From: Scytonema hofmannii PCC 7110
GTDB taxonomy: Bacteria > Cyanobacteriota > Cyanobacteriia > Cyanobacteriales > Nostocaceae
DNA: 64,000 nt
NCBI RefSeq assembly: GCF_000346485.2
Contig: NZ_KQ976354.1
Coordinates: 4,980,436 to 5,044,435 of the forward strand
Direction of reading: 5' to 3'
Below the pieces are notes generated by a model, which worked only from the letters and a program-made list of their open reading frames with translations, did not search any database and was not told the DNA's origin. The translations under genes and the position numbers were made by a program. Within the stretch, counting starts at the first letter, position 1; every line of letters begins with the position of its first letter. Shown piece by piece: positions 1-64,000 of the stretch.

Positions 1-1050
1 CAATTGCCTTATATTGAACGCATTGTTTGGCAAATTATTTCATCAACTGACAACCAGTTGCTAAAATTTCGCTCTGGGGAACTGGATAACCTGAATGTGA
101 CACCATCCGTATTCGGGTTACTGAAGAAGGAGGAAAAGCGGGGAAAATACACTATTTATAACGGCGGACTCAGTGGTGGTTTTGCGTTTGTTGGTTTCAA
201 TCTCAATCAAGCTCGCAATGCCAAAGGACAGCCTTTTGTAAGCCCAATTAAGTCTCGGTGGTTTAATAACTTAGCTTTTAGGCAAGCAGTCGCCTATGCT
301 ATCAACCGCAAACGGATGAAAACCAATATCTATCAAGGGCTAGGCGAAGTACAACATTCGCCCATAGCGGTGCAAAGTCCTTATTACCTGTCACCAGCCG
401 CGGGGTTAAAAGTTTACGATTACAATCCTAGACAGGCAAAGCAAATGTTGCTCGAGACTGGTTTCAAGTACAATTCTCAAAAAGAATTGATAGATTGGGA
501 TGGGAACCGGGTACAATTCAACCTCCTGGTGAAATCAGAGGATCGGTCTCGGGTAGATGCCGCCGTGCAAATCCAACAAGATTTAAGCCAGATCGGTATT
601 AAAACGGCGTTGCAGGTAGTCAACTTTAACGTCGTGTTGCGAAAGTTGCTCTCCCACCGAGATTGGGATTGTTATGTAGGTGCATTTGGCGTTCCTGGTG
701 CAGATGTGGAACCTAACCTTGTATCATTGTTTTGGACTAGTCAAGGCTCGTTTCATCAATTCAACCAAGGTATTCAAGCAGGAGAACCACCCCTCAAAGG
801 GTGGGTAATTTCTGATTGGGAGAGGGAAATAGACAGTCTTTTCAGTGCTGGAATCAAAGAATTAGATGAGAACAAGCGCAAAGCGATTTATGGCAAATTC
901 CAGAAAATTGTTGCCGAACAGTTGCCTGTGTTTTGCCTAGTCAATCCTATGTCATTTCAAGCAGTGCGCGATCGCATTGAGCCAATCAAATATTCTAGTT
1001 TAGGGTCAGTTTTCTGGAACATTGATGAATGGAAAATAGCTAATGAATGA
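1..1050 (+). CDS. ABC transporter substrate-binding protein, family 5 (peptide/nickel type), 3' part
   Basis: This is the C-terminal ~349 residues of a periplasmic oligopeptide/dipeptide-type solute-binding protein (SBP_bac_5). The reading frame is open to the window edge, so the signal peptide and first lobe lie outside. Family-typical stretches are visible: 'LAFRQAVAYAINRKRM' early on, 'YNPRQAKQMLLETGF', and the C-terminal 'QLPVFCLVNPMSFQAVRDRI'. In this family such proteins deliver peptides or similar solutes to an inner-membrane permease. No permease or ATPase gene follows, so the transporter partners must be upstream or elsewhere. The true start is not visible. Confidence 0.88.
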   Translation, partial: QLPYIERIVWQIISSTDNQLLKFRSGELDNLNVTPSVFGLLKKEEKRGKYTIYNGGLSGGFAFVGFNLNQARNAKGQPFVSPIKSRWFNNLAFRQAVAYAINRKRMKTNIYQGLGEVQHSPIAVQSPYYLSPAAGLKVYDYNPRQAKQMLLETGFKYNSQKELIDWDGNRVQFNLLVKSEDRSRVDAAVQIQQDLSQIGIKTALQVVNFNVVLRKLLSHRDWDCYVGAFGVPGADVEPNLVSLFWTSQGSFHQFNQGIQAGEPPLKGWVISDWEREIDSLFSAGIKELDENKRKAIYGKFQKIVAEQLPVFCLVNPMSFQAVRDRIEPIKYSSLGSVFWNIDEWKIANE

Positions 1051-1132
1051 TGAGTGATAACTGGAGTTTAGCTTAGACTAGACCAAACCACACGACCTCC
1101 TATCCATCAAGAAAGCTAATAAGTTCGACGAA

Positions 1133-1330
1133 CTAAGATTGCAAGTATTGTAGCAAGGTTTCGGCGTAAAGTTTGGGATCGCGCAGATACATTAGGGGGC
1201 TGCCGTGTAGAACCTTGGTAGTAGCATACCGAACAAGTTGGGCAGTGTCCTCAATAAAAGACGTGAACATGGTGTCTTCCATTGCCCACATTAGTAAAGT
1301 CGTTGATGTATTGCAGTCAACTGAAAACCG
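1133..1330 (-). pseudogene. alpha/beta-hydrolase C-terminal remnant
   Basis: The minus strand directly after the stop of the GMC oxidoreductase stays open in the same frame for about 65 more codons, to a TAG at 1133. The translation contains 'TLLMWAMEDTMFTSF' and 'HGSPLMYLRDPKLYAETLLQYL', which resembles the last strands and the catalytic-acid region of alpha/beta-hydrolase-fold proteins. There is no credible start, Ser nucleophile or N-terminal fold. I interpret it as a decayed 3' remnant left by a deletion or by the GMC gene running into it. The family assignment is by eye and moderate. Confidence 0.45.
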
Positions 1331-2800
1331 CTATATTATGTCAGTTCCCTTATTAGCAATCATCATGGTTGCTGCCGCCGTATTTGCGGTTATTGGAAGC
1401 GGAAACACGGAAGAGTCTATTATGCGTAGCTTAGACGTGCTACGCACCTTGAGTTCTGTGTCCACCACGGAATCGGAATCAGATCCCATCCTGCAAGTCC
1501 CACAATAGTGCTGTGTTGTATCGGCGTTTTCTCTGATGTAGGTTTCCAAATCTTGACCTGGTTGTGGAGCGATTTGCTGTTCACGCCATTGGCTCAAGCC
1601 CGGTTGATTGCCAATGCAGATGCTTAACTCAAGCGCCTTTTTACACTTCTCTATATCTCCTGGTGCCGTCAGGTATCTTGGGTCAATAAGGGGAGCGTCA
1701 TCAGGATTGCTTGAGCGCAAGGTAACAGTTCCCATACTTTTCAGACGCATTATGTTTGGCCACAACCAGAAAGAATGCTTTGGACCCTTAAAACCTTTCA
1801 GTGTTCCAACACCTATAGAGGATTCTACATCGATAACTGAACTACTGTTTTCTGTAGAATCGAAGATAACTGCGGGTGCTAGACCGTAGGAATAGAAAGG
1901 CATATCAAGACTTGGGAATATAGAAAATCCGGCACTGACAAAAAGGTCATCGTGAAAATTTTTCCCGACTTCCGGAAGATTCGCAACTACAGAAATCCCT
2001 AATTTTTTTAATTCATTTTCGTCGCCAACACCTGAAAGCATCAAGATTTTTGGAGTTGCGATCGCACCTGCACTCAGAATAATTTCATTCTGTACATAAG
2101 CAAGCTGTTGTTGAGAGTCTTTGATATATTCAATACCAACTGCACTTTCTTTCTCGAATAAGATTCGGGTTACAAAAGCCTGACTTAGCACGGTTATATT
2201 CTGATATCCATCTGGTCGGAAAGTGCTGTACGTGGTTTCTCGAGTCAGATTGGGTGAGTTAGTCACGTTAAATTGAAATCTAGCGTAACCATATTGACTG
2301 TCACTGGTATTGTAGTCAGGATTACAAGGAAAGCCATATTGGGAGGCAGCAGTAAACAAGTCGTTGATGAACTTATCTGCTTCTGGTGTCATCACTTTCA
2401 TGGTCTGCTCTACCTGCTGAAAGTGTGGCAAAACATCATTCCACGACCAACCGGGGGCTACTTTTCCCCACGCATCAAAGTCAGAGATACTACCCCGCAC
2501 GTAGACCATCCCATTATGCAGCGCACACCCTCCTAAAACTTTTGCTTGCGCTAGCTGAATCACACGATTGTTTAGGTTTGGTTGAGGTACTGACTGATAA
2601 CCCCACTCAATTTCCGGACAATTCTGCAAAACTTCAAACCAGTCGCTTGGTATCCACATCTGTGGGTTATCTGGAGTTTTTCCAGCTTCGATCAGGAGAA
2701 TACTTGTACCTGAGTCGCGAGCGGCAAGTTTTGAGGCAACTATGCTCCCCGCCGATCCCGCACCAACAACAATATAGTCATAATAAACTCTTTTTTCCAT
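1331..2800 (-). CDS. GMC family FAD-dependent oxidoreductase (choline dehydrogenase-like)
   Basis: A 489-residue flavoprotein of the glucose-methanol-choline oxidoreductase family, which oxidises alcohols to aldehydes; the substrate cannot be read from sequence. The N-terminus has the FAD-binding Rossmann motif 'YIVVGAGSAGS' and the acidic end of beta2 in 'LLIEAGK'. The GMC signature region 'VLGGCALHNGMVYVRG' is present. Near the C-terminus are 'HYCGTCRMG' and 'RIIDSSVFPLPITANTAAATMMIA', which line the active site in this family. ATG at 2800 is a plausible start with a purine-rich stretch upstream. The protein is slightly short for the family (about 500-550). It is followed in frame by a hydrolase remnant. 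Confidence 0.88.
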   Translation of the reverse strand: MEKRVYYDYIVVGAGSAGSIVASKLAARDSGTSILLIEAGKTPDNPQMWIPSDWFEVLQNCPEIEWGYQSVPQPNLNNRVIQLAQAKVLGGCALHNGMVYVRGSISDFDAWGKVAPGWSWNDVLPHFQQVEQTMKVMTPEADKFINDLFTAASQYGFPCNPDYNTSDSQYGYARFQFNVTNSPNLTRETTYSTFRPDGYQNITVLSQAFVTRILFEKESAVGIEYIKDSQQQLAYVQNEIILSAGAIATPKILMLSGVGDENELKKLGISVVANLPEVGKNFHDDLFVSAGFSIFPSLDMPFYSYGLAPAVIFDSTENSSSVIDVESSIGVGTLKGFKGPKHSFWLWPNIMRLKSMGTVTLRSSNPDDAPLIDPRYLTAPGDIEKCKKALELSICIGNQPGLSQWREQQIAPQPGQDLETYIRENADTTQHYCGTCRMGSDSDSVVDTELKVRSTSKLRIIDSSVFPLPITANTAAATMMIANKGTDII

Positions 2801-3163
2801 CTCACATAACTCCCATTCGCCTAATTCTTAATCATCTTTTGATTACCTCTAGTACTAGAATTATTTTTTGTCCGTACTGAAGTCCTGTTTTCCAAAACGA
2901 CTTCTTTACATTAATATGTAGAAAATCTAGAATACTTCATAGTAATATCACAGAACTATAAAACAAAAAAATGTTGAATTATCTTGAATAAACTTTCTCC
3001 TGTATTTACCCAAATTAGCTTTTACATCAAACTCTACCTCTCATTGGTGTATTGATTAATGACGAACTTTTTTAAAACTTATTGTTAGTATTATCTACTG
3101 ATATCATGTTCAACTGATGACTTATGATTGGTACACCCCAATCTGACTGATAAATGAATGCTG
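2801..3163. other. AT-rich intergenic region, nothing recognised
   Basis: About 360 bp of AT-rich sequence between two minus-strand genes. It must hold the promoter of the GMC oxidoreductase. I found no convincing ORF, RNA or repeat in it. Confidence 0.4.
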
Positions 3164-4033
3164 TTATTTTACCAGAGGATCTGTAGCAACATTATCCAAA
3201 TTGACAGAGCGCAGTAAACTTTGCCAATCAGCAGCAAGAGATGTGTCTTTAGGATTAGAAAGGTACAGTTGTGCCAGTATCGTCAGAGAATCAAACCAAA
3301 TACCTTCTTCTGCATAAATTGCCACTTTTTGTCGGGGATCGACTGCTGCTTGTAACTCCTGCATGACACGAGAATCCAAATTGACTCTCTGAATATCTCC
3401 TTCTACGTAGATAGGAACACTGGCTGTTTTTTGTCGATCGCAACGAATTTTTAAGTACCAGCGATATATTTTACCTACTTGTAAGGATGCATTAGATGGT
3501 AAAGAAACACCTATGACACTGGGACTTGCAGGAAGTGAGATTGCATCTTTATAAATATCATTTCCCGTACTATCCTGTAAGCTAAACTCAGCACTAGCTT
3601 TTAAATCCTTAGTATAGGGAACGTAAAACCAAAAGGTTGGTCGTTCAGAGGTAGTGAGTCCCTCCACAATCCCCGCACTTGATTTATCTGTCTGTTTGCT
3701 ATCCCCTTGTTCCTCTCGCAATGGCACTAAAGCAGTGAGTACAGTTGCAACTGTAGGACAATTATCCCGGCTACCCATTCCTGCTCTGCGCCCAGAAACA
3801 GGACTCAATCGCTTAGGTGTTTTTGGCCAAACAAAAACTGGTCGAGAGGTACGTCGTTTTTGAAGTGAAGTCCGCTCTCCAGATAGTTGTCCAGGTTGCT
3901 TGGTAATTGCTGGTTGTTTAGTTTGGGCTGTTACCTTTGATGGATAGTAAATTACGGTACTCAAAATTAGAGCGATTGTTAGCATCCATTTCATAAAGTA
4001 GGTACAGTTCTTGATTTTGGCTACCATCAGCAT
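3164..4033 (-). CDS. DUF928 domain protein, exported
   Basis: A 289-residue protein with a hydrophobic N-terminal segment ('MKWMLTIALILSTVIYY', residues 14-30) that looks like a signal peptide, then a linker rich in basic residues, then DUF928. The domain shows its usual features: 'GSRDNCPTVATVLTALVP', 'PTFWFYVPY', an acyl-type beta-sandwich stretch and a C-terminal helical part 'GIWFDSLTILAQL...'. DUF928 proteins are widespread in cyanobacteria, commonly beside CHAT or CHASE2 proteins, and their function is unknown. A paralogue lies at 7886-8653. The start could be residue 1, 3 or 14; none has a clear ribosome binding site. Confidence 0.8.
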   Translation of the reverse strand: MLMVAKIKNCTYFMKWMLTIALILSTVIYYPSKVTAQTKQPAITKQPGQLSGERTSLQKRRTSRPVFVWPKTPKRLSPVSGRRAGMGSRDNCPTVATVLTALVPLREEQGDSKQTDKSSAGIVEGLTTSERPTFWFYVPYTKDLKASAEFSLQDSTGNDIYKDAISLPASPSVIGVSLPSNASLQVGKIYRWYLKIRCDRQKTASVPIYVEGDIQRVNLDSRVMQELQAAVDPRQKVAIYAEEGIWFDSLTILAQLYLSNPKDTSLAADWQSLLRSVNLDNVATDPLVK

Positions 4034-4078
4034 AAATCAAATTCGCCCTAAGGGATTTCCAAGAATAAATTACCACTA

Positions 4079-4137
4079 CTTGTGGTACGGGCGTCCCCGC
4101 CCGTTCTATATGACGGGCGAGACGCCCGTACCACACA
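4079..4137. repeat. GC-rich palindromic repeat, copy 1
   Basis: An inverted repeat built on GTGGTACGGGCGTC ... GACGCCCGTACCAC with a GC-rich interior. A second copy of the same design is at 57103-57167 and a shorter relative at 12592-12617, so this is a dispersed repeat family. It lies 46 bp upstream of the DUF928 start. Confidence 0.75.
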
Positions 4138-4205
4138 AAAGATATTTGAATACTTTAGGACACCTACAAATAACCTGAAAAAATCTACTCATAACTGGTA
4201 TATTC

Positions 4206-4257
4206 AGCAATTCTCATTATGAGAATTGCTGCATAGAAATACAAATGTATTTCTGTA
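4206..4257. repeat. two adjacent perfect palindromes (possible terminator)
   Basis: CAGCAATTCTCA/TGAGAATTGCTG (12-bp stem, 3-nt loop, 4206-4232) is followed at once by AGAAATACA/TGTATTTCT (9-bp stem, about 4236-4256). They lie just downstream of the small minus-strand membrane gene. They could end its transcription or be repeat elements; there is no long U tract. Confidence 0.6.
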
Positions 4258-4271
4258 ACTCAACCAATGTG

Positions 4272-4484
4272 TTATGATTCAAATTCACGAGCGATTAAGA
4301 TCGTCCCTACAACAATGAGTAGTACTCCTATTGCGTGATGGAGAATTGCCGTGTTATAGTCACCAATTATGTTTCTGAAAAATTTCCGACTAGCGTTATT
4401 CCAGTAAGCACTGGGCTTGTAGTAGGTCAACATAATGGTAAGGAATCCAGAAAAAATGCAGGCGGAACTGCTGATGAGATGCAT
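4272..4484 (-). CDS. small two-helix membrane protein, hypothetical
   Basis: A 70-residue protein with two hydrophobic segments: about residues 7-21 and 'HHAIGVLLIVVGTILIA' near the C-terminus, joined by a basic loop. A possible Shine-Dalgarno (CAGGGA) lies about 10 nt before the ATG. I do not recognise a family. Its reality rests on amino-acid composition, the TM pattern and the ribosome binding site, so confidence is moderate. Confidence 0.45.
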   Translation of the reverse strand: MHLISSSACIFSGFLTIMLTYYKPSAYWNNASRKFFRNIIGDYNTAILHHAIGVLLIVVGTILIAREFES

Positions 4485-4746
4485 TTGAGAAATCCCTGAA
4501 GTCTAAAGAAAAGCACCAAGTCGCATCGCAGGTGTCAATGTGCGAAAACTATTCCACCCTCTTTTATCACTTTCGCCAGAGAAAAACAAAGCCCAAATTC
4601 CTTATTGGAACAGCTTTTCAGCATTAGGATTTATTTTTATCTCGCCAGAGTCAAAGAAGAGGGTTAATTGCAGGGTACAATGTTTTCATATTTGTTTCAT
4701 AATTCTAGTTATACTTTTTCATATTTATTCCATCTCTCAATCATAA

Positions 4747-5363
4747 GTTATGCTTATGTTAATGCTGCGAGCGGAACAAATTTTGTCGTCAAAGCCTGAT
4801 AAAAAAAAAGTACCCAGAAGACACTGAGCACTGTTTGACTTAGCTTTTTTTCTCACCGAACCGTATAGCGGAGAAACGGGGTGAAATACCCAGAAGAAGT
4901 AAAATTTTCCTTCTATTAATATTCAATATTTGGATGAAAAAAAGATGAACAATGAATGAGAAACTTCTCATCGGTCAAAAATCAATCTTTGAGAACAATT
5001 ATCTTGGCTTAACGACGAAAAGTATTAGAGAAAGCATGCGGGACAACCGAGTAATTGTATCAAATCCGGTAGCATCTGAATGATTAAAAAACTGCTCCAG
5101 ACGAGAGAGAGGGGACCCTTGATTGGCGGTAGTGAGGTTGGGACAAGAGGTAGTTTTGTTTTTTACATTTCTTTACAAGAAACATTACTATTTACACATT
5201 GACAAAATTTGCAAGAAGTAAATGAATGGGAAATAAGAAAAACAGATTGCGATCGCCAGTGAACTTTACAATGGAAAAGTCTGTGGGTATGTTACAATTC
5301 AATCCAAGAATCTACTGAAAAGTAGTTGTCATCTGACCGCTTTTTTGTTTGTGTCCAAAGCTT
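4747..5363. other. intergenic region upstream of the CHAT-CHASE2 gene
   Basis: About 600 bp, AT-rich, with no ORF I trust. It contains an A-run near 4800 and one GCGATCGC-related site near 5251. No structured element or recognisable operator stood out. Confidence 0.35.
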
Positions 5364-7853
5364 ATGAGTCGGTTAGTCGTTATATGCTTGGGTCAAGGAA
5401 ATTTATATGAAGGCTTTCCTTCGGTGAGAGCATATATCGGTGAGGCAGATAATACTTATCGGATGAAGTTTGCTGCTAGCTTGCCAAAAGCACCAGAGAT
5501 AGCCGAACTTTACCGCAATTGGCAATTACTTCATTCAGCTTTGTATCATCGATTGAGTTTTCGTCGTGGTTTTCGAGCAACGTCAGAACTTGACGATATT
5601 CTTGAAATTGAGACTGGTTACATCACTAATATTTCTGAATTAGATATCCAAAATTTGTGCCAGCAATTGTTAAACCGTATTAATACTTGGCTCAATTCAA
5701 CAGAATTTCGCAAAATTGAACAGCAATTACGAACGCACTTAAAACAATCAGAAGAAATTCGCTTTATTATTGAAACCAACGACGACTTATTGAGACGACT
5801 GCCCTGGCATTTGTGGGATTTTTTTGAAGATTATCCTAGAGCAGAAGTAGCTCTGAGTAATGCTGAGTATCAACAAGTACATTTCACTTCCAAAAAATCT
5901 CAGAGAGAAAAGTTAAGAATATTAGCCATATTTGGTAACAGTCAAGGAATAGATATTAGTCAGGATAGAGAACTTTTAGAAAAATTATCAACTGAAGCAG
6001 AAATTGAATTTTTAGTAGAGCCAAACCTGAGTAGCTTTCACCATCAACTTTGGGAAAAACCATGGGATATTCTCTTTTTTGCGGGTCATAGTTCCAGTCA
6101 AGAAAAGAATGGTCTCCAACTCAATCAAACAGACACAATTACTTTAGAGCAATTAAAGTATGCTCTCAAGCAAGCGATTTATTATGGCTTGCGTCTGGCA
6201 ATATTCAACTCCTGCGACGGCGTGGGATTATCACAGCAACTTCAGGAACTGCACATTCCACAAGTTATTGTGATGCGAGAACCAGTTCCTGATGTTGTTG
6301 CTCAAGAATTTCTCAAAAGTTTCTTGGCAGAATTTTCACGGGGACATTCTTTATATACTGCCGTGCGTTGTGCGCGAGAAAGACTCCAAGCACTTGAAGA
6401 AGAATACCCCTGTGCCACTTGGTTACCAGTGATTTGCCAAAACCCAGCCGAACCAGTCATGACATGGAATGTTCGGCAAATACCAACGGATAGAGACGAG
6501 ACAGCCCCTTTTCCAATCGATAATGTCAGCGCCCCGGAACAAGGACAAATACGATTAGTTCCCAGAAGCGTCATCCGCAGTTTTAAACACAAAACATTTG
6601 CCAAAAATCGCATTTATCGTACAAACAATCATCGCTTCTTAACTTTGCTGGTAGTCAGTGTGTTTGTTACAGCTTTGGTGATGGGAATCCGGCATTTGGG
6701 AATACTACAATCTTCAGAATTGCGAGCTTATGACCATTTTGTACAACTGCGCCCGGTGAATGAAAAGCCCGATCCCCGTCTTTTGTTAATTACTGTTGAT
6801 GAAGCAGATATTCAGTATCAAGTCCAGAAAAATATGAATATGCGCTGGTCAATCTCAGACCAAGCAATGGCTCAACTGTTGCAGAAACTAGAGAAATATC
6901 AGCCGAAAACTATTGGTATAGATATTTATCGTGATTTCCCTACTGACCCGAATTATCCCTATTTATCCTCTCGTTTGCAACAAGACGATCGCTTGTTTGC
7001 AGTGTGCAAAGTTTCTGCACCTAATGATGGCGCATCAGATGGGACTCCTTCTCCTCCGGAAGTTCCAAAGAAACGCTTGGGTTTTAGTGATTTTGTGGCA
7101 GATGCAGATGGTATTCCCCGCCGACAACTCATACATTTAACTCCTCCCCTAGAATCTCCTTGTGTTGCAGAATATGCGTTTAGTTATGCGATCGCACGAC
7201 ATTACCTAGGAGCAAATGGGATCGAATCAAAAATTAACAAAGAAGGTAATTTGCAAATTGGTAATACTGTATTTCACCAATTAACATCCCATACAAGCGG
7301 TTACCAAAATATTGATGCTGCAGGTTATCAAATACTGCTCAATTATCGCTCTATGCCTTCTTTGGAAAATATTGCTCAAAAAGTCTCTCTAAGGGAGATT
7401 TTAGATGACAAAATTCAGCCAGAATTATTGGAGTCAGTGAAAAATCGTGTTGTTCTGATTGGCGTGACTGCTCCAAGTTCTTCTGATTTTTGGGCAACTC
7501 CCTACAGTTCCCAAGGCTTGAATAAAGAAAAACAAATTCCGGGAATGTTCATTCAAGCACATATGCTCGGTCAAATTCTGAGTGCTGTTTTAGATGGCAG
7601 ACCTTTAATATGGTGGTGGTCTGGGTGGATAGAAACATTTTGGGTTTGGGTATGGGCTTTCATAGGAGGGGCGATCGCATGGCAAATTCGTCAACCTGTT
7701 TATCTATGGTCAGCGATTGCGATCGGGTCTTTCTCCCTTTTTACGATCTGTTTTGGTATATTTACTCAAATGGGGTGGATTCCATCAATCCCCCCAGCTT
7801 TAGCATTGGTTTTTTGTGCGGTTGTCCTCAAAGTCTTACCGCGTCCTCATTGA
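5364..7853 (+). CDS. CHAT-CHASE2 membrane protein
   Basis: A predicted sensor-effector of about 829 residues. The N-terminal half carries a CHAT (caspase-HetF-associated TPR) peptidase domain with the His of 'LFFAGHSSS' (about residue 242) and the Cys of 'FNSCDG' (about 284), so the catalytic dyad is intact. A linker and one TM segment ('FLTLLVVSVFVTALVMGI') lead into an extracytoplasmic CHASE2 sensor domain ('LRAYDHFVQLRP', 'LLLITVDEADI'). The C-terminus has two or three TM helices and no kinase or cyclase domain. I prefer ATG 5364 over an in-frame TTG at 5349. A DUF928 gene follows after 32 bp, probably in the same transcript. By family logic, a signal outside the cell would control the protease; the substrate is unknown. 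Confidence 0.88.
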   Translation: MSRLVVICLGQGNLYEGFPSVRAYIGEADNTYRMKFAASLPKAPEIAELYRNWQLLHSALYHRLSFRRGFRATSELDDILEIETGYITNISELDIQNLCQQLLNRINTWLNSTEFRKIEQQLRTHLKQSEEIRFIIETNDDLLRRLPWHLWDFFEDYPRAEVALSNAEYQQVHFTSKKSQREKLRILAIFGNSQGIDISQDRELLEKLSTEAEIEFLVEPNLSSFHHQLWEKPWDILFFAGHSSSQEKNGLQLNQTDTITLEQLKYALKQAIYYGLRLAIFNSCDGVGLSQQLQELHIPQVIVMREPVPDVVAQEFLKSFLAEFSRGHSLYTAVRCARERLQALEEEYPCATWLPVICQNPAEPVMTWNVRQIPTDRDETAPFPIDNVSAPEQGQIRLVPRSVIRSFKHKTFAKNRIYRTNNHRFLTLLVVSVFVTALVMGIRHLGILQSSELRAYDHFVQLRPVNEKPDPRLLLITVDEADIQYQVQKNMNMRWSISDQAMAQLLQKLEKYQPKTIGIDIYRDFPTDPNYPYLSSRLQQDDRLFAVCKVSAPNDGASDGTPSPPEVPKKRLGFSDFVADADGIPRRQLIHLTPPLESPCVAEYAFSYAIARHYLGANGIESKINKEGNLQIGNTVFHQLTSHTSGYQNIDAAGYQILLNYRSMPSLENIAQKVSLREILDDKIQPELLESVKNRVVLIGVTAPSSSDFWATPYSSQGLNKEKQIPGMFIQAHMLGQILSAVLDGRPLIWWWSGWIETFWVWVWAFIGGAIAWQIRQPVYLWSAIAIGSFSLFTICFGIFTQMGWIPSIPPALALVFCAVVLKVLPRPH

Positions 7854-7885
7854 AACAACATTAAGAAGCGTTGGAACTCATAATA

Positions 7886-8653
7886 ATGATAACAAGTATA
7901 TCACGTCATAAGCAATTTTCACTTGCTTGTGCTATTGTGCTAGTTGCTAGCAGTGCAAGTTATGCAGCAGAAGTGCAAGCAACCAAGGTGCAGCCCATTA
8001 TCCTAGCTCAAAAATTCCCCCCAAATGGCGAACCCACAGGTCGGCGTCGTGGAGGAACCAGCCGTGGAGAAAACTGCCCAGACCTAGAAACGCCTGTCAC
8101 TGCTATAGTACCAGGTGACGAGAACAATAACAAATCTTTATTTGCATCAACAGTCGCAGAATATCCAACTTTTTGGGTTTATCTCCCTAAATTACCAGAT
8201 AACTTACGTTCTGGAGAATTCGTTTTGCAGGACGAACAAGGTCAAGATATTTATCGCACACCTCTAACATTACCTAGAAAACCTGGTGCTTTATCGATCG
8301 CTTTGCCATCAAATCCCAAATACGCTCTCAAGCTTAACTCAAAGTATCAATGGTTCTTTCGAGTTTACTGCAATAACAAGCAACAAATCCCATCTGATTA
8401 TTTCTTTGTTGACGCATGGTTGCAACGAGTCGCACTCACGCCCAATCTTCAGCAGGAATTAAACAAGGCAAAAGCGAAAGAACACACTGTATATACAGCC
8501 AATAATCTTTGGTATGATGCTATTACCAGTTTAGGTGAACGTCGTCGCGACAATCCAAACGACCGCCTGCTAGCTGAAGAATGGGCTAAGTTGCTGAAAA
8601 CAATGGGATTGCTAGAACTGGCACAAGAGCCGATATTACACGCCTTGGAATAA
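7886..8653 (+). CDS. DUF928 domain protein, exported
   Basis: About 255 residues. The N-terminal segment 'FSLACAIVLVASSASYA' looks like a signal peptide with an AxA-type cleavage site. It is followed by 'RRRGGTSRGENCPDL', 'PTFWVYLPKLP' and the C-terminal 'NLWYDAITSLGERR', all matching the paralogue at 3164-4033. It starts 32 bp after the CHAT-CHASE2 gene and is probably co-transcribed. I chose ATG 7886 because a TTG at 7871 would put charged residues before the signal peptide. The function of DUF928 is unknown. Pairing with CHASE2 suggests a periplasmic partner, by inference. Confidence 0.82.
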   Translation: MITSISRHKQFSLACAIVLVASSASYAAEVQATKVQPIILAQKFPPNGEPTGRRRGGTSRGENCPDLETPVTAIVPGDENNNKSLFASTVAEYPTFWVYLPKLPDNLRSGEFVLQDEQGQDIYRTPLTLPRKPGALSIALPSNPKYALKLNSKYQWFFRVYCNNKQQIPSDYFFVDAWLQRVALTPNLQQELNKAKAKEHTVYTANNLWYDAITSLGERRRDNPNDRLLAEEWAKLLKTMGLLELAQEPILHALE

Positions 8654-8745
8654 ATTAACCATAGAGAAAGAAAGCTGAATCTGGAGAAAATGATAATGTA
8701 AGCGAGAGTGCATTTCAGCACTTTCCGATCCAGAGGAAGAGAATC

Positions 8746-9462
8746 ATGCAAAACCATAAAAAGGGGGCGGGGAAAACGTCCCGCCGTGGTTTTTTGGGAC
8801 AGGCACTAACCGCAACGGGTGCGGCTATAGCGGTTCCTTCATTGCTCGAACAGGCAAATGCAGCAAAGGCGACTGCCCAAAGTTCCGGAGGTGAAATGAG
8901 TGTCTCACTGAATGTGAATGGTAAGCCGCAAACCCTTTCTATTGAACCTCGCGTCACACTCTTGGATGCTTTGCGCGATCGCTTGGGATTGGTGGGTAGT
9001 AAAAAGGGATGCGATCGCGGACAGTGCGGGGCTTGTACTGTTCTCATCGATGGCGAGCGAGTCTATTCCTGCCTGACATTAGCAATCATGCAAGAGGGCA
9101 AAGAAATTGTCACCATTGAAGGGCTAGCAAAAGGCGATACCCTCCATCCCATGCAAGCCGCTTTTATTGACAACGATGGTTTCCAGTGCGGCTATTGTAC
9201 ACCGGGACAAATTTGTGCTTCTGTTGCCCTAGTCAATGAAGTCAAACGAGGTTGTTCCAGCGTTGTCACTCCAGATTTGTCCCGTCCCCCACAACTGGCG
9301 GAACTTTCTGAAGTGGAAATCAAAGAGCGATTGAGCGGCAATCTCTGTAGGTGCAGCGCTTACAACGGTATTGTTGCTGCAGTCCAACAAGTCGCCGGAC
9401 AAAAACCACCCTCTCCCGTGGCAACTGTTCTGGTTCGCGAATCCGAGGAATTGCCCACATGA
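8746..9462 (+). CDS. paoA: periplasmic aldehyde oxidoreductase, [2Fe-2S] subunit (PaoA-like)
   Basis: The iron-sulfur subunit of a xanthine-oxidase-family molybdoenzyme. The N-terminus has a twin-arginine signal ('SRRGFLG', residues 12-18) followed by an Ala-rich hydrophobic stretch, so the complex should be exported folded through Tat. The plant-type [2Fe-2S] site shows 'GCDRGQCGACTV' and a later Cys; the second cluster shows 'CGYCTPGQ' and 'CRCSAYN'. The order of small, FAD and molybdenum subunits with a Tat signal on the small one matches E. coli PaoABC (YagTSR). It overlaps the next gene by 4 bp (ATGA). Subunit identity is firm; substrate (aldehydes) is inferred from the family. Confidence 0.88.
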   Translation: MQNHKKGAGKTSRRGFLGQALTATGAAIAVPSLLEQANAAKATAQSSGGEMSVSLNVNGKPQTLSIEPRVTLLDALRDRLGLVGSKKGCDRGQCGACTVLIDGERVYSCLTLAIMQEGKEIVTIEGLAKGDTLHPMQAAFIDNDGFQCGYCTPGQICASVALVNEVKRGCSSVVTPDLSRPPQLAELSEVEIKERLSGNLCRCSAYNGIVAAVQQVAGQKPPSPVATVLVRESEELPT

Positions 9463-10454
9463 ACAATTTTACCTATATTCGTGCGACTTCCGTAAAAGAT
9501 GCCGTTCAACGTTCAACAGCTAACAAAAATGCTACCTACATAGCAGGCGGTACAAATCTGGTCGATCGCCTTAAGGGTTTTCTCGATGAGCCATCCCAAC
9601 TCATAGATATCTCCCGGCTAGAGATGAAGCGCATTTCTCGTACAACTAATGGAGGTTTGCTTATCGGGGCGCTGGTAAGCAACACCGCTGTTGCAGATCA
9701 TCCCGATATTCGTCGCGACTACCCAATTTTATCCCGCGCAATTCTCGCTGGTGCGTCTCAGCAAATCCGCAACATGGCAACTGTAGGCGGTAACCTGTTG
9801 CAACGGACTCGCTGTCCCTACTATTACGATACCGCCTTCCCATGCAACAAGCGTCAGCCGGGAACTAGCTGTCCCGCAGCAACGGGAATTAATCGCGGTC
9901 ATGCTATTTTAGGTGCTAGCGACCAGTGCGTGGCTGTTCATCCCTCAGATATGTGTGTTGCTCTCGCTGCTTTAGATGCTGTCGTTGTAGTGGAAAGCCC
10001 CAAAGGTAAACGGCAAATACCAATGGTGGATTTTCACAGATTGCCGGGAAATACTCCCCAGAGAGACACAAATCTGGAACCAGGTGAGTTGATTACTAGT
10101 ATTATTCTGCCGCCAATCTCCTTTGCTAAGTCAGGAGTTTATTTGAAGTTACGCGATCGCACTTCCTATGCCTTTGCGTTAATATCAGTCGCTGCGGCTG
10201 TTGACCTTTCCGGCGATAAAATCAAAGAAGCTCGCCTAGCAATGGGTGGTGTCGCCCACAAACCTTGGCGTCCAACAGAAGCAGAAAAATTTTTAATTGG
10301 CAAGACTGCCAACGTGACAACATTTGAACAAGCAGCAGATATTGCACTTCGGGAAGCCAAACCCCTAACTCACAATAAATTCAAAGTTGACATGGCAAAA
10401 CGGGCAATTCGTCGCGCACTGACAATTTCAGCGAAAGGAGGAGGGGTTGCATGA
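9459..10454 (+). CDS. paoB: aldehyde oxidoreductase FAD-binding subunit (PaoB-like)
   Basis: A 331-residue FAD_binding_5/CO_deh_flav_C protein. 'TYIAGGTNLVDRLKG' is the FAD-binding loop and 'QIRNMATVGGNLLQRTRC' the second signature. The insertion from that Cys on has further Cys residues in 'FPCNKRQPGTSCPAA' and 'SDQCVAVHPSDM', giving four in all. This is the pattern that binds an extra [4Fe-4S] cluster in PaoB-type subunits, as opposed to plain xanthine dehydrogenase. The ATG at 9459 overlaps the previous stop, so translation is coupled. It ends with another 4-bp overlap into the molybdenum subunit. Confidence 0.88.
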   Translation: MNNFTYIRATSVKDAVQRSTANKNATYIAGGTNLVDRLKGFLDEPSQLIDISRLEMKRISRTTNGGLLIGALVSNTAVADHPDIRRDYPILSRAILAGASQQIRNMATVGGNLLQRTRCPYYYDTAFPCNKRQPGTSCPAATGINRGHAILGASDQCVAVHPSDMCVALAALDAVVVVESPKGKRQIPMVDFHRLPGNTPQRDTNLEPGELITSIILPPISFAKSGVYLKLRDRTSYAFALISVAAAVDLSGDKIKEARLAMGGVAHKPWRPTEAEKFLIGKTANVTTFEQAADIALREAKPLTHNKFKVDMAKRAIRRALTISAKGGGVA

Positions 10455-12565
10455 ACACACTCAAGGGATCTGCAGTCAGCCGCAAGGACGGGCGAGCAAA
10501 AGTCACAGGTACGGCGACTTATGCAGCCGAACATCAAATTCCAAATCTTGTTCACGGTTACCTTGTCACCGCTAGTATTGCCAATGGGCAGATTAAAAGT
10601 ATTGATACCAGTGCTGCAGAAAAAGCATCAGGTGTTATCGCTGTATTCACTCACAAAAACGCGCCCAAGGTCTTCAAGCCAGCCAATAATTTTATGACCT
10701 CGAAAATTTACGAGGCTCGTTTACCATTATCTGATGATAAGGTTTATTATGCGGGTCAAATTATTGGCCTAGTAGTAGCGGATACCTTTGAACGAGCGCG
10801 TCATGGCGCACAATTAGTCAAGGTTGAATACGCAACTCAAAAGCCCCTCATAGATCCGACAAAGGGTACTTATAAAGAACCTCCACCCCAGTTTGGTGAG
10901 GAGCTGAAGTTTGAGAAGGGAGACTTTACCACAGGAATGGCAAGTGCAACAACAAAGATGGAAGTCACCTATAAAACTTCCACCGAATTGCACGCGCCTA
11001 TGGAACCTCATGCTACCATTGCTCGGTGGCAAGGTTCCGACTCTCTGACAATTTACGAACCGACTCAGTGGGTGATGGGTACCCAGCGTACCTACGCGGA
11101 ACTTTTTGGGCTCCCAACAGAGCGCGTGCGTATTGTTACTCCCTATATTGGAGGAGCTTTTGGTTCTAAAGTCTTCCCTTGGCCTCACGGTATTCTCTGT
11201 GCAGCAGTTGCTCGCCAACTCCAACGCCCCGTCAAAGTCGCTCTGACACGACCTCAAATGACGGCAAATGCGGGACACCGTTCTGAAACCGAGCAAAAGA
11301 TCCGTTTGGCAGCCACTGCTGATGGTAAACTCATTGCTATTGAACATGATGTTAAATCTTGTACATCGCCAGTAGATGTTTTTACAGAGCCTTGTACGGG
11401 TATTACACCAGTGATGTATGCTACGCCAAATTTGCGGTTGAAGCAAGAACTAGCGGTGATGAACATCGGTACACCAACATTTATGCGAGCACCAGGCGAA
11501 AATCCCGGTCTTTGGGCATTGGAGTCAGCAATGGATGAACTGGCTTGGAAGCTCGATATTGACCCCGTGGAACTGCGGTTGAAAAATGAAACAAAGGAAC
11601 ACCAGCGTAAAGGTTTGCCATTTTCAGCCAAAGCATTTGCCGAATGTTTGCGTGTTGGTGCAGAGCAATTTGGTTGGAAAGACAGACCGAAACAAGTGCG
11701 ATCGCTGACACGTAATGGTAAGCTTATCGGTTGGGGGATGGCAGGGTCAACTTTCCCTGGTGGCAGGGGTGCAGCATCGGCGAAGGTACGGTTACTACCA
11801 GATGGTACAGCACATATCCTGACTGCAGCAAATGATATGGGTACTGGTGCGTATACGGTTGTTGCGTCCACAGCCGCAGAGGTTTTGGGGCTATCTGTAG
11901 AAAAGGTACGGGTGGATCTGGGTGACTCCTTACTACCAGATGGTGGCTTAGCAGGTGGTTCCATGATGACAGCATCCCTCCTTCCTGCGGTAATGTCCGC
12001 TTGTCAGGAAATTCTGAAAACTGCTCAAGCCAAGACTGCTGAGGAAGTGTTTGCCAACCTTCGTCAGTCCGGACGAGCTGCTGTTGAAGCAACAGCATCT
12101 TCAAAACCAGGTGAAGAAGGAAAGAAATGGGCGTTTCAATCTTGGGGGGCGCATTTTTGTGAAGTCAGTATAGATGAAGAAATTGGACGCCTACAGGTGA
12201 CGCGTTGGGTATCCGTGATGAATATTGGGCGCGTTATGAATGCTAAGACTGCAGCAAGTCAGGTGCGGGGTGGCGTTATCATGGGGATTGGGCAAGCTTT
12301 GATGGAAGAGTGCCACTTTGACCCAAATATTGGTTATCCGGTGGTGTATGACCTTGCTACCTACCACTTCCCAGCACATGCGGATATTCCCCGCATTGAG
12401 GTTGCTTTTGTTGGCGAACCAGACCTCAACTTTAATCCGGTGGGTGTCAGGGGTGTGGGTGAAATAGGGATTACTGGTGTTTCATCTGCGCTTGGTAATG
12501 CAGTTTACCATGCTACAGGTAAGCGTATTCGCGATCTACCTATTACACCAGATAAGTTGTTGTAA
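10451..12565 (+). CDS. paoC: aldehyde oxidoreductase molybdenum-binding subunit (PaoC-like)
   Basis: The 704-residue catalytic subunit that holds the molybdopterin cytosine dinucleotide cofactor (Ald_Xan_dh_C plus the Moco-binding domain). Visible motifs are 'DGRAKVTGTATYAAE' at the start, 'YIGGAFGSKVFPWPHG' and 'FMRAPGENPGLWALESAMDEL' in the Moco region, and 'GVRGVGEIGITG' near the C-terminus; its Glu matches the family's catalytic glutamate. It has no signal peptide of its own and would be exported with the Tat-bearing subunit. No paoD/XdhC-type maturation gene is adjacent, so that factor must be elsewhere. It ends in a short palindromic repeat. Confidence 0.9.
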   Translation: MNTLKGSAVSRKDGRAKVTGTATYAAEHQIPNLVHGYLVTASIANGQIKSIDTSAAEKASGVIAVFTHKNAPKVFKPANNFMTSKIYEARLPLSDDKVYYAGQIIGLVVADTFERARHGAQLVKVEYATQKPLIDPTKGTYKEPPPQFGEELKFEKGDFTTGMASATTKMEVTYKTSTELHAPMEPHATIARWQGSDSLTIYEPTQWVMGTQRTYAELFGLPTERVRIVTPYIGGAFGSKVFPWPHGILCAAVARQLQRPVKVALTRPQMTANAGHRSETEQKIRLAATADGKLIAIEHDVKSCTSPVDVFTEPCTGITPVMYATPNLRLKQELAVMNIGTPTFMRAPGENPGLWALESAMDELAWKLDIDPVELRLKNETKEHQRKGLPFSAKAFAECLRVGAEQFGWKDRPKQVRSLTRNGKLIGWGMAGSTFPGGRGAASAKVRLLPDGTAHILTAANDMGTGAYTVVASTAAEVLGLSVEKVRVDLGDSLLPDGGLAGGSMMTASLLPAVMSACQEILKTAQAKTAEEVFANLRQSGRAAVEATASSKPGEEGKKWAFQSWGAHFCEVSIDEEIGRLQVTRWVSVMNIGRVMNAKTAASQVRGGVIMGIGQALMEECHFDPNIGYPVVYDLATYHFPAHADIPRIEVAFVGEPDLNFNPVGVRGVGEIGITGVSSALGNAVYHATGKRIRDLPITPDKLL

Positions 12566-12591
12566 ATTTGGCTACTACCCGCCTGTGAATT

Positions 12592-12617
12592 TAGAACGGG
12601 CGTTCCGCCCGTTCCAC
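12592..12617. repeat. short GC-rich palindrome (possible terminator)
   Basis: GAACGGGCG/CGCCCGTTC with a 3-nt loop, between the convergent paoC and Coq4-like genes. It shares the CGGGCG/CGCCCG core with the larger palindromes at 4079 and 57103. It could serve as a bidirectional hairpin terminator, though no U tract follows. Confidence 0.55.
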
Positions 12618-12636
12618 AAGATGGATAATTTATGCC

Positions 12637-12668
12637 ATTTTAGATTTTAGATTTTAGATTTTGGATTT
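12637..12668. repeat. heptamer tandem repeat (AGATTTT)
   Basis: Three to four direct copies of a 7-nt unit, TAGATTT/AGATTTT, ending at the stop codon of the minus-strand Coq4-like gene. It resembles cyanobacterial short tandemly repeated repetitive (STRR) sequences. Confidence 0.65.
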
Positions 12669-13331
12669 CTAAGTTTCAGAAAGATTGATATTGAACGAAG
12701 CCCGGACATTCGCCAGTGGCTGCTCCAACAATAGATTCCATTCAACACCAAATAGAGGCTTGGCTTGTTTTCCCATGATCCATCCTTGAGTGATGGCATC
12801 CATGTATTTTGTTGATACCTCAATATCGTAAATAGTAGCTTTAACAAGATTTTTAGCTAATAATGCCAACCAAAACCGCGTAAAGTATAGTTGGGCGACA
12901 TAAAAAGCTTCTAATTGAATTTCTCCAAGAATATCCGTGCTGCATCCAGTCATAATATGCCAAATGTCATGGGTTTCTGTGATATGCGCTCCTAAGAATT
13001 GGCGATCGCTTTCTACTTGTCCTGTAGATAAAGGTTTCAAATTGTTTTGGAGCATATGACTAGCATATGCATAACCTAATGTATCAGTTGGTAAACAATA
13101 AAGTTTTTGTAGATTAACATCACCCAATCTAGGACGCTCTTGAAATGCTTGTCGCCCTTGCGGTGTACTCTTGAGAAGTTCGACCATTTTTTGTAAGCTT
13201 TGCGGATCGTTAACGGCTTCTGCAAGTTGACCAATACGCTCAAAGTCACCATCAGGTGATCTTACTATATTTACAATGCTCTCAAGCGCTTTATTTTGCC
13301 ATATTTGCTCTAGTTGGCTTGTAGAATACAT
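12669..13331 (-). CDS. Coq4 family protein
   Basis: A 220-residue protein with the Coq4 hallmark HDxxH...E: 'HDIWHIMTGCSTDILGE' near residues 117-133. In yeast and animals Coq4 takes part in ubiquinone biosynthesis and binds a metal at this motif. Cyanobacteria make plastoquinone, so the bacterial homologue's role is unclear. Upstream lies 'PQGRQAFQERPRLGDVNLQKL' and 'LPTDTLGYAYASHML', typical of the family. The gene is convergent with paoC. There is no quinone-biosynthesis neighbour. Confidence 0.8.
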   Translation of the reverse strand: MYSTSQLEQIWQNKALESIVNIVRSPDGDFERIGQLAEAVNDPQSLQKMVELLKSTPQGRQAFQERPRLGDVNLQKLYCLPTDTLGYAYASHMLQNNLKPLSTGQVESDRQFLGAHITETHDIWHIMTGCSTDILGEIQLEAFYVAQLYFTRFWLALLAKNLVKATIYDIEVSTKYMDAITQGWIMGKQAKPLFGVEWNLLLEQPLANVRASFNINLSET

Positions 13332-13842
13332 TCTTAAAAACCTCTGTCAAATCATTATCTTTTAGTTTGACACGTTACAAAATGTTTGGCTAAACACAAT
13401 CAAAGAACAGTGTGAATAAATTTTATCTTGAATTCCCAGAAAAAATCAATGTGCTGATAATAGAGAAGCGTATTTTCTTTTTATGTATGGAGTTATTATC
13501 TAAGATGACGCTGAGTTTATTAAAACCTTGCTTAACACAGTAAGACAGCTAAGTCAGCAAAGTAACTTGAGACATCTTCAGATGCGCGATTTTTCTTTCA
13601 ATTTTAAATAAAGTTGATAATGTTTTATAACTACATTCATAGAACTTAAAATTCTTGGAAATTGTGATTCAATTCCTCATCTTGTTTCTCTGCGCTCTCT
13701 GTGCCTCTGCGGTTAAAAAATAATTTATTTAACCACTCCAGACGCAGAGTACACAGAGGTAAGAAGTGAGGGCAGTTATTAATTTCTTGAAGGATGGCTT
13801 GAGGTGGCTAATAGGCGTTGGATACGATTCTAACACGTGTTT
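13332..13842. other. intergenic region with an interrupted inverted repeat
   Basis: About 510 bp of AT-rich sequence between two minus-strand genes. Around 13690-13765 an imperfect inverted repeat is visible (CTCTGTGCCTCTGCGG ... CGCAGAGTACACAGAGG, separated by an AT-rich loop), a type of repeat common in cyanobacterial intergenic DNA. No ORF stood out. Confidence 0.5.
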
Positions 13843-16800
13843 TCATAAATCATTTGGGTTCTTCATTACTTGTAAGGAAGATAACTTAATCCGCCGACTT
13901 TCACGCGATAGTGGTACTAAAACTGGGGCTTGACTTTGAGCATTGCTTTCTTTAAAGCTTTCCACCACCTTCGATAATTCTGCAATTGTCGATGCTTCAA
14001 ATACGCTACGCAAAGGTAACTCCACACATAAGGCGTCGCGCACTCTAGAGACAAGCTGAGTTGCCAGTAAGGAATGACCACCTAATTCAAAGAAATTGTC
14101 ATAAATTCCCACGCGCTTAAGTCCCAAAACCTCAGCAAAAATTTTCACCAGCACTTGTTCAACAGGAGTCCGAGGGGCGATGTAATTTTCAAGTAATTGG
14201 GGCTTGATTCCATCATGAAATGCTCTTAAGGCGCGGCGATTGACTTTACCATTAGCTGTTAGAGGTAAAGACTCCAATACTACAAAAGCTAATGGCATCA
14301 TGTACTCAGGCAGTTTTTGTGCTAGGTAAGTTTGTAACTGTGGCACTAATTTACGCGCTGCTTTGGCTTGCAAAGGATTATTGGCGTAAGATTGCCAGGG
14401 ACGAGAGGGAGTTGTACTATGTGGAAAAATAGTTCTCTTACTTACTCCATCTTGCCGTATAAAAACCACATCATAATGTCCTTTAGTACTTGAATGTGAC
14501 CAGGTAATATCAACCCTATAAGGTACATTCAGCGCATACAAATCTTCTGGATCTACTCCGAAATTTTCGAGTTCTTGCAAAGCTTTACGTATTTGACCTA
14601 CAGTTTTAAAACTTTCTACGTCTGATAGCCATTCTGCTGTTTTCACTGCTGACATTACCCGCGCATTAGGTACATTGATAATGCTTAATATTTCTGGTTG
14701 ATTCTCAATTAATAACTGACGCACTGCTGAGAATGTTAGTTTATCTTCAGACCAGTTCAGCACGGAAGAATTTCCAGTATTATTAACAGTTTCGGCACTA
14801 ATATGAAGAATCACATTGTAACGAAACGCAGTTAGCTCATTATGATGTTTACCCCGCATCAATTGAATTTGTACATGATTAATCTGCGGAAAGCGTTGCT
14901 TTATTGCAGTAAAAAAAGCTGGGTCGATAACTAACTCTGTTTCTTGAAATATTTGCATTTGTACCCGTTGCTGCAACTCGAATCGGGTAAGAGAAGGTTC
15001 AGCTTGATACAATTGCACTGACGCATGGAAAGCTTGCAAGAGTGGCAAACTACGCACATCTCCTATGAAGATAAAGCCACCCGGAGCAGTTGACTCCACA
15101 GCACCTTCTAATACACGAATCAGATAATCAATAGTAGGAAAATATTGTACAACCGAGTTCAGAATGACTGCATCAAAAGCTGCTGTTTCTACTTTGTCGA
15201 AGTCAGTAGCCATTTGCTGATACAGCGTTACCTGCGGCATTTCTTGCTTTTGTAACTGCTGCTGAATGTAGTTAAGTGAAACTGGGGAAAAGTCTGTTCC
15301 CCAATATTTAGTGCAGTGAGGTGCAATTCTAAACAGAATTAAACCTGTTCCACAACCAATTTCTAACACTCGTTTGGGTTGCAAAGCCAAAATCTGCTCG
15401 ACTTGGTTATCCACCCACTCATACATCTGCTCTGCTGGAATAGGCTGATTTGTGTAACTACTATTCCAGCCTACAATATTCAATTTTGGATCTGAATCAG
15501 CAGGTTGATTATAAGTTTCGTTATAGAGCATCTGCCATTGCAAAACTTGCTCATTCTGCAATTGTATATTCTCCTGCTCGCTGCTGTATTCGGTTTTTGG
15601 TACTACATAAGCTAATAGACGCTTTTCCCCTTTATCCTCACGAATTATGACTACAGTTTGCTGCACTGATGGATGCTGACTCAGTACCGCTTCAATTTCT
15701 CCCAACTCAATGCGGTAGCCGCGAATTTTTACCTGCTCGTCTAGGCGACCTAAAAATTCAATGTTGCCATCTACTTGATAGCGAACTAAATCACCTGTTT
15801 TATAAAGTCGCGCTTTTAGCTTATTAGTCAAAGAATGATAAATGAAGCATTCAGGAGTTAAGTCAGGACGGTTTAAATAACCTCGCGCTAATCCATCACC
15901 ACTGATGTATAACTCTCCCGAAACGCCAATAGGTACTGGTTGTAAATGTTTATCTAATATGTAAACTTGTGTATTGGCGATCGCACGACCAATTGCGGGG
16001 GCTAAATTCTCTTTATTCTTAACAGAAATATGACCAGAAGTTGTAACAACCGTGTTCTCAGTTGGTCCGTAATTGTTAACTAATTGGAAAGGATGGTCAG
16101 CTAAAGGATATTGATTTAGTTTGTCTCCACCTGTGAGTAATATTCGTAAAGCTGCATTCTTAGGGAAATCTAATAAGAGAATTTTCTCTACTAAAGGAGT
16201 TGGTAGAAAGGAGATTGTTATCGCTTTTAATATTAGCCAATCTCGTAGCTGTTCAGGCATTTGCCTGATTTCATCATCTACAAAATAAATGCTTGCTCCA
16301 GCACTAAGATAAGGCCAAATTTCCCAACCGCAAGCGTCAAAGCCAACTCCTGAAATCTGGGTTGCTCGGTCAAGGGGTGAAACTGCAAATGCTTTTTGAT
16401 GCCAAAAGACTAAATTTAACAATCCTCTATGTTCAATTTTAACCCCTTTAGGTTTTCCAGTTGAGCCAGAGGTATAAATCACATAAGCCAGGGTATCCAC
16501 TTTAACTTGGCTGGGAAGATTATCTTCAAGCTCTTGAGTAATAATTTCCCAATCCTTATCTAAACAGATGACCTGTAAATTCTGGTTCTCCAGACCTTTC
16601 ATCCATTTATCTTGAGTTAATAAAATTGAGACTTGAGCATCTTCAAGCATAAAGTTTAAACGTTCAGACGGGTAGCTTGGATCTAAAGGTAAATAAGCTC
16701 CGCCTGCTTTCATAATGCCCAACATCCCGATTACCATCTTAAAAGAGCGTTCTACACAAAGTCCTACTAAAACTTCGGTTTTAACTCCTAATTTTTTTAA

Positions 16801-18618
16801 ATAATTTGCCAGTTTATTGCTACGTATATTTAACTCTTTGTAGCTGAGTTGCTCATCGCCAACTACTAACGCGTTCGCGGAGCGTGCGTTTAGCGCAGTC
16901 GCATCAGGATTCTGCTCTGCAACGCTCTCAAATAACTGATGGATACACTTATCTTGAGGATAATCTAACTGAGTATTGTTCCATCCAACTAATAAATCAT
17001 GTAGCTCAGATTCGCTTAAAAGTGGTAATTGTGCAATTCGGTGTTCTGGATTTACAACTATACCTTCCAGTAATGTTTGGAAGTGTCCTAGCATCCTGGC
17101 GATCGTAGAATCATCAAATAAATCAGTGCTATAAATTACAAAACCACTAATTCCTTCTGAGCTATCTGCCCATAACCCATTTTGAGTATTTGGTTCCCAC
17201 AAGTGGAACTCCAAATCAAAGCGCGTTGTCTCCGTTTCAAATGGTAGCGGACTTAAAGTTAAACTAGGTAACTCTAACGCAGTCATAGGCGCATTTTGAA
17301 GCGCAAAAACAACTTGAAAGAGCGGATTTTGATTCAAATTACGCTCTGGATGCAGTTCTTCTACCAGCTTTTCAAAAGGTAAATCTTGGTGAGCATAAGC
17401 TCCTAAAGCTACCTCTTTGACTCGACTCAATAATTCCCGAAAAGTTGGATTTCCACTGAGTTGGGTACGCAATACTAAGCTATTAACAAAAAAACCAATT
17501 AATCCCTCAATCTCACTCCGGTTGCGATTGGCAATAGGTGAACCAATAGCAATATCTTCTTGTTGTGTGTAGCGGTAAAGTAAAACTTGGAATGCTGCTA
17601 GTAGGGTTATAAACAAAGTTACCCCTTCTTGCTGTCCGAGAGCTAAAAGTGCTTTGCTCAAACTTTTTGATAATTGCAGAGGTTGCCTTGCACCTTGGTA
17701 ACTTTGAGCAGCGAGTCTTGGTCTGTCGGTTGGTAGATTTAGCATAGAAATGCCGTCTAATTGCTTTTGCCAGTAACCGACTTGCTTTTCTAATACTTCC
17801 CCTTGCAACCATTGGCGTTGCCAGTATGCAAAGTCTGCATATTGGATTGCAAGTTTCGCAAGAGGAGAAGGTTGATTGCTGGCAAAGGCTGTGTAGAGTG
17901 TTGCTATCTCTTGAATCAGCACCCCAATAGACCAACCATCGGACACAATGTGGTGCATAGTCAGTAGCAGGATGTATTGTGTCTCATCCAACCACAGCAG
18001 TTTTACTTGCAGCAATAAATCAGTTGATAAATTGAAAGGACGTTGAGCTTCTTGGGTAGTGAGTCGTCGTGCTTGTATTTCTCGTTCGGCTTGTGGCAGT
18101 TGCCGTAAATCTATGACTGGTAAGGGTATTGTTAGCGTAGGATTAATTACCTGAACTGGTTGCCCTGACTGCACCACAACATTAGTACGTAAAGCTTCGT
18201 GTCGTTGCACAATTTCGTTAAAAGTTTTCTCTAGCGCGGCTTGATTGAGCGAACCTGTTAAATTTAGTGCTAGTGGAATGTTATAGAAAGGATTATTAGG
18301 GATTAATTGGTCAAGAAACCACAGCCGTTGTTGAGCAAAAGAGAGGGGAAGATTTCCTGACCGCGAAATAGGTACCAGAGGTCTAAAGCTGTGCTTACTA
18401 GCATGATGAGTTGCTTCTAAAAATTCAATAATTTCTGTTTTACGCTCTTGAATTTCTGCACGTAATTCTGCTGTAAGAGTTCCTTCAGGCGCGTTACAGC
18501 GAAACTTTTTATCAGAAATAAAAACTTGAATATCTAAGCTGCGAAGATAAGATAAAAACTCAACTGTATTCAAAATTACACCCCTTGGAGGTATTGACAA
18601 AAAGTACAAAGTTTTCAC
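13843..18618 (-). CDS. NRPS: TubC dock-C-A(N-methyltransferase)-PCP, predicted N-methyl-Leu
   Basis: A single-module synthetase of about 1590 residues. Residues 16-66 form a TubC-type docking domain; the condensation domain has 'HHIVSDGWS' (about 222). The adenylation domain follows with 'YTSGSTGKPKG'. A methyltransferase is inserted between A8 ('KIRGYRIELGEIEAVL') and A10 ('LPLTANGKVNRRAL'), with SAM motif 'VLEIGCGTG' near residue 1085, as in N-methylating modules. The carrier protein has 'LGGHSLL' near 1513. Aligning to PheA by eye gives the code DAWFLGNVVK, a known Leu code. The true start may be TTG 18573, which has AAGGGG before it. There is no TE or E domain. A repeat-derived insertion is visible at 16870-16903. 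Confidence 0.93.
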   Translation of the reverse strand: MKTLYFLSIPPRGVILNTVEFLSYLRSLDIQVFISDKKFRCNAPEGTLTAELRAEIQERKTEIIEFLEATHHASKHSFRPLVPISRSGNLPLSFAQQRLWFLDQLIPNNPFYNIPLALNLTGSLNQAALEKTFNEIVQRHEALRTNVVVQSGQPVQVINPTLTIPLPVIDLRQLPQAEREIQARRLTTQEAQRPFNLSTDLLLQVKLLWLDETQYILLLTMHHIVSDGWSIGVLIQEIATLYTAFASNQPSPLAKLAIQYADFAYWQRQWLQGEVLEKQVGYWQKQLDGISMLNLPTDRPRLAAQSYQGARQPLQLSKSLSKALLALGQQEGVTLFITLLAAFQVLLYRYTQQEDIAIGSPIANRNRSEIEGLIGFFVNSLVLRTQLSGNPTFRELLSRVKEVALGAYAHQDLPFEKLVEELHPERNLNQNPLFQVVFALQNAPMTALELPSLTLSPLPFETETTRFDLEFHLWEPNTQNGLWADSSEGISGFVIYSTDLFDDSTIARMLGHFQTLLEGIVVNPEHRIAQLPLLSESELHDLLVGWNNTQLDYPQDKCIHQLFESVAEQNPDATALNARSANALVVGDEQLSYKELNIRSNKLANYLKKLGVKTEVLVGLCVERSFKMVIGMLGIMKAGGAYLPLDPSYPSERLNFMLEDAQVSILLTQDKWMKGLENQNLQVICLDKDWEIITQELEDNLPSQVKVDTLAYVIYTSGSTGKPKGVKIEHRGLLNLVFWHQKAFAVSPLDRATQISGVGFDACGWEIWPYLSAGASIYFVDDEIRQMPEQLRDWLILKAITISFLPTPLVEKILLLDFPKNAALRILLTGGDKLNQYPLADHPFQLVNNYGPTENTVVTTSGHISVKNKENLAPAIGRAIANTQVYILDKHLQPVPIGVSGELYISGDGLARGYLNRPDLTPECFIYHSLTNKLKARLYKTGDLVRYQVDGNIEFLGRLDEQVKIRGYRIELGEIEAVLSQHPSVQQTVVIIREDKGEKRLLAYVVPKTEYSSEQENIQLQNEQVLQWQMLYNETYNQPADSDPKLNIVGWNSSYTNQPIPAEQMYEWVDNQVEQILALQPKRVLEIGCGTGLILFRIAPHCTKYWGTDFSPVSLNYIQQQLQKQEMPQVTLYQQMATDFDKVETAAFDAVILNSVVQYFPTIDYLIRVLEGAVESTAPGGFIFIGDVRSLPLLQAFHASVQLYQAEPSLTRFELQQRVQMQIFQETELVIDPAFFTAIKQRFPQINHVQIQLMRGKHHNELTAFRYNVILHISAETVNNTGNSSVLNWSEDKLTFSAVRQLLIENQPEILSIINVPNARVMSAVKTAEWLSDVESFKTVGQIRKALQELENFGVDPEDLYALNVPYRVDITWSHSSTKGHYDVVFIRQDGVSKRTIFPHSTTPSRPWQSYANNPLQAKAARKLVPQLQTYLAQKLPEYMMPLAFVVLESLPLTANGKVNRRALRAFHDGIKPQLLENYIAPRTPVEQVLVKIFAEVLGLKRVGIYDNFFELGGHSLLATQLVSRVRDALCVELPLRSVFEASTIAELSKVVESFKESNAQSQAPVLVPLSRESRRIKLSSLQVMKNPNDL
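16870..16903. repeat. palindromic repeat inserted in frame in the A domain
   Basis: A GC-rich stretch, GCGTTCGCGGAGCGTGCG..., of the kind dispersed in Nostocales genomes. It adds about 9 residues ('ALNARSANA') just before the A1 motif region. The two sister synthetases lack this segment at the same place. The frame is kept. Confidence 0.6.
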
Positions 18619-18709
18619 CTATCACTGATGAGCTAGGATGCAGATAGAATCAGCTTCATAGCCATTTGGAGTACCGGGTTGTTGTGCCGCGTTATCCGAC
18701 CTCAACAGT

Positions 18710-19546
18710 TTAGCTGTCTTTGCGGGCAACATGAACAGCAGAAAGAAACTCCAGTTGTACGCTATCTCCAATTTTTTCTAGCTTCTCCCGCAAGGAGCTG
18801 CAAAGTAACTCTTTCGCTTGTGGCTCTAGTCTCCCAAAGGTACTCAAAAGCTTGAGGTAGTCATCAATGCTATAGGTGACTTCACACGCAGTTTGCTCGA
18901 CAACCAACTCTTTAAAACAATTGGAGTCTAAAATCTCTTGTCCAAACCCCCTCAAAATCTCCGCTTGAATCTTTGCACCTTCATATCGAATAAGGGAGGG
19001 CGCATAAGCTTGATACACTTCCTCAATCACTTGGTAAACTTCGTATTTCGGTTCTGGGGTCAGATTCCATAGCAGGATAAGAAAACCGTTATTGCACATT
19101 GCCGCTGCTGCCTTGGTATATCTAATCTCTGGCGGTATCCAGTGAAAGGCATTGGCTCCTAGAACGGCATTGAACTGTTTTGCTTCTAGTTCCCACTCCT
19201 CAAATGAAGTATTGCAAATTGTAACTTTTGGATATTGATCGCAGTTGTGTTGTGCCAAATAACAAAAATCCTGGTTTGGCTCAAGACACGTCATTGAAAA
19301 ACCAAATTGAGCAAAAGTCACCGTCGCATTTCCTGGACCACAACCAACCTCAAGAATCGATGCATCTGAGGAAAGTTGGGCTAAAGCGACAGACCGATCA
19401 ATTAGTTCCTTTGGATAGTGCGGTCTTGCGTTGTAATAAACATCAGCAACGGGGGAATACCAAGTCTTTCGCAGTTCCAAATCTATAGAAGCTCTAGCAT
19501 TTATTTCTTGTCTTCTGGCATTTATTTCTTGTCTAGAGTCTTGCAT
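18710..19546 (-). CDS. class I SAM-dependent methyltransferase in the NRPS cluster
   Basis: A 278-residue free-standing methyltransferase. Motif I is 'ILEVGCGPGNATV', followed by 'CLEPNQDF' (the acidic residue that binds the ribose of SAM) and 'FNAVLGANAFHWIPPE'. It sits between two NRPS genes on the same strand (gaps of 91 and 133 bp) and is probably a tailoring enzyme of the peptide, in addition to the N-methyltransferase built into the neighbouring module. The N-terminus has a short tandem duplication ('RQEINAR RQEINAR'), so an internal Met or a later start is possible. The acceptor atom cannot be predicted. Confidence 0.85.
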   Translation of the reverse strand: MQDSRQEINARRQEINARASIDLELRKTWYSPVADVYYNARPHYPKELIDRSVALAQLSSDASILEVGCGPGNATVTFAQFGFSMTCLEPNQDFCYLAQHNCDQYPKVTICNTSFEEWELEAKQFNAVLGANAFHWIPPEIRYTKAAAAMCNNGFLILLWNLTPEPKYEVYQVIEEVYQAYAPSLIRYEGAKIQAEILRGFGQEILDSNCFKELVVEQTACEVTYSIDDYLKLLSTFGRLEPQAKELLCSSLREKLEKIGDSVQLEFLSAVHVARKDS

Positions 19547-19679
19547 AAGCTAGTTTTGTCAGCGATGAAGTCCAATTTCATTTTAGAACCAGGAAGGGAT
19601 CTGTCAAAATTTTTATTGATAATGATAATTAAGCAAAGAGCGACGCTTCAGATATAGCAACTAAACCTGTTGCAAGCCC

Positions 19680-22600
19680 TTAAAATTCCACGTCTTCTCG
19701 CTCCTGACTCGTAGTTCCAACTTTATCCACACCTTTTGCTGTCCAATACATTGTGTCAATACACCTAGCAAGTTGTTCTACAGTCGGTGCTTCAAACAAA
19801 TTGCGTACAGGCAAATCTATTTGGAAGGTGTCACGGATACGGGAAGTTAGCTGAGTCGCTAGTAGAGAATGACCGCCCAATTCAAAGAAATTGTCGTGGA
19901 CGCCTACTTGCTCTTTTCCCAAGACTTTAGCCCAAATTTCTGCAAGTAATTCTTCAACTTGCGATCGCGGTGCCACATAATCGTGATTATTGAAGGTAAT
20001 TGTATCAGGCGTGGGTAAAGCACGGCGATCCACTTTGCCATTAGGTGTTAGAGGTAGAGATTCCAGGACTACGTAGGCTCTTGGCACCATGTATTCTGGT
20101 AACTTTTCTTTCAGAAATTGACGAAGTAAGGATGCAAAGCCTTGCACGTCTTGCGTCGGTATTTGTTCCTGGTTGGGAACAATATAAGCCACCAAGTACT
20201 TATCATCAGGTACGTCCTCAGCAACAATGACAACAGTTGCTGTGACTGCTAGATGTTGACTCAACACCGCTTCAATCTCTGACAACTCAATGCGGAAGCC
20301 GCGAATCTTGACTTGATTGTCAATACGACCTAAAAATTCAATATTGCCATCTGGTAAATAGCGAGCTAAATCACCCGTTTTATAAAGACGTGTTTTTGGC
20401 TTATTACTAAAAGGATGAGTAATAAAGTGTTCAGCAGTTAGTTCAGGGCGATTGAGATATTCTCGCGCCAGCCCCTCCCCACCCATATATAATTCGCCAG
20501 TAACACCAATAGGCATAGGTTGTAAATGGGTATCTAATATATAAATCTGGGTGTTTGTAATGGGGCGACCAATAGGAAAATATGTGGCTGATGGTAATTC
20601 TTCTACGCAGTAATAAGAAGAAAATGTGGTATTTTCCGTAGGGCCATAAACATGAATTAAATGCTTTGGCGCACCATATTGGAGAATCTTTGTAATCCAT
20701 CTCGTATCAACAGTTTCGCCACCAAACAGTAAATATTTCAAGGTCGCAAAAGCTTGCGGAACATTTCTAGCAAACTGTTGAAACAAGGCGGTAGTCAAAA
20801 ACAGAACGTTGATACTTTTTTCTCGTAGTTGTAATGCAAATTCGCGAGACGAAAGGGTTACATATTTACTAATTCCCACAAGTTGAGCACCGTTAAGTAG
20901 CGCTCCCCAAATCTCGAATGTCGCTGCATCAAAGGATGTGTTTGAGGCTTGGGCGACTTTATCAGATGGTTCTAATTTTATATAGTTAGTATTGCACACT
21001 AAACGATTGACAGCTTTATGAGGTACAGCTACTCCCTTGGGTTTTCCTGTAGAACCAGAGGTGTAAATAACATAGGCTAAATTATCAGTATTTAAATCGC
21101 TTTTGAGATTGTCTTCCTGTTCTTGGGTAATAATTTCCCAGTCTTTATCTATAGAAATAATTGGATTTGAGAAACCTTCAAAATGCTTGAGCAAGTTTTC
21201 TTGTGTCAGCAATAATGAAACTTGTGCATCTTCAAGCATAAAATTTAGGCGCTCTTGAGGATAGCTGGGGTCTAATGGAACATACGCTCCTCCTGCTTTA
21301 AGAATACCCAACAACCCGATTATCATTTCTATAGACTGTGAAATACAAATGCCGACTAAAACTTCTGAACATACTCCGATTTTTTGTAAGTGGTGTGCTA
21401 GTTTATTGCTGCGAGTATTCAACTCTTGATAAGTGAGTTGCTCGTTAGCAAAGCTTACTGCTATAGAATTAGGATACTGCTGTACCTTTTCCTCAAACAA
21501 TTGATGGATACACTTATCTTGAGGATAATCTGCTTGGGTGTTATTCCATTCCACCAATACCTGATGTAGCTCCACTTCACTTAATAACGGTAAATTTGCA
21601 ATTCGTTGTTCTGGATTTGCAACAATACCTGACAACAGAGTTTTAAAATGTTTCAGCATCCTGCTAATGGTAGCTCGCTCAAACAAATCTGTGTTGTAAA
21701 CCATTACGCCACGCAGACCTTCAGAATACTCCCAATTTCCACCCCATAAGCTCCTAAAATCCTCAGAACACTTCCACAGATGCAGTTCCAAATCAAAACG
21801 CGTTTTTTTCAAGTCAATATTCATAAAGCTAGGTACTAATTCAGGCAGTTCTAGCGCTGACATTGGCGCATTCTGGAAACCAAACACCACTTGAAACAAA
21901 GGATGGTGGCTCAAGTTTCGCTCTGGATGCAGTTCTTCAACTAACTTTTCAAACGGCAAATCTTGGTGACTGTATGCTCCTAACGTTACCTCCCGTACTC
22001 TGCCTAGTAGTTCCCGAAAAGTGGGGTTTCCAGATAAGTTGCTACGCAGCACCAAACTATTGACAAAAAAACCAATTATTCCTTCTATTTCACTGCGGTT
22101 ACGGTTAGCAATTGCTGAACCTAGCGCGATATCTTCTTGGTGTGTGTAGCGGTAAAGTAACGTTTGAAATGCTGCCACCAGTGTCATAAATAAGGTGACA
22201 CCTTCTTGCTGTGACAGCTTTTCTAGTCCATCAATTAGCTTTTTCGGTAACTCTAGAAATTGTGTTGCTCCTTGATAGCTTTGTATAGCTGGTCTTAGTT
22301 TGTCAGTAGGCAGATGCAGTATGGAAATACCGTTTAATTGCTCCCGCCAGTAAGCTAAGTGGGTTTGGAGTACTTCTCCTTGCAGCCAGTCGCGCTGCCA
22401 GTGAGCAAAATCGGCGTACTGAAGAGGCAGTTCTAATAGGGGAGAAGGCTGGTTCTGTGCAAAAGCTGCGTACAGCGTTCCCAGTTCCCGAATCAGTAGC
22501 CCCATAGACCAATCATCGCAGATAATGTGGTGCATATTCAATAATAGAATATGTTCTGTCTCGGAAAGGACGAGGAGTATGACTCGCAGCAATGGCCCAG

Positions 22601-22952
22601 AGGATAAATCGAAGGGATGTTCTATTTCTGCGGTAACAATGCACTTTGCTTTAACCTCTTGTCGATCGGTTGGTAATTGCTGGAGGTTTAATACAGAAAT
22701 AGGTATTGTTAAGCTGGGTGCTATCGTCTGTAGGGGTTGCCCATCCAATACTATAAAAGTGGTGCGTAAGGTTTCGTGGCGACGCACGATTTCGTTAAAA
22801 GTCTGTTCTAGTGCGGCTAACTTAAGCGAACCTGTCAAGCGAATTACTGTCAGCACATTGTAGATAGCATTGCCGGGGATCAACTGGTCGAGGAACCATA
22901 GTCGCTGTTGAGCAAAAGATGCGGGAAAGACGAAAACTTCTTTAGAAGACAT
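19680..22952 (-). CDS. NRPS: C-A-PCP, predicted Ile/Val
   Basis: A single-module synthetase of 1090 residues. The condensation domain begins almost at residue 5 ('SFAQQRLWFLDQL') and its active-site motif reads 'HHIICDDWS' (about 141-149), with Asp where the consensus has Gly. The adenylation domain has 'YTSGSTGKPKG' and 'YGPTENTTF'; the PheA-aligned code by eye is DAFFLGVTFK, similar to cyanobacterial Ile/Val codes. The carrier protein has 'LGGHSLLATQL'. The C-terminus ends in an acidic tail ('TSQEREDVEF'), plausible as the short motif that binds a TubC-type docking domain such as the one on the 13843-18618 protein. No TE or E domain is present. Confidence 0.93.
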   Translation of the reverse strand: MSSKEVFVFPASFAQQRLWFLDQLIPGNAIYNVLTVIRLTGSLKLAALEQTFNEIVRRHETLRTTFIVLDGQPLQTIAPSLTIPISVLNLQQLPTDRQEVKAKCIVTAEIEHPFDLSSGPLLRVILLVLSETEHILLLNMHHIICDDWSMGLLIRELGTLYAAFAQNQPSPLLELPLQYADFAHWQRDWLQGEVLQTHLAYWREQLNGISILHLPTDKLRPAIQSYQGATQFLELPKKLIDGLEKLSQQEGVTLFMTLVAAFQTLLYRYTHQEDIALGSAIANRNRSEIEGIIGFFVNSLVLRSNLSGNPTFRELLGRVREVTLGAYSHQDLPFEKLVEELHPERNLSHHPLFQVVFGFQNAPMSALELPELVPSFMNIDLKKTRFDLELHLWKCSEDFRSLWGGNWEYSEGLRGVMVYNTDLFERATISRMLKHFKTLLSGIVANPEQRIANLPLLSEVELHQVLVEWNNTQADYPQDKCIHQLFEEKVQQYPNSIAVSFANEQLTYQELNTRSNKLAHHLQKIGVCSEVLVGICISQSIEMIIGLLGILKAGGAYVPLDPSYPQERLNFMLEDAQVSLLLTQENLLKHFEGFSNPIISIDKDWEIITQEQEDNLKSDLNTDNLAYVIYTSGSTGKPKGVAVPHKAVNRLVCNTNYIKLEPSDKVAQASNTSFDAATFEIWGALLNGAQLVGISKYVTLSSREFALQLREKSINVLFLTTALFQQFARNVPQAFATLKYLLFGGETVDTRWITKILQYGAPKHLIHVYGPTENTTFSSYYCVEELPSATYFPIGRPITNTQIYILDTHLQPMPIGVTGELYMGGEGLAREYLNRPELTAEHFITHPFSNKPKTRLYKTGDLARYLPDGNIEFLGRIDNQVKIRGFRIELSEIEAVLSQHLAVTATVVIVAEDVPDDKYLVAYIVPNQEQIPTQDVQGFASLLRQFLKEKLPEYMVPRAYVVLESLPLTPNGKVDRRALPTPDTITFNNHDYVAPRSQVEELLAEIWAKVLGKEQVGVHDNFFELGGHSLLATQLTSRIRDTFQIDLPVRNLFEAPTVEQLARCIDTMYWTAKGVDKVGTTSQEREDVEF

Positions 22953-22995
22953 AGTTGATCCTTATCTTACAGCCATTTTCAGGTAATAGACCATA

Positions 22996-23029
22996 GCCGT
23001 AGGGGCGCAAGGCATTGCGCCCCTACCAA
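22996..23029. repeat. palindromic repeat CGTAGGGGCGCAAGG..., copy 1
   Basis: A near-perfect inverted repeat, GTAGGGGCGCAAGG/(C)ATTGCGCCCCTAC, in the 86-bp gap between two NRPS genes. A second copy is at 29191-29222. In RNA it would form a strong hairpin between the TE-bearing gene and the next synthetase, so it could cause partial termination or processing. Confidence 0.75.
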
Positions 23030-23038
23030 CGATGTGGT

Positions 23039-26000
23039 TCATTTAGGTGAAAACTGCTGTAAATTTTGTGCTTTCTCAATACAAGCTCTTAGCTGTACGG
23101 CGAGAACTTGGATATGGGGTTTTCTTAGCATAGTTAGGTGATTGCCAGGAATATGGTAAATTTCCGTTCCTCCCACAATTAGCCGATCCCAACCCATACT
23201 CGGATCTTCCTTGGCAATGCTAGACTGAACCTTTGTTCTAAAAAGATTAATTCGTTTAGGATAAGCTTGCGGAACGTAGTTGAGAACTGCTTGGCTATTG
23301 GCATAGAAAACTCGAAGCATTGGACGAATTGCTAACTCCCTTAAAAGTCTTAACTTGGATTCTTCAGGTATAACGTTAACTGTGGCATCCTCTTTGAGGA
23401 TGAGGTGAGAGAAGAGATTTGTTGGGAGCCGCATAATTTTAATAAAATTAGTCAATCGAGAAGTTAAAGTGTTAATTCGATTCTTGACGATCGCGATAAT
23501 TAGATAAAAATAATCGAAGAAAAAAGGCCATATATATCGCGCCACTGTAGTCAGCATAAACTTAAAATTGTTACCCAAAGAAGGTATATTGCCTGGAATT
23601 GGTGCTAAAGTGTCAAGCACAGCAAGTAGAGCCACTTCTTCCCCAGATCTTTGGAGTTGTTGAGCCATTTCAAAAGCAACCCAACTTCCAAAAGACCAAC
23701 CTCCTAAAAAATAAGGACCTTTAGGCTGCACTCTACGCAATGCTTCAATGTAGTGGGTAGCCATATCCTCAATGTTAGTTAGGGGAGAAGTTTTTCCGTC
23801 AAGTCCAATGGGTTGTAGCCCATAAAATGGTTGATTGTTTCCCAAATGATGAGCTAATTCATAATAAGGAAAGACAACACCAAAAATTGGATGGACGCAG
23901 AAGAAAGCTGGACTTGAACCAGCAGGTTGAATTGGAACTAAGGGTGACCACGGGAGAGAATCTGCTTTTGAGGATAGAGAAGTTGATAAACTTTCAATTG
24001 TTGGATTTAAAAATAAGCTAGATAGCGGCAATTCGCGCTCAAACTGCTTATGTATTTGCTTCAGGAGGCTTACAGTTAACAGCGAATCTCCTCCCAAGTC
24101 GAAGAAGTTATCATGAATACCCACACGCTCAACATTAAGGACTTCAGCCCAAATTTTTGCCAAGATTGACTCGGTTGGAGTCCGAGGAGCGATAAATGCT
24201 TTATCTGTTGAGCGGCTAGCCGGACTGTCGAGTTCTCTTAGCGCCAAACGATCCACTTTACCACTAGCTGTTAGCGGCAGAGAATCCAGCACTATAAAAG
24301 CTTTTGGGAGCATATATTCTGGTAATTTTTCTTTTAAGAATTTACGGAGTAGAGACGCGAAATTTTGCGTCTTTACATTGGTAACAATATAAGCCACCAA
24401 GGACTTATCGCCAGATACATTTTCTTCAACAATTACTACTGCTTTTTGCACACTTTGATGCTGACTCAGCACTGTTTCAATTTCTGACAACTCAATGCGA
24501 AATCCACGAATTTTTACTTGATTATCGATGCGACCTAAAAATTCAATATTACCGTCCGCTCGATACCGAGCTAAATCACCCGTCTTGTAAAGTCGCGCTC
24601 CTTTTTTATCATGAAAAGGATTGGAAATAAATTTTTCAATCTTTAATTCTGGACGGTTAATATAGCCTTGTGCCAATCCGTCACCACCTATATATAATTC
24701 TCCAGAAATTCCAATTGGTAAAGGTTGTAAATGCTTATCTAATATATAAATTTGAGTATTAGCAATAGGGCGACCAATGGGCGGTTTTTCACTTATATGA
24801 CTAATCTCTGCAACAGTTGACCAAACGGTTGTTTCAGTAGTCCCGTAAGCATTAAAAAACCGACGCTGAGAGTTCCACCAACGTTTTACAATATCATCAG
24901 TACAAGATTCACCTGCACAAATAATAGTTTGCAATACCGGAAGTGATTCTGTAGGTAGGATTGCTAACACTGCTGGCGGAAGGGTAACGTGAGTAATAGC
25001 TTTTTCGCGCAGTATTTGAAGCAAAGGTTGTCCGGGTAGAAGGGATTCTTTGTTTGCTAAATAAAGAGTTGCTCCTGTCTGCAGTGCCATGACAATCTCA
25101 AAAATTGAGGCATCGAAACTTAATGATGCGAATTGCAGAATGCGGTTACTCGGTTGCAAGTTGAAAACCTCAATCTGATCTGACGCTAAGTTGGACAATC
25201 CTCGATGCTGGAGCAAAACGCCTTTAGGCTTTCCTGTTGAGCCAGAAGTGTAGATAACATAAGCTAGGTTGTCAAGTGTGACGCCGCTGGTTGGGTTTTC
25301 TTGGCTGTGTTGTGTAATAGTTGCCCAATCTTCATCTATACAAATAATTGGAGTCGATAAGTCCTCAAAATGCTCGAGCAACTTTTCTTGTATCAGCAAT
25401 ACTGAAACTTGTGCATCTTCTAGCATGAACTTAAGACGCTCTTGAGGTAAGCTCGGATCTAAAGGCAGGTATGCTCCACCTGCTTTGAGAATGCCTAATA
25501 GTGCGACGATCATCTCTAGCGATCGCTCTACGGAAATGCCTACTAAAACGTCAGGGACTACCCCCCATTTTTGCAGGTGATGTGCAAGTTGGTTAGCGCG
25601 GATATTTAGTTCGCGATAGGTTAACTGCTGCTTATCAAAGACTACTGCGTTCGCATCGGGAGTTTCCTGCACCTGCGCTTCAAATAACTGATGAAAACAC
25701 TTGTTTTGTGGGTAGTCTTTTTTAGTGTCATTCCAATCAATTAATAACTCAAGTCGTTCTTCTTCAGTCAGCAAAGATAAATCTGAAAGACGCTGTTCTG
25801 GATTGGCAACAATGCTTTCTAACAGCGTTTGGAAATGTCCCAGCATCCGGGTAATGGTCGTGTCATCAAATAAATCTGTGCTATAAATTATTTGTCCTTT
25901 CAAACTATCCAAGTCCTGCCACAGATGGAACTCTAAATCAAGCTTTGCAGTTTTGCTGTCGAACTCAAATAGCGAAAGCCTTAACCCAGGTAACTCTAGC

Positions 26001-27193
26001 GCTTCGATGGGAGTGTTTTGCAGGCTAAATACAACCTGAAAAAAAGGATGATAGCTCAAATCTCGCTCTGGATGCAGTTCCTCCACCAGCTTTTCAAAGG
26101 GCAAATCCTGATGAGCATAGGCTCCTAAAGTTACCTCTCGCACTCGATTCCACAATTCTCGAAACGTCGGGTTACCTGAGAAATCTATACGTAGCACCAA
26201 GCTATTGACAAAAAAACCAATTAATCCTTCTAGTTCGCTACGATTGCGATTGGCAATAGGTGAACCTACTGTAATATCCTCTTGCTGCGTGTAGCGATAA
26301 AGCAAGGTTTGAAATACTGCCAGCAGAATCATGAACAAGGTAACGCCTTCTTGGTAGCTCAGTGCCTCTAGCGCTTGAGTTAAGGAGTGTGGTAGCTCTA
26401 AAAATTGTTTTGCACCCCTGTAGGTAGGAACTGCTGATCTTAGTCTGTCGGTGGGGAGATTCAGCACCGAAATCCCGTCTAATTGCTTTTGCCAATAAGC
26501 TAACTGAGTTTGTAGGGGCGAGGTGCCGTTTGCTCCCACTCTTTGCAGCCACTCCCGTTGCCATTCTGCGAAATCTGCATATTGAATGGGTAATTCTGCT
26601 AGGGGGGTAGACATGGAGTCGCTTGTCGTCAGACATCGCTTATCCTCTGCGAAAGCTTTGTATAATACCCCCAGTTCTCTAATTAGCACTCCAATTGACC
26701 AGCCATCGGCAACAATGTGATGTAGATTTAGCAGCAGCAGATATTCTGCTTCATCCAGTTGTAGCAGCTTTACTCGCAGCAATGGTCCGGTGATGAGATT
26801 GAAAGGACGTTGAGCCTCTTGGGTTACGATTTGCTGCACTTGTGTGTCGCATTCTTGTCTCTGGAAATTGCGTAGGTCTATTAGGGGAAGAGGTATGGTT
26901 AAGCTGGGTGCTATCGCCTGCACTAGTTGCTGCTCTAGCAGAACAAACGTAGTGCGTAAGGTTTCGTGGCGACGTACAATTTCGTTGAATGTCTGCTTTA
27001 AGGCAGTGAAGTTGAGGGAACCTGTCAGGCGAAGTGCTGTTGACACGTTGTAAAATGGATTACCCGGTGCTAACTGGTCGAGAAACCACAATCGCTGCTG
27101 GGCGAAAGAAGTAGGAAAAACGAAAACCTCTGCTTCTTCAGAAAAATTAAGTTCTTCATCATCTGTGAGACTACTGAAAATATACTGGCTCAT
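23039..27193 (-). CDS. NRPS: C-A-PCP-TE, predicted aromatic residue, chain release
   Basis: A terminating module of 1384 residues. The condensation domain has 'HHIVADGWS' (158-166). The adenylation domain has 'YTSGSTGKPKG'; the PheA-aligned code by eye is DAFTIAAVWK, closest to Phe/Tyr-type codes, with an unusual Trp at position 331. The carrier protein has 'LGGDSLLTVSL'. A type I thioesterase follows, with the nucleophile in 'GGWSFGSW' and the His in 'IPGNHLTML', and should hydrolyse or cyclise the product. It is the first gene in transcription order although it must act last. About 140 bp upstream is a TnpB element, which may limit or replace the original promoter region. Confidence 0.93.
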   Translation of the reverse strand: MSQYIFSSLTDDEELNFSEEAEVFVFPTSFAQQRLWFLDQLAPGNPFYNVSTALRLTGSLNFTALKQTFNEIVRRHETLRTTFVLLEQQLVQAIAPSLTIPLPLIDLRNFQRQECDTQVQQIVTQEAQRPFNLITGPLLRVKLLQLDEAEYLLLLNLHHIVADGWSIGVLIRELGVLYKAFAEDKRCLTTSDSMSTPLAELPIQYADFAEWQREWLQRVGANGTSPLQTQLAYWQKQLDGISVLNLPTDRLRSAVPTYRGAKQFLELPHSLTQALEALSYQEGVTLFMILLAVFQTLLYRYTQQEDITVGSPIANRNRSELEGLIGFFVNSLVLRIDFSGNPTFRELWNRVREVTLGAYAHQDLPFEKLVEELHPERDLSYHPFFQVVFSLQNTPIEALELPGLRLSLFEFDSKTAKLDLEFHLWQDLDSLKGQIIYSTDLFDDTTITRMLGHFQTLLESIVANPEQRLSDLSLLTEEERLELLIDWNDTKKDYPQNKCFHQLFEAQVQETPDANAVVFDKQQLTYRELNIRANQLAHHLQKWGVVPDVLVGISVERSLEMIVALLGILKAGGAYLPLDPSLPQERLKFMLEDAQVSVLLIQEKLLEHFEDLSTPIICIDEDWATITQHSQENPTSGVTLDNLAYVIYTSGSTGKPKGVLLQHRGLSNLASDQIEVFNLQPSNRILQFASLSFDASIFEIVMALQTGATLYLANKESLLPGQPLLQILREKAITHVTLPPAVLAILPTESLPVLQTIICAGESCTDDIVKRWWNSQRRFFNAYGTTETTVWSTVAEISHISEKPPIGRPIANTQIYILDKHLQPLPIGISGELYIGGDGLAQGYINRPELKIEKFISNPFHDKKGARLYKTGDLARYRADGNIEFLGRIDNQVKIRGFRIELSEIETVLSQHQSVQKAVVIVEENVSGDKSLVAYIVTNVKTQNFASLLRKFLKEKLPEYMLPKAFIVLDSLPLTASGKVDRLALRELDSPASRSTDKAFIAPRTPTESILAKIWAEVLNVERVGIHDNFFDLGGDSLLTVSLLKQIHKQFERELPLSSLFLNPTIESLSTSLSSKADSLPWSPLVPIQPAGSSPAFFCVHPIFGVVFPYYELAHHLGNNQPFYGLQPIGLDGKTSPLTNIEDMATHYIEALRRVQPKGPYFLGGWSFGSWVAFEMAQQLQRSGEEVALLAVLDTLAPIPGNIPSLGNNFKFMLTTVARYIWPFFFDYFYLIIAIVKNRINTLTSRLTNFIKIMRLPTNLFSHLILKEDATVNVIPEESKLRLLRELAIRPMLRVFYANSQAVLNYVPQAYPKRINLFRTKVQSSIAKEDPSMGWDRLIVGGTEIYHIPGNHLTMLRKPHIQVLAVQLRACIEKAQNLQQFSPK

Positions 27194-27349
27194 AAGTGAA
27201 TGGCAAACAGTTATGTGTATTTTTCTCTATTCAGAGTCATAAAAGAGCGTTAATGTTAATGAGGCCTGACGGCGTTATTTCGTGCGCGAAGGTTTATTTA
27301 CAGAGTGGGAGAGCGCTTACTAACATAGCAGATCATTTTCAAGTGTTCT

Positions 27350-27500
27350 CAGTATGAACCACCCCACCGCATGGCGGATGGGGTTTCTAGTTTACCGAGT
27401 CGGTTCAGTGACTCCTATAGTCGTGCAACAAGACAAGCTTGCTGCCGTACCTTTACATGATAGGAATTTTTTACCTATCCAAATATTGATTCTTTTGAGA
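27350..27500 (-). ncRNA. predicted omega (guide) RNA of the TnpB element
   Basis: Placed only by family rule: the RNA covers the 3' end of tnpB and the right-end hairpin (27362-27383), with the guide just beyond the end of the element, roughly 27335-27352. No boundary can be seen directly. Confidence 0.35.
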
Positions 27501-28819
27501 ATTTGACACACTCGAAAAGTAATTTTTGAAGTGTCAATTTTTGCCTTTCTTAGGATATTGCAAGCACCCTGAGCATCGGCGTTGACGACTGTTCCGCTTG
27601 CTGTTTTGTATTCACCACGCTTTGTTCTTCTACCGGAAGGCTTCTGTTCCTTCTGGGATTCGGTTTCTTTTCCGAATACGGGTAGCTCATCCCCATCAAA
27701 AAATGACATTTTTGAAGTGTATGATTCTTCTACAATTACGAATTCTATTCCAGATCTTTCACATAAATACTTGAGCGTATCACGTAATGCGGTAAACGGC
27801 ACTTGTACAAAATTTTGATTATTAACACGCCCATTGTCTATTCCATTCTTTATCCCTTCATTCCAACCAAATACTATTTTGCCTATTCCTGATTCTAAAC
27901 ATTTATTGATTATTGTACGTGCAGATTTCTTGATAAAATCGCGGACTTGGTTATTCCTAGATTGAGTTGCTCTAGCTAAACTCCCACTCCAGAAATTCTC
28001 ATCCTTACCCTTTTTTAGCTTAGATACAGTTTTATTATAAAACTGATTTATTGCTTTTAATGGTCGCCCATTTATGATAAATCCTTCTTTACCTGTGTTC
28101 GGAATACAAGTAATAAAGTTGTTTAACCCGATGTCAATTCCTAAAACACTTGACTTATCTAATTCAGTAATAATTTCTTTTTTCTTTCTACATACCCAAT
28201 GTAGATAAATCTCTCTATGCTTTGATGTAATTACTAGCTCAACAAGGCGTTTGGGGTCAACGTCATCAGGAATCCTGAATTTCAATCTTTCATTTAAACT
28301 TGTTTCCATGACATCTTCTTTGTGCTGCTTCTTGAACAGAATGCCAGTAGAAACAGTAGCAAATATAATGCCATGCTCTTGTGATATATTTACTGATTGA
28401 CTGGGATATGTCACTTCAAACATACCACCTTTTTGACGATAACCTGGTAATTTAGGCTTCTTTGTTCCCTCGCTAAAATACTTGTCCAAAAGCTGTTTGA
28501 ATGATTTGAAATTCTCAGCCACCTTATGACACACAGACTGGGCTGCTTGAGAATGCAGCATTTTGTAATGGTAGTTTTCTTTGAAGTCGGTTTGTAAATC
28601 AATGGTCAAAGATTGAAAATTCAGAGTTTTGTGTACAAAAAATCCTTGTCTCAAATTGAAAGTCAAGGTGTTATATAAACTGTTGGCGTGTGACAATATG
28701 TCAGATACTACAGCAGATCCAAGACTTGATAGTTTTAAATGCTGTACAACCGTCGAGATATACGTATCTTTATTTTTATCCTGATCTAGCGCTTTTTGCT
28801 CTTTACTTTTGAATGACAT
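27392..28819 (-). CDS. tnpB: TnpB (IS605 OrfB) RNA-guided nuclease, subtype without a zinc finger
   Basis: A 475-residue TnpB. The RuvC-like triad is intact: Asp in 'VLGIDIGLNNF', Glu in 'VFGWNEGIK' and Asp in 'VNADAQGACNI'. The N-terminal half is helical and basic with 'KPKLPGYRQKGG', as in the family. Between the second and third catalytic residues, where many TnpBs have a four-Cys zinc ribbon, this protein has 'SKMSFFDGDELPVFG' and 'RRTKRGEYKT' with no Cys pairs, so it belongs to a zinc-finger-less branch. TnpB proteins cut DNA using a guide RNA from the element's right end, which helps retain the element. Confidence 0.85.
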   Translation of the reverse strand: MSFKSKEQKALDQDKNKDTYISTVVQHLKLSSLGSAVVSDILSHANSLYNTLTFNLRQGFFVHKTLNFQSLTIDLQTDFKENYHYKMLHSQAAQSVCHKVAENFKSFKQLLDKYFSEGTKKPKLPGYRQKGGMFEVTYPSQSVNISQEHGIIFATVSTGILFKKQHKEDVMETSLNERLKFRIPDDVDPKRLVELVITSKHREIYLHWVCRKKKEIITELDKSSVLGIDIGLNNFITCIPNTGKEGFIINGRPLKAINQFYNKTVSKLKKGKDENFWSGSLARATQSRNNQVRDFIKKSARTIINKCLESGIGKIVFGWNEGIKNGIDNGRVNNQNFVQVPFTALRDTLKYLCERSGIEFVIVEESYTSKMSFFDGDELPVFGKETESQKEQKPSGRRTKRGEYKTASGTVVNADAQGACNILRKAKIDTSKITFRVCQILKRINIWIGKKFLSCKGTAASLSCCTTIGVTEPTR

Positions 28820-28887
28820 ATTTTCTTGCCTCCTTGTCTTTTATTGTATATCATATAGATAGACAATGCAAGTAGAAAATAAAGAAA

Positions 28888-29073
28888 ATGTCAAATAAAC
28901 ATATGCTGACTTTTCGAGTTACCGAGCAAGAAAAGAAAATTCTAAATACGTACTGTGACTTGACAGGTAGAACTCAGGTTGATGTGTTTCGCGAGTTTGT
29001 TCGTTCGTTAGAAGACAAATTACAAAAACTAGAGGCAAACTCCTTCGGAGACGCTACGCGAACGAACCTCTAG
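28888..29073 (+). CDS. small ribbon-helix-helix-like protein
   Basis: A 61-residue protein divergent from tnpB (68 bp apart) and inside the element's terminal hairpins. 'MLTFRVTEQEKKILNTYC' and 'GRTQVDVFREFVRSLEDKL' fit a beta strand plus two helices of a CopG/RHH DNA-binding protein. It may repress the divergent promoters. The last ~10 residues are encoded by a dispersed repeat (TCCTTCGGAGACGCTACGCG), so the natural C-terminus may have been altered. Confidence 0.6.
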   Translation: MSNKHMLTFRVTEQEKKILNTYCDLTGRTQVDVFREFVRSLEDKLQKLEANSFGDATRTNL

Positions 29074-29190
29074 TTTTTGTGCGCTATCCATCCCCACCGC
29101 ATGGCGGATGGGGAATTCCGCGAATATGTTAAATATGTTTTAATATTCTCAATTCTATGGTTTTTATCTTTTTGACGAACCAACATCACC

Positions 29191-29222
29191 CACCGTAGGG
29201 GCGCAAGGCCTTGCGCCCCTAC
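29191..29222. repeat. palindromic repeat CGTAGGGGCGCAAGG..., copy 2
   Basis: GTAGGGGCGCAAGG/CCTTGCGCCCCTAC, a perfect inverted repeat, the same family as 22996-23029. It lies downstream of the CHAT-TPR gene and beside the TnpB element. Confidence 0.75.
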
Positions 29223-29304
29223 AAGTATGAAACGACCATTATTCGTTGATTCACATGATGGTCAATTTGGACAGTGCGTTATACAGTTGAAGTGTCTTCT
29301 AAAA

Positions 29305-31959
29305 CTATAACCAATTGCCTACAAGTACAAAAGATCCCCAGAAGAAGGGATTTTTATCCTTAGCAAAAACTGCAAGTTGAGCACGTTGGAGTGCTTCTGC
29401 TTTATTCACCCCAGTTTTTAACTCTCGGTAAAACTCACTCATCAAATCAGCTGTTGATTCATCATTAACCGCCCACAATGTTGCTAGGGTACTGCGAGTA
29501 CCCGCCCGGACTGCAACTCCAGCCAATCCTAGTGCTGCTTGCTTGTCTCCTTCAGCAGTTTTACAGGCACTAAGAACGAGTAACTCAATGGCATTTGACC
29601 GTTTGCGATCGCTAACTCTTAATAACTTATCAAATTCCTTGACCTGAAGTAACTTATCCCACATCAGAATAAAAGTCTTTTCTGGATCGGAACTAAACTC
29701 ACCGTGAGTTGCTAGGTGAACTATTGTGTAAGGGTCGGTTTGCAGTTGATTTTGCAGATTATTTTCGGTAAATTGCTGATTGAGTAATTTCTCGCTCTTA
29801 GGAATCTCCAATTGAATTTCTTTTAACTCTCGTGGTACATTTTTAAGTTGGGGAAATTTGCGGTTTTCAATGGAATGTGCTTGCGTCACTCCTGCAGTTA
29901 AAGCATTCAACTTTACCTTTTGTAAGGGTTGGGGAGCAAGAAGTTGCAAACCAGGTGTTACGGCGAGCGCATACTTCTCTACCAAATATTTTTGCTGTTC
30001 TTGGTCGAAGAGAACTGCCATAGGAACGTTTCGCAACTCACCATCCAATACAAACACCAAAGTTTTAATACCATTCTTGCTTAATTCTGCTTCCGCTGGT
30101 CGAATTAACCAGTTATATACCTGTTGTGAGAGTCGTTTAACTTGAGCAGTTTGGGTAACATCTTGCAAATTTTTCCTAAGATTTTCTATAATATCATTGA
30201 CTTTATCTCGATCAATAAAAGTGTTATAGTAGTGCAAGTCTTGATTGGGTAATTTCAGAATGACCTCTAAGCTATTGGGCAAAATAATTGGATAGATAAC
30301 AGCTGCTTGTCGATCTTTTTGATCGACCACAGGGTCAAGTTCTTGCTTGGGTTCCAAACAAGCTGAGCGAAAGAAGTTGTCTAGTTCTGCAAGTTGTAAA
30401 GACTCCATCGCAAAACGCGCTTGTCGCAAATTATCCTGAGATGGGTTCCCCTGTCCCCTATTCCCTGTTTGCAGTAACAAAGTAACAAACTCCCGATAAA
30501 CTGGTTCCACACTTTCCCGGAATGAAAACTGAATATCTGGATTGATAGCCACCAGATCGCGCCGCAAGGATTGAAGGGTTTTGAATGCTTGAGAATAAAA
30601 TGCAATTGCTCCTGTAAGATCTCCTTGCTGTTTGCGTAGACGCCCCATTTGCCATTGCCACTGGTAAGCAATATCCCCTACATTTAGATCTTGAGCAATC
30701 AACAAAGCTTTCTCTGTCAGTTTTTGGGCATATAAAAACTGCTGATTTTGTTCGTATAACTCCCCAAAAGTCCCAAGAGCATAGGATTCAGAACGCCGAT
30801 CTTGCAAGCTTTGTGCTTGTTGGACTGCTTCTGTTAAAACGCGGGCTGCTGTTTGGAAGACAGAGGAAGAAGACGCGGAGAGTTTTCCATTCGCCGTATC
30901 TCCATGTCCCCTCATCCCCGTGTCCTCTCCTCTACTCCCCAGTTTTATCAAATTTTGGGCAAAGTTAATTTTCACCTCAACAGCCCTTCGGCTTGTAGGT
31001 AAGTCAGCGATCGCAGATTGAATTTGAGATAACAATATGAGATGATTGAAAGATTGCTTAGTTGCGATCGATAAATTCAGTTGATTGAGATAAGCTTGAA
31101 TGCGGGTAAGCGATTGAGAAGACAGACTTGCAGCTTGTTGGTAGTCGTTGAATGCTTTTTGAAATTTTTTCTGAGCACGAGCTGTGTTACCCAAACTGAA
31201 TAAAATTTCACTCTCCATTTGAGTCAATTGTGACGCTTTTGCAAGTGCTAAACTTTGCTCCAACACCTGCTGAGATTCTTTCAAATCACCTACAACTTGT
31301 AGAACATTACCAAGACTCAATAATTGTGCAACTTTCACGGGGGAATTTGGTTGATTTTTAAGAGTTTGTGATACCTCAGTTAATAGTTTATTTGCCTGAC
31401 GGTAATTTCCTAAAGCTTGTAAAGCTTGAGCGGAATTGATACGGTTGCGGGTGAATGCTGTGCTTTCTCCTATTTTCTGATAAATATGAGCAGCGTCTTG
31501 CCAAGTCATAAGTGCAGACTCTGTTTTGCCCTGTGCTAACTGCAACTGCCCTCGTACATCTAGAGTTTGTGCGAGAATTCTAGAATATTCTTGTGAATTT
31601 TGTAAATCTTGTAACAAATTTAAACTTTGTGCGATCGCGTCCTCTGCTTGATTCCACAAACTCAGTTGCTGATAAGCCAAGGAAAGATTACTTAACGTCA
31701 TAGCCGCCTGCAAACTATCCCCATTAGCTTCAAAAACTGTAGAAGCTTCTTTCAAGACATCAGCTGCATGAGAAAACTCTCCGGCTTCGTAAAGTCTTTT
31801 ACCCTGTTCCACTAAAGCCTGTGTCTTATCTTGGCTTTTTGTTACGTGCGGTGAATCAGCGATCGCCGCAGAAGTACTTTTCAACATTGGTGGTGCTATT
31901 ACGCAAAAATAAGCAACTATTAGTGCTAGTAATAATCGAAACCAGTTTCTTTTCACCAC
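29305..31959 (-). CDS. TPR-CHAT domain protein, exported
   Basis: 884 residues. The N-terminal signal-like segment is 'RLLLALIVAYFCVIAPPML'. Many TPR-like helical repeats follow (about residues 40-480), e.g. 'AMTLSNLSLAYQQLSLWNQAEDAIAQ'. The C-terminal CHAT peptidase domain has His in 'VHLATHGEF' (about 746) and Cys in 'LSACKTA' (about 793), then 'LAGVAVRAGTRSTLATLWAV'. CHAT domains are caspase-like proteases; TPRs likely bind a partner or substrate. Two low-complexity segments ('SRGEDTGMRGHGDTANGK' and 'GNRGQGNPSQ') are encoded by heptamer-repeat DNA and interrupt the TPR region. GTG is the start. There is no clear operon partner. Confidence 0.87.
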   Translation of the reverse strand: MVKRNWFRLLLALIVAYFCVIAPPMLKSTSAAIADSPHVTKSQDKTQALVEQGKRLYEAGEFSHAADVLKEASTVFEANGDSLQAAMTLSNLSLAYQQLSLWNQAEDAIAQSLNLLQDLQNSQEYSRILAQTLDVRGQLQLAQGKTESALMTWQDAAHIYQKIGESTAFTRNRINSAQALQALGNYRQANKLLTEVSQTLKNQPNSPVKVAQLLSLGNVLQVVGDLKESQQVLEQSLALAKASQLTQMESEILFSLGNTARAQKKFQKAFNDYQQAASLSSQSLTRIQAYLNQLNLSIATKQSFNHLILLSQIQSAIADLPTSRRAVEVKINFAQNLIKLGSRGEDTGMRGHGDTANGKLSASSSSVFQTAARVLTEAVQQAQSLQDRRSESYALGTFGELYEQNQQFLYAQKLTEKALLIAQDLNVGDIAYQWQWQMGRLRKQQGDLTGAIAFYSQAFKTLQSLRRDLVAINPDIQFSFRESVEPVYREFVTLLLQTGNRGQGNPSQDNLRQARFAMESLQLAELDNFFRSACLEPKQELDPVVDQKDRQAAVIYPIILPNSLEVILKLPNQDLHYYNTFIDRDKVNDIIENLRKNLQDVTQTAQVKRLSQQVYNWLIRPAEAELSKNGIKTLVFVLDGELRNVPMAVLFDQEQQKYLVEKYALAVTPGLQLLAPQPLQKVKLNALTAGVTQAHSIENRKFPQLKNVPRELKEIQLEIPKSEKLLNQQFTENNLQNQLQTDPYTIVHLATHGEFSSDPEKTFILMWDKLLQVKEFDKLLRVSDRKRSNAIELLVLSACKTAEGDKQAALGLAGVAVRAGTRSTLATLWAVNDESTADLMSEFYRELKTGVNKAEALQRAQLAVFAKDKNPFFWGSFVLVGNWL

Positions 31960-32085
31960 GTTTTTGTATTTTTAAATACTAATTAAGATCCAAACAATAA
32001 ATATTTTAATTTATAAAATATTTTAATTGACAAATTTCCATTGAGAAACTTGTCAATTATTTTCTCATAACCAGGTATATTTGTT

Positions 32086-32472
32086 TTATAGACTGGGGTG
32101 TAGAATAGCTTCCACTTGAGCGATTACTAGATCGATGTCAATAGGCTTTCGGATCAATCCATCAACCTTTACATCGCGATAGTTTTGAGAATAATCTTCA
32201 CTAATACCTGTGACTAACAAAATAGGAAGAGATTGAAACTTATCTGATTGTCTGATACGTTGAGCAATTTCGTATCCATCCATTTCAGGCATCATCACAT
32301 CTAGTATCAGCAGGTCAGTCGAGTCAGAGTCAGTTTCAATCTTAGTTAACACTGCCGCACCAGAATCAGCAATCTCAATCTCGCGCTCCTCTGCTTCTAG
32401 AATTGCTTGGAGAAGAAAAGAGTTATCAGCATTATCATCACATATCAATATCCGCTTAATAATCCTATCCAT
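32086..32472 (-). CDS. REC-only response regulator
   Basis: About 128 residues from the preferred ATG at 32472; the frame is open to 32577 but the extra 35 residues look non-conserved. The receiver domain is complete: acidic pair in 'ILICDDNADN', phospho-acceptor Asp in 'LLILDVMMPEMDG', Thr/Ser in 'ILLVTGIS' and Lys in 'GLIRKPID'. There is no output domain, so it probably works as a phosphorelay or protein-interaction partner. It is 130 bp downstream of a Crp-like regulator on the same strand; no histidine kinase is nearby. Confidence 0.85.
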   Translation of the reverse strand: MDRIIKRILICDDNADNSFLLQAILEAEEREIEIADSGAAVLTKIETDSDSTDLLILDVMMPEMDGYEIAQRIRQSDKFQSLPILLVTGISEDYSQNYRDVKVDGLIRKPIDIDLVIAQVEAILHPSL

Positions 32473-32602
32473 TAGTCCTATATAAACAGAATACTTTTCT
32501 GTCTCAGATTTACTAAATTTTCTTAGTAGTATAAACAAACTGAGTATAGGCGTCTGTACGGTTTCCGACACAAACAACTACTGAGAAAGAATTCATCTGA
32601 AA

Positions 32603-33331
32603 TCACGCCCGCAACCCATTACCTAGCAACCGCTCGCACTCGGCTTTAACGAGATGATAACATTCACAGGAAGTCGCTTCCAAGTCTGACCGATTCAGGA
32701 TAGTAATTCTGCCACGACTATAGTGGATTATTCCCGCCTTGCTGAGGGTGCCTGCAGCCACTGTGACGCCAGAGCGCCGTGTACCAAGCATTTGGGCGAT
32801 AAATTCCTGAGTGAGAGCAAACGTGTTTGACGGCATACGGTCAGAGACTATCAACAGCCACCGGGCGAGTCGTTCTTCTATTGTATGGAGACGGTTGCAA
32901 ACAGCTGTTTGCGAGACCTGGGTGAACAGTACTTGCGTATAACGTAACAGCAGACTTTGAAGTGAAGCACCTCGGTTGAACTCGGTTTTGAGATGTTCTG
33001 TCTCCATCCTCATGGCAGTGTTTGCAATCTGCACAAACGCGGTGGTAGTTGTGGTGTTACCGCCCCAAATTACGGGAAGACCCACCATGCCTTCATTGCC
33101 TACCACACCGACTTCGACCGTCGAGCCGTCTGACTGGGTGGAGACCAAAGAAACTATTGCCTGATGGGGAAAATAGACGTGTTTAATTGGTTCGCCAGAC
33201 TCGTAGAGCACTTGCTTGAGTGAGAGCGTAACGAAATCCAGGTGAGGAATAAGGCGTTGGTATTCTGAAGCAGGTAGAGCGGCGAGTAGCCGATTTTCTA
33301 TCGGCAAATTGAGATGGTTAGACACCAACAT
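32603..33331 (-). CDS. Crp/Fnr family transcriptional regulator
   Basis: 242 residues from ATG 33331, chosen because AAGGAGG lies 8 nt before it; the open frame extends to 33394 but without a ribosome binding site. The N-terminal cyclic-nucleotide-binding-like fold shows 'VLYESGEPIKHVYFPHQAIVSLV' and 'EVGVVGNEGMVGLPVIWGG'. The C-terminal winged helix shows 'LTQEFIAQMLGTRRSGVTVAAGTL'. The canonical cAMP-contact motif is not evident, so the ligand is unknown. It may form a transcription unit with the REC-only gene downstream. Confidence 0.86.
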   Translation of the reverse strand: MLVSNHLNLPIENRLLAALPASEYQRLIPHLDFVTLSLKQVLYESGEPIKHVYFPHQAIVSLVSTQSDGSTVEVGVVGNEGMVGLPVIWGGNTTTTTAFVQIANTAMRMETEHLKTEFNRGASLQSLLLRYTQVLFTQVSQTAVCNRLHTIEERLARWLLIVSDRMPSNTFALTQEFIAQMLGTRRSGVTVAAGTLSKAGIIHYSRGRITILNRSDLEATSCECYHLVKAECERLLGNGLRA

Positions 33332-34034
33332 TGGGAGCCTCCTTGGCTTAACAGTGCTTAGAAAAGCAACTAATGGCACAAGGAGAGGAGGCAATAACTC
33401 AATCTCAATATGTCATCTAGTAAATCTTTTGGCAAAAAACGAGACTTTTAGTAGCTTATGTAGTATGTACAAAGGCTTGTAATGAACTTTATCTCTTGTT
33501 GTGTAAAATTTTTCGCAATACTCTTGCTGATTAACTTTCCTTTATTACAACTGTAAACCCTGTGATATCACCCAAAGCTATTGCGACCCTGACTAATAAC
33601 AAAGGTTAAACTAAGAAAACCCCTGCAATAGTACACGGCAAGAGAGCAGGTGCAGGGGGATGGCTACTATTAACATTGGTTCCTTTATCTTTTCAGTTTC
33701 GCTTAGTGACAGTTGGTATTGTAAGACCTATAGGCAGATCTAACTATTAAGCTTTTGTGTGAGCATCGACACACTGCTAAGTGTTTATAGTCAATCAAAG
33801 TTCTCACAACCAATTCAACAATTGAAAGCTTACAGCAAATTTCAACTTGGTGAGGTACAAAAATTACCCCCCTCTGTCCCCCCGATGCCTTGGGGGGATG
33901 AAAGGGGGGTGTACCTCATTAGACTGAGAAAGGCTATAATGTCACATTCTCATTTCTCCCAACATCGTAGGTCGCATTGTCACTATTTTGTGACACCCGT
34001 CACCACTCACTGGTTACTGGTCACTGGTCACTGG
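33332..34034. other. intergenic region with hairpin and repeats
   Basis: About 700 bp. CCCCTGCA ... TGCAGGGG (33620-33659) is an inverted repeat with a ~25-nt interior. Near 33867-33915 there is another C-rich/G-rich inverted repeat (ACCCCCCTCTGTCCCCCC ... GGGGGGATG-type). The 3' end holds the TGGTCAC heptamer repeat. I see no ORF with coding character. Confidence 0.5.
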
Positions 34035-34042
34035 TCACTGAT
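34008..34042. repeat. STRR heptamer array (GGTCACT)
   Basis: About five direct copies of a 7-nt unit (TGGTTAC/TGGTCAC). The minus-strand stop codon of crtH (TGA at 34035-34037) lies inside it. Confidence 0.85.
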
Positions 34043-35525
34043 TCAGCCCCAAATCAACAGCGATACGATGAGCACAAGCAAACCCAGAAAATGCCACTGC
34101 GTTTAAACCCTGACCGGGAAACGTACTATCTCCCACACAATAAAGCCCTGAAATTGATGTTCTGTTGAAAGGCATTCCCAACAACCCTCGCAACTTCTGT
34201 CGGGGGATTGGTCCATAAGTACCATCATCACGACCTAAAAAGCGACGATGGGTTTTAGGAGTCCCCACCTCTAAATAATCCAAACCTGCATTTAACCCTG
34301 GAAAAATCTTTTCCAAACGATTAATTATTCTCCAAGCCGCCTGTTCTTTGTTTGCGTCATACTCACTTGCTGATAAACCCAGCCAGTCATCAATCCAGGA
34401 AGGTGTAAAAGAGTGAATGATGTGATATCCAGAAGGTGCTAACTCTGGGTCAAGCAACGTTGGAATCGACACAAATACAGTTCCTTCTGTCGCTGTCATC
34501 TTTTCCCAGTTTTCTAGCAAAATGTGATGGCACTCTGTCCCTGAAGGCAAAACTTCCGCTTTTACTCCCATATGCAAATTTAGAAAACTAGGTGACTTCT
34601 GATAGCGTTGCTGCCATCTTTTTTCATTAGAAGGAATTTCTTGTTGATTTAGTAATTTCTCAAAGGTATCCCATCGTGTAGCGTTTGAGACAATTCGTTT
34701 AGCACGATACACTTGACCGTTAGTGAGTTGTACACCCACAGCTTGTTTATTTTCTATGAGAATTTTCGAGACCTTGGCTTGATATTGAATTTGTCCTCCT
34801 GCTTTAATCAACCCTTCTGCTAATTTTTGAGCAATTTGTCCTACCCCACCTTTAGGATAATTGACACCTCCGTAGTGTCTATCTGAAAAAACCATTCCAG
34901 CATTAATCATGGGTGTCATCTGAGCAGGTACTACTGACCAGCAATAGCACTCTATATCAAGAAATCTTAACAATTGGGGGTCTTTAATATAACGCTTTGC
35001 CACATCCCCAACATTTTGAGGTAGATATTTTGCTAAACCAAGACACGCCAAAGGCTTCTGAAAAAAACTGCGAAGTAAATACCGGGGTTCCTCCAATGAC
35101 AGCAACTCCATACTATTGAGACAATGAAAGACTCGCCAACATTCATCATAAAATTGACGAATTCCTTTGCTCTCATGTGGAAAGTACGCAGTTAGATTTT
35201 GCAAAAATTCTTCATAAATGCGGTCAACTTTAATATCCAAACCTTCTGGTAAATGATAGTGAATTTGAACCGGATCGGGAATCACCTCTAAGTTAACATT
35301 GACAGATTGTAAGGCACGTGCAAGCAAGTTAGTCGTTCCTTTTTGCCCGAATCCAAATATCATAGATGCCCCAACATCAAATCGATAGCCCTCCCTCTCA
35401 AAATAACCAGCGCTACCCCCAGGGATTAAATATTGTTCCAGTAACAGCACTCTAGCACCCTTAACTGCTAATTGAGTTGCTGTTACTAAACCGCCTATTC
35501 CAGATCCAATAACTATGACATCCAT
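34035..35525 (-). CDS. crtH: carotene isomerase (prolycopene isomerase)
   Basis: A 496-residue flavoprotein of the CrtI/CrtISO family that converts poly-cis lycopene to all-trans lycopene. The FAD-binding motif '[21 protein letters not shown]' begins at residue 3. '[25 protein letters not shown]' and the C-terminal '[21 protein letters not shown]' are characteristic of cyanobacterial CrtH as against phytoene desaturases. Length matches the family. The stop codon is contributed by a heptamer repeat. Other carotenoid genes are not adjacent, as is usual in cyanobacteria. Confidence 0.92.
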
Positions 35526-35530
35526 ATAAT

Positions 35531-35567
35531 TGTTAGTGGTTAGTGGTTAGTGGTTAGTGGTAACTAC
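35531..35567. repeat. STRR heptamer array (TTAGTGG)
   Basis: Four direct copies of TTAGTGG just upstream of the crtH start. Confidence 0.8.
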
Positions 35568-35849
35568 TAACTAAATAACAAAAAAGAGGGACAAGCCAGA
35601 CGAACCCTGACCAATCCCGTTTGCCGATCCTTAAAGAGAGGAGAACACTGAACAACAATATAACCTTGATTGAGAATTGCTGTCAACTACTAATGCAAAA
35701 ATTTATCAACAAAAAACAAAGTAGTTGTCATAGTAGAAACCCTTCGTGCCACGCTATGTGCAAGGCACAGGCGTTCGCGTTCGCCATCAGGGCTGGACTC
35801 ACTAGGTGAAAGCTTAAAGGCTGGAGTGCGATTTGGTTGTCAAATATGC

Positions 35850-35855
35850 TAAAAT
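35850..35855 (+). promoter_or_regulatory. extended -10 promoter candidate
   Basis: TGC-TAAAAT at 35847-35855 is an extended -10 element that would start an RNA near 35862, just before the hairpin-rich stretch upstream of upp. There is no good -35 hexamer. Confidence 0.35.
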
Positions 35856-35861
35856 ATTCAT

Positions 35862-36046
35862 ATCAGTACAAGATTTAAAAACCTACCCCCGGACTGGGGG
35901 AAAGTCTACGCCCGAAACAACCTTGAGGAGACATCAGCACCCCCTTGTGGGAAAAGTGTTGAGCCTGGGAACCTGAGCAATCAGGATATTAAGATAGCGA
36001 TGTCTTAAGAATCTCTCAGCCTTGAGGCTGGAGATCGTCAAGATGT
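35862..36046 (+). ncRNA. structured RNA candidate upstream of upp (possible IS605 right-end guide-RNA remnant)
   Basis: Five hairpins follow each other: CCCCC/GGGGG (35886-35900), TCAGCAC/GTGTTGA (35934-35962), CCTGA-GCAA-TCAGG with a GNRA loop (35972-35985), AAGAT/GTCTT (35991-36006), and a 25-nt stem ATCTC-CAGCC/GGCTG-GAGAT (36011-36035). No ORF overlaps them. The end, CTTAAGAATC-hairpin-GTCAA, resembles the right ends of cyanobacterial IS200/IS605 elements, so this may be an orphan omega RNA left by a lost tnpB. Alternatives are an upp leader regulator or an independent small RNA. I cannot match it to a known RNA family. Confidence 0.5.
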
Positions 36047-36086
36047 TTCGGTCGTTACTTATTAGAAAAAGCGGCTATTTCCGGCT

Positions 36087-36737
36087 ATGACGCTACAATT
36101 GCGCGTATACGTTCCCCCTCATCCTCTGATAAAGCACTGGTTGGCAGTTGCTCGTGATGCTGGAACCCCCTCGGTGCTGTTTCGCAGTGCGATGACGGAG
36201 TTAGGACGGTGGCTGACTTATGAAGCAGCTCGAGAATGGTTGCCAACTCAAGAAACAACAGTGCAGTCTCCCTTAGATTCCTGTCCGGCAACTCTGATAG
36301 ATCCAACAGTACCTGTGGCAGTAGTACCAATTCTACGAGCCGGACTGGGGTTACTGGAAGGGGCGCAAACAGTTCTGCCCCTAGCATCAATTTATCATTT
36401 AGGATTGGTGCGAGATGAAGAAACTTTACAACCTCTGTGTTACTTAAATAAGTTGCCAAAAAAATTTCAATCGCAAACGCGAGTGTTGGTTACCGATCCA
36501 ATGCTCGCAACGGGTGGATCTATCATGGCGGCTATGGCAGAATTAACACAACGCGGTGTCGATCCAACTCAGGTTCGGATTATTAGCGTAGTTGCAGCTC
36601 CACCAGCTTTGCAAAAATTGAATGATGCTTATCCTGGCTTAATTGTTTACACGGCCACCATCGATCAAATGGTCAACGATCGCGGTTTCATTGTACCAGG
36701 TTTGGGAGATGCAGGCGATCGCATCTTTGGAACATAA
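36087..36737 (+). CDS. upp: uracil phosphoribosyltransferase
   Basis: A 216-residue enzyme that makes UMP from uracil and PRPP (pyrimidine salvage). The PRPP-binding motif is 'VLVTDPMLATGGSIMAA', and the C-terminal uracil-binding region is 'RGFIVPGLGDAGDRIFGT'. 'PILRAGLGLLEG' is also typical. Length matches the family. The gene starts about 40 bp after the structured RNA candidate. Confidence 0.93.
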   Translation: MTLQLRVYVPPHPLIKHWLAVARDAGTPSVLFRSAMTELGRWLTYEAAREWLPTQETTVQSPLDSCPATLIDPTVPVAVVPILRAGLGLLEGAQTVLPLASIYHLGLVRDEETLQPLCYLNKLPKKFQSQTRVLVTDPMLATGGSIMAAMAELTQRGVDPTQVRIISVVAAPPALQKLNDAYPGLIVYTATIDQMVNDRGFIVPGLGDAGDRIFGT

Positions 36738-36756
36738 GCTAGTATGCACGTAGGGG

Positions 36757-36783
36757 CAGTGACAAGTAACCAGTGACCAGTGC
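36757..36783. repeat. STRR heptamer array (AGTGACC)
   Basis: About three copies of the GTCACTG heptamer on the opposite strand to the copies at 34008, starting about 20 bp after the upp stop. Confidence 0.75.
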
Positions 36784-36821
36784 ATAATAACTGTTTTGAT
36801 GAAATCGTAATTATCTGCCAA

Positions 36822-36902
36822 TACCTGTTAATATATCCTAATACTAACAGGTATGGGAGATGAATAAGGTATACAATCCGAGACTTGTTAACATACCTGT
36901 TA
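36822..36902 (+). promoter_or_regulatory. operator-like triple 9-mer TACCTGTTA
   Basis: TACCTGTTA occurs at 36822-36830, inverted (TAACAGGTA) at 36845-36853, and directly again at 36894-36902, all within 140 bp of the next start codon. The first two form a perfect 9-bp inverted repeat with a 14-nt spacer. This arrangement suits binding by a dimeric regulator or an RNA hairpin. Confidence 0.5.
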
Positions 36903-36960
36903 AAAGCAGTTAGTATCTTAAATATAAACAGATTTCAATTTAAGGAGGTGATACAACCTG

Positions 36961-37485
36961 GTGAAAAAGAAAAAACCTTTAATAGCAAGACTAACTACTA
37001 TTAGTAAATCAAAAGTCAAGTCGGGTAAACCGGATTTTCAGCGCCGGGTTGGAATCGAAGCGAAATTACCTCAAATCTCAGAAGCTCTGCTGCTTGAAGA
37101 CATGAGTTATTATTACGGCTCATATCAAAGAACAGCTTTAAATCTACTTCAATCCGGGAAGTCTGATTCAGAGGTCGAGAAGATTCTTCAATCACGTTTT
37201 GGGATTGCTTGGGCATGGGCTGATAGTATAGCAACATTAGCTAAGTCAACTTATGACCAGTTGCAAACAGCAAAGCAAAATCGAATTGAATTGTTGTCAT
37301 CCGATCTTAAATCTGGCTGGAAGTATTTTCAAGAAGAAATAGAGAAACTCGAACAAAGTATTACTAAGTTTAACGGCAAGCCTCAACAGTACAAGCGGAT
37401 CAATAAAAAGTTGTTAGGCTTGAAGTCTAAGGCTCTGAGGCTGAAACGCAAACAGAAAGAGTTAGATGCTCTTGGTAGCTATTGA
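36961..37485 (+). CDS. TnpB-like N-terminal fragment (174 aa), RuvC part absent
   Basis: A basic, helical protein. 'RRVGIEAKLPQISEALL', 'YYGSYQRTALNLLQSGKS' and the coiled 'QQYKRINKKLLGLKSKALRLKRKQKEL' resemble the N-terminal helical region of cyanobacterial TnpB/type V-like nucleases, just before their RuvC domain. The reading frame stops there (TGA 37483-37485), with no RuvC downstream. GTG 36961 is the start; the preceding AAGGAGGTGAT (36942-36952) is an unusually long match to the anti-Shine-Dalgarno sequence, so it is probably translated. It may be a decayed transposon gene or a domesticated RNA/DNA-binding protein. The family call is by eye. Confidence 0.5.
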   Translation: MKKKKPLIARLTTISKSKVKSGKPDFQRRVGIEAKLPQISEALLLEDMSYYYGSYQRTALNLLQSGKSDSEVEKILQSRFGIAWAWADSIATLAKSTYDQLQTAKQNRIELLSSDLKSGWKYFQEEIEKLEQSITKFNGKPQQYKRINKKLLGLKSKALRLKRKQKELDALGSY

Positions 37486-37534
37486 CAGGTTATTTGAAGG
37501 TGATAACTGTAAAGGAGAGTAAGGTGGTAAGGAT

Positions 37535-37888
37535 ATGAGTCAGCAAGATGGTTTTGCAAGTGGTTTTCTAACCGGAGCAATTGTTGGTAGCGTAGTAGGT
37601 GGGCTTGTGGGTGCGCTTGTTGCTTACAAACGAGAACCTGAAGAATTACCAGAAGAAGAGCGTCAGTTAAACTCTAGCGCAACAGAAGTTAAAAAAGCAG
37701 CGAAAAAGCGTCCTATCAAAGCTTCTGAAGAAGACAGCATGGAGATGGAGATGGCACGGCGATCTCTAGAAGATAAAATTGCTCAGCTCAATGCCACGAT
37801 TGATGAAGTGCGTCAGCAATTGGGAAATGTGAATGGCAATGCCAATCAACCCATTAACGACCGTTCCCCTCAATACAGTGACCAGTGA
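37535..37888 (+). CDS. small membrane-anchored protein with Gly-rich helix (YtxH-like)
   Basis: 117 residues. The N-terminal 'GFLTGAIVGSVVGGLVGALVAY' is a glycine-rich TM helix, as in YtxH-type envelope proteins. A charged linker follows, then a coiled-coil 'EMARRSLEDKIAQLNATIDEVRQQL'. AAAGGAGAG and AAGG lie upstream of the ATG. The final residues ('QYSDQ') and the stop are encoded by a heptamer repeat. It is followed on the same strand by a YggT gene. Function is unknown. Confidence 0.72.
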   Translation: MSQQDGFASGFLTGAIVGSVVGGLVGALVAYKREPEELPEEERQLNSSATEVKKAAKKRPIKASEEDSMEMEMARRSLEDKIAQLNATIDEVRQQLGNVNGNANQPINDRSPQYSDQ

Positions 37889-37905
37889 CCAGTGACCAGT
37901 GACCA
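37876..37905. repeat. STRR heptamer array (AGTGACC)
   Basis: Four copies of AGTGACC. The TGA stop of the preceding gene (37886-37888) is within it. Confidence 0.85.
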
Positions 37906-38024
37906 TGACAAATAAGATCTGGAAACTGAACGCGGATAATTGTAATTGCACGCGCTGAAATAAAAGATAAATTAGAATCAAGGATAACACCGCTTTTAAC
38001 ACTCAACAGGAAACTGACCCATCC

Positions 38025-38297
38025 ATGAATCTACTGATCAGCACACTCTATCAATTCGTACAGATTTATAGTATCTTACTGATTATCAGAGTCCTCTTGT
38101 CATGGTTCCCTAACATCAGTTGGGGTAGCCAGCCATTTGCAGCCCTCAGCCAAATCACAGACCCTTACCTCAATCTCTTCCGTTCCATAATTCCCCCCTT
38201 GGGTGGAATGGACTTTTCTCCACTATTGGCTTTTCTACTGCTTAACGTTTTGAGTTCTTTGCTTATGTCTCTAACACGCTTTTCCATTGTCGGTTAA
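38025..38297 (+). CDS. YggT/Ycf19 family membrane protein
   Basis: 90 residues with two TM helices ('QFVQIYSILLIIRVLLSWF' and 'LLAFLLLNVLSSLLMSL') and the family signature 'RVLLSWFPN...ITDPYLNLFRSIIPPLGGMDFSP'. In cyanobacteria and plastids YggT/Ycf19-type proteins are linked to thylakoid organisation and cofactor assembly; the exact role here is not shown. Strand and spacing allow co-transcription with the preceding small membrane gene. Confidence 0.9.
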   Translation: MNLLISTLYQFVQIYSILLIIRVLLSWFPNISWGSQPFAALSQITDPYLNLFRSIIPPLGGMDFSPLLAFLLLNVLSSLLMSLTRFSIVG

Positions 38298-38336
38298 GTT
38301 TGGCAACTGCTTCCAGAGACATCTCAAAAAGCAATG

Positions 38337-38446
38337 TAGAGACTAGCCATGCTTAGTCTCTATTAAGAATTGTATACAATGCACAATTAATTTCTGGAGA
38401 TGTTTATTTAGAGACGATTGCCAAAAAACCGTCTCTACTTTTTTGT
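38337..38446. repeat. two GTAGAGAC hairpins, second terminator-like
   Basis: TAGAGACTA/TAGTCTCTA (38337-38362) and TAGAGACG/CGTCTCTA (38409-38437), the latter followed by CTTTTTTG. They belong to a dispersed GTAGAGACG repeat also seen at 51066-51095. The second could terminate yggT transcription. Confidence 0.6.
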
Positions 38447-38450
38447 AATT

Positions 38451-38520
38451 GGTCACTGGTCACTGGTCACTGGTCACTGGTCACTGGTCACTGGTCACTG
38501 GTCACTGGTCACTGGTCACT
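38451..38520. repeat. STRR heptamer array, ten perfect copies (GGTCACT)
   Basis: Seventy bases made of ten perfect tandem GGTCACT units, the longest array in the window. It ends 5 bp before the stop codon of the next minus-strand gene. Confidence 0.95.
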
Positions 38521-38525
38521 CCTCC

Positions 38526-38969
38526 CTACTTCCGAATTTGAGCGCTGAACCCTGCTGCCTTAAATTGCTTGAGCTTTAAAGGTAAGGGCTGATTCGCGGC
38601 TACAGAAATTCGCAATTCAAAATTACTGACACCAGGTGGAATTTCATCAATAGACCCAAGGCGCGTGCGGTTTTGCATTACTGGATCGTTGTTAACATCA
38701 TAAATACGACCAAAAATATCCGCATCGTAGACGGTCTTGTTTGTGTCATTTCGAGCTTTGCCTGTGACAATAAAGCAGTTTGCTGCCATTGTCGTTCCAC
38801 CACTTGTCACAGATCCTTGTGCTAGTTCTCCTGGACACTGTTGGTAGGAGAGATCGTATAGCTTAACCTGTGTCAGTGCTTCAGCGAAAGGGGTAAATGT
38901 CCATGACAGTACTGAAATGATACAAAAAACAAGAATAACTGTGAGCGATCGCAACAGCATAAAAGACAC
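38526..38969 (-). CDS. conserved exported hypothetical protein
   Basis: 147 residues with a signal-like N-terminus ('LTVILVFCIISVLSWTF...AEA') and a predicted beta-sandwich. 'FIVTGKARNDTNKTVYDADIFGRIYD' and 'VSNFELRISV' are reminiscent of FxLYD-type extracytoplasmic domains. I do not recognise a named family. GTG 38969 or ATG 38960 may be the start. Confidence 0.7.
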   Translation of the reverse strand: MSFMLLRSLTVILVFCIISVLSWTFTPFAEALTQVKLYDLSYQQCPGELAQGSVTSGGTTMAANCFIVTGKARNDTNKTVYDADIFGRIYDVNNDPVMQNRTRLGSIDEIPPGVSNFELRISVAANQPLPLKLKQFKAAGFSAQIRK

Positions 38970-39127
38970 CGTGGATAAGGTAGAATCATAGGCTACATCT
39001 ATCTCAGCTTACAAGAATTTCGCTCTAGAGGTATTGAAGACTTCTTTTTTAATTTTGTAATAATTATTAAATAAGTTCTCAGCAACTCGCTGAGGGTTCA
39101 ATCAAGTCATCCATTACTGTACCACCT

Positions 39128-39733
39128 ATGAGTCCAGATGAGATTCAAGTAGCCTTGCAAGCAGCGTTTTATCGTTGCGATGCAGCTAGCTGTCCTCTCA
39201 CCGACACACAGAAGGAGATCCTACTACAAGTAGTAGAGAAAGTTAAGGGAAACTCTCAACTAGATGTGTCAGATGTGTTAAATCCGTTAGACGAACTTAC
39301 ACAAGAGGAGATACACGCACTGTTAGAATTTGTTAAGTCTCAAGAAGAACAAAACCTTTCGTGGAAAGCACAGCTACTGAACGATTGGCTGCTTGAAAAT
39401 GACTCAGGTGCAGTACAGTTTATTCGCGATCGCTATGGCTTACAGTGGTTAAATCGCGTCGAAGATTGTCACTTTCAAAAGTATGTTTATGAGGATGCGC
39501 CAAAGCTAAGAGTTGGCGATCGCATTGAAGTGTGTAATGCTCTGTGGGAGTGGGTACAAGACGATGGCCCTTGCAGTCGTCAATGGTATAAGTGTACTAT
39601 TATTCGGATTGATGAAACGAATGATAGTAGTGGTTCGTCAACAAATTGCATTATTCGCTTCAACACTGGAGAAGAATACGAAATTCAAGGAATCTATGAA
39701 TGGAATCGTTATTATTGGCGGATTGGGGAATAG
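39128..39733 (+). CDS. conserved cyanobacterial hypothetical protein
   Basis: 201 residues. The N-terminal half is helical ('PLTDTQKEILLQVVEKVKG', 'ELTQEEIHALLEFVKSQ'). The C-terminal half looks like a small beta barrel ('LRVGDRIEVCNALWEWVQDDGPC...WYKCTIIRI', 'CIIRFNTGEEYEIQGIYEWNRYYWRI'), reminiscent of SH3/Tudor-like folds. No function recognised. The stop TAG (39731-39733) is formed by the following GGGAATAG heptamer repeat. Confidence 0.7.
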   Translation: MSPDEIQVALQAAFYRCDAASCPLTDTQKEILLQVVEKVKGNSQLDVSDVLNPLDELTQEEIHALLEFVKSQEEQNLSWKAQLLNDWLLENDSGAVQFIRDRYGLQWLNRVEDCHFQKYVYEDAPKLRVGDRIEVCNALWEWVQDDGPCSRQWYKCTIIRIDETNDSSGSSTNCIIRFNTGEEYEIQGIYEWNRYYWRIGE

Positions 39734-39804
39734 GGAATGGGGAGAGGGGAATAGGGAATAGATGGTATTTTCCTCCTACTCCCTACTCCCTACTCCCTTC
39801 CCCC
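39724..39804. repeat. inverted pair of STRR arrays (GGGAATA / CTCCCTA)
   Basis: A G-rich array (GGGGAATAGGGAATGG...) is followed 40 bp later by a C-rich array (CCTACTCCCTACTCCCTAC...), placed between two convergent genes. The two could pair to form a long imperfect hairpin and act as a bidirectional terminator. Confidence 0.7.
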
Positions 39805-41693
39805 TAATTTATCGGCTCAATAGCCGCTCTTAAACCATTGTTGTTAAATATTTTCACCATACTATCGGCGTTGTAACGAGTGCTGAAAATGCCCGCTTGC
39901 ATAACATCACGACCTCGCCAGAGAGTCCGAAAAGCACCAGGTGCGAGAAACTTTACTAATTCTTGGTCTTTACCATTCTCTATCTCAACGATCACCCGGT
40001 AACGTAAATTGATTTGACCTTCTTGGGCTGGTGATGACGCAGCTGCGTTGTAAACTGTTGCTGAGGAGTTTCGAGCGGGTGCTTTTCGCCTACCGCGACT
40101 GTTGCCTATGGGAATATTGGTATTGGGAACTGGCAAAAGTGCTGACTCACCTACAGGGGATGCGTCTAAACCGGGCATTGACGTTGCTTGAGACCTTGCT
40201 CTTTGCACTGGTGCAGGTGCAAGTACGGTATTTGACACTTGGTAATCTGCTTGGGGTGCAGCAAACTCGATAGTATTGGGAGAAATTCGTGTATAATTTG
40301 ATGGTGATGTCTCTGAAGAATTATTGACTGGTAGTTGAGTGGTTCTGCTTGGGAAAGATGCTGGTTGATGTATAATTGTTCTGGGTAAAGGTTGCCCTCG
40401 ATATCCTGTCTTGAAAGGGGTTAGGGAGTAGGGGGTAGGGGGTAGAGAAGAGGGATTTTCATACTTGGTTGTGGGCGATTGCCGCCCATTGATGGCTGTC
40501 TGTACATTAGGCGCGAGTATCTCGGTACTTCTAGGTAAGGGTTGACGATTTACGGGAATTGTCGAAAGTGGGTAATTCCCCAAAGATCCTGCTCCCCTGC
40601 TTCCCTGCTCCTCTGTATAATTGGCTTCTCCTCCAAGCCCCCGCGTGCCTGCATCTGCGATCGCTACATTACCTGTAAAATCAACTTTACCAGCAATGCG
40701 GGTTTGATTTATTTTGTTACCAAAAGCTGGAAAAATTTCTTTGGCGGCACTAGCATTGATGTCGTAGCGAGTGTTGTTGCGAAACTCGTTACCTCCAGGT
40801 TCGGAGTTGCTTCCCAAGTTGGGGACTGCTAGAGCAAGAGCGACCAACCCGTCTTCTTTGCTACCCTGGATGAGATTATTTCGCAATACAGGGCGAGCCT
40901 TAGCTTGTACGACAACACCAACTCTATTGTACTGAACCTGGTTACCTACTATAACTGGCTGAGAGTTTTGAGCAATGTTAATGCCAAAACCCGTTTGTTG
41001 AAAAACGTTTTCTCGTACCTGGGGGCGGGAGGAACCAGAAATTGTGATTCCATTTGCTCCATTTTCATAAAAGAAATTATTCCGAATAACAGGCGCACTG
41101 TTGCCTGTGACAATAATCCCATCTTGGGTACTGCCAGTAAAAGTATTTTCTGCAATTAACGGATTACTATATTCAATCCACAAACCATAACCGCGTGGAT
41201 TGGTATTGGTGAGTGTCACGCCAGTCAAGCCGGCTTGGTTTGCACCCACAATAGTGACGTTTTGTCCTCCAAAGGTACGGCTGAGGTAATTACCGCCTCC
41301 GGTAATTACAATACCACGACCTTTGTTGCGATTGTCCCCTTGAATTGACACATTTGGTTTGAGAACTAAAGGAAACTTTTCTCCTGTCTCAGCACTGTAG
41401 GTTCCTTTTGAGAGCATAATAACTGTATTGGAACCAGCAACTTGTAGTGCTTGAGTAATTGTTTTGAAAGGAGCGTTTTCACCCCCGTTTCCTACTTTGT
41501 CATCTCCGATACTTGGGTTGACAAAGAGTACATTTACCTGCGACATTGTTTGGACACCGAGTTGCCCTCCATTTCTAATTTCGGTGGGGGGGATCTGAGC
41601 CAGAGCAGCTTTTCGGGTTGCATCTAGCAACCCCATAAATGCTACTCCCATGCTAACGGTACACAATAAAATTGAAGAACGAAGCACTGACAT
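39804..41693 (-). CDS. exported DUF1565/right-handed beta-helix protein
   Basis: About 629 residues from ATG 41693, which places a signal peptide ('SVLRSSILLCTVSMGVAF...AALAQ') at the N-terminus; the frame is open to 41798. The N-terminal half is a parallel beta-helix with DUF1565 ('FVNPSIGDDKVGNGGENAPF', 'TITQALQVA') and repeats such as 'GIIVTGNSAPVIRNNFF'. A low-complexity middle follows, then a C-terminal SPOR-like domain ('YRVIVEIENGKDQELVKFL', 'FSTRYNADSMVKIFNNNGL'). Two segments are encoded by heptamer-repeat DNA (40416-40455 and 40583-40616). Probably a cell-surface protein; ligand unknown. Confidence 0.82.
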   Translation of the reverse strand: MSVLRSSILLCTVSMGVAFMGLLDATRKAALAQIPPTEIRNGGQLGVQTMSQVNVLFVNPSIGDDKVGNGGENAPFKTITQALQVAGSNTVIMLSKGTYSAETGEKFPLVLKPNVSIQGDNRNKGRGIVITGGGNYLSRTFGGQNVTIVGANQAGLTGVTLTNTNPRGYGLWIEYSNPLIAENTFTGSTQDGIIVTGNSAPVIRNNFFYENGANGITISGSSRPQVRENVFQQTGFGINIAQNSQPVIVGNQVQYNRVGVVVQAKARPVLRNNLIQGSKEDGLVALALAVPNLGSNSEPGGNEFRNNTRYDINASAAKEIFPAFGNKINQTRIAGKVDFTGNVAIADAGTRGLGGEANYTEEQGSRGAGSLGNYPLSTIPVNRQPLPRSTEILAPNVQTAINGRQSPTTKYENPSSLPPTPYSLTPFKTGYRGQPLPRTIIHQPASFPSRTTQLPVNNSSETSPSNYTRISPNTIEFAAPQADYQVSNTVLAPAPVQRARSQATSMPGLDASPVGESALLPVPNTNIPIGNSRGRRKAPARNSSATVYNAAASSPAQEGQINLRYRVIVEIENGKDQELVKFLAPGAFRTLWRGRDVMQAGIFSTRYNADSMVKIFNNNGLRAAIEPIN

Positions 41694-41996
41694 TATTGAT
41701 ACATGAATGGAAGAATGTGGCTTGTGGCTCTTAGTGATTGACTTTGCTGGTAGGGCGTATGTCCAAAAAGGCTTGTTGATAATGTGGGGGCAATTCACTT
41801 TTACAAACTCCTTTGACTAACTAGCACTTTCTATACTTCTTTAGACGTAGTTATGACCATAATGTTACTCGTATGTTGACCAAATGGGGATTTTTGATAC
41901 AAAGTAATTTAAGAAAGAACTTATTGAAATACAAAGAATATTACGAATATGAAAGAGGTTGGCTGTTACGATGAAAACACGAATGGGGTTGTTGTA

Positions 41997-43070
41997 ATGG
42001 TCAAAGCCCACAACCAAAAAGAACATATTCAGCAGGTTGTTTACCGGATACTGGATGCCAATTTGGATCGAGCTCGCGAGGGCTTGCGTATCATTGAGGA
42101 ATGGTGTCGCTTTGGCTTGAATAGCGCCCAACTGGTTGGGGAATGTAAAAAAGAGCGACAAGAATTGGCAAGTTGGCACACTGCTGAATTGCGGGCGGCG
42201 CGAAACACTCCTGACGACCCCGGAACGGCTCTGACTCACCCTCAAGAGGAAGAACGCACGGACATTAAGTCGTTGTTACAAGCAAATTTTTGCCGGGTGC
42301 AAGAAGCTTTGAGGGTCATAGAAGAGTACTCTAAGCTTTATAACCCCAATATGGGGAAAGCTTTTAAGCAGATGCGCTATCGTATTTATACCCTAGAAAG
42401 TGGTCTGATGGGATATCAGAGGCAGCAACTTTTATTGCGATCGCATCTGTATCTAGTCACCTCCCCAAGTGAAAAGTTATTGGAAACTGTGGAAGCTGCT
42501 CTCAAAGGAGGATTAACTCTAGTGCAGTACCGCGATAAAGTAGCCGATGATACTAAGCGTCTGGAGCAAGCTCAGAAATTGCGGCAGCTATGCAACTCCT
42601 ACGGTGCTATTTTTATTATCAATGACCGAGTGGATTTGGCTTTGGCAGTCGATGCAGATGGAGTGCATCTCGGACAACAAGATTTACCTGTTGCTGTTGC
42701 TCGTCAATTACTCGGCCCTCACCGCTTGATAGGTCGTTCTACCACAAATTTACAAGAAATGCAAGCAGCTATTGCTGATAGTGCAGATTACATCGGTGTC
42801 GGACCAGTTTATGAAACTCCTACAAAGGAAGGCAAGCCAGCTGCTGGGTTAGAATATGTCAGCTATGCTGCTAAAAATTGTCCTATACCCTGGTTTGCTA
42901 TAGGTGGGATCGATACAAGCAACATCAATGACGTTATCAATGCTGGAGCAAATCGTGTAGCTGTGGTACGCAGCCTCATAGAAGCGGAACAACCCACCTT
43001 GGTGACACAATTTTTTATCTCTCAGTTGACCAATCGTGTGAGACCAGAAAATGGTAAGCCCTATATCTGA
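41997..43070 (+). CDS. thiE: thiamine-phosphate synthase with N-terminal extension
   Basis: About 357 residues. ThiE joins HMP-PP and HET-P (thiazole phosphate) to make thiamine phosphate. The N-terminal ~160 residues ('ILDANLDRAREGLRIIEEWCRF', 'CRVQEALRVIEEYSKL') are the extra domain typical of cyanobacterial ThiE. The TIM-barrel part has 'LVQYRDK', 'FIINDRVDLALAVDADGVHLGQQDL', 'GRSTTNLQEM', 'GVGPVYETPTK' and 'FAIGGI'. An in-frame ATG at 41949 is possible; I prefer 41997. thiS starts 20 bp before its stop. Confidence 0.9.
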   Translation: MVKAHNQKEHIQQVVYRILDANLDRAREGLRIIEEWCRFGLNSAQLVGECKKERQELASWHTAELRAARNTPDDPGTALTHPQEEERTDIKSLLQANFCRVQEALRVIEEYSKLYNPNMGKAFKQMRYRIYTLESGLMGYQRQQLLLRSHLYLVTSPSEKLLETVEAALKGGLTLVQYRDKVADDTKRLEQAQKLRQLCNSYGAIFIINDRVDLALAVDADGVHLGQQDLPVAVARQLLGPHRLIGRSTTNLQEMQAAIADSADYIGVGPVYETPTKEGKPAAGLEYVSYAAKNCPIPWFAIGGIDTSNINDVINAGANRVAVVRSLIEAEQPTLVTQFFISQLTNRVRPENGKPYI

Positions 43071-43275
43071 CTCAATTACACTTCAGGTGAATGGCGAAAA
43101 CCGCAATTGCCTGTCTCAAACTGCTTTACCGGATTTACTCCAACAATTGGGGTTTAATCCTCGTTTGGTTGCAGTAGAATACAACGGTGAAATTTTACAC
43201 CGCCAATTTTGGTCTGAGACGAGAATGAAAGAGGGAGATCGCATTGAGGTAGTTACCATAGTTGGTGGTGGCTAA
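43051..43275 (+). CDS. thiS: sulfur carrier protein ThiS
   Basis: 74 residues, ubiquitin-like, ending in the Gly-Gly that is adenylated and thiocarboxylated ('VTIVGGG'). 'ITLQVNGENRNC' and 'VAVEYNGEIL' fit the fold. It supplies sulfur for the thiazole ring of thiamine. It overlaps thiE by 20 bp in another frame, so translation is coupled. Confidence 0.9.
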   Translation: MVSPISDSITLQVNGENRNCLSQTALPDLLQQLGFNPRLVAVEYNGEILHRQFWSETRMKEGDRIEVVTIVGGG

Positions 43276-43299
43276 GTTCACAAACTCGAGTAGTGAGAC

Positions 43300-44514
43300 T
43301 CACCGAATGTAGAGCGATCGATGAAGGGTTTTCCGACCAGCCAATTGTTTCCCTTTGCGTCCCATTGCTTCGCGCAAGTTCCGATCCTGACAAAGACGCT
43401 TAAACCCTTGGAAAACTTCGTACCCGGAGTTGGGATCGACGAGAATGCCATTGTTCTCATGGTAAACGATATCTGACACGCTCCCCAAACGAGAGGCGAT
43501 CGCGGGCTTACCAAAGTAAGCTGCTTCCAAGCAAGCCATGCTGCCACCACCAAAAGAGGATAACTTATTATTATCGCATAAACTCAGCATTGCGAATATA
43601 TCGCAAGCTGCATAATAACTTGTTAATTCCCGGTCTGAGACATACCCAGCAAAATGAACCCGCCTCTGTACCCGCAAACGATGTGCCAAAGATTTCAGTT
43701 CAGACTCATAAGAACCTCGCCCGCACAAGATGTAGTAAACGTCAATCCCACAAGTTAACAAGAGTGTTAAGTTTTCAATAACGCGGTCAAAGCCTTTACG
43801 CTTCGTCAACTGTCCTACTGAAAGAATGACCACTGCTGTCTCTGGAATTTTATATCCAGACCGGAGGTGGGCGCGTAAATCTTCAACGCTATCTAGAGTT
43901 GTAACACCAAATTTTTCTCCTCTTACCGCAGGCTTGATGGCGTGGGTAGGTGTATGAAAATGGAAATGAGTCGTCAAGAAATCTTGCGTACAAGAACTAC
44001 TACATACAATCCCTTGCACTCGGTTTAATGTAAGTTCAAACAGAGGGCGTAATATAGGGTGACGTGATAGACCAAGAACATCTTGACCATGTAGATAGAT
44101 GAAACAGCGAACGGGGAGGAGGTAGCTTAAGAGCAACAGACAAAGAAAATGGTAGCCATGACCCCATTCAATATAGCGGTAGTGATAGCGAAAGTAGAGT
44201 TTAATGGCTAGTACAAATGACCAGACCATATTGAAGAGAGTTTGCACCCCTCTGCCCAAAAAACTACCACACCATAGGCGGGAAATAGGCCAGCGATATA
44301 TGGGAAACCGTTGAGATTTATCAAACAAGCGATCCCCGGTGCAACTAGCTGTTAAAACAATCACTCGTTCTGGATCTTGCAGACAACGATTGTAAACATA
44401 CTCTTCAATTCCTCCTTCTTGCGGCTGAAAGGAACGAGATATGACCAGGATGTCCGGGTAAGATGCAGCTTTGGCTCTACTAGTTGGGGCGCTTATTCGT
44501 GAAATATTTTCCAT
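43300..44514 (-). CDS. GT4 family glycosyltransferase
   Basis: 404 residues, GT-B fold. The N-terminal domain has 'FQPQEGGIEEYVYNRC' and the C-terminal nucleotide-sugar domain has 'VILSVGQLTKRKGFDRVIENL', 'YILCGRGSYESEL' and 'SFGGGSMACLEAAYFGKPAIAS' with 'NNGILVDPNSGYEVFQGF'. This suggests a role in polysaccharide or glycolipid synthesis; donor and acceptor are unknown. It converges with thiS at 25 bp. The last few residues ('KTLHRSLYIR') look irregular, so the C-terminus may have changed. Confidence 0.86.
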   Translation of the reverse strand: MENISRISAPTSRAKAASYPDILVISRSFQPQEGGIEEYVYNRCLQDPERVIVLTASCTGDRLFDKSQRFPIYRWPISRLWCGSFLGRGVQTLFNMVWSFVLAIKLYFRYHYRYIEWGHGYHFLCLLLLSYLLPVRCFIYLHGQDVLGLSRHPILRPLFELTLNRVQGIVCSSSCTQDFLTTHFHFHTPTHAIKPAVRGEKFGVTTLDSVEDLRAHLRSGYKIPETAVVILSVGQLTKRKGFDRVIENLTLLLTCGIDVYYILCGRGSYESELKSLAHRLRVQRRVHFAGYVSDRELTSYYAACDIFAMLSLCDNNKLSSFGGGSMACLEAAYFGKPAIASRLGSVSDIVYHENNGILVDPNSGYEVFQGFKRLCQDRNLREAMGRKGKQLAGRKTLHRSLYIR

Positions 44515-44936
44515 CAGGCATCTGAATAACTCAACATCAGGAAAGCTGAAAAACGAGATACTATTAATGAATTGAAAATATATTTCTAGCTTGACAGGTA
44601 ACGTTTAGCTCAAACTAACCACTAGTCTAGTGGCTTCCTGAGAAAATTCTATTCCATCTAAAGGATTAGTTCGAGAATTCATACGTTTTCCCTTGACCTT
44701 CAGTTGATATCTGAGTGTTAGCTGCTGGATAATTGCTTTTTAGATTTAGCCCAAAAGACTTAGCCGTGAGTGTAAAATGCACAGCAAACGACTCAAGATT
44801 GAAATTACCCTGGTTGGCTATTGTTCTTAGAATATCTGAAATATCACTGAAATGTGATGCCAAAATGCCAAAAAGCTACCTTTCTTAATTATCTTTTGGT
44901 ACAAAAATAAAGAAATTATTTTATTTTATTGACTAG

Positions 44937-44967
44937 GATTCCCGACTTCTTTGAGAAGTCGGGAATC
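44937..44967. repeat. perfect 14-bp hairpin GATTCCCGACTTCT
   Basis: GATTCCCGACTTCT-TTG-AGAAGTCGGGAATC. This is a repeat type frequent in cyanobacterial intergenic DNA and is terminator-like, though only two Ts follow. Confidence 0.8.
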
Positions 44968-45028
44968 TTGCATAGATACAACTGAAATTAAAGGGGGTTT
45001 TACGCACGTTCAATAAATATCTACAATC

Positions 45029-45105
45029 CCCACTCCCTACTCCCCATTGCCCCTTATCCCCAGAGGGGGCCCCACCTTCCCCACTCCCCACTCCCCACTC
45101 CATGT
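45029..45105. repeat. STRR heptamer array (CCCACTC/CCCTACT)
   Basis: Two clusters of C-rich heptamers, TCCCCACTCCCTACTCCCC and CCCCACTCCCCACTCCCC, separated by a short GC-rich stretch. Confidence 0.75.
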
Positions 45106-45294
45106 TGTTCGGTTATCAACTCCAGAAATCCCTCCACGGTTCGCTGTTGAGTTGAGAGGGAAGACAGTACATTGGAAATGTACCTTGTTATCGTTACTAA
45201 CCCCTAAGAAGCTCAGGCTGACGTTACCCACAGACCTCATAATTGTAGGATTGGGAGAAAAAATAACCAATACTGTTTTTCAAGTGACTGGATT

Positions 45295-46263
45295 ATGCAT
45301 AAAAAACTACAACAAGCTATCAAACCCGTTTTAAAAACCCTGTTCCTCCTAAGTCTTGTGTTCGCATTAGCATTCGGTCAAGCTAATGGAGCGTTAGCCG
45401 CTAGTGGAGGTAGAATCGGAGGTGGTTCTTTCAGGGTACCTTCAAGCCGTCCTTACTCTTCTCCCCGAACTTATGCACCTCCCGGTGGAGGATACTATGC
45501 TCCTTACCCTGGTGGTGGTTTTGGCTTTCCTTTCCTGATTCCCTTTTTTGGATTTGGAGGTGGGATAGGAACTCTGTTCAGCGTGTTGATATTTATAGCG
45601 ATCGCAAACTTTTTTGTCCAAACCTTCCGCCGCGTTGGAAGTGGTGAAACAGAAGTTGGTAGCAACCCAAATGTTTCCGTCACTCGTCTGCAAGTCGGTT
45701 TGTTAGCTAGCGCTCGTGGTTTGCAAAACGAACTCAACTACATTGCTGAAACTGCTGACACCAACTCTCCGGAAGGGAGAGCAGAAGTTTTACAAGAAGC
45801 AAGCCTCGCCCTCTTACGCCATCCAGAATACTGGATTTATGCTGGTACAGGTACGCAACAAGCACGTTTAAATGCTGCTGAGGCACAGTTTAATCGATTG
45901 TCAATAGCAGAACGTAGCAAATTTAGTGAAGAAACTTTAACTAACGTCAATAACCAGCTTAAAGGAGCAACACCTAAAGATGCTTTACCTGCTGCAGGGG
46001 GTGAACTCGATAATCCCACCAAGCTGATTACAGAAGGACCTGGGGAATATATTATCGTTACCTTACTAGCTGCAACACTGGGTAAATTCCAACTTCCAGA
46101 AGTTAACAGCGCCGATGATTTGCGTCAAGCTTTACGTGTCATGGGTAGCGTTCCCGGCGAGCAACTACTAGCAATGGAAGTGCTTTGGACTCCACAAGCT
46201 TCTGTCGATACCCTCACCTCTGATGACATCTTAGCTGAGTATCCAGATTTGAAACTGGTTTAG
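45295..46263 (+). CDS. DUF1517 domain membrane protein
   Basis: 322 residues. A signal/TM segment ('LKTLFLLSLVFALAFGQANGALA') is followed by a Gly/Pro/Tyr-rich linker, a TM helix ('IGTLFSVLIFIAIANFFV'), then DUF1517 ('VTRLQVGLLASARGLQNELNYIAETADTNSPEGRAEVLQEASLALLRHP', with 'EYIIVTLLAATLGKFQLP'). DUF1517 proteins occur in cyanobacteria and plastids; their function is unknown. A strong terminator follows. Confidence 0.88.
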   Translation: MHKKLQQAIKPVLKTLFLLSLVFALAFGQANGALAASGGRIGGGSFRVPSSRPYSSPRTYAPPGGGYYAPYPGGGFGFPFLIPFFGFGGGIGTLFSVLIFIAIANFFVQTFRRVGSGETEVGSNPNVSVTRLQVGLLASARGLQNELNYIAETADTNSPEGRAEVLQEASLALLRHPEYWIYAGTGTQQARLNAAEAQFNRLSIAERSKFSEETLTNVNNQLKGATPKDALPAAGGELDNPTKLITEGPGEYIIVTLLAATLGKFQLPEVNSADDLRQALRVMGSVPGEQLLAMEVLWTPQASVDTLTSDDILAEYPDLKLV

Positions 46264-46296
46264 AGATTTTTTTGGTCTCAATATCGACTTCTTTTT

Positions 46297-46328
46297 AGGT
46301 GAGCAAATTGCTCACCTTTTTTATTTTG
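46297..46328 (+). terminator. rho-independent terminator after the DUF1517 gene
   Basis: AGGTGAGCAA-A-TTGCTCACCT followed by TTTTTTATTTT: a perfect 10-bp stem and U tract, 33 bp after the stop codon. Confidence 0.9.
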
Positions 46329-46460
46329 CCAGAGCCCTGACTTCTCCAAGGATACAGCTATGGAACGTGAAAAATACGTAAATTATTTTAATTTTTGCTT
46401 ACTTTAGTCATTATAGCTCTATGATTTTATGAATACTTATGTTTCCCCTGAAAACTGGAA

Positions 46461-47669
46461 ATGCCACTTGTTTTTGTACATGGTGTTAATGTTCGCTTTA
46501 ACGATAGATATAACAGTGAGGTAAGGGCAAGAAATGCCCTGTTCAGAAAATTTGCTCTTCGCGCTATTTCACCAAATCCTCAAGAATCTGCAATCCTCAA
46601 TCCCTTTTGGGGAAATTTAGGAGTTCAATTCCGTTGGGACTATGCTTGTTTGCCAAGAGAAGGTAGTGAGCTATTTGGTGAATCTGACGAAGATGTACTG
46701 GCATTGCTTGTTGGCGAAACTCTGGGTAAGGAAAACACTAATCCAGACACTGTTCTATTAGAGGTAGCGCGTATTTCGTTGATAGATGCCACTGATTTGC
46801 TATGGACTGCTGCTGCACAGAAAGTTACTACTGATATAGAGGCAGAATCTTTAAGTTCTTTGGCAGAGCACACTACTAATTACGTATACAGTAATCCAAA
46901 ACCTGACTGGCTCAACAACATAAGCAATGACGATCGCTTCATAAGTGAGCTTGCCTTTCACGTAAAAAAATGGGCAGATCTCAATCGCGGTTATCCTGAA
47001 CCAGAAGTATTTGGCATTGATGAAGCATGGGAACAGCTCGGTGAAGCTCGGCTCCGTGTTCAGAATGCTGTTAGTAGGCTGGCGAGCCACACACTTTTAA
47101 GCCTAGTACGTGAATCAGTTAACGAAATGGTAACTCGTTTTCTTGGGGATGCATTTGTTTACTTGAACAAACGAGGTACACTAGATGCTCCTGGTGAAAT
47201 AGTGAGTGAAGTTATTGCTGCTTTGGTACAGGCACAACAGATACAAATGGAGAATCCCGACGATTCAAAGTTAATAGTCGTTGCTCATAGCATGGGTGGC
47301 AACATCATGTATGACATACTATCCTACTTTCTTCCAAAACTACATCCTGACTTAAATGTTGATGTTTTTGTAACTGTTGGATCTCAAGTTGGAGCATTTG
47401 AGGAGATGAAACTATTTAGAGCAAGTGACGAAACGCTACCTCAAAATTCAAGATTAGACCGCGTTAGCCCTTTAACCAATGTGGCTCACTGGCTAAACGT
47501 ATTTGACAACAATGATGTATTTGCTTTTGCTGTTGAAAATATATTTGAGGGAACCAAAGATTTTCGCTATTCAACTGGTAAAGGACTTCTTATGGCTCAC
47601 AGTAGTTACTTCACAATGTTAAGCTTCCATAAACGTCTTGCTGAACGACTGGGGAGTATTGTTTTGTGA
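46461..47669 (+). CDS. alpha/beta-hydrolase-fold protein, first gene of the caspase operon
   Basis: 402 residues. 'PLVFVHGVNV' at residue 2 is the oxyanion-hole loop; 'LIVVAHSMGGN' holds the nucleophile Ser277 (GxSxG-like AHSMG). Asp349 or Asp352 in 'NVFDNNDVF' and His380 in 'MAHSSYF' can complete the triad, so the enzyme looks active. Residues 50-250 form a large helical insertion. The protein resembles lipase/esterase-type hydrolases but I do not recognise a named subfamily. Its last 4 bp overlap the GTG of the caspase gene, so the two are made together. A lipid-acting effector or a processing enzyme is possible; neither is shown. Confidence 0.78.
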   Translation: MPLVFVHGVNVRFNDRYNSEVRARNALFRKFALRAISPNPQESAILNPFWGNLGVQFRWDYACLPREGSELFGESDEDVLALLVGETLGKENTNPDTVLLEVARISLIDATDLLWTAAAQKVTTDIEAESLSSLAEHTTNYVYSNPKPDWLNNISNDDRFISELAFHVKKWADLNRGYPEPEVFGIDEAWEQLGEARLRVQNAVSRLASHTLLSLVRESVNEMVTRFLGDAFVYLNKRGTLDAPGEIVSEVIAALVQAQQIQMENPDDSKLIVVAHSMGGNIMYDILSYFLPKLHPDLNVDVFVTVGSQVGAFEEMKLFRASDETLPQNSRLDRVSPLTNVAHWLNVFDNNDVFAFAVENIFEGTKDFRYSTGKGLLMAHSSYFTMLSFHKRLAERLGSIVL

Positions 47670-48868
47670 CTCTAATTTGGCAAAAACAACCAACAGACAC
47701 AGGGCAGACTCATGTACTGATAATTGGAGTAGGATATTACAACCATTTACGAGGCGGAGATGGCTATAGGCAAGGTGTTATAGCTAGCCAAGGCATGAGA
47801 CTTGAGCAGCTTACGTCCCCACCTATCTCAGCTCGAGCATTTGCTCAGTGGATCGTCGATAGCTTTGAAAATGAAGAAGTACCTCTAGGCTCTGTTGAGT
47901 TATTGCTATCTGATGTTAGAGGAAATACCAACTTTACAGTAGATAGGGAGAATGTTTCTATCGAAGCTGCCACCTTACCTAACATTGAAGCTGCATTTCG
48001 AGCGTGGTACAAGCGGTGCGATAGTCATTCAAATATAGCTATTTTTTATTTCTGTGGTCACGGCGTTAATATCCAACAGGAGTCAATACTGTTAGCTGAG
48101 GATTTTGGTGCAGACGAGCTCGCTCCTTATAGTAATGCCATGAATATAGACCAGATTTACCGAGGAATGCTACAGTGTAAAGCTAAAACCCAATGCTTCT
48201 TCATTGACGCTTGCAACAATGGCTCGGTAGAAGGACTTCGTCTAGAAAACGCTAACGCCAAATGCTTTGTTACCCCACAATTGATAACTCGAAACTCAGA
48301 AAGTAATCTTTCTTCAAGGCTGCTGTTCAAAGCTGCTGCACCAGGTAAATTCACAGGTGCCGATCGCCCAAGAGAAGTTAGTCGCTTTACCCAAGCACTA
48401 ATTAAAAGCCTAAACGGAGTGAGTTGTGAAAAGAAAGATGGTCGATGGGTTGTGAGTATACCGGATCTTGTACATAGTGTCCAATGGTTAATGGAGCAAG
48501 CAAGTAGAAGGAACAACAGCTATCAACTACCATATGCTATTTCTGAAGGATGGGGTCAATTGATTGTTCGACAACGTCCTCCTCTGGTTCCTGTAACTCT
48601 TCGATTTGAACCACTTGAAGCTATGGCAGACGCAACCATGTTAGAACTTCAATCGTGGGGATCTCCTGCTTTACTGCCTATAAGACCTGAGTCTATCTTA
48701 CAGGTAAATCAGCACAAGGAGTGGCAAATAGAAGAAGTTGAAGTCGGTAGGTTTTACCAACTAACCACGAGATTTTCATCAAGTCGATATAGAAATTTAG
48801 ATACATTACTCTCTGTGATGCCTCGGTCTCATTCTCCAGATCCAATTCCCATAGAGATGAATTTATGA
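47666..48868 (+). CDS. caspase-family (C14) cysteine protease
   Basis: 400 residues from GTG 47666. The p20-type fold is clear: 'HVLIIGVGYY' (strand 1), catalytic His132 in 'IFYFCGHGVNI' and catalytic Cys183 in 'FFIDACNNGS', preceded by Asp. The C-terminal ~110 residues look like a beta-sandwich ('PVTLRFEPLEAMAD...', 'YQLTTRFSSSRYRN'). Prokaryotic caspase homologues act in programmed cell death and phage conflict by cutting a partner. It overlaps both neighbours by 4 bp, which argues that all three proteins form one system. There is no TM or signal segment. Confidence 0.87.
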   Translation: MTLIWQKQPTDTGQTHVLIIGVGYYNHLRGGDGYRQGVIASQGMRLEQLTSPPISARAFAQWIVDSFENEEVPLGSVELLLSDVRGNTNFTVDRENVSIEAATLPNIEAAFRAWYKRCDSHSNIAIFYFCGHGVNIQQESILLAEDFGADELAPYSNAMNIDQIYRGMLQCKAKTQCFFIDACNNGSVEGLRLENANAKCFVTPQLITRNSESNLSSRLLFKAAAPGKFTGADRPREVSRFTQALIKSLNGVSCEKKDGRWVVSIPDLVHSVQWLMEQASRRNNSYQLPYAISEGWGQLIVRQRPPLVPVTLRFEPLEAMADATMLELQSWGSPALLPIRPESILQVNQHKEWQIEEVEVGRFYQLTTRFSSSRYRNLDTLLSVMPRSHSPDPIPIEMNL

Positions 48869-50217
48869 GCAGTATTTTACGCGTTCGTTTCCAAGAAAAT
48901 ATTAATGATAACTCAACAGACAGATATAACGATGTACCACTCTCAGTTGAGATAATCAACGAAGAATTTGAGATAGTCAGTCAAAGATTAGTATTTGGCA
49001 CAGCCGACATTAATCTAGTACCAGGTTTATATGTTGTCAGGGCTTATCTCCCCTCCGGTGAAGTAGCGATCGCTAACACTTGTGTTGAGGAAGGAAAGTT
49101 ACAAGAAGTTCGATTGAAACTCTCACCACCTTTTCAAGACTGGGCTTGGTGGTCTCACTTCCTTGGTGAAGCTATTCATACGGAAGGAGTACCTTCACTC
49201 TCTGCTTTTCCACAAACGTGGTTATGTCTGTGGCAATACAATACTTCAGCATCCCAAAGAGAAGAGCAATGGGTAGCGCTTTCACCCTCAGAATGGTTAC
49301 AAAAGAAATATGAAAATGAAAATATTATAATCTGTGAAGTCAGCCAATTACCTGAAAAGCTACACTTTCTTCAACTAAGTAGTCCGATTGTTCCTTGTCG
49401 TTTTCTCGCTATTCCCCCAACTTACCAGGAAGTAGTACAAATTATTATAAGTCCATCATCAACGACCGATAAATGGAACAGTGGGTTAGTGAAGAGACTG
49501 GCTCTTGAGACCAAGGTACTAACTCTTAACAAAAAGGTTGAAGTTTTTTCTCACTATCTAAAGTCCAGTTTATTAAAGGCAGCTAGTATTTTGTCAGAAG
49601 AGGTTTTGCTTGATGCTGAGAGACTTTCGAGAAAAAAAATTGCCAATCCAATAAGTGCAGTCATTGGTGGTTACTATCTGTTACAGATAGGAGCTTATGA
49701 GCAAATGAGCGATTGGTTAGAAAATCTGGACTATAACTTTCCATGGTTACCTGACGGAGCGATAATTCATGCTTATCAGTTACTTGGTAAACCAAAGCGA
49801 TCTGATAACGATCTAACTTTAGCTCGTGAACGACTTCTAGAGGCAACTCATCGAGGACTAGGAATTCCAATCTACAGACAAGGGCTTCGCCTTTTAATTG
49901 ATGCGCTGGAAATGTTTGCAGGCGAAGCTCATGTGCAAGGGGAGTCAGATGAACTGGTTGAACAATCCCTTAAGCGCGTTCGTAACTATGCCGCTATAGT
50001 AGATTGGAATCAATATCTGACGACATTTTATAGTCAACAACTCATTGTGGAACCAAAAACCGGAACTACTTTTACTGAAATACAGGAGAACAAGCGCTAC
50101 TACATTACTAACTTTATTACTCAAGAAAAACAAGCAAATAAAGTTGTCAAGAAAGAAGATATGAAAGAATTTCTCAAGAGAAGAAATTATGAGATAGAGA
50201 TAATTGAAGTTGCCTGA
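48865..50217 (+). CDS. unknown helical protein, third gene of the caspase operon
   Basis: 450 residues, no recognised family. Residues 1-90 look like a beta-sandwich ('PLSVEIINEEFEIVSQRLVF', 'GLYVVRAYLPSGEVAI'), which may recall the C-terminal beta domain of the caspase. Residues 230-400 are helical and TPR-like ('ISAVIGGYYLLQIGAYEQMSDWL', 'LLEATHRGLGIPIYRQGLRLL'). The C-terminus is basic and mixed. There is no catalytic motif, TM segment or signal. The 4-bp overlap with the caspase gene suggests a regulatory or substrate partner of the protease. Confidence 0.75.
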   Translation: MSSILRVRFQENINDNSTDRYNDVPLSVEIINEEFEIVSQRLVFGTADINLVPGLYVVRAYLPSGEVAIANTCVEEGKLQEVRLKLSPPFQDWAWWSHFLGEAIHTEGVPSLSAFPQTWLCLWQYNTSASQREEQWVALSPSEWLQKKYENENIIICEVSQLPEKLHFLQLSSPIVPCRFLAIPPTYQEVVQIIISPSSTTDKWNSGLVKRLALETKVLTLNKKVEVFSHYLKSSLLKAASILSEEVLLDAERLSRKKIANPISAVIGGYYLLQIGAYEQMSDWLENLDYNFPWLPDGAIIHAYQLLGKPKRSDNDLTLARERLLEATHRGLGIPIYRQGLRLLIDALEMFAGEAHVQGESDELVEQSLKRVRNYAAIVDWNQYLTTFYSQQLIVEPKTGTTFTEIQENKRYYITNFITQEKQANKVVKKEDMKEFLKRRNYEIEIIEVA

Positions 50218-50320
50218 TTTCCGAGTTTTTATAAGGTAGTAACTTTGGATTAACGTTTATTTGTCACTATCTCCAGTCTTGCCTTTCCTAAAATTAAACT
50301 TAAGTAAACAAAAACCAAAA

Positions 50321-50554
50321 TTATAACAGATTAACAATTTCTGCAAACATAGGTTCTCCCAATCGATTTGCAATTCCAACTTTCTTACCCTCTTTCTGGT
50401 AGTCTACTACCACTTCCATCAGAGCTATAGCTTTACGAAGTACGTCACTCTTAGAACCACCAATTATTTTTGATAAATCTTCTATAGTCTTATTAAGTTC
50501 AGGTGTGACGTCTAAACTCAGGCGAATTCTTTTTGCATTTTCAAAATCAGTCAT
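50321..50554 (-). CDS. ribbon-helix-helix protein (antitoxin-like)
   Basis: 77 residues. 'RIRLSLDVTPELNKTIEDLSKIIGGSKSDVLRKAIALMEVV' fits the beta-strand plus two helices of RHH/CopG-type regulators. No toxin gene overlaps it. It lies convergent with the caspase operon, 104 bp past its end. It may be an orphan antitoxin or an autonomous repressor. Confidence 0.65.
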   Translation of the reverse strand: MTDFENAKRIRLSLDVTPELNKTIEDLSKIIGGSKSDVLRKAIALMEVVVDYQKEGKKVGIANRLGEPMFAEIVNLL

Positions 50555-51030
50555 TTTATTTTCTCCTATTTCCTCTTAAGTAAGAGTACTTTCTGCTAGG
50601 TAGTAGGTAAATAACCCTACTTAGGGTTTGCCGAATACAATCAGAAGGTAGGACAGATAAAGGTTTCAAGCATTTTTTTGCCAAACAAGTGCAAGTTTAT
50701 AACATCTATAGTCTCAAAAACCTTGCATTTTCGTCGGCGAGCGCTGGGTAAATAGGGAAACTAAGGGACGAAAGTCCCATTTTATATACTGTGTGGCTTC
50801 TATATTCACCAGGCTCGACTTTTTCAGCAAGCCCTACTTAAACCCAAATCTTCTGCACCAATAGAATATTCTCCGCTAAGTCCTTCTTCTCCCGGTAAGT
50901 TCCTTCTAACTGATTGTCTTCAAATCTAAGCAAGAAATATAATCCAGAACGATTTTTCCTCACTCAAATTGTAGAAAATATGTACAATCGAGGTCAGTAG
51001 CTCTGGTAGAGCGATCAATAACAATATTGC
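50555..51030. other. intergenic region with a possible gene fragment
   Basis: About 475 bp. A C/G-rich inverted repeat (GGGACGAAAGTCCC, near 50765-50780) is visible. The minus strand holds a 41-codon frame (50838-50963) annotated separately. Nothing else stood out. Confidence 0.4.
50838..50963 (-). pseudogene. 41-codon protein fragment, unknown
   Basis: GTG 50963 to TAA 50838 reads 'SGLYFLLRFEDNQLEGTYRE' and 'DLAENILLVQKIWV', with protein-like composition but no family I can name. It is downstream of the glycosyltransferase-RAMP chimera on the same strand and may be a leftover of the same decayed locus. Confidence 0.25.
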
Positions 51031-52161
51031 TTAGATGAGACAAATGTGCTTAGCAACAGCCCTGTGTAGAGACGATCTGTTTGAAGCGTCTCTACATATC
51101 TGATAAATCTCGCTAACAGACTTTAACCAAAGATCATTGCGCTCAATCGTAATTTTTGATTGCTTAATTTTGAATATTTTTTTGTTGTCATTACCAGAGC
51201 TAATAGTTCCCAAAATTGGCAATCGGACGTCACTTGATGAAGAAGTCTGGAACTTTTCTTTCAGCCACTTGCTTAATATTGTTCCATAATCTTCTAAACT
51301 GTCTTTCCAGTTGGTTAAATTGTCTATTGCCAGTTTTCCATTACGGATTTGTCCCTCAATCCGGCAATTGCGTGCAAAATTAGTTAGTTTCTCCTCAAGC
51401 TTGGGAATTTGGCTATCTACTCCAGGTACGTCAACTAAACAAACATCTTCTAAATCATCACTTTTATAACAATAAGTTTTTGCTGATTGTCGAAATAAAG
51501 GTTTCTTCAACAAGTATTCTAAAATTGAAAGCAATCTGCCTTTAATCGATGAACCTGGTAGATAAGGATATTGTATGACTGGATCGCGAATTATATATTT
51601 GTCCAGTTCACTCTTACCTAAGTTGTTTCCATAGTTATCGGTATGTAAACTTGTCTCTACAACAATATCTTTTTTAGGTTTAGTTGAAGAAACAAGTAGA
51701 TCTCTAGGTTCCAAGAAGAGGTAGTTGTCGCTATATTTCACGCTTCTACTTGCATTCTCAGAACGGGTAGAAATACTACCCCATTGGGCGTGTTGCCAAT
51801 CTAAACCCTGACAGGTCACAACAACTTTTGCCGAGATAGCAACTCTTGGCAAACAAGTAAACAAAGAGGGACCGAGAGCGTGGAAGTGGATAATATCATA
51901 TTTCTTAGCACTTGCAGCTACCGCTCCTGAAGCTGAAGTGATAAAAGCATCCACACCTCTCAAACTTAGACCCGGTACAGAAATGACTTGTACGCCTTTA
52001 TAGTCATAGTGATCGCGCCACGAACAATCTGTATAAGAACGGGCAAATAGATCGACAGAATGTCCTTGTTTTACTATTCGAGGATAGAGTTCCGCACAGT
52101 AATGTTCGATTCCTCCTTGTTTAGGAGGTAAACCTTTGGCACCAATTACAGCAATTTTCAT
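51031..52161 (-). pseudogene. chimera: GT4 glycosyltransferase N-terminus fused to a CRISPR RAMP segment
   Basis: About 376 residues from ATG 52161 (the frame continues open to 52209). Residues 1-133 are the first half of a GT4 enzyme: 'MKIAVIGAKGLPPKQGGIEH', 'DIIHFHALGPSLF', 'VVVTCQGLDWQHAQWGSIST'. The glycosyltransferase stops abruptly near 51763, before its sugar-nucleotide domain. From there the protein has 'YIIRDPVIQYPYLPGSSIKG' and 'RLLSILEYL', the Csm3/Cmr4-type RAMP signature of type III CRISPR effectors. The C-terminal ~20 residues are encoded by a GTAGAGACG palindromic repeat. It looks like two broken genes joined in frame. No cas genes or array are nearby. Confidence 0.65.
51066..51095. 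repeat. palindromic repeat GTAGAGACG...CGTCTCTAC
   Basis: A 9-bp perfect inverted repeat with a 12-nt loop, encoding the C-terminal tail of the RAMP chimera. Same family as 38337-38437. Confidence 0.7.
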
Positions 52162-52239
52162 AAGAATTTCGTCTTTACCTGTAATCTGAAATGGTTTAAT
52201 AGCAGTCAAATCAAGTCAAATGTTAAAAGTAGTAACTTT

Positions 52240-52527
52240 TCACACCCCCACAGCCAAACTCACTTTTTGCTCCCAACGACTTAACATATCGCTGGCTTTG
52301 CTTACCCTGCGAACATAGACTGCATAGAAGCCATGTCCTTCCGAATTCCAATTACGATTATGCTTTGGAATAAAGTGTTCCAAGTGCTCAATCCTCTCCT
52401 CAAGTCTTTGTATATAGGAATTTCCCATCCCTATACCTGCATTCCAATAAACGATCTCTAAATACTCGTGGAGATTGCGATAAATTTGCTGGCTTGTATT
52501 CAGGTTATAGATTGACGGCATACTCAA
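52240..52527 (-). CDS. small hypothetical protein
   Basis: 95 residues, mostly helical, with an aromatic-rich start ('IYRNLHEYLEIVYWNAGIGM') and 'EERIEHLEHFIPKHNRNW'. It lies 78 bp upstream of the GT-RAMP chimera on the same strand. It does not look like an RHH, a four-helix Avd protein or any Cas protein I know. Probably real, from composition and position. Confidence 0.5.
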   Translation of the reverse strand: MSMPSIYNLNTSQQIYRNLHEYLEIVYWNAGIGMGNSYIQRLEERIEHLEHFIPKHNRNWNSEGHGFYAVYVRRVSKASDMLSRWEQKVSLAVGV

Positions 52528-52799
52528 CTCCTGAAGTACTCAAAGATACTGAGGAAAGGCTTGACAGCGCTTTTTAGAGGCAGAGTAAAGAAACAGTTTT
52601 ACTTTTTTAATTCAGTAAAAACTGCTGAAAAATTACGTAAAAGTTACTTAATTGCTATATTCGCTGTCTATCATCACTTTTGTCAGTAGGATAAAGTAGG
52701 GAATTTAAAATCTATAAAAGTTGGAAAAAGTCGGTTAAAGTAGGATAAGAATTGAAGTAGCTTCAAAGTAAACCATAGTCGCCTGTTGGTTATAAAGAA

Positions 52800-55229
52800 G
52801 TGATTGCTGAAGAAGAACTGGTTTTTTTCGCAAACGCACTAGTTGTCACTGCGACAGCTATGCCTTTCAATGACCTCCAGATAGCTGTCTTGAGGGGAGC
52901 CTTAGCAGGTCAAACCTATGAAGAGATTGCTGTATCTTTGGAATACGCCGAGCAACATATTAAGGATATGGGCGCTGAGTTGTGGAAGCTCCTGTCTCAG
53001 ATACTGAGACTAAAGGTTACTAAGAGTAATTGCCGGACATCTTTAGAAAGAGCATACACAGTAAGACAGGTTCAAGGAATTTCAAAAGTACCTTCGCTCG
53101 TAGACATAAATCAGCAGCCTAAGTTAGCTCCTACGTTTGTTGGACGCGAAGGAGCAATTGCCGACCTTAGCAGTTTAATAAGTCAAGGTGCAAAAGTTAT
53201 TGTTATTCAAGCTAGCGGTGGAGTTGGCAAAACCACCTTAGCTCTCCAATACTTTAAAACTATGGGTTTTGATTTAGTTTTAGAGTTATGGGTTGCAAAG
53301 GAAACCCAGTATATTACTTCAGCCGAAGGAGTGATTGAGGAATGGCTGCGAAGAGACTTAAATGAGGAACCAGGACAGGAGGTTGGTATCATGCTAGGAC
53401 GACTCCGGCAAAAGTTACGTAATTCTTCCTGTAAAGTTGGAATTTTAATTGATAATCTGGAAACTCTGCTAGATTTTGCTGGCAAGCTTATTGAGCCGCA
53501 CCGTTCTTATGTAGAATTACTGCGAGTACTGTCCGATCCGTTCGTGCAATGTGTCACGTTAATTACAAGTAGAGAGCGTTTGCAGGAATCTGACGTTACA
53601 GTTCAACATTATCTATTAAAAAACCTAGATCTCTCAGCATGGCAGCAGTTTTTTGAGAGCCGCCAGATTCAAACAGATACACCTGCTTTAACTGCTCTAC
53701 ATAGAGCTTACGGTGGCAACGCTAAAGCAATGAAAATCCTTAGCAGCGCGATTCTGGATGATTTTTCAGGAAATTTAGAAGCGTACTGGCAGGCTAATCA
53801 AGGAGATTTGTTTATTGAACGAAATTTAGAAGATTTAGTCGTTAATCAATTTAATCGTCTGCAACAACTTGATGTGAATGCCTACAATTTGCTCTGCCGT
53901 ATGGGATGTTATCGCTATCAAGATATTTCTGCTGTTGCAATTGAAGGATTGCTGTGTTTGTCGTGGGATGTTCCAGAAACGATTCGGAGACGAACAGCTA
54001 AAGCATTGCAAGATAAATCCCTTGTTAGTTTTGAAAATGGAAAATATTGGCTGCATCCAGTGATTCAGGCAGAAGCTCTCAATCGATTGAGACAGAGCGA
54101 GGACTGGGAAACAACCAATCGAAAAGCTGCCGAATTTTGGACAGAAAGCATAAAAACAATTGAAACAATAAATGATGCCAAGAAAGCACTTGAAGCTTAC
54201 TTTCACTACATGGAAATTGAAAGTTTTGAACAGGCTGGTCAAGTTCTCATTAAAGAAAGAGTTAATAGTTGGAATATCAGTTTTAATTCAAGCATTTTAA
54301 AGGAATCTAGTTTATGTGGATCGTTTTGTAGACTTGGTCTATTTCTACAGATACATTCTGCAATAACTCAAGTCATTACCAAGATTAAGTCAGATTTTAT
54401 TTTCTGTAAACTTTACAATACTTTAGGTGAAGTTAATTGGCGGTTAGGTAGTCTTAGAACGGCTATTGTTTACTATCAAAAATCAGGAGAGATAGCTAAT
54501 CATCATAAATATGAGTATATCGTTGTAGACTCATATTATAATATAGGTCGCTGCTATGTAGAGCTAGGAGAACTTCAAGAAGCAGTAAAAATTTTTAAAG
54601 ATGTTATTAAGATTTCTGAAAATACAAAATGGCATACACGAGCTGTTTGTGCTTCTTTCTACTTAGCATTTATCTATTCATACTTAGGTCATAACGAAAT
54701 TGCTGCTAATATTGCTGATAAAGTTGAAAGAGAAATTCCCACTAATCTATTAGGTGTTAAAAGTACAGGCTATCGTCTGCTTTTTTTAGGATTAACATTC
54801 AAAAACTTGAAGAGATACGATCTGTCTTTAAATATGTTGCAATCAGCTTCATCATATGCTATTGAGGTTGATTTTCCTCAACTTTTAGGCAAGACTATTA
54901 ATGGTTTGGCAGATCTGTACCGAGAAAAGCATGACTTTAAAGCGGCACTTGATTGTTCTTCAGAGGCGATTAAAATACTAGATAAATTAGGAGCTAAAGC
55001 CGACCTTGCTGAAGCTTATTTTCAACGAGGATTAACTTACCAAGAAATTGATGATTATGTGAAGGGTAACGAATACCTTTCAAGGGCAGTTCAACTTTTT
55101 GAGGAAATGGAAGCGCCTGAGCAAGTGAAAAAGATACTTCAAGCACTGAAAGCTTCAAGAAACTATACACTAGCAATTCTCCGCGTTACTCTGAAATTAC
55201 AGATGTTTTGGTATCGTGACTCCATCTGA
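52800..55229 (+). CDS. STAND NTPase: HTH-NB-ARC-TPR
   Basis: 809 residues from GTG 52800. Residues 10-90 form the N-terminal helix-turn-helix domain seen in cyanobacterial vWA-MoxR-associated and STAND conflict proteins ('FNDLQIAVLRGALAGQTYEEIAVSLEYAE' region). The NB-ARC domain has Walker A 'GGVGKTTLA' (139-147) and Walker B 'VGILIDNLETLL'. Its C-terminal half is TPR-like ('YYNIGRCYVELGELQEAVKIF', 'AEAYFQRGLTYQEIDDYVKG'). There is no obvious effector domain, so it probably signals through a partner. It converges with a kinase-FGE gene, with only 16 bp between stops. Confidence 0.86.
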   Translation: MIAEEELVFFANALVVTATAMPFNDLQIAVLRGALAGQTYEEIAVSLEYAEQHIKDMGAELWKLLSQILRLKVTKSNCRTSLERAYTVRQVQGISKVPSLVDINQQPKLAPTFVGREGAIADLSSLISQGAKVIVIQASGGVGKTTLALQYFKTMGFDLVLELWVAKETQYITSAEGVIEEWLRRDLNEEPGQEVGIMLGRLRQKLRNSSCKVGILIDNLETLLDFAGKLIEPHRSYVELLRVLSDPFVQCVTLITSRERLQESDVTVQHYLLKNLDLSAWQQFFESRQIQTDTPALTALHRAYGGNAKAMKILSSAILDDFSGNLEAYWQANQGDLFIERNLEDLVVNQFNRLQQLDVNAYNLLCRMGCYRYQDISAVAIEGLLCLSWDVPETIRRRTAKALQDKSLVSFENGKYWLHPVIQAEALNRLRQSEDWETTNRKAAEFWTESIKTIETINDAKKALEAYFHYMEIESFEQAGQVLIKERVNSWNISFNSSILKESSLCGSFCRLGLFLQIHSAITQVITKIKSDFIFCKLYNTLGEVNWRLGSLRTAIVYYQKSGEIANHHKYEYIVVDSYYNIGRCYVELGELQEAVKIFKDVIKISENTKWHTRAVCASFYLAFIYSYLGHNEIAANIADKVEREIPTNLLGVKSTGYRLLFLGLTFKNLKRYDLSLNMLQSASSYAIEVDFPQLLGKTINGLADLYREKHDFKAALDCSSEAIKILDKLGAKADLAEAYFQRGLTYQEIDDYVKGNEYLSRAVQLFEEMEAPEQVKKILQALKASRNYTLAILRVTLKLQMFWYRDSI

Positions 55230-55245
55230 GCAACTTGACATAGAT

Positions 55246-57015
55246 TTAGGAAGACAAAACTACGCGAAACCCACAATTGTCATATCCTCCTGGCACATTT
55301 TTACTACGATTTGCACTGCGACATTTTGCAGGATGATCGTACCAAGAACCACCTCGAAGCACCCAGCGATCGCTATCTCCACCCAATTCCCACACACTGC
55401 CATCATTTGGCGCACCAACATAATTATCGTGCCAAGGATCGGCGCACCATTCCCAAACTAAGCCATGCATATCATACAATCCAAATGCATTAGCAATATT
55501 AAAGCTACCTACTGGTGTTGTTTGCTCGCGATATTTACCAGTTGTTGACTTTTCAAAGATATGAATTCCTGCGTAAGTATAATCTCCATTATAATTAGCT
55601 AAATCAGTCGTTATTGTTTCGCCAAAATGGAAAGGTGTTGAAGTTTTGCCACGACAAGCATATTCCCATTCTGCCTCACTAGGTAAACGGTAATTGCGTT
55701 TAGTTGTTTGCAATAGTCTCGCACAAAATTCTTGTGCATCATACCATAAAATATTTTCCACAGGTCTATTTGCACCTTTAAAACCTGATGGATCTGGATT
55801 CAATTTTTTATTGACAGAAGGTAAACCTACAACAGCTTGCCATTGTGCTTGAGTTATGGGAAATTTACTCATGAAAAAAGGTTCTACCGTAACAAAATGC
55901 TGCGGATATTCATCATAAAAACCTTCATGTTCGGGCGATCCCATCATAAAACTACCACCAGGAATTTCCACCATTTCTAAAGTTGCTTCGTTACCCAAGT
56001 CTTGAACAAAAAAGTTAGCTTTATGGCGATCGCGACTAATTTCTTGACCTCGTGCATCTAGATTAACTACAGAAAATTCAAACGATTTTAATTCAATTTT
56101 CTGCTGACCATTCAAATGTTGTAAAACTTCTTCTGCTGATTGATACCTATCTTTAGCAAAATGTTGCAGTAACTTATCCAAAATTTGCTCTAACTCGTTG
56201 CTGATACTAACACCTTTTTCCTGTAAACGTTCCCGCCACAACCATTGAGCATTATAAGCATCATAGAGATTGTCAAAGAAATTTCCCGATGCATCTGCTG
56301 AGGGCAAACATTGAGTTAACAGACGCACGCAAGTTGCACCCAAAGCGTATAAATCGCTAGCTTCACAAACATATCCTTGTATTTGTTCTACAGGTGCATA
56401 ACCGGGAGTATAAATAACCGTACCAGGTTTTAAAGTTGTTTGAGTCACTTGCTTAGCACCGCCAAAATCAATCAATACGAGTTTGCCATCACTTTTGCGG
56501 CGAATAATATTATCCGGTTTAATATCCCTATGGATAACATTACGTTCGTGGATAAATTGGAGAACTGGTAATAAATCCAATAAAAGCTCTCGAATATGAC
56601 TTTCTTCAAAAGAATGTTGTCGAACTTCTTGTACAAGAGTTTGTCCCTCAATAAATTCCTGTACGAGATACAAACTTGTACTTTGTCCAAAGTAAGCAAG
56701 CAATCTCGGAATTTGAGAGTGATCTTCTCCAAGTTCATAAAGCCGCTTAGCTTCTTCCTTAAACAATTCTGCGGATTTAATACGTGCTGTTCCTTGGACT
56801 GGTGGAAAAAATTGCTTAATAACACAGGGTGCTTCCAGTCGATCGACATCTGCGGCTGCATATGTTCTGCCAAAACCCCCTTCTCCCAGTAATCTTTTCA
56901 CATAGTATCGATGTCTCAGGAGGTTGCTAAAATGACTTTGTCCGCAGCTAGTGCAAAATTTGTTGCCATCAGAGTTAAAAGGATTCGAGCATTCAGGATT
57001 TTGGCAGATTAGCAT
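55246..57015 (-). CDS. Ser/Thr protein kinase-FGE (formylglycine-generating enzyme-like) fusion
   Basis: 589 residues. A zinc ribbon ('CQNPEC', 'CTSCG') is followed by a kinase: glycine loop 'LLGEGGFGRTY', Lys in 'CVIKQFF', 'VIHRDIKPDN' and 'LIDFGGAK', so it is predicted active. The C-terminal ~240 residues are an FGE/SUMF1-type C-type-lectin fold: 'MVEIPGGSFMMGSPEH', 'YRLPSEAEWEYACRG', 'FGLYDMHGLVWEWC', 'WVLRGGSWYDHPAKCRSANR' and 'NCGFRVV'. Such fusions are common in cyanobacteria, and the FGE C-terminus is a frequent target of diversity-generating retroelements, but no reverse transcriptase is present here. Its 3' end nearly touches the STAND gene. Confidence 0.9.
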   Translation of the reverse strand: MLICQNPECSNPFNSDGNKFCTSCGQSHFSNLLRHRYYVKRLLGEGGFGRTYAAADVDRLEAPCVIKQFFPPVQGTARIKSAELFKEEAKRLYELGEDHSQIPRLLAYFGQSTSLYLVQEFIEGQTLVQEVRQHSFEESHIRELLLDLLPVLQFIHERNVIHRDIKPDNIIRRKSDGKLVLIDFGGAKQVTQTTLKPGTVIYTPGYAPVEQIQGYVCEASDLYALGATCVRLLTQCLPSADASGNFFDNLYDAYNAQWLWRERLQEKGVSISNELEQILDKLLQHFAKDRYQSAEEVLQHLNGQQKIELKSFEFSVVNLDARGQEISRDRHKANFFVQDLGNEATLEMVEIPGGSFMMGSPEHEGFYDEYPQHFVTVEPFFMSKFPITQAQWQAVVGLPSVNKKLNPDPSGFKGANRPVENILWYDAQEFCARLLQTTKRNYRLPSEAEWEYACRGKTSTPFHFGETITTDLANYNGDYTYAGIHIFEKSTTGKYREQTTPVGSFNIANAFGLYDMHGLVWEWCADPWHDNYVGAPNDGSVWELGGDSDRWVLRGGSWYDHPAKCRSANRSKNVPGGYDNCGFRVVLSS

Positions 57016-57102
57016 AGCGAGCCTTTATTGGCATCTGGTATGAAGTTAGCCCCAGTACTATAGAGTGTAACTCACAGAGTCAGCGAATATATGTACATTT
57101 TC

Positions 57103-57167
57103 TTGTGGTACGGGCGTCCCCGCCCGTACATATAGGAGAGGGCGGGCGAGGACGCCCGTACCACAAG
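57103..57167. repeat. GC-rich palindromic repeat, copy 2
   Basis: TTGTGGTACGGGCGTC ... GACGCCCGTACCACAA, the same family as 4079-4137 and with the same GGGCG interior. It lies between the kinase-FGE start and the GHL10 stop. Confidence 0.75.
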
Positions 57168-57196
57168 GTATGTATGGTCTATTCATCATCAGAATG

Positions 57197-57245
57197 CACT
57201 GGTCACTGGTCACTGGTCACTGGTCACTGATTACTGGTCACTGGT
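57197..57245. repeat. STRR heptamer array (TGGTCAC)
   Basis: About six copies of the GGTCACT heptamer, one diverged (GATTACT). It contains the minus-strand stop codon TGA of the GHL10 gene (57224-57226) and encodes its last six residues. Confidence 0.88.
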
Positions 57246-58570
57246 TCCGGGAAACCATTAATCTCGGTTGTACTAACAGAACGGACTTCAGCCCTAGCAC
57301 GAAGTGCAGGATAAGGAAACAAGCTTTGAAGCCCAGCCAGCCTTTGTGCAGTAGGTTCAGGAGAATAGTTCCACAGGCTTTCCAAGTAAAAGAAGGCGAC
57401 ACCCAAACCGCGTTCTTGAACAGCCCGCACTTGAGCCTTAATTTGTTGAATGGGAACTGGATTATCCCCCACCCCTGCCATAATACCGACTCCAGTGGGA
57501 ATCAATTGTTGTACTTCTTGCATTTCCGGGCGGGAAATCTTTTGGATAAAACTGTCCAGATTGGGGCGATAAACTTGCACAATCAGTTCATCTACAATAT
57601 TCATCCGTACCCAAGTTAGCCAGTCTTGCAGGTGAAACTTGTATGCAAAGTCGTAGTAATTGGGGGAAACAGAAAAAATTGCGTTTGGTTTTCTCTCTTT
57701 TACAGCTAGATTGAGCTGTACCATAAATGACGTGATTTTATCCGCACGCCAGCGCAACCAAGATGGCTCTTGAGGATTACTAGGGGGATTGTTTTTAGTT
57801 TCTTGATTGTACAGTGAAACTGTGTATTTATCGTAGCCAAATTCCGAAGGCAAACTCATGTGATCGTCAAACTGAATGCCATCGACATCATATTGGGTCA
57901 CGATTTCCAGTACAAGATCGCGGATAAATTGCTGTACTTGTGGATGAAAGGGATTGAGCCATGCAACCTCGCCAGCTGCACCGACTGAAGATTGACTGCC
58001 ATCACGCTTTTGAGTTAGCCAATTTGGATGATTCAAGGCTAGTTCTGATGTTTCTGGAGCCATGAAACCAAACTCAAACCAGGGAATCACAAGCAAACCT
58101 TGACTGTGAGCTTGAGCAATCAAGTCCTTTAGTATATCACGTCCATCAGTCCCTTTCAAGACAAAAGGTTGAATACCCTCACGTTTTGCCACAGCGCTAG
58201 GATACATCACATACCCCGAATTCCATACAACAGGATAGATTGTGTTAAAGTTCAACTTCCGCAGTTGAGTCACTGCATCCTGTACTTTAGAACGATCTCT
58301 CATGACATTGAAATCATTGTTTGTCATCCAAACTCCACGAATTTCGTGACGTGGAAGTTGTGCCAATGTGGGAGTGAAGCTGTCTACTAACAGTACCGTA
58401 GTAAACGAAAGTGCAACAAGGAGGGGAAACAGAGATTTGAGTATTCGCCGCCAACCTTGAGTCATGAAACGTGATGTCAATTTCATAGCTTTGAAGAATG
58501 CTGTAACTAACCACACGCCCCAGCGCGTGCTTTCCTGATTCAACCCACCAATCTTATAGTTTACAAGCAT
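57224..58570 (-). CDS. GHL10-type glycoside hydrolase, exported
   Basis: 448 residues with a signal/TM segment ('ILKSLFPLLVALSFTTVLLV') and a family-10-like (GHL10/DUF187) TIM barrel: 'EIRGVWMTNNDFNVM', 'FNTIYPVVWNSGYVMYPS', 'LVIPWFEFGFMAP', 'VDGIQFDDHMSLP' and 'FSVSPNYYDFAYKFHLQDW'. The Asp/Glu residues of these motifs are candidates for the catalytic pair. Likely acts on a cell-envelope glycan. The last residues ('PVTSNQ') come from a heptamer repeat. ATG 58570 is upstream of a basic stretch; a later start near residue 28 is possible. Confidence 0.86.
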   Translation of the reverse strand: MLVNYKIGGLNQESTRWGVWLVTAFFKAMKLTSRFMTQGWRRILKSLFPLLVALSFTTVLLVDSFTPTLAQLPRHEIRGVWMTNNDFNVMRDRSKVQDAVTQLRKLNFNTIYPVVWNSGYVMYPSAVAKREGIQPFVLKGTDGRDILKDLIAQAHSQGLLVIPWFEFGFMAPETSELALNHPNWLTQKRDGSQSSVGAAGEVAWLNPFHPQVQQFIRDLVLEIVTQYDVDGIQFDDHMSLPSEFGYDKYTVSLYNQETKNNPPSNPQEPSWLRWRADKITSFMVQLNLAVKERKPNAIFSVSPNYYDFAYKFHLQDWLTWVRMNIVDELIVQVYRPNLDSFIQKISRPEMQEVQQLIPTGVGIMAGVGDNPVPIQQIKAQVRAVQERGLGVAFFYLESLWNYSPEPTAQRLAGLQSLFPYPALRARAEVRSVSTTEINGFPEPVTSNQ

Positions 58571-58814
58571 TTGTGCTTATTAAAAAATCGAGCGATCGGT
58601 ATTTGTTTGCTTAAGCTGACGCATTGATGTTGTTGCATGAGAAATTTGAAAAAGATGGAGCACGCTTGGGATGGTAGACACAGATATTGAATTATTTGTG
58701 CCAATTCTGGCTTTTCTCTCAAGAATAAATAGTGAATATGTCATATTATGGATGCTGATATTCTTAACTGGATGGTCTAACAATGAACTTTTGAAGAAGC
58801 TTCTGTAAAGGACA

Positions 58815-59798
58815 ATGTATAAAATGAGTCATAAACTCTCCCTTCCAACAATGGGCTGTGGAACTTGGGCATGGGGTAACCGATTGCTCTGGGGATACAA
58901 TGAAAGTATGGATAGCCAATTGCAAGCCGTCTTCGATCTTTGCGTGAGTCATAGTGTAACCTTATTTGATACAGGAGACTCTTACGGAACAGGGAGATTA
59001 AACGGGCGAAGCGAAAAACTCTTGGGAAGGTTTTCCAAAGAATATGTGGGTTCAAACAAAAACGGTATTTGCATTGCTACAAAACTGGCTGCTTATCCGT
59101 GGAGATTGACACGACAGTCAATGGTATCTGCTTGTAAGTCCTCAGCCCAACGTTTGGGAAGAAATGTAGATTTGGTACAAATGCATTGGTCTACGGCAAA
59201 TTATGCTCCTTGGCAAGAAGGCGCACTTTTAGATGGTCTTGCCGATCTTTACGAACAAGGGCTTGTTAATGGAGTGGGTTTATCTAATTATGGACCCAAA
59301 CGGCTCCAATGGGTGTATGAAAGGTTTGCAGAGCGAGGAGTGCCAATCTCAACTCTACAAGTTCAGTATTCGCTGTTGTCTACCTATCCGGTAACTCAAC
59401 TGGAGTTGAAAGAGATATGTGACGAGCTTGGGATCGAATTGATTGCATACAGTCCTCTTGCTTTGGGCTTGTTGACAGGAAAGTATTCTGAAAAAGGACG
59501 TTTTCCCAACGGTATTCGTGGTTTGTTATTTAGGCAACTATTACCAGGAATTCGTCCACTGCTGGCGTGTTTGCGAGAGATAGCGGAAGCAAAAAACAAG
59601 ACGATATCGCAAGTGGCAATCAACTGGTGTATAAGTAAAGGAACTATCCCGATTCCTGGAGCGAAATCTGTGGAGCAAGCAAGGGAGAATATTGGTGCTT
59701 TGGGTTGGCAGTTAGATGCTGGCGAGGTGGCTGAGTTGGATAATGCGGCGGTTGGTTCCAGTAAAAAAATGGTGCAGAATATTTTTCAGACTAAGTAA
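58815..59798 (+). CDS. aldo/keto reductase
   Basis: 327 residues, NADPH-dependent TIM-barrel oxidoreductase. The catalytic tetrad is visible: Asp and Tyr in 'LFDTGDSYGTG', Lys in 'IATKLAAYPW' and His in 'LVQMHWS'. C-terminal nucleotide-binding parts are 'YSPLALGLLTGKY' and 'IPIPGAKSVEQARENIGALGW'. Substrate unknown. ATG 58815 or 58827 could be the start. There is no operon partner. Confidence 0.9.
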   Translation: MYKMSHKLSLPTMGCGTWAWGNRLLWGYNESMDSQLQAVFDLCVSHSVTLFDTGDSYGTGRLNGRSEKLLGRFSKEYVGSNKNGICIATKLAAYPWRLTRQSMVSACKSSAQRLGRNVDLVQMHWSTANYAPWQEGALLDGLADLYEQGLVNGVGLSNYGPKRLQWVYERFAERGVPISTLQVQYSLLSTYPVTQLELKEICDELGIELIAYSPLALGLLTGKYSEKGRFPNGIRGLLFRQLLPGIRPLLACLREIAEAKNKTISQVAINWCISKGTIPIPGAKSVEQARENIGALGWQLDAGEVAELDNAAVGSSKKMVQNIFQTK

Positions 59799-60008
59799 AA
59801 TTAATATTACAAAAAAAATTGCTACTCAGTAGCCGTGTTTGTAAAGTGTGCTGGTAGGACTGAAGGCGCAAATTCGCAACCACGTAAATTTTATTTTTGT
59901 GTTATGCTTATCTCCTAGGATTACATTCGGTATGCAGTTTGTTTTTATCTATTGACAAGTGTTTCTCCGAATCTAACTCTCTATGTCATACGATTCAGGA
60001 GATGTTTT

Positions 60009-60323
60009 ATGTCTATTTATGTTGGTAATTTATCCTATGAGGTTGGAGACAACGACCTCAAGCAGGTTTTTGCAGAATATGGAACGGTCAAGAGCGTTCA
60101 AGTGCCTACAGACCGGGAAACAGGTCGTCCACGGGGTTTCGCCTTTGTAGAAATGTCATCAGATGCAGAAGAAACAGCTGCAATTGAAGGTCTTGACGGT
60201 GCTGAATGGATGGGTCGTAGTTTAAAGGTAAATAAAGCTAAGCCAAAAGAAGATAGAGGTTCTTCATTTGGCGGTGGTGGTAGAAGAGGCAACAACGATG
60301 GGGGATACTCCAGACGTTACTAA
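60009..60323 (+). CDS. RRM-type RNA-binding protein (cyanobacterial Rbp)
   Basis: 104 residues from ATG 60009 (TCAGGAGATG upstream). A single RRM has RNP2 'IYVGNL' and RNP1 'RGFAFVEM', followed by a short Gly-rich tail ('FGGGGRRGN'). In cyanobacteria such proteins are cold-induced and bind RNA; they are frequently next to rpsU, as here. A promoter-like TATGCT sits at 59903, implying a long leader (~100 nt), which is a common feature of cold-regulated genes. A hairpin follows the stop. Confidence 0.92.
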   Translation: MSIYVGNLSYEVGDNDLKQVFAEYGTVKSVQVPTDRETGRPRGFAFVEMSSDAEETAAIEGLDGAEWMGRSLKVNKAKPKEDRGSSFGGGGRRGNNDGGYSRRY

Positions 60324-60346
60324 GCTTTTGAATCTTTGAGTATGTT

Positions 60347-60372
60347 GGGCAGATTTGTTGTCTGCCTTTCTT
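60347..60372 (+). terminator. hairpin after the RRM gene (terminator or attenuator)
   Basis: GGCAGA/TCTGCC (7-nt loop) followed by TTTCTTGCTT. It lies between the RRM gene and rpsU, so some read-through would be needed for rpsU to share the transcript. Confidence 0.6.
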
Positions 60373-60435
60373 GCTTAAGGTTAACTGGATTGTTTATATC
60401 CAGCTACCAACTCAGTTACTTTAGTAGGAGAGAGA

Positions 60436-60627
60436 ATGACCCAAATCATTCCAGGTGAAAATGAAGGAATTGAGTCAGCCTTACGTCGATTTAAGCGAGA
60501 AGTGTCCAAGGCAGGGATTTTTTCAGATATCAAGAAACATCGTCATTTTGAAACACCATCTCAGAAACACAAGCGTAAAGCAGTTGCAAGACATAAGCAG
60601 CAGCGATACTCAAGGCGTTCCCGTTGA
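60436..60627 (+). CDS. rpsU: 30S ribosomal protein S21
   Basis: 63 residues, very basic, with '[21 protein letters not shown]' and '[20 protein letters not shown]', the S21 pattern. AGGAGAGAG lies 6 nt before ATG. The rbp-rpsU pairing is conserved in cyanobacteria. S21 helps mRNA binding at the small subunit. Confidence 0.93.
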
Positions 60628-61111
60628 GTAGAAAACTAGCGCGATCGGGTTAATGGTCAATGGTTAGGTAAATAGCCCAAGGTTTTCCTATGGAACAAAG
60701 GGCAAAAAGAAAAGCTGGCACAAAGAGCGATAAGCCGGGTACGGCTTGCGCCAAAGCGATCGCGCTTCAATTCCTGAAAATGGATAGAAAAGGCGATCGC
60801 TCTTGCTTATAAATAAGTTTAGTTTTTCAAATGACATCAGCCATAAGCAGTAGATGGCTCAATCACTTAAGTAAAATTTTACAAAAATTACGGGAAATCT
60901 AAGTTTTTGGTATCCGTGGTAACAAAAAAAATAACAGATACTTCTTCCAAAAGACAGAAGAAATGTCTATTTATAGAATTTATCTTGGGGAAAAGACAGC
61001 AAATGAAGGCTGAAGTGTGAAGTATTAGGTAATTTTAGGAACATCAAGTTTCCAAAAATTACCCCGTTGTTCCTCACCTTGAGAAAGTGGGGTGTCCAAA
61101 CGGAGGTTAAG
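60628..61111. other. intergenic region
   Basis: About 480 bp. A hairpin GCGATAAGCCGGGTACGGCTTGCGC is at about 60727-60751, plus GCGATCGC sites at 60758 and 60796. No ORF stands out. AT-rich from 60800. Confidence 0.45.
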
Positions 61112-62641
61112 ATGAAAACGGATTACCTGATTGTAGGCAGTGGCTTGTCGGCATTGGTATTTGGGTCTTTAATGGCAAAATCCGGTAAGAAAGTTCAAAT
61201 ATTGGAAGCCCATGAATATCCAGGAGGTTTTGGCCACACGTTTACGATGGCAAAAAAATATAAGTTTAATGCCCAACTACATTATGTTTGGGATTGCGGT
61301 GAAGGGCATACTGTGAATCGGGTTTTGAAAAAACTGAACTTGGACAAAGAAGTGACGTTCGATCGCTACGATCCTAACGGTTTCGATCGCATGAGAATGC
61401 CCGACTATTCACTAGACATTCCCTCCGAATCTCAGGAGCTAATCCGACGGCTGTCCGATCTCTTTCCTCAAGATGCCGATCGGATTCGTAAATTTGTCCT
61501 TGAGGTGCAAAAAACCAGCGAAGGATTAAAGAAATTATCACCCCCAGTCATTCCTTCTAAATTATTCAAACATTTTGGTGAAGTGTCCTGTGCCATAATG
61601 TATCTGAACAGCACCCTTCAGGATGTTTTCGACAAGTTCAAACTGCCTAAAGAAGCGCAAACACTTTTAGCACTGCAATGGCCTGATTTTTTGCTACCCC
61701 CAGATCGACTCTCGTTTTACGCTTGGGTCATTTTGTTCACTGGATATCAACAAGGTGCTTTTTATCCCACACAGCATTTTGAGCATGTCATCAATTCATT
61801 AGTCAAGGTTATTGAGGAGAATGGAGGCAAAATTCTTTTCAATCAGGAAGTCACTCATTTTAGAATCGCAAACAAAACCATAACTGAAGTCCAGGCAATC
61901 GATCAAATCACGCATCAAAGCCGTGAATTTACTGGCGAAACAATTATCTGCAATATGGACCCTCAAAAAGCTGCCCGCATGATAGGAGTAGAAAACTTCT
62001 CCAGGACAGTACGCAAGAAGCTCAATTATGAGTATTCCCCCTCCAATTATATGGTCTACTGCGTTGTCAAGGATATCGATCTCCGAGACTATGGGTTTGG
62101 GAAATGGAATACCTTCCATACGGGTCATCGAGATTTGAATGAAGCATTTTATCAAATGTATGAAAAGCATGACTTTTCCAATCCCAGTTTTGCCATCACG
62201 ACACCCACTTTAATGGCAGAAGCTGAGCGCGACTGTCCAGAAGGATGTCAAATTATCGAGTTCTTGACTGTTGCTAATTATGATTACTTTAAACAACTGC
62301 AAGAAACCAATAAAAAGGCTTATAGACATAAAAAAGAAGAAATCTTGAATTCCATTTTAGATGTTGTCGAAAAAAACTATATTCCAAATTTTAGAAAACA
62401 TCTTGTCTTTAAAATCACAGGCAGTCCAACAACCAATGAGCGGTTTTGTTGGTGTCCAAAAGGAAATTCCTATGGTTCCAATCTCACGCCTCGCAATATG
62501 GGAATTGGTAGGCTAAATTACAAGACATCTTTAAAAAATTTCTACTTTTGTAATGCCTCATCCGGTTATCCAGGATTTGCCCCTACATTTTGGACTGGGG
62601 CAATCCTATATCAAACATTGTCGAGAGATTCAATTTTATAA
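61112..62641 (+). CDS. FAD-dependent oxidoreductase, CrtISO/retinol-saturase-like
   Basis: 509 residues from ATG 61112, chosen because GGAGG lies 8 nt upstream; the frame is open to 61067. FAD-binding 'YLIVGSGLSALVFGSLMAKSG' is followed by 'AHEYPGGFGHTF' and 'FNAQLHYVWDCGEGHTVNRV'. The C-terminal 'FYFCNASSGYPGFAPTFWTGA' occupies the place of the FAD-contact motif. It resembles phytoene-desaturase-superfamily proteins but differs from CrtH (34035-35525), so it may act on another isoprenoid or lipid. It is followed after 83 bp by another flavoprotein on the same strand. Confidence 0.85.
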   Translation: MKTDYLIVGSGLSALVFGSLMAKSGKKVQILEAHEYPGGFGHTFTMAKKYKFNAQLHYVWDCGEGHTVNRVLKKLNLDKEVTFDRYDPNGFDRMRMPDYSLDIPSESQELIRRLSDLFPQDADRIRKFVLEVQKTSEGLKKLSPPVIPSKLFKHFGEVSCAIMYLNSTLQDVFDKFKLPKEAQTLLALQWPDFLLPPDRLSFYAWVILFTGYQQGAFYPTQHFEHVINSLVKVIEENGGKILFNQEVTHFRIANKTITEVQAIDQITHQSREFTGETIICNMDPQKAARMIGVENFSRTVRKKLNYEYSPSNYMVYCVVKDIDLRDYGFGKWNTFHTGHRDLNEAFYQMYEKHDFSNPSFAITTPTLMAEAERDCPEGCQIIEFLTVANYDYFKQLQETNKKAYRHKKEEILNSILDVVEKNYIPNFRKHLVFKITGSPTTNERFCWCPKGNSYGSNLTPRNMGIGRLNYKTSLKNFYFCNASSGYPGFAPTFWTGAILYQTLSRDSIL

Positions 62642-62724
62642 AATATCTGTCAGCTTTCAGCATTCAGTTTTTTAACACAAAAATTTTGATTTCGCCAACA
62701 ACGAACGGAGTTGGGTAATGAGAT

Positions 62725-63939
62725 ATGAAAATAGCGATTATTGGTGGCGGTGCAAGCGGTATGGTAACAGCATACCTGCTTGATAAAAAGGGTCACCACG
62801 TCACAGTTTTTGAAAAACAACCCATTTTGGGTGGGCATATTCGGACATTAAATAAAAACGTTAAACCCAATCAATCCGACTGCAATCAGTTTTTAGAAGG
62901 CGGTGTAATCGAATTTCCTTGTGTGTTTCACCACTTCCTGAATTTGATGAAAGAATTGGAAGTTGAGTTAGAACCTGTCAATGTTGGCTCAGCAATGCTG
63001 TTAAAAGATGGCCGTTATTTTCTTTCGGCTTTGATGATCCAAAAGAACTTCACAGGGCTTCGACGTGTCATTGAATATCTTAGGCTTAGGACTTTCTATG
63101 CCTCTTCTTTTGGATTATGGGTAAAGATGCGTTTTATCCAAATGCAGGATCTGTATAATCAGCCAATGTCTCAATATTTGAAACGCCAGTGCATCCAGAA
63201 CTGGTGGCTGAAATTGCTGACCATGTATAGCTACTCAATGCCATTTAATCTAATCGACAATTTCCCGACAGAACTGGCGATTCCCTCCCTAAGAGATTAT
63301 GTCTTTGTAAACTGGGTGAGGATTAAGGGAGGAGTGTATTCCTATATTGAAAAAATTCTGGAACGCTTCAAGGGTGAAATCTTGGTCAATGCCGAGATTA
63401 AAGAAATTTTCAGACAACCTGACTCCGTTAAAATTGGGCTATCGGGTGGTGTCAAGTATCTGTTCGACAAAGTTGTTTTTGCGACGCCTCCCGACCAGGT
63501 AATGCAGTTATTATCCGATCCAACAAATGAAGAAATTAGACGGTTTTCCGGATGGCAGAAAAACCAGGCAAAAACGGTTATACATACAGATACTTCAATG
63601 TATGCCAGACAAGGCATCAAACAATCTTCGGAATTTGATTTTTTCCAAACGGACAACGGATGGGGATATAACGCTTATCTCAACCAGCTTTGTGGAATAT
63701 CATCGTCTCTTCAATACAGTCTGGCTTTTAATCTGGATGATTTGATTGCTAAAGACAAAATCCTTCATATTCAAGAACACCACACTCCCCTCTATACTGT
63801 CAAGTCCTTCAGATACAGAAATGAAGTTATCATCACCAATGGTGAGAACAATACTTACCATGCAGGAGCCTATCTTGCAGATGGATTGCATGAAGGAGCC
63901 ATCACTTCCGCAATCCAGGTTGCTCAACTAATTGGTTAA
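62725..63939 (+). CDS. FAD-dependent amine-oxidase-like protein
   Basis: 404 residues. Rossmann motif 'IAIIGGGASGMVTAYLLDKKG' and 'VFEKQPILGGHIRTL' are typical of the amine-oxidase/protoporphyrinogen-oxidase superfamily; 'HAGAYLADGLHEGAITSAIQVA' is the C-terminal FAD contact. Its neighbour is a carotenoid-isomerase-like flavoprotein, so both may act on the same lipid. The substrate is unknown. The gene ends 61 bp before the window edge. Confidence 0.87.
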   Translation: MKIAIIGGGASGMVTAYLLDKKGHHVTVFEKQPILGGHIRTLNKNVKPNQSDCNQFLEGGVIEFPCVFHHFLNLMKELEVELEPVNVGSAMLLKDGRYFLSALMIQKNFTGLRRVIEYLRLRTFYASSFGLWVKMRFIQMQDLYNQPMSQYLKRQCIQNWWLKLLTMYSYSMPFNLIDNFPTELAIPSLRDYVFVNWVRIKGGVYSYIEKILERFKGEILVNAEIKEIFRQPDSVKIGLSGGVKYLFDKVVFATPPDQVMQLLSDPTNEEIRRFSGWQKNQAKTVIHTDTSMYARQGIKQSSEFDFFQTDNGWGYNAYLNQLCGISSSLQYSLAFNLDDLIAKDKILHIQEHHTPLYTVKSFRYRNEVIITNGENNTYHAGAYLADGLHEGAITSAIQVAQLIG

Positions 63940-64000
63940 AGATTTTTTTCTCCACGTCAGTCTTACAACCAACCCCAAGATGTGCAAAAGGAGTTTGCTC

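Follow-up and report, generated by a model that had tools for sequence, protein, structure and literature searches.

TnpB guide RNAs are usually regarded as by-products of the tnpB mRNA. Stand-alone ωRNAs are already known for IscB; such copies, and HEARO RNAs without an ORF, reportedly occur in Ktedonobacter and are said to have been proposed to act in trans. TnpB together with its ωRNA cuts the donor joint, composed of the TAM plus the guide, and promotes retention of the element (PMC8612924). The ωRNA (reRNA) of ISDra2 is a right-end RNA ending in TCAA followed by a guide taken from the host flank (PMC8612924, PMC10097598), with a pseudoknot in which positions -5 to -3 pair with positions -103 to -105, and with a UUUA loop on its last stem (PMC10097598). 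Short gene-less elements with IS605 left and right ends, known as PATEs or IS605-derived MITEs and thought to be moved by a transposase in trans, have been described from Halanaerobium (PMC7290912) and Haloquadratum (PMC3119063), and are treated in both accounts as DNA ends only; the Halanaerobium PATE-like element keeps the tail of tnpB and a 160-nt right end (PMC7290912). RAGATH-18-derived reRNAs of IS607 TnpB are guide RNAs placed at the end of the tnpB gene, and in the accessible text of that report an upstream tnpB is always described (PMC11061315).

The window analysed here, by which we mean the whole stretch of 64,000 nucleotides from Scytonema hofmannii PCC 7110, contains between a divergent oxidoreductase gene and upp a sequence that very probably represents a stand-alone TnpB ωRNA (35863-36041, plus strand) in a decayed non-autonomous IS605 element. 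The locus as a whole is best explained, with high probability on the sequence comparisons below, as an IS200/IS605-family non-autonomous element that has lost tnpA and tnpB and retained a complete ωRNA gene with its own promoter. Like the ISDra2 ωRNA, that of the window ends in TCAA followed by host sequence. The first-pass annotation had placed a five-hairpin RNA here with coordinates that are right within a few bases, the scaffold occupying 35863-36041 and the guide starting at 36042. The parts of the RNA are as follows.

35863-36041, plus strand: ωRNA (reRNA) scaffold, stand-alone, with 5' leader TCAGTACAAGATTTAAAAAC; covariance match (model R1) at 35883-36041 with 161 bits, covariation, leader conservation.
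35886-35900, plus strand: stem 1, CCCCC/GGGGG, with the invariant loop GGACU; double changes in 4 of 5 pairs, 95% of cells paired.
35892-35894, plus strand: 5' strand GAC of the pseudoknot, partner GUC at 36037-36039; nearly invariant, 98.4% paired (21 sequences), ISDra2-like geometry.
35934-35962, plus strand: stem 2, TCAGCAC/GTGTTGA; double changes in 5 of 7 pairs.
35972-35985, plus strand: stem 3, CCTGA-GCAA-TCAGG, with a GNRA tetraloop; double changes in 4 of 5 pairs, 99% paired.
35989-36008, plus strand: stem 4, TTAAGA/TCTTAA; double changes in 3 of 4 outer pairs.
36012-36034, plus strand: stem 5, the right-end hairpin, TCTC.CAGCC-TTGA-GGCTG-GAGA; double changes in 5 of 9 pairs.
36037-36041, plus strand: right-end terminus GTCAA, whose GTC is the 3' strand of the pseudoknot; the element ends after 36041.

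Folded on its own, the sequence reaches -56.1 kcal/mol, a modest z of -2.0 against dinucleotide shuffles, and Rfam gave no relevant match to the window feature, either at the gathering score or at permissive E-values; the case consequently rests on comparison with homologues. All five consecutive stems proposed beforehand are present, with covariation in homologues as their main evidence, and the proposed GNRA tetraloop is the GCAA at 35977-35980, with GNRA-type loops prevailing in homologues. What the first-pass annotation overlooked is the pseudoknot, and the inserted DNA extends further left, to about 35743. As in ISDra2, the pseudoknot joins the bases 5' of the guide to the loop of stem 1 (GGAAU in ISDra2, GGACU in the window), and the last stem carries a UUUA loop in most homologues of the window ωRNA. 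In a set of 21 sequences (13 stand-alone and 8 tnpB-linked or tnpB-derived), 94.6% of the cells were paired and 22 of 37 pairs had changed on both sides, a result matched by none of 500 shuffles; when the partner strands were slid along in these 21 sequences, pairing fell to 34-46%. A further 85 matches, mostly stand-alone, showed double changes in 28 of 34 pairs, a count that refers to model-fitted sequences, many of them related. Homologues devoid of compensatory changes had been named beforehand as the outcome that would speak against a structured RNA; with 22/37 and 28/34 pairs affected, the compensatory changes are strong. The alternative of a random intergenic sequence with fortuitous stems, which might be suggested by the z of only -2.0 and by the silence of Rfam, has a negligible probability: covariance matches with E-values of about 1e-37 occur in many genomes with compensatory changes, so that chance stems are ruled out by covariation and homology. 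Related ωRNA copies are not independent of one another, and the conservation of the stems could partly reflect inheritance from tnpB-linked parents rather than selection in the stand-alone copies.

A scaffold of this kind also sets the locus apart from two other groups of guide RNAs. It shares with the stand-alone IscB ωRNAs and HEARO RNAs the absence of an adjacent nuclease gene; scaffold and nuclease are those of IscB there and of TnpB here, and the HEARO model of Rfam had no match to the window. The RAGATH-18 reRNAs, likewise TnpB guide RNAs, differ in being of the IS607 type with another scaffold (PMC11061315), and they too had no Rfam match in the window.

The region 35840-36070 was used as a DNA query against related genomes, and multi-copy homologues with differing flanks were found. 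They are of two kinds: either the 3' part (35908-36041) lies over the end of tnpB and the right end, or the copy is free of tnpB and carries a leader and an extended -10; the window copy is of the second kind. Query positions 69-202 (35908-36041) are 75-86% identical to tnpB-linked copies, such as L008, L012 and L021. A search of copies for flanking tnpB genes and a covariance search of cyanobacterial genomes had both been proposed beforehand, and both came out positive: some homologues have this scaffold lying across the 3' end of tnpB, and 98 of the 120 related genomes contain matches to the covariance model, many of these matches overlapping a tnpB 3' end. At the window locus no tnpB is present, and the nearest 3' gene is upp; a 47-aa frame at 35833-35976 resembles, on comparison with L018 and L042, a leftover tnpB 3' end more than a gene.

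The leader pattern was found in 92 stretches of GTDB genomes; among the 80 titles listed, all are cyanobacterial and represent at least about 37 genomes, including Crocosphaera watsonii WH 8501, Calothrix PCC 7103, Brasilonema, Nostoc, Microcoleus and Westiellopsis. Upstream sequence of 1.3 kb or more was available for 52 leader loci, and among these an adjacent tnpB in the same sense is present only in L174 and its IMG/VR duplicate L254. Judged from these matches, gene-less ωRNA elements are widespread in cyanobacteria. A single recent ancestor of the stand-alone copies cannot be claimed, since a tnpB clade (L174, L109-L111) has the same leader inside its coding end.

Several individual copies deserve mention. 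Two ωRNA matches lie head to tail in L101 (1501-1802, G083) and in L209, forming tandem stand-alone ωRNAs. Two IMG/VR viral contigs, L255 (5475-5647, minus strand) and L256 (1435-1607, minus strand), share a stand-alone ωRNA, its guide ACAGATACAGATGTGT included, next to an apparent thymidylate-kinase frame; these are possibly phage-borne guide RNAs. In Microcoleus and relatives, the stand-alone ωRNAs L031, L119, L221 and L169 occupy an apparently orthologous site and have the common guide ATAATCGCC(A/G)CGTATC. In locus L025 (G032:C195), a group II intron reverse transcriptase/HNH frame is followed after about 120 nt by a stand-alone ωRNA; the origin of the feature as the 3' end of such an intron was rejected, as the feature contains no intron domain and other copies have no reverse transcriptase nearby.

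The borders of the mobile unit were obtained by pairwise comparison (a slash marks a junction). The units are about 300 bp long, start with TTAT/AAG or TTAT/CAA, end with TCAA, and have the layout TTAT/LE-promoter-ωRNA-TCAA/guide, where TTAT is the left boundary in most copies with a detectable boundary. The identical autonomous elements L038 and L039 of genome G007, in which a Y1-type tnpA frame is divergent to tnpB, diverge from each other exactly at the TTAT/AAG and TCAA/guide borders, and the stand-alone copies of G007 have both their left end (LE) and their right end (RE) in common with them. The family accordingly has both ends of an autonomous element, of which the window copy keeps the RE and part of the LE. 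The terminal TTAAGAATC-hairpin-GTCAA (about 36005-36041), earlier likened to the right end of an IS200/IS605 element, is indeed the right end of an IS605-type element. Insertion takes place 3' of a fixed motif without target duplication, as seen from the TTAT boundaries and an empty site, the window copy's own left junction being lost; as in ISDra2, a short T-rich motif precedes the target site, TTAT here and TTGAT in ISDra2.

The elements of the known PATE type raise the alternative that the window copy is an inert PATE or MITE, for which only the DNA ends matter, the ωRNA sequence being passive, moved by TnpA in trans, and the RNA having no role. PATE-like IS605 elements consisting of ends only are known (PMC7290912), the left tip of the window copy is gone, and the TnpB clade matching its ωRNA most closely is seemingly missing from the host genome. 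Yet stem 1, the pseudoknot loop, the leader and the promoter all lie outside the right-end hairpin and are paired or conserved in stand-alone copies, whereas a passive spacer would be expected to have decayed. We consider this alternative rather unlikely. The present family differs from the PATEs of PMC7290912 and PMC3119063 in that its ωRNA scaffold is complete and, together with leader and promoter, has been conserved in many cyanobacteria, with covariation.

The features surrounding the RNA in the window are listed below.

35736-35742, plus strand: GAAACCC, the last block common to the left flank of the G001 empty site (alignment to L032); probable left deletion junction.
35743-35862, plus strand: degenerate left end, tip and TTAT missing; absent from G001, 35810-35862 aligning to the LEs of relatives.
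35847-35855, plus strand: extended -10 promoter element TGCTAAAAT of the ωRNA.
36042-36057, plus strand: predicted 16-nt guide GATGTTTCGGTCGTTA, or as many as 20 nt (to 36061); by the G001 empty site, host sequence from the upp 5' region.
36087-36737, plus strand: upp, uracil phosphoribosyltransferase (Pfam UPRTase, 8e-72), 45 nt downstream of the ωRNA.

The stand-alone subset is characterized by the common leader TCAGTACAAGA (also given as TCAGTACAAGAYNTNAAAAC) with an extended -10 upstream. The leader is conserved in 72 of 72 pattern loci, for which it was itself the search criterion. The extended -10 noted beforehand is located 7 nt ahead of the TCAG at 35863, and in 58 of 74 distinct stand-alone copies the motif TGnTAnnnT ends 7-9 nt before TCAG (shuffles: mean 0.77, maximum 5); these copies are related, not 74 independent cases, and their left ends differ widely. 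The predicted transcript start lies at about 35862-35863, and transcription of the ωRNA from its own promoter is probable. Compared with ISDra2, the window ωRNA has no overlapping tnpB, and it has its own extended -10 and a shared leader.

The insertion at upp was reconstructed from the congeneric genome G001, whose upp region is free of the element and displays the empty site AAAGTATTAT/GATGTTTCAGTCGTTA (TATTAT/GATGTTTCAGTCGTTA, in short form TATTAT/GATGTTTC). Homology between the window and L032 ends after GGAAACCC and restarts at GATGTTTC, at 36042. The motif GAGTATNATGATGTTTCAG upstream of upp is conserved in about 20 genera, with sites of the TATNAT/GATG type. Based on the G001 empty site and this conserved motif, the right border is exact and the guide consists of host DNA that starts at 36042, directly 3' of the right end, with the TAM present in the empty site of G001 and similarly in relatives. 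The claim of an orphan ωRNA persisting without tnpB is well supported, the scaffold, pseudoknot and right end being as in tnpB-linked copies and the sister genome providing an empty site. On the left side, the copy has lost TTAT, the outer part of the left end and some 20 bp of flank. Its 35810-35862 is still 70-76% identical, over about 50 nt, to left ends from G007, and GAAAACCC is found inside the left ends of relatives; we infer a deletion between short repeats, namely GAAACCC in the flank and GAAAACCC in the LE. Since the tip of the left end and TTAT are deleted, the window copy can probably no longer move. The upp copy is, on this comparison, a lineage-specific insertion, and the state of G001 fits precise excision and a site that never held the element equally well.

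Two further observations concern the neighbourhood of upp. In L136 (G017, upp locus, reverse complement), an LE-like remnant with 82.5% identity over 40 nt to the left end of L005 lies about 150-190 nt upstream of upp, together with ATGTTAAAATA upstream of upp and no ωRNA; an element of this type may have reached the upp promoter a second time and then decayed. In the window, a near-consensus promoter TTGACA-18-TATATT (35657-35686, minus strand) faces the divergent FAD-dependent oxidoreductase gene (34035-35525, minus strand), and AATATAACCTTGATTGAGAAT, which flanks this promoter, is conserved in relatives.

The position of the ωRNA bears on a further alternative, in which the RNA is a domesticated upp leader, acting as a 5'UTR regulator (for example riboswitch-like) or kept because it supplies the upp promoter. 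The RNA precedes upp by 45 nt and has its orientation, a terminator scan found no terminator between the two, and insertion plus deletion removed the TATTAT that precedes GATG in relatives, such that upp may depend on the -10 of the element. This TATTAT looks like a -10 box, and through insertion and deletion the element's promoter has probably taken the place of the upp promoter. As a conserved regulator, however, the RNA fails: none of the other 29 upp loci tested, that of the congener included, has an R1 ωRNA match, by which a conserved upp riboswitch or leader was rejected; members of the family adjoin many unrelated genes, and structural conservation tracks the ωRNA family and not upp. 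The upp leader suggested by the first-pass annotation holds as to position and, probably, as to supply of the promoter, and not as to a conserved role; domestication as an upp leader we regard as improbable.

The proposed mechanism, in which the element supplies its own guide, involves a TnpB acting in trans. The host genome has one element with both tnpA and tnpB, with a Y1 match at G000:C1:4114562-4114915, tnpB (L042) from 4115048 and the candidate left end TTATCAACGGCGGGCAAGCCCC of the TTAT/CAA type. The RuvC residues D-E-D of the L042 TnpB are intact by alignment (GIDVG, REDLN, HAD). This TnpB belongs to a related clade: it is 44% identical to the TnpB of L022, whose ωRNA is among those most similar to that of the window, and the ωRNA of L042 itself scores 63 bits with the R1 covariance model versus 161 for that of the window, which makes productive pairing uncertain. 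Further tnpB-free copies of the scaffold are present in the host genome (L036, L102). A 44-nt fragment of the ωRNA 5' part (84%; L004 1501-1544, minus strand, G000:C1:7340950-7340993) is situated at the 5' end of an apparent ftsY frame, and a right-end fragment of the window ωRNA family (L002/L035, G000:C1:5320137-5320225) forms an in-frame fusion with the end of a WD40-repeat gene. With an intact host TnpB of a related clade, the trans-acting guide proposed beforehand is a plausible reading of the window ωRNA. We consider ωRNA function in trans about evenly balanced for the family, and somewhat doubtful for the window copy.

In the own genome, no second match to the guide was found at up to one mismatch, and matches with 2-3 mismatches were fewer than with the reversed-pattern control. 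The DNA TTAT-GATGTTTC is absent from the host; the congener has it upstream of upp, with a single mismatch to the guide, at position 9, and other genera have nearly this sequence there. The following course of events is proposed. An element would have inserted 3' of TTAT in TATTAT/GATGTTTC upstream of upp, the first bases of the upp 5' region becoming the guide, and a later deletion would have stripped the left tip and TTAT from this copy. RNA polymerase would start at about 35862 from the extended -10, and the transcript would fold into the scaffold of stem 1, pseudoknot and stems 2-5. A TnpB encoded elsewhere in the genome would bind the ωRNA and cut DNA carrying TTAT plus GATGTTTC (predicted target form TTATGATGTTTCGGTCGTTA), that is, the upp allele without the element, which would favour retention or homing of the element; read-through into upp would let the same promoter supply upp mRNA. 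Under the established TnpB model, a stand-alone ωRNA with its own promoter would allow a gene-less element to exploit a foreign TnpB for its retention.

Gene-less IS605 elements are already known. Our literature search, which was partial and leaves an earlier description possible, found no account of promoter-driven stand-alone TnpB ωRNAs, and as far as the literature was searched a conserved family of this kind is apparently undescribed. Taking all observations together, we tentatively propose as a serious possibility that widespread cyanobacterial "guide-only" IS605 elements, encoding promoter-driven TnpB ωRNAs of about 180 nt, parasitise in trans the TnpB (and TnpA) encoded by other elements, the landing site providing each with a guide for cutting its own empty site, and that the upp copy has also replaced the promoter of a host gene and targets a sequence upstream of upp that is conserved across about 20 genera. 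If true, a conserved tnpB-free ωRNA family driven by its own promoter would imply that nature has repeatedly separated guide RNA from nuclease, like crRNA and Cas, and would provide ready-made trans-acting guides as well as a tractable model, in culturable Nostocales and Crocosphaera watsonii WH 8501, for non-autonomous elements exploiting a nuclease in trans. A possible vertical retention of L031, L119, L221 and L169 at their apparently orthologous site may offer a handle on function, and the upp case illustrates that the promoter of a housekeeping gene can be the landing place of an element of this kind and may even be taken over by it.
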